From a bacterium (GTDB taxonomy: Bacteria > CSSED10-310 > JAJRTK01), in contig JAJRTK010000198.1 of NCBI GenBank assembly GCA_024278345.1, positions 1-5,758 of the forward strand: a stretch of DNA of 5,758 nucleotides, given 5' to 3'. Of this stretch, positions 1 through 5,758 are shown piece by piece. Made by a program: the position numbers and the translations under genes. Each line of letters opens with the position of its first letter. The first letter of the stretch is position 1. Under the pieces are notes generated by a model. The model had not been told where the DNA came from. It was given only the letters and a program-made list of their open reading frames with translations, and ran no database searches.

Positions 1-1
1 C

Positions 2-1099
2 CTCCAGGCTTTCCGGAGAGCTGGCTTCGACGTGCTGGGCCTTGTCCACGAACCAACGGCCGCCGCCATCGAGTACGCCCATCTCCATCCCAGGTTCATT
101 CAAAAGGCGCCCCGCCACGTTTTGGTCTACGATTTGGGGGGCGGCACATTCGATGCCTCCGTAGTTCGAGTCGAAGCGGAACAGATCCAGGTGCTCGTTT
201 CCAACGGCCTGGAACGGCTGGGCGGAGACGACTTCGACCAGGTGATGCTGGAGCTCGCCCTGGAAAAAGCTGGGATTCCCTCCGAGCAAGTTCCCGAGGA
301 GCTTTTCCCGATCCTCCTCATGCGCTGCAAGGATCTCAAGGAGGCAATCCGCGGAACCACGAAGAAATGGTATCTTGATCTGGAAGAGCTCGGCTGCGAG
401 GATATCCCGCTCTACACCGCTGAGTACTATGATCGATGCCAGCCTTTAGTGGAGAAGACGATCCGCAAGACCGACGAGGTGATTGAAGCCGCCGGCCTGG
501 AAGCTCTGGGCAGCATCAATGCTTTGCTCCTTGCCGGTGGCGGTTCCCAGCTCCCCCTGGTTCGCCGTGCCCTCAAGGCCCTTGTGGGGCGAAGGCTCAA
601 AAGCGCGCCCCAGCCCTTTGCCACCACGGCCGTGGGACTTGCCGTCCATGCCGATTTGGCATCTTCGAGGCCGGTCTTCGATCGCCTGAGCCGCCATTTC
701 GGAGTGTGGCGCGAGTCGGATGCCGGGCGAGTCCGGATCTTTGACACCCTCTTTTCAAGGGGAACACCACTGCCGTCCCGAGGCCAAAAACCGTTGGAAC
801 GAGTCCGCTACTACCATCCCGCCCACAACGTGGGCCACTTCCAATTCGAGGAGTGTACCGGCGTTTCGGCCAATGGCCGCCAATTGGAGCATTCCACGGC
901 CTGGAACAAGATCCTCTTCCCCTTCGATGCGAAGCTGGGACCCAATGAACCTTTGGAAAACCTTCCCGTGGAGCGTTCCGAGCATTTTTCCGATTGCCTG
1001 GCCACCGAACGGTATCTGTGTGACGAGCGGGGTATCATTACCGTGGAGATCAGCCGCGACACTCCGCCGCTGGAACGAAAATATATGCTCTATCGCTAG
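2..1099 (+). CDS. Hsp70/DnaK-family chaperone-like ATPase, 5'-truncated by window edge, no C-terminal lid
   Basis: This is the C-terminal 365 residues of an Hsp70-family protein. The frame is open to the left edge, so the GTG at 32 is an internal Val codon rather than the start, and about 130 N-terminal residues lie outside. Visible ATPase signatures, numbered in the fragment, are GFDVLGLVHEPTAAAIEY (8-25), the phosphate-2 motif VYDLGGGTFD (42-51), GLERLGGDDFD (69-79) and the adenosine-site loop LLLAGGGSQLPLVRRAL (175-191). A short beta substrate-binding-like part follows, with RGTPLP (253-258) corresponding to DnaK PRNTTIP and GIITVEIS (344-351) corresponding to GILNVSA. The protein ends 14 residues later, so the helical lid of DnaK is absent. 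The usual DnaK linker (DLLLLDV) is not recognisable. It is probably a cytosolic, ATP-dependent specialised Hsp70 of about 500 residues rather than housekeeping DnaK. Its client is unknown. The next gene starts 45 bases downstream on the same strand. Confidence 0.9.
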   Translation, partial: LQAFRRAGFDVLGLVHEPTAAAIEYAHLHPRFIQKAPRHVLVYDLGGGTFDASVVRVEAEQIQVLVSNGLERLGGDDFDQVMLELALEKAGIPSEQVPEELFPILLMRCKDLKEAIRGTTKKWYLDLEELGCEDIPLYTAEYYDRCQPLVEKTIRKTDEVIEAAGLEALGSINALLLAGGGSQLPLVRRALKALVGRRLKSAPQPFATTAVGLAVHADLASSRPVFDRLSRHFGVWRESDAGRVRIFDTLFSRGTPLPSRGQKPLERVRYYHPAHNVGHFQFEECTGVSANGRQLEHSTAWNKILFPFDAKLGPNEPLENLPVERSEHFSDCLATERYLCDERGIITVEISRDTPPLERKYMLYR

Positions 1100-1130
1100 C
1101 GGGTGGAAGGGCGCGACACCACCAAAAATT

Positions 1131-1136
1131 GAGAGG
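1131..1136 (+). promoter_or_regulatory. Ribosome binding site of the methyltransferase gene
   Basis: GAGAGG lies 8 bases before the ATG at 1145, a normal Shine-Dalgarno distance. It supports that ATG, which is also where similarity to the Plasmodium enzyme begins. No clear promoter is visible in the 45-base gap after the Hsp70 stop, so co-transcription with the Hsp70 gene is plausible. Confidence 0.5.
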
Positions 1137-1144
1137 CTCTGCGC

Positions 1145-1906
1145 ATGCACTTGGAATCCAGTTTCTTGGACAAGGGCCAGTACACCACTGCCGGAATCCT
1201 GAAATACGAAGCGGTCTTCGGCGAAAACTTCATCAGCACTGGCGGCGCCAAGACCACTGCCGAAATCTTGCCACTCCTGGGGCTCCAGCCGGGGATGCGG
1301 GTTCTGGACATCGGCTGCGGGATCGGGGGCTCAGCCTTTCAAATGGCCCGGGATTACGGAGTCCACGTTCTTGGTGTCGATCTTTCCAAGAACATGCTGA
1401 CCCTGGCGCGTCAGCGCTGCCAAAAGGCCGGCCTGGAGCATCTTATTTCCTTTGAGCACGGCAATATTCTGGACGATGACAGGCAAGAAGTTTTCGACGT
1501 TGTGTACAGTCGCGACGCCTTCCTGCATATCCACGACAAGAAACGGCTCTTGCAGGTGATCCGCCGCCTCCTCCGCTCCGGGGGACGGCTGGTTTTTACC
1601 GATTACCTGTGCGGTGCGCGGCCGTGGAGCCGGGGCTTTGAGGAGTACGTCCGCCAGCGGAGCTACGATCTTCGAACCCTGGAGGGATATGAATCTCTTT
1701 TGATGGAAGCGGGGTTTGCTGGAATCAACGCAAAGGACCAAACGGATCGGTTTGTTGAGATTCTCAGGGAAGAGCTTGCCACCATGGTCTCCGCGAAGCT
1801 GGATCCCGGGGATTTCCGGGAACTTGGTCAAAGCTGGAGGGACAAGATCCATCGCGCTATCCAGGGGGACCAGCGGTGGGGTTTGTTTGTGGCGGTAAGT
1901 CCTTGA
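1145..1906 (+). CDS. Phosphoethanolamine N-methyltransferase (PfPMT-like, single domain)
   Basis: This is a class I SAM-dependent methyltransferase of 253 residues, with no signal peptide or membrane segment, so it should be cytosolic. It probably methylates phosphoethanolamine three times to phosphocholine (EC 2.1.1.103). The SAM motif I is VLDIGCGIGG (53-62), followed by the acidic motif LGVDLS (76-81) and GNILDDD (106-112). Aligned from memory with Plasmodium falciparum PMT (266 residues), it matches almost end to end. FLDKGQYTTAG matches the segment around PfPMT Tyr19, and YEAVFGENFISTGG matches YEFIFGENYISSGG. The phosphobase-site and catalytic residues all have counterparts: Tyr13 (PfPMT Y19), Tyr21 (Y27), Asp124 (D128), His128 (H132), Tyr154 (Y160), Tyr168 (Y175), Arg172 (R179), Tyr174 (Y181) and Lys234 (K247). 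The C-terminal QRWGLF matches QRWGYF. Bacterial PmtA/Pcs-type enzymes that act on phosphatidylethanolamine lipids do not share this pattern. A sarcosine/glycine methyltransferase is a less likely alternative. Substrate assignment is inferred from residue conservation. Confidence 0.85.
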   Translation: MHLESSFLDKGQYTTAGILKYEAVFGENFISTGGAKTTAEILPLLGLQPGMRVLDIGCGIGGSAFQMARDYGVHVLGVDLSKNMLTLARQRCQKAGLEHLISFEHGNILDDDRQEVFDVVYSRDAFLHIHDKKRLLQVIRRLLRSGGRLVFTDYLCGARPWSRGFEEYVRQRSYDLRTLEGYESLLMEAGFAGINAKDQTDRFVEILREELATMVSAKLDPGDFRELGQSWRDKIHRAIQGDQRWGLFVAVSP

Positions 1907-1909
1907 GAG

Positions 1910-1939
1910 CCGGTCAACCGGGAGCGGGGGTCTTTTTTT
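1910..1939 (+). terminator. Weak candidate terminator after the methyltransferase gene
   Basis: Four bases after the methyltransferase stop, CCGG (1910-1913) can pair with CCGG (1918-1921) around a TCAA loop. A T7 run follows at 1933-1939. The stem is only 4 bp and is separated from the T run by 11 mostly G bases, so it departs from a textbook intrinsic terminator. A G8 run follows directly (1940-1947). Transcription probably ends or slows here, because a separate promoter is visible for the next gene. Confidence 0.3.
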
Positions 1940-1997
1940 GGGGGGGGAGGCGTCTTGGGGGCATTGAGCCCAGGTGAAGGGTGGTGGGGTGCGAGTG

Positions 1998-2019
1998 GCG
2001 GCGGACGGATTGCCGCCGC
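1998..2019. repeat. GC-rich inverted repeat upstream of the sulfatase-fold gene
   Basis: GCGGCGG (1998-2004) is perfectly complementary to CCGCCGC (2013-2019) across an 8-base loop. It has no T tail, and lies 43 bases upstream of the proposed -35 box. It could be a DNA site or a structure in a read-through transcript. No function can be assigned. Confidence 0.4.
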
Positions 2020-2030
2020 GACGAGCGGAA

Positions 2031-2050
2031 CTCAACACAACTGAACACAA
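2031..2050. repeat. 10-bp tandem direct repeat upstream of promoter
   Basis: CTCAACACAA (2031-2040) is followed immediately by CTGAACACAA (2041-2050), with 9 of 10 bases identical. The 10-bp period places both copies on one DNA face, and the pair ends 11 bases before the proposed -35 box, a position suited to an activator. Binding by a regulator is inference. Confidence 0.45.
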
Positions 2051-2061
2051 GGGAGTACATC

Positions 2062-2090
2062 TGGACTTTGCCCTTTGGGCGTTTTATCAT
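2062..2090 (+). promoter_or_regulatory. Sigma-70-like promoter for the sulfatase-fold gene
   Basis: TGGACT (2062-2067, 4 of 6 to TTGACA) and TATCAT (2085-2090, 5 of 6 to TATAAT) are separated by exactly 17 bases. Transcription would start near 2097, giving a leader of about 118 bases to the ATG at 2215. This location argues against translation starting at 1981. Confidence 0.5.
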
Positions 2091-2201
2091 TCGTTTTTGC
2101 GGGACGCCGCGGCTCATGGGGAAGGACGGTTGGAGTTGGCTGGAAGGCCAGAGTGCTTGTTGCGTCCATGAGGCGGGGAGCGGAAGTCGCGGAAAGATGA
2201 T

Positions 2202-2205
2202 GGAG
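2202..2205 (+). promoter_or_regulatory. Ribosome binding site that decides the sulfatase-fold start
   Basis: GGAG lies 9 bases before the ATG at 2215, which begins a clean signal peptide. Other in-frame ATGs at 2197 and 2200 have only GGAAAG (2191-2196) directly or almost directly abutting them, which is too close to serve well. They would add six or five residues and would not change the mature protein. Confidence 0.45.
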
Positions 2206-2214
2206 CCAGGGAGA

Positions 2215-3663
2215 ATGGAACGTCGTTTTGGGGCATTGTTGGCGGTCGTGGCCCTCTTGGCTCCGACGTGGGCGGGTTTGCGGCTTGTTCACGGAGAAGA
2301 GGTCCGTGATCTGCCGAATGTCGTGATTTTTCTCATCGACACGCTTCGTGCGGATCGCCTTGGAGGGTACGGCTATCCCGTGGCGACCTCGCCCAATATC
2401 GATGCGCTGGCCCGGGAAGGGGTCCTCTTTCGGCAGGCTCACGGGGCGGCGCCCTGGACGCTTCCTTCCATCGTCTCTCTCTTGACCTCGACCTTCCCGT
2501 GCGAACACCGGATTTTGGCGGACGGTCAGAAACTTTCCAGCAAACAGGAGCCTTTGGCCGAGCGATTGAAGCGAATCGGATACAGGACAGCGGCATTTTA
2601 CGCGAATCCCTATGCCGGAAAAATCTCGGGCCTCCGCAGAGGTTACGATTCTTCGCGGCAACGGCAACAGACAGGAGGCTTGATTGTTTGGCAGTGGCTG
2701 GAAACCGAAGACCCGCGCAACTTTTTCCTGTACATCCATAATGGCGAGCCGCACAATCCCTATCTGAAGCGCCAGCAATGGATGCGCATTTTTGGCGGAG
2801 TTTCCAAGGCCGTGAGTCGATCTCTGGGCCTTGAGACGAGACAGCTCCGGCGGTTGACTCGTTGGGACTTCAGGAATCGTGTGCCAATAGGAACGACGGA
2901 CAACTCCAAGGCACAAAGGCGGCTCATCGGCAACCTGGATCGCCGGCGTGGAGATTATTCGATCCTCTACGACGGAAGTGTCCGTCTGGCGGATAGCCGA
3001 GTGGGCGAAGTTCTCGACGTCTTGCGGCAGCGGGGAATCCTGGATGAGACGCTTTTCATTCTGCTGTCCGATCACGGAGAGGAGTTTGGCGAACATGGTG
3101 GCTGGCTCCACGATCAGTCGGTCTACGAAGAGCTCATTCGCGTCCCCATGGTTTTGCGGTTTCCAGGGCGCCAGTTCGCTGGCCGGATCGTGGGCGAACC
3201 GGTGTCGCTCGTGGACGTGCTCCCGACGATTGCCGACTTTCTTCGTCGGCCACGGATTGCCAGTGCCGCCCGAGGCCGAAGTCTGATGCCGCTCATTCGC
3301 GGTGAAGCCTCCGAGGCCTCAGCGGGCTCCGGCATCTTGGCCATGCGCCTGAACAAGAAAAAGTACTATCGGCCATTCAAGGAGAGCCGGGGCGACAAGA
3401 ATGTCCTCGTCCGCCATGGCCAATGGAAAGGGATTTGGAATGCCGAGGTCGGGACCTTGGAGCTCTACGATCTAAGGCGGGACCCCGGCGAGACAGATGA
3501 TCGGGCAGCGGAAAACAAGGCTTTGAGCGATTCGATGAAAAAAAAGGCAGCCTCCTGGTTGACCACCTGTGAAAGTCCGTGGGAAGAGACCGTTCCTTTG
3601 GTCGCTCCGGAGTTGGACAAGGAATCGGAAGCGGCCCTGCGGGCTCTGGGTTATATCGACTAG
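2215..3663 (+). CDS. Exported sulfatase-fold (alkaline phosphatase superfamily) hydrolase with Thr at the nucleophile position
   Basis: The protein has 482 residues. Residues 1-20 form a signal peptide: Arg3-Arg4, a hydrophobic core FGALLAVVALLAP, and possible cleavage after TWA (20) or VHG (27). The mature enzyme should therefore be periplasmic or secreted. The sulfatase domain (PF00884-type) begins at PNVVIFLIDTLRADRLGGYG (34-53), with metal ligand Asp42. The active-site element is APWTLPSIVSLLTS (79-92). Thr82 occupies the site of the formylglycine Cys/Ser and Ile86 replaces the Arg of C/S-x-P-S-R, so classical FGly maturation is not possible. Further conserved parts are IHNGEPHNPY (174-183), YDGSVRLADSRVGEVLDVL (252-270), the metal site LLSDHGEEFGEHG (283-295, Asp286/His287), VPMVLRFPG (310-318), ELYDLRRDPGE (416-426) and the C-terminal LRALGYID. 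Thr nucleophiles occur in phosphoethanolamine and glycerol-phosphate transferases of this superfamily, so a phosphodiesterase or transferase is as likely as a sulfatase. The substrate is unknown. Its stop overlaps that of ftcD. Confidence 0.88.
   Translation: MERRFGALLAVVALLAPTWAGLRLVHGEEVRDLPNVVIFLIDTLRADRLGGYGYPVATSPNIDALAREGVLFRQAHGAAPWTLPSIVSLLTSTFPCEHRILADGQKLSSKQEPLAERLKRIGYRTAAFYANPYAGKISGLRRGYDSSRQRQQTGGLIVWQWLETEDPRNFFLYIHNGEPHNPYLKRQQWMRIFGGVSKAVSRSLGLETRQLRRLTRWDFRNRVPIGTTDNSKAQRRLIGNLDRRRGDYSILYDGSVRLADSRVGEVLDVLRQRGILDETLFILLSDHGEEFGEHGGWLHDQSVYEELIRVPMVLRFPGRQFAGRIVGEPVSLVDVLPTIADFLRRPRIASAARGRSLMPLIRGEASEASAGSGILAMRLNKKKYYRPFKESRGDKNVLVRHGQWKGIWNAEVGTLELYDLRRDPGETDDRAAENKALSDSMKKKAASWLTTCESPWEETVPLVAPELDKESEAALRALGYID
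3660..3663. other. CTAG shared by two convergent stop codons
   Basis: The self-complementary CTAG supplies TAG to the plus-strand gene (3661-3663) and TAG to the minus-strand gene (3662 down to 3660). The two coding regions therefore overlap tail to tail by four bases. No space remains for an intergenic terminator. Confidence 0.95.
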
Positions 3664-5495
3664 CGGCTTGAGTCGGAGACCCGTTGGTCGATGTCGTCCC
3701 GGAGTTGCCTTGCTTTCTGGACGAGATCGTTAAGCTCTTCGGCCATCATGGCACGAAACTCTTCATCCCGGATGGAAGGAAGGTTGACCCGGACATTGTA
3801 GACGGCGCCTTCGACGCCGGCACAGGCCATCAGAGCGGCGACCCCGCCGTCGGTGATGGATGCGGTGTTTCCCTTTTTCACCACGATAAGAGCCAGCTCC
3901 AGCGCTTGGAGGCAGAGCTTTGCCGTCTCGAGAGGGACTTTGGAGGCCGCCTTGTAACCCTCCTGGATCGCCCTTCGCCGCCGCTCCTTTTGCTCCGGTC
4001 CGCCGGATGGAAGGCGCATGGCTTCCAGTACTGAGTTGAAGGCCTCCGTGTCCGTGTCCACGGCTCCCGAGAGTTTTTGCTGGATGGCCTGCGTTTTGAG
4101 GGCGACTTCATTGAGCTCGCCATAGACTTCTTCGTATCCTTCCTTGCCCACGGTGAGATTCGCCACCATGCCAGCCAGAGCGGCTCCAAGTGCTCCCGCC
4201 AGGGCCGCCACGCTTCCGCCGCCGGGGGCCGGAGATTCCCGGGAAACCTCATCCACGAAATCCCTTGCCGAGAGGGACATAAGGCAGCGAGCAGGCCTCT
4301 CTGGAAGGCCGATGACCTTTTTCTCGATCTCGAAGGGGGCCACTTCGGAAAACCCCATGGAACGAACCGCCACGTCCAGAATATCCCGCCAGGGCAACCC
4401 CTTGGGGCCGCCGTATCGGTCGATGTAGTAGAGCCCGGCATCGTAGAGTGCCTGGAAAGGTACCAGGCCTACAATCTCTGACCCCGTCACCACAAGGCCG
4501 CGCTCGTGAGCCAGCCGCCGGCAAGCCTCCAAGACTTCGTGAACGGGCGTGGCGTAGATGTTTGTGAGGTTCATGGTGATCTGGGCGCAGCCATATTCCT
4601 CGATCACCCAGCCGGTGGCCTTGCAGTGATCGAAGAGACCGGGAGCCTTCACCGGGCGCCCTTCGAGGCCATCGATAGGCTGATTCCAGAGTTTCAGGAA
4701 AACCGGCCAGTTGAAATCGTGCTTCGCCCTGTAATGCTGGCGGAGGGTGTCAGTGGTTTCAGCGATTTCGTGGCACATTCCGCAGGGCAAGATCCGCTTG
4801 CTTGGAGAATAGCGGAGAATCTCGCCTCGGAAATAGTGGGGGTGAATGTTTCCCCGTCGAACAGAGCGTCCCTTCTTTCGGATGGCGAAGGCGATATCGA
4901 TGGCGTGCCGTTTGTCCCGGGTATTGAGGTTGATGTTATAGGCGACCAGAAATTCTCGGGCCCCGATAGTGACGACGCCGGTTCGGGCGGCCTGATCGTT
5001 CCATTGTGCGGGTCCGAAGTCCGGTGCCCAGTGGGGATCGGCCAGCTTCTTGGGAAGGGCTTCGTACTCGCCCTGGCGGACGTAGGCCAGGTTTTTCCGT
5101 TCCGGGCGTAGGGCGGCCTGCTCGTACAGGTAGACCGGGATACCGAGTTCATCGCCCACGCGCTTTCCAAGGGTTCTTGCGAGTTTCGCGCAATCCTCCA
5201 TTGTCACGCCCGACACGGGGACGAAGGGGCAGACATCCACGGCTCCGTGACGGGCATGTGCGCCTCTATGTTTTCGCATGTCGATGAGGTCCGCCGCCGT
5301 TTCAATGACGCGGAACGCGCCCTCCAGGACGGCCTCAGGCGGCCCCACGAAGGTGAGCACGGTCCGGTTGGTGTCGGCGCCGGGATCGACATCAAGAACG
5401 CGGACGTAATCGGTGGCCGCCGCGGCCTGAGCAATGGCGTCGATGACGGATTGATCGCGGCCTTCACTGAAGTTGGGTACGCATTCGACAAGCAA
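3660..5495 (-). CDS. ftcD: Bifunctional glutamate formimidoyltransferase / formimidoyltetrahydrofolate cyclodeaminase
   Basis: FtcD acts at the end of histidine breakdown. It transfers the formimino group from N-formimino-L-glutamate to THF, then releases ammonia to give 5,10-methenyl-THF, in the cytosol. The N-terminal formiminotransferase half begins at once with LVECVPNFSEGRD (2-14), then DTNRTVLTFVG (41-51), RGAHARHGAVDVCPFVPVSG (77-96, where His80 corresponds to catalytic His82 of the porcine enzyme), LVAYNINLNT (183-192), ITMNLTN (306-312) and VTGSEIVGLVP (336-346). The cyclodeaminase domain runs from about 407 to 600, with FVDEVSRESPAPGGGSVAAL (413-432) and GNTASITDGGVAALMA (542-557). 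The total of 611 residues exceeds the mammalian 541 by 70. The excess sits at about 211-286 and contains Cys238, Cys241, His254 and His259 in C2H2 zinc-finger spacing. Translation starts at TTG 5495: an in-frame TGA lies two codons upstream and the first conserved residues follow directly. No hut genes are in the window, so its pathway partners must lie elsewhere. Confidence 0.95.
   Translation of the reverse strand: MLVECVPNFSEGRDQSVIDAIAQAAAATDYVRVLDVDPGADTNRTVLTFVGPPEAVLEGAFRVIETAADLIDMRKHRGAHARHGAVDVCPFVPVSGVTMEDCAKLARTLGKRVGDELGIPVYLYEQAALRPERKNLAYVRQGEYEALPKKLADPHWAPDFGPAQWNDQAARTGVVTIGAREFLVAYNINLNTRDKRHAIDIAFAIRKKGRSVRRGNIHPHYFRGEILRYSPSKRILPCGMCHEIAETTDTLRQHYRAKHDFNWPVFLKLWNQPIDGLEGRPVKAPGLFDHCKATGWVIEEYGCAQITMNLTNIYATPVHEVLEACRRLAHERGLVVTGSEIVGLVPFQALYDAGLYYIDRYGGPKGLPWRDILDVAVRSMGFSEVAPFEIEKKVIGLPERPARCLMSLSARDFVDEVSRESPAPGGGSVAALAGALGAALAGMVANLTVGKEGYEEVYGELNEVALKTQAIQQKLSGAVDTDTEAFNSVLEAMRLPSGGPEQKERRRRAIQEGYKAASKVPLETAKLCLQALELALIVVKKGNTASITDGGVAALMACAGVEGAVYNVRVNLPSIRDEEFRAMMAEELNDLVQKARQLRDDIDQRVSDSSR
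4719..4784 (-). other. C2H2 zinc-finger-like motif inside FtcD insert
   Basis: These codons encode FtcD residues 238-259, in which Cys238-X2-Cys241-X12-His254-X4-His259 matches the canonical C2H2 zinc-finger spacing, with Leu251 near the usual hydrophobic core position. The surrounding insert (about residues 211-286, bases 4638-4865) lies between the strand-helix AFAIRKKGR and GLFDHCKATGWVIEEYG. Shorter inserts at this place occur in Bacteroidetes FtcD proteins, as I recall. Zinc binding is inferred from spacing only. Confidence 0.6.
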
Positions 5496-5498
5496 CGT

Positions 5499-5509
5499 TC
5501 ACCTTCCTT
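5499..5509 (-). promoter_or_regulatory. Strong ribosome binding site for the TTG start of ftcD
   Basis: On the minus strand AAGGAAGGTGA precedes the TTG at 5495, and the core GGAAGG (5507-5502) is 6 bases away. The TGA at its end is also the in-frame stop upstream of ftcD, so no upstream start is possible. A strong site compensating for a TTG start is a familiar arrangement. Confidence 0.7.
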
Positions 5510-5516
5510 TTCCAGG

Positions 5517-5544
5517 GGGATCGCGGGGCGAATCCCATTTTTTT
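5517..5544 (+). terminator. Intrinsic terminator-like hairpin on the plus strand within the ftcD leader
   Basis: GGGATCGC (5517-5524) pairs with GCGA-ATCCC (5528-5536), leaving one bulged A and a GGG loop. A T7 run follows after one base (5538-5544). This is a good intrinsic terminator for rightward transcription, although no plus-strand gene ends nearby: the closest upstream plus-strand gene ends at 3663. On the minus strand the same bases form a stem-loop in the ftcD mRNA leader, preceded by A7 and ending 8 bases before the Shine-Dalgarno. Confidence 0.55.
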
Positions 5545-5552
5545 GTAGGTGG

Positions 5553-5581
5553 AGTGTAATGATCTGTGGCTTGGGGCGCAA
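5553..5581 (-). promoter_or_regulatory. Possible sigma-70-like promoter of ftcD
   Basis: On the minus strand TTGCGC (5581-5576) and TACACT (5558-5553, 4 of 6 to TATAAT) are 17 bases apart. The -35 box keeps only TTG, so the match is modest. The predicted start near 5546 would give a leader of about 50 bases beginning at the A7 run and the stem-loop. Confidence 0.35.
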
Positions 5582-5595
5582 GAACCTTGAGACCG

Positions 5596-5619
5596 CTGGA
5601 GTTCCCTGGAGTTCCCTGG
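5596..5619. repeat. 10-bp tandem direct repeat upstream of ftcD promoter
   Basis: CTGGAGTTCC occurs twice in perfect tandem (5596-5615), followed by a partial third copy CTGG (5616-5619). It lies 14 bases upstream of the proposed ftcD -35 box, a likely position for a regulator binding on one face of the helix. A replication-slippage duplication is the simple alternative. Confidence 0.55.
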
Positions 5620-5684
5620 CGCTTTTTGCCGTCAAGGGGCCTTGGTCATCGTTTCGGCCACCCTGCAGAATCTCAGGCGCCGCC

Positions 5685-5754
5685 CCAGGGCCTCCGGCCC
5701 TGGAACCCGGCGGAGGCTCCGCCTCCGGACCTCCGCTGGGAGCGCTGCTCCCAG
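5685..5754. repeat. Array of three GC-rich hairpins with 3-base loops
   Basis: Three perfect inverted repeats follow one another. CCAGGGCC/GGCCCTGG lies at 5685-5692/5696-5703, with loop TCC. CGGAGGC/GCCTCCG lies at 5711-5717/5721-5727, with loop TCC. CTGGGAGC/GCTCCCAG lies at 5736-5743/5747-5754, with loop GCT. Spacers are 7 and 8 bases and the centres are 25-26 bases apart. None has a T tail, so they are not intrinsic terminators. The pattern resembles REP-type or other dispersed palindromic repeat elements, and the array may continue beyond the window. Confidence 0.7.
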
Positions 5755-5758
5755 GCCC

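Follow-up and report, generated by a model that had tools for sequence, protein, structure and literature searches.

Formiminotransferase-cyclodeaminase (FtcD) is a folate enzyme, and the occurrence within one bacterial FtcD of a stretch that reads like a classical C2H2 zinc finger raises the question of what such a fold does in a metabolic enzyme, and of how it came to be there. The gene lies in the window studied here, that is, the whole stretch of 5,758 nucleotides of contig JAJRTK010000198.1 (assembly GCA_024278345.1), as follows:

3660–5495, minus strand: ftcD, formiminotransferase-cyclodeaminase, 611 amino acids, TTG start; identified by Pfam, NCBIfam and 1tt9 matches

A purine-rich AAGGAAGG is found just 5' of the TTG start. 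The Pfam domains FTCD_N (residues 2–180, E = 4e-71), FTCD (182–395, E = 4e-42) and FTCD_C (410–589, E = 2e-64) are present in that order, which makes up the complete domain set of a bifunctional FtcD, with the FTCD match interrupted by the insert. The protein scores 347.7 bits against the NCBIfam FtcD equivalog TIGR02024 (cutoff 221), and is matched by the mammalian structure 1tt9 at E = 3e-124 in phmmer. Mammalian FTCD (1tt9, 1qd1) shares both domains and their order, and both of these structures are also recovered by Foldseek with the model of the whole window protein, at 37% identity over the alignment and a TM-score of 0.83 by target. The catalytic histidine is shared as well: H80 is the counterpart of pig His82, the proposed base (PMC12622545), and is invariant in alignment A3. 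Judged from its sequence, the window FtcD, which is the only one in its genome, is thus most likely an otherwise ordinary bifunctional formiminotransferase-cyclodeaminase of the Hut pathway. As for its neighbours, a sulfatase gene (1981–3663, plus strand) converges with ftcD, and the stop codons of the two genes overlap at 3660–3663. Further to the left are an Hsp70-like open reading frame (2–1099, plus strand), which is open at the left window end and has its Pfam HSP70 match over residues 3–222 only, so that its C-terminal part is divergent, and, starting just after it, a gene for a SAM-dependent methyltransferase of the Methyltransf_31/11 type (1145–1906, plus strand).

The region of interest is divided into the following parts, all of them within ftcD:

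4638–4865, minus strand: stretch with no counterpart in the mammalian enzyme, residues 211–286, linker plus finger; a gap in the alignments with 1tt9 and 1qd1
4665–4808, minus strand: finger module proper, residues 230–277; without counterpart in finger-less bacterial FtcDs, and delimited also by AlphaFold2 secondary structure
4719–4790, minus strand: C2H2 core, residues 236–259 (LPCGMCHEIAETTDTLRQHYRAKH), with ligands C238, C241, H254 and H259; from homologue conservation, Pfam and PDB profile matches
4809–4862, minus strand: N-terminal linker or stem, residues 212–229; R213 and Y221 fully conserved, matching the linker of finger-less FtcDs in the alignment
4638–4664, minus strand: C-terminal linker or stem, residues 278–286 (EGRPVKAPG); aligned to the DKGNPVYEPG-type linker of finger-less FtcDs

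The initial annotation had described a motif C238-X2-C241-X12-H254-X4-H259 with exact C2H2 spacing inside a single insertion at residues 211–286 (4638–4865). Both the motif and this mapping hold: the translation places the four residues as described, their codons are found at 4782–4784 (C238), 4773–4775 (C241), 4734–4736 (H254) and 4719–4721 (H259), and the arrangement fits the classical pattern C-X2-4-C-X12-H-X3-5-H. Pfam places zf-C2H2_ZN142 at residues 236–260 with E = 0.024 and 15.0 bits, below the gathering score of 27, a cutoff which is set by convention and does not define the fold. That the excess over the mammalian enzyme is one insertion is borne out by the alignment gap against 1tt9 and 1qd1; phmmer aligned residues 2–211 and 278–596 of the query with 1tt9 and nothing in between, and the pig and rat enzymes lack the stretch. 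The extent given for the insert stands against the mammalian enzyme, which lacks both finger and bacterial linker and makes a short, direct turn near residues 206–214, but not against finger-less bacterial FtcDs, in comparison with which only about residues 230–277 are new. Finger-less bifunctional bacterial FtcDs such as L010 and L035 (44–50% identity, A3 rows) have the same type of linker stem, in a linker region of mostly 46–49 residues, compared with about 98 in finger-bearing proteins. Since the flanks of the finger align with this linker (TG-EIVRD-AAGAPVWEPG in finger-less proteins, RG-EILRY-[finger]-LEGRPVKAPG in finger-bearing ones), the finger is placed where a hairpin-like linker, already present without it, makes its turn. 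By this comparison, the hairpin-like linker of bacterial FtcDs appears older than the finger module, and the truly new part appears to be a module of about 48 residues (230–277), with 211–229 and 278–286 as pre-existing linker.

An AlphaFold2 model of FtcD, built with 16 sequences, has a pLDDT of 87.8 overall and of about 89–91 at residues 231–260. The predicted finger consists of strands at 235–237 and 244–245 and a helix at 248–259, on which H254 and H259 are located, and the insert modelled alone (71 residues) adopts the same beta-beta-alpha fold as in the whole protein. Alignment A2, on which this second model is based, includes two rows taken from genome-search loci. Nearly all structural matches of the insert model in Foldseek and VIA are C2H2 fingers; the best Foldseek E-value, 2.0, is weak, as is to be expected of fingers of some 30 residues. 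In VIA-align, model residues 21–51, spanning all four ligands, are superposed on a ZFY finger at 1.4 Å rmsd (Z 2.3). Profile searches against the PDB gave ADR1 (5.7e-6), a trypanosome RNA-editing complex protein, CTCF and PRMT3 as best matches, and essentially all matches were C2H2-type fingers. The predicted structure therefore brings the four ligands together, as far as the proximity of side chains can be read from a fold that superposes on solved C2H2 fingers. The insert is almost certainly a classical C2H2-type zinc finger, and zinc binding by the window FtcD, which we infer from a model that itself contains no zinc, is very likely. In common with the classical fingers of ADR1, CTCF and ZFY, it has the ligand spacing, the beta-beta-alpha fold and an aromatic residue before the first Cys. 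It differs from them in being single, acidic and part of an enzyme loop, and in its core, which has a Phe two, not four, residues after the second Cys and a Thr or Leu ten after it. Its nearest PDB sequence relatives are mostly DNA-binding fingers (ADR1, CTCF), as might be expected if FtcD moonlighted on DNA or RNA. However, general C2H2 similarity says nothing about function, and each protein has one finger only, with a mean net charge of −2.75 (helix, −1.7). A single acidic finger is poorly suited to nucleic acid, and such a role is very unlikely.

The finger is found well beyond the window. Of 29 relatives recovered by a genome scan, eight (L001–L008) have the insert with all four ligands, and the rest do not. 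Named carriers belong to Planctomycetota, Bdellovibrionota, Acidobacteriota (Holophagaceae) and Caldifarciminota (Hydrothermus), and there is one alphaproteobacterial MAG, L008, the label of which may reflect misbinning or transfer, since it nests among Holophagae-type rows in the tree. An insert profile of 69 positions matched 15 of 386 broad relatives, 13 of these matches being FtcD, and also 31 of 40 genomes in the phylum of G351, 13 of 17 in that of G010, three of four in that of G013 and 44 of 297 in that of L005. Weak profile matches in G033 and G298 were rejected as FtcD fingers, as they correspond to an unrelated multi-finger protein (L073) and an unrelated frame (L074), respectively. 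The contig of L073 (G033:C28) encodes eukaryotic-looking proteins with multiple C2H2 fingers in a genome assigned to bacteria, possibly through contamination.

Among 104 distinct inserts, with pairwise identities down to 17% (23–48% between the window insert and the others), the ligand sets are CCHH in 97, CDHH in three, and SCYH, CDHY, SDYY and ADHL in one each. An aromatic residue is found two positions before the first Cys in 96% of inserts, and a Phe or Tyr two positions, and a hydrophobic residue seven positions, after the second Cys in 87% each. The four ligands are thus conserved together and do not vary independently, and exceptions tend to multiple loss: at least two ligands are missing in four of the seven degenerate inserts, a degree of co-loss reached in 12 of 20,000 column shuffles, a figure that is indicative only because related rows are not independent. 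Ligand loss in some members might suggest that the spacing is accidental, or that metal binding is a thing of the past in the window protein as well. Yet the window protein has all four ligands, the motif is expected by chance about 0.0001 times per shuffled FtcD (0.0002 for the shuffled insert), and it is conserved over a diverse clade, which makes an accident or a fossil very improbable. One family in the phylum of G351 includes three members, L099, L101 and L164 (genomes G414, G417 and G415), that have lost two to four ligands and kept the module, as well as members in G412 and G413 with all four ligands.

With seven natural members short of at least one ligand, zinc appears, from the sequences, to be dispensable in some lineages. 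The CDHH and ligand-less members retain the remainder of the module, so that zinc would be structural rather than catalytic. Two Cys ligands and a patchy loss of ligands would also fit a tunable site, in which the finger would unfold once zinc is lost or the two Cys are oxidised, with an effect on activity or partner binding; however, persistence of the module in these very members suggests that the zinc state is not essential, and a regulatory zinc or redox switch is quite improbable. A parallel is offered by the Ros/MucR proteins, which also have bacterial C2H2-type fingers and, like the FtcD group, include homologues with a Cys-to-Asp change at the second ligand and homologues without zinc. 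The Ros-type Ml proteins of M. loti are reported either to have Asp in place of the second Cys or to have lost zinc and still bind DNA (PMC9779718). Ros fingers are the DNA-binding domains of a regulator, whereas the FtcD finger is part of a metabolic enzyme. The PDB profile matches listed for the insert include no Ros protein, and the two may still be akin.

The history of the finger was approached with a tree of the formiminotransferase domain from which the insert columns were removed and L164 was left out. All finger-bearing FtcDs in it lie on one side of a branch with support 98/98, and the finger was therefore probably gained once. In a larger quick tree, L164, which is degenerate and fast-evolving, is located outside the finger-bearing group, where a long branch has probably misplaced it. 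Four relatives from the same phylum as the window have finger-less FtcDs, and grouping the window FtcD with them was rejected (p-AU 1.7e-8). Horizontal acquisition would be the simplest explanation, and ancient paralogy a possible one. A phage origin of the insert was rejected after a tblastn search against phages gave no match. An assembly or binning artefact was rejected, as the tetranucleotide profile fits the genome (0.951; nine sampled contigs of the window genome, one masked), the reading frame is uninterrupted and many other genomes carry the same insert. A C2H2 module of about 48 residues would thus have been inserted once into the hairpin-like linker, at its turn, within the C-terminal subdomain of the formiminotransferase domain, and finger-bearing FtcD would then have spread over several bacterial phyla.

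As to what the finger does, we propose that C238, C241, H254 and H259 bind a single zinc ion, which pins the module in its beta-beta-alpha fold, and that the resulting rigid, acidic knob most likely serves a structural purpose or makes a protein contact, with another subunit of the oligomer, the cyclodeaminase domain or a partner protein as candidate contacts. The proposal as a whole, comprising a single gain, a zinc staple and a contact role that we infer, is held with moderate confidence. The subdomain into which the module is inserted contributes to the folate site in the 1qd1 fold, and the stem before the finger has a basic mean charge (+2.7 over 17 columns), with its fully conserved Arg and Tyr. 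The finger with its basic stem could hence shape or gate the polyglutamate path, guiding tetrahydropteroylpolyglutamate between the transferase and cyclodeaminase sites; but an acidic finger is ill-suited to an anionic substrate, and other bacterial FtcDs have the linker without a finger, so that such a function seems unlikely. The enzyme itself likely keeps its ordinary Hut role, given its invariant H80, the presence of hutH in 16 of 16 and hutU in 15 of 16 genomes with finger-type FtcD, and the adjacency of one finger-bearing ftcD to hutU pieces in G438. That gene (G438:C150, L165) encodes a second finger-bearing FtcD in its genome, and the hutU pieces beside it do not share one reading frame, which points to frameshifts or to decay of the gene. 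The hutU match of the window genome (G000:C102:7037–8659) scores 402 bits compared with more than 890 in most others, and is likewise weak in G351 and G404, perhaps reflecting a divergent urocanase branch.

In the open-access full text on FtcD or formimidoyltransferase and zinc, no relevant paper was found, and earlier mention elsewhere is possible. In the finger-bearing FtcD subfamily, of which we found no earlier description in that literature, a known fold is inserted into a known enzyme: a classical C2H2 finger was gained by a metabolic enzyme and retained over widely separated bacterial lineages. The natural series CCHH, CDHH and SDYY makes it possible to observe the loss of a metal site with the remaining module retained. 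A testable subfamily is thereby defined in an enzyme family relevant to human disease, and cultured sources may exist, since some homologues are found in single-contig genome assemblies. Beyond the structural or contact role favoured here, the finger might be a docking or zinc-responsive module through which a late step in the breakdown of histidine is coupled to a further protein or to cellular zinc status. This is rather unlikely; if true, it would mean that the C2H2 fold is newly used as a control element in a folate enzyme of various bacteria.
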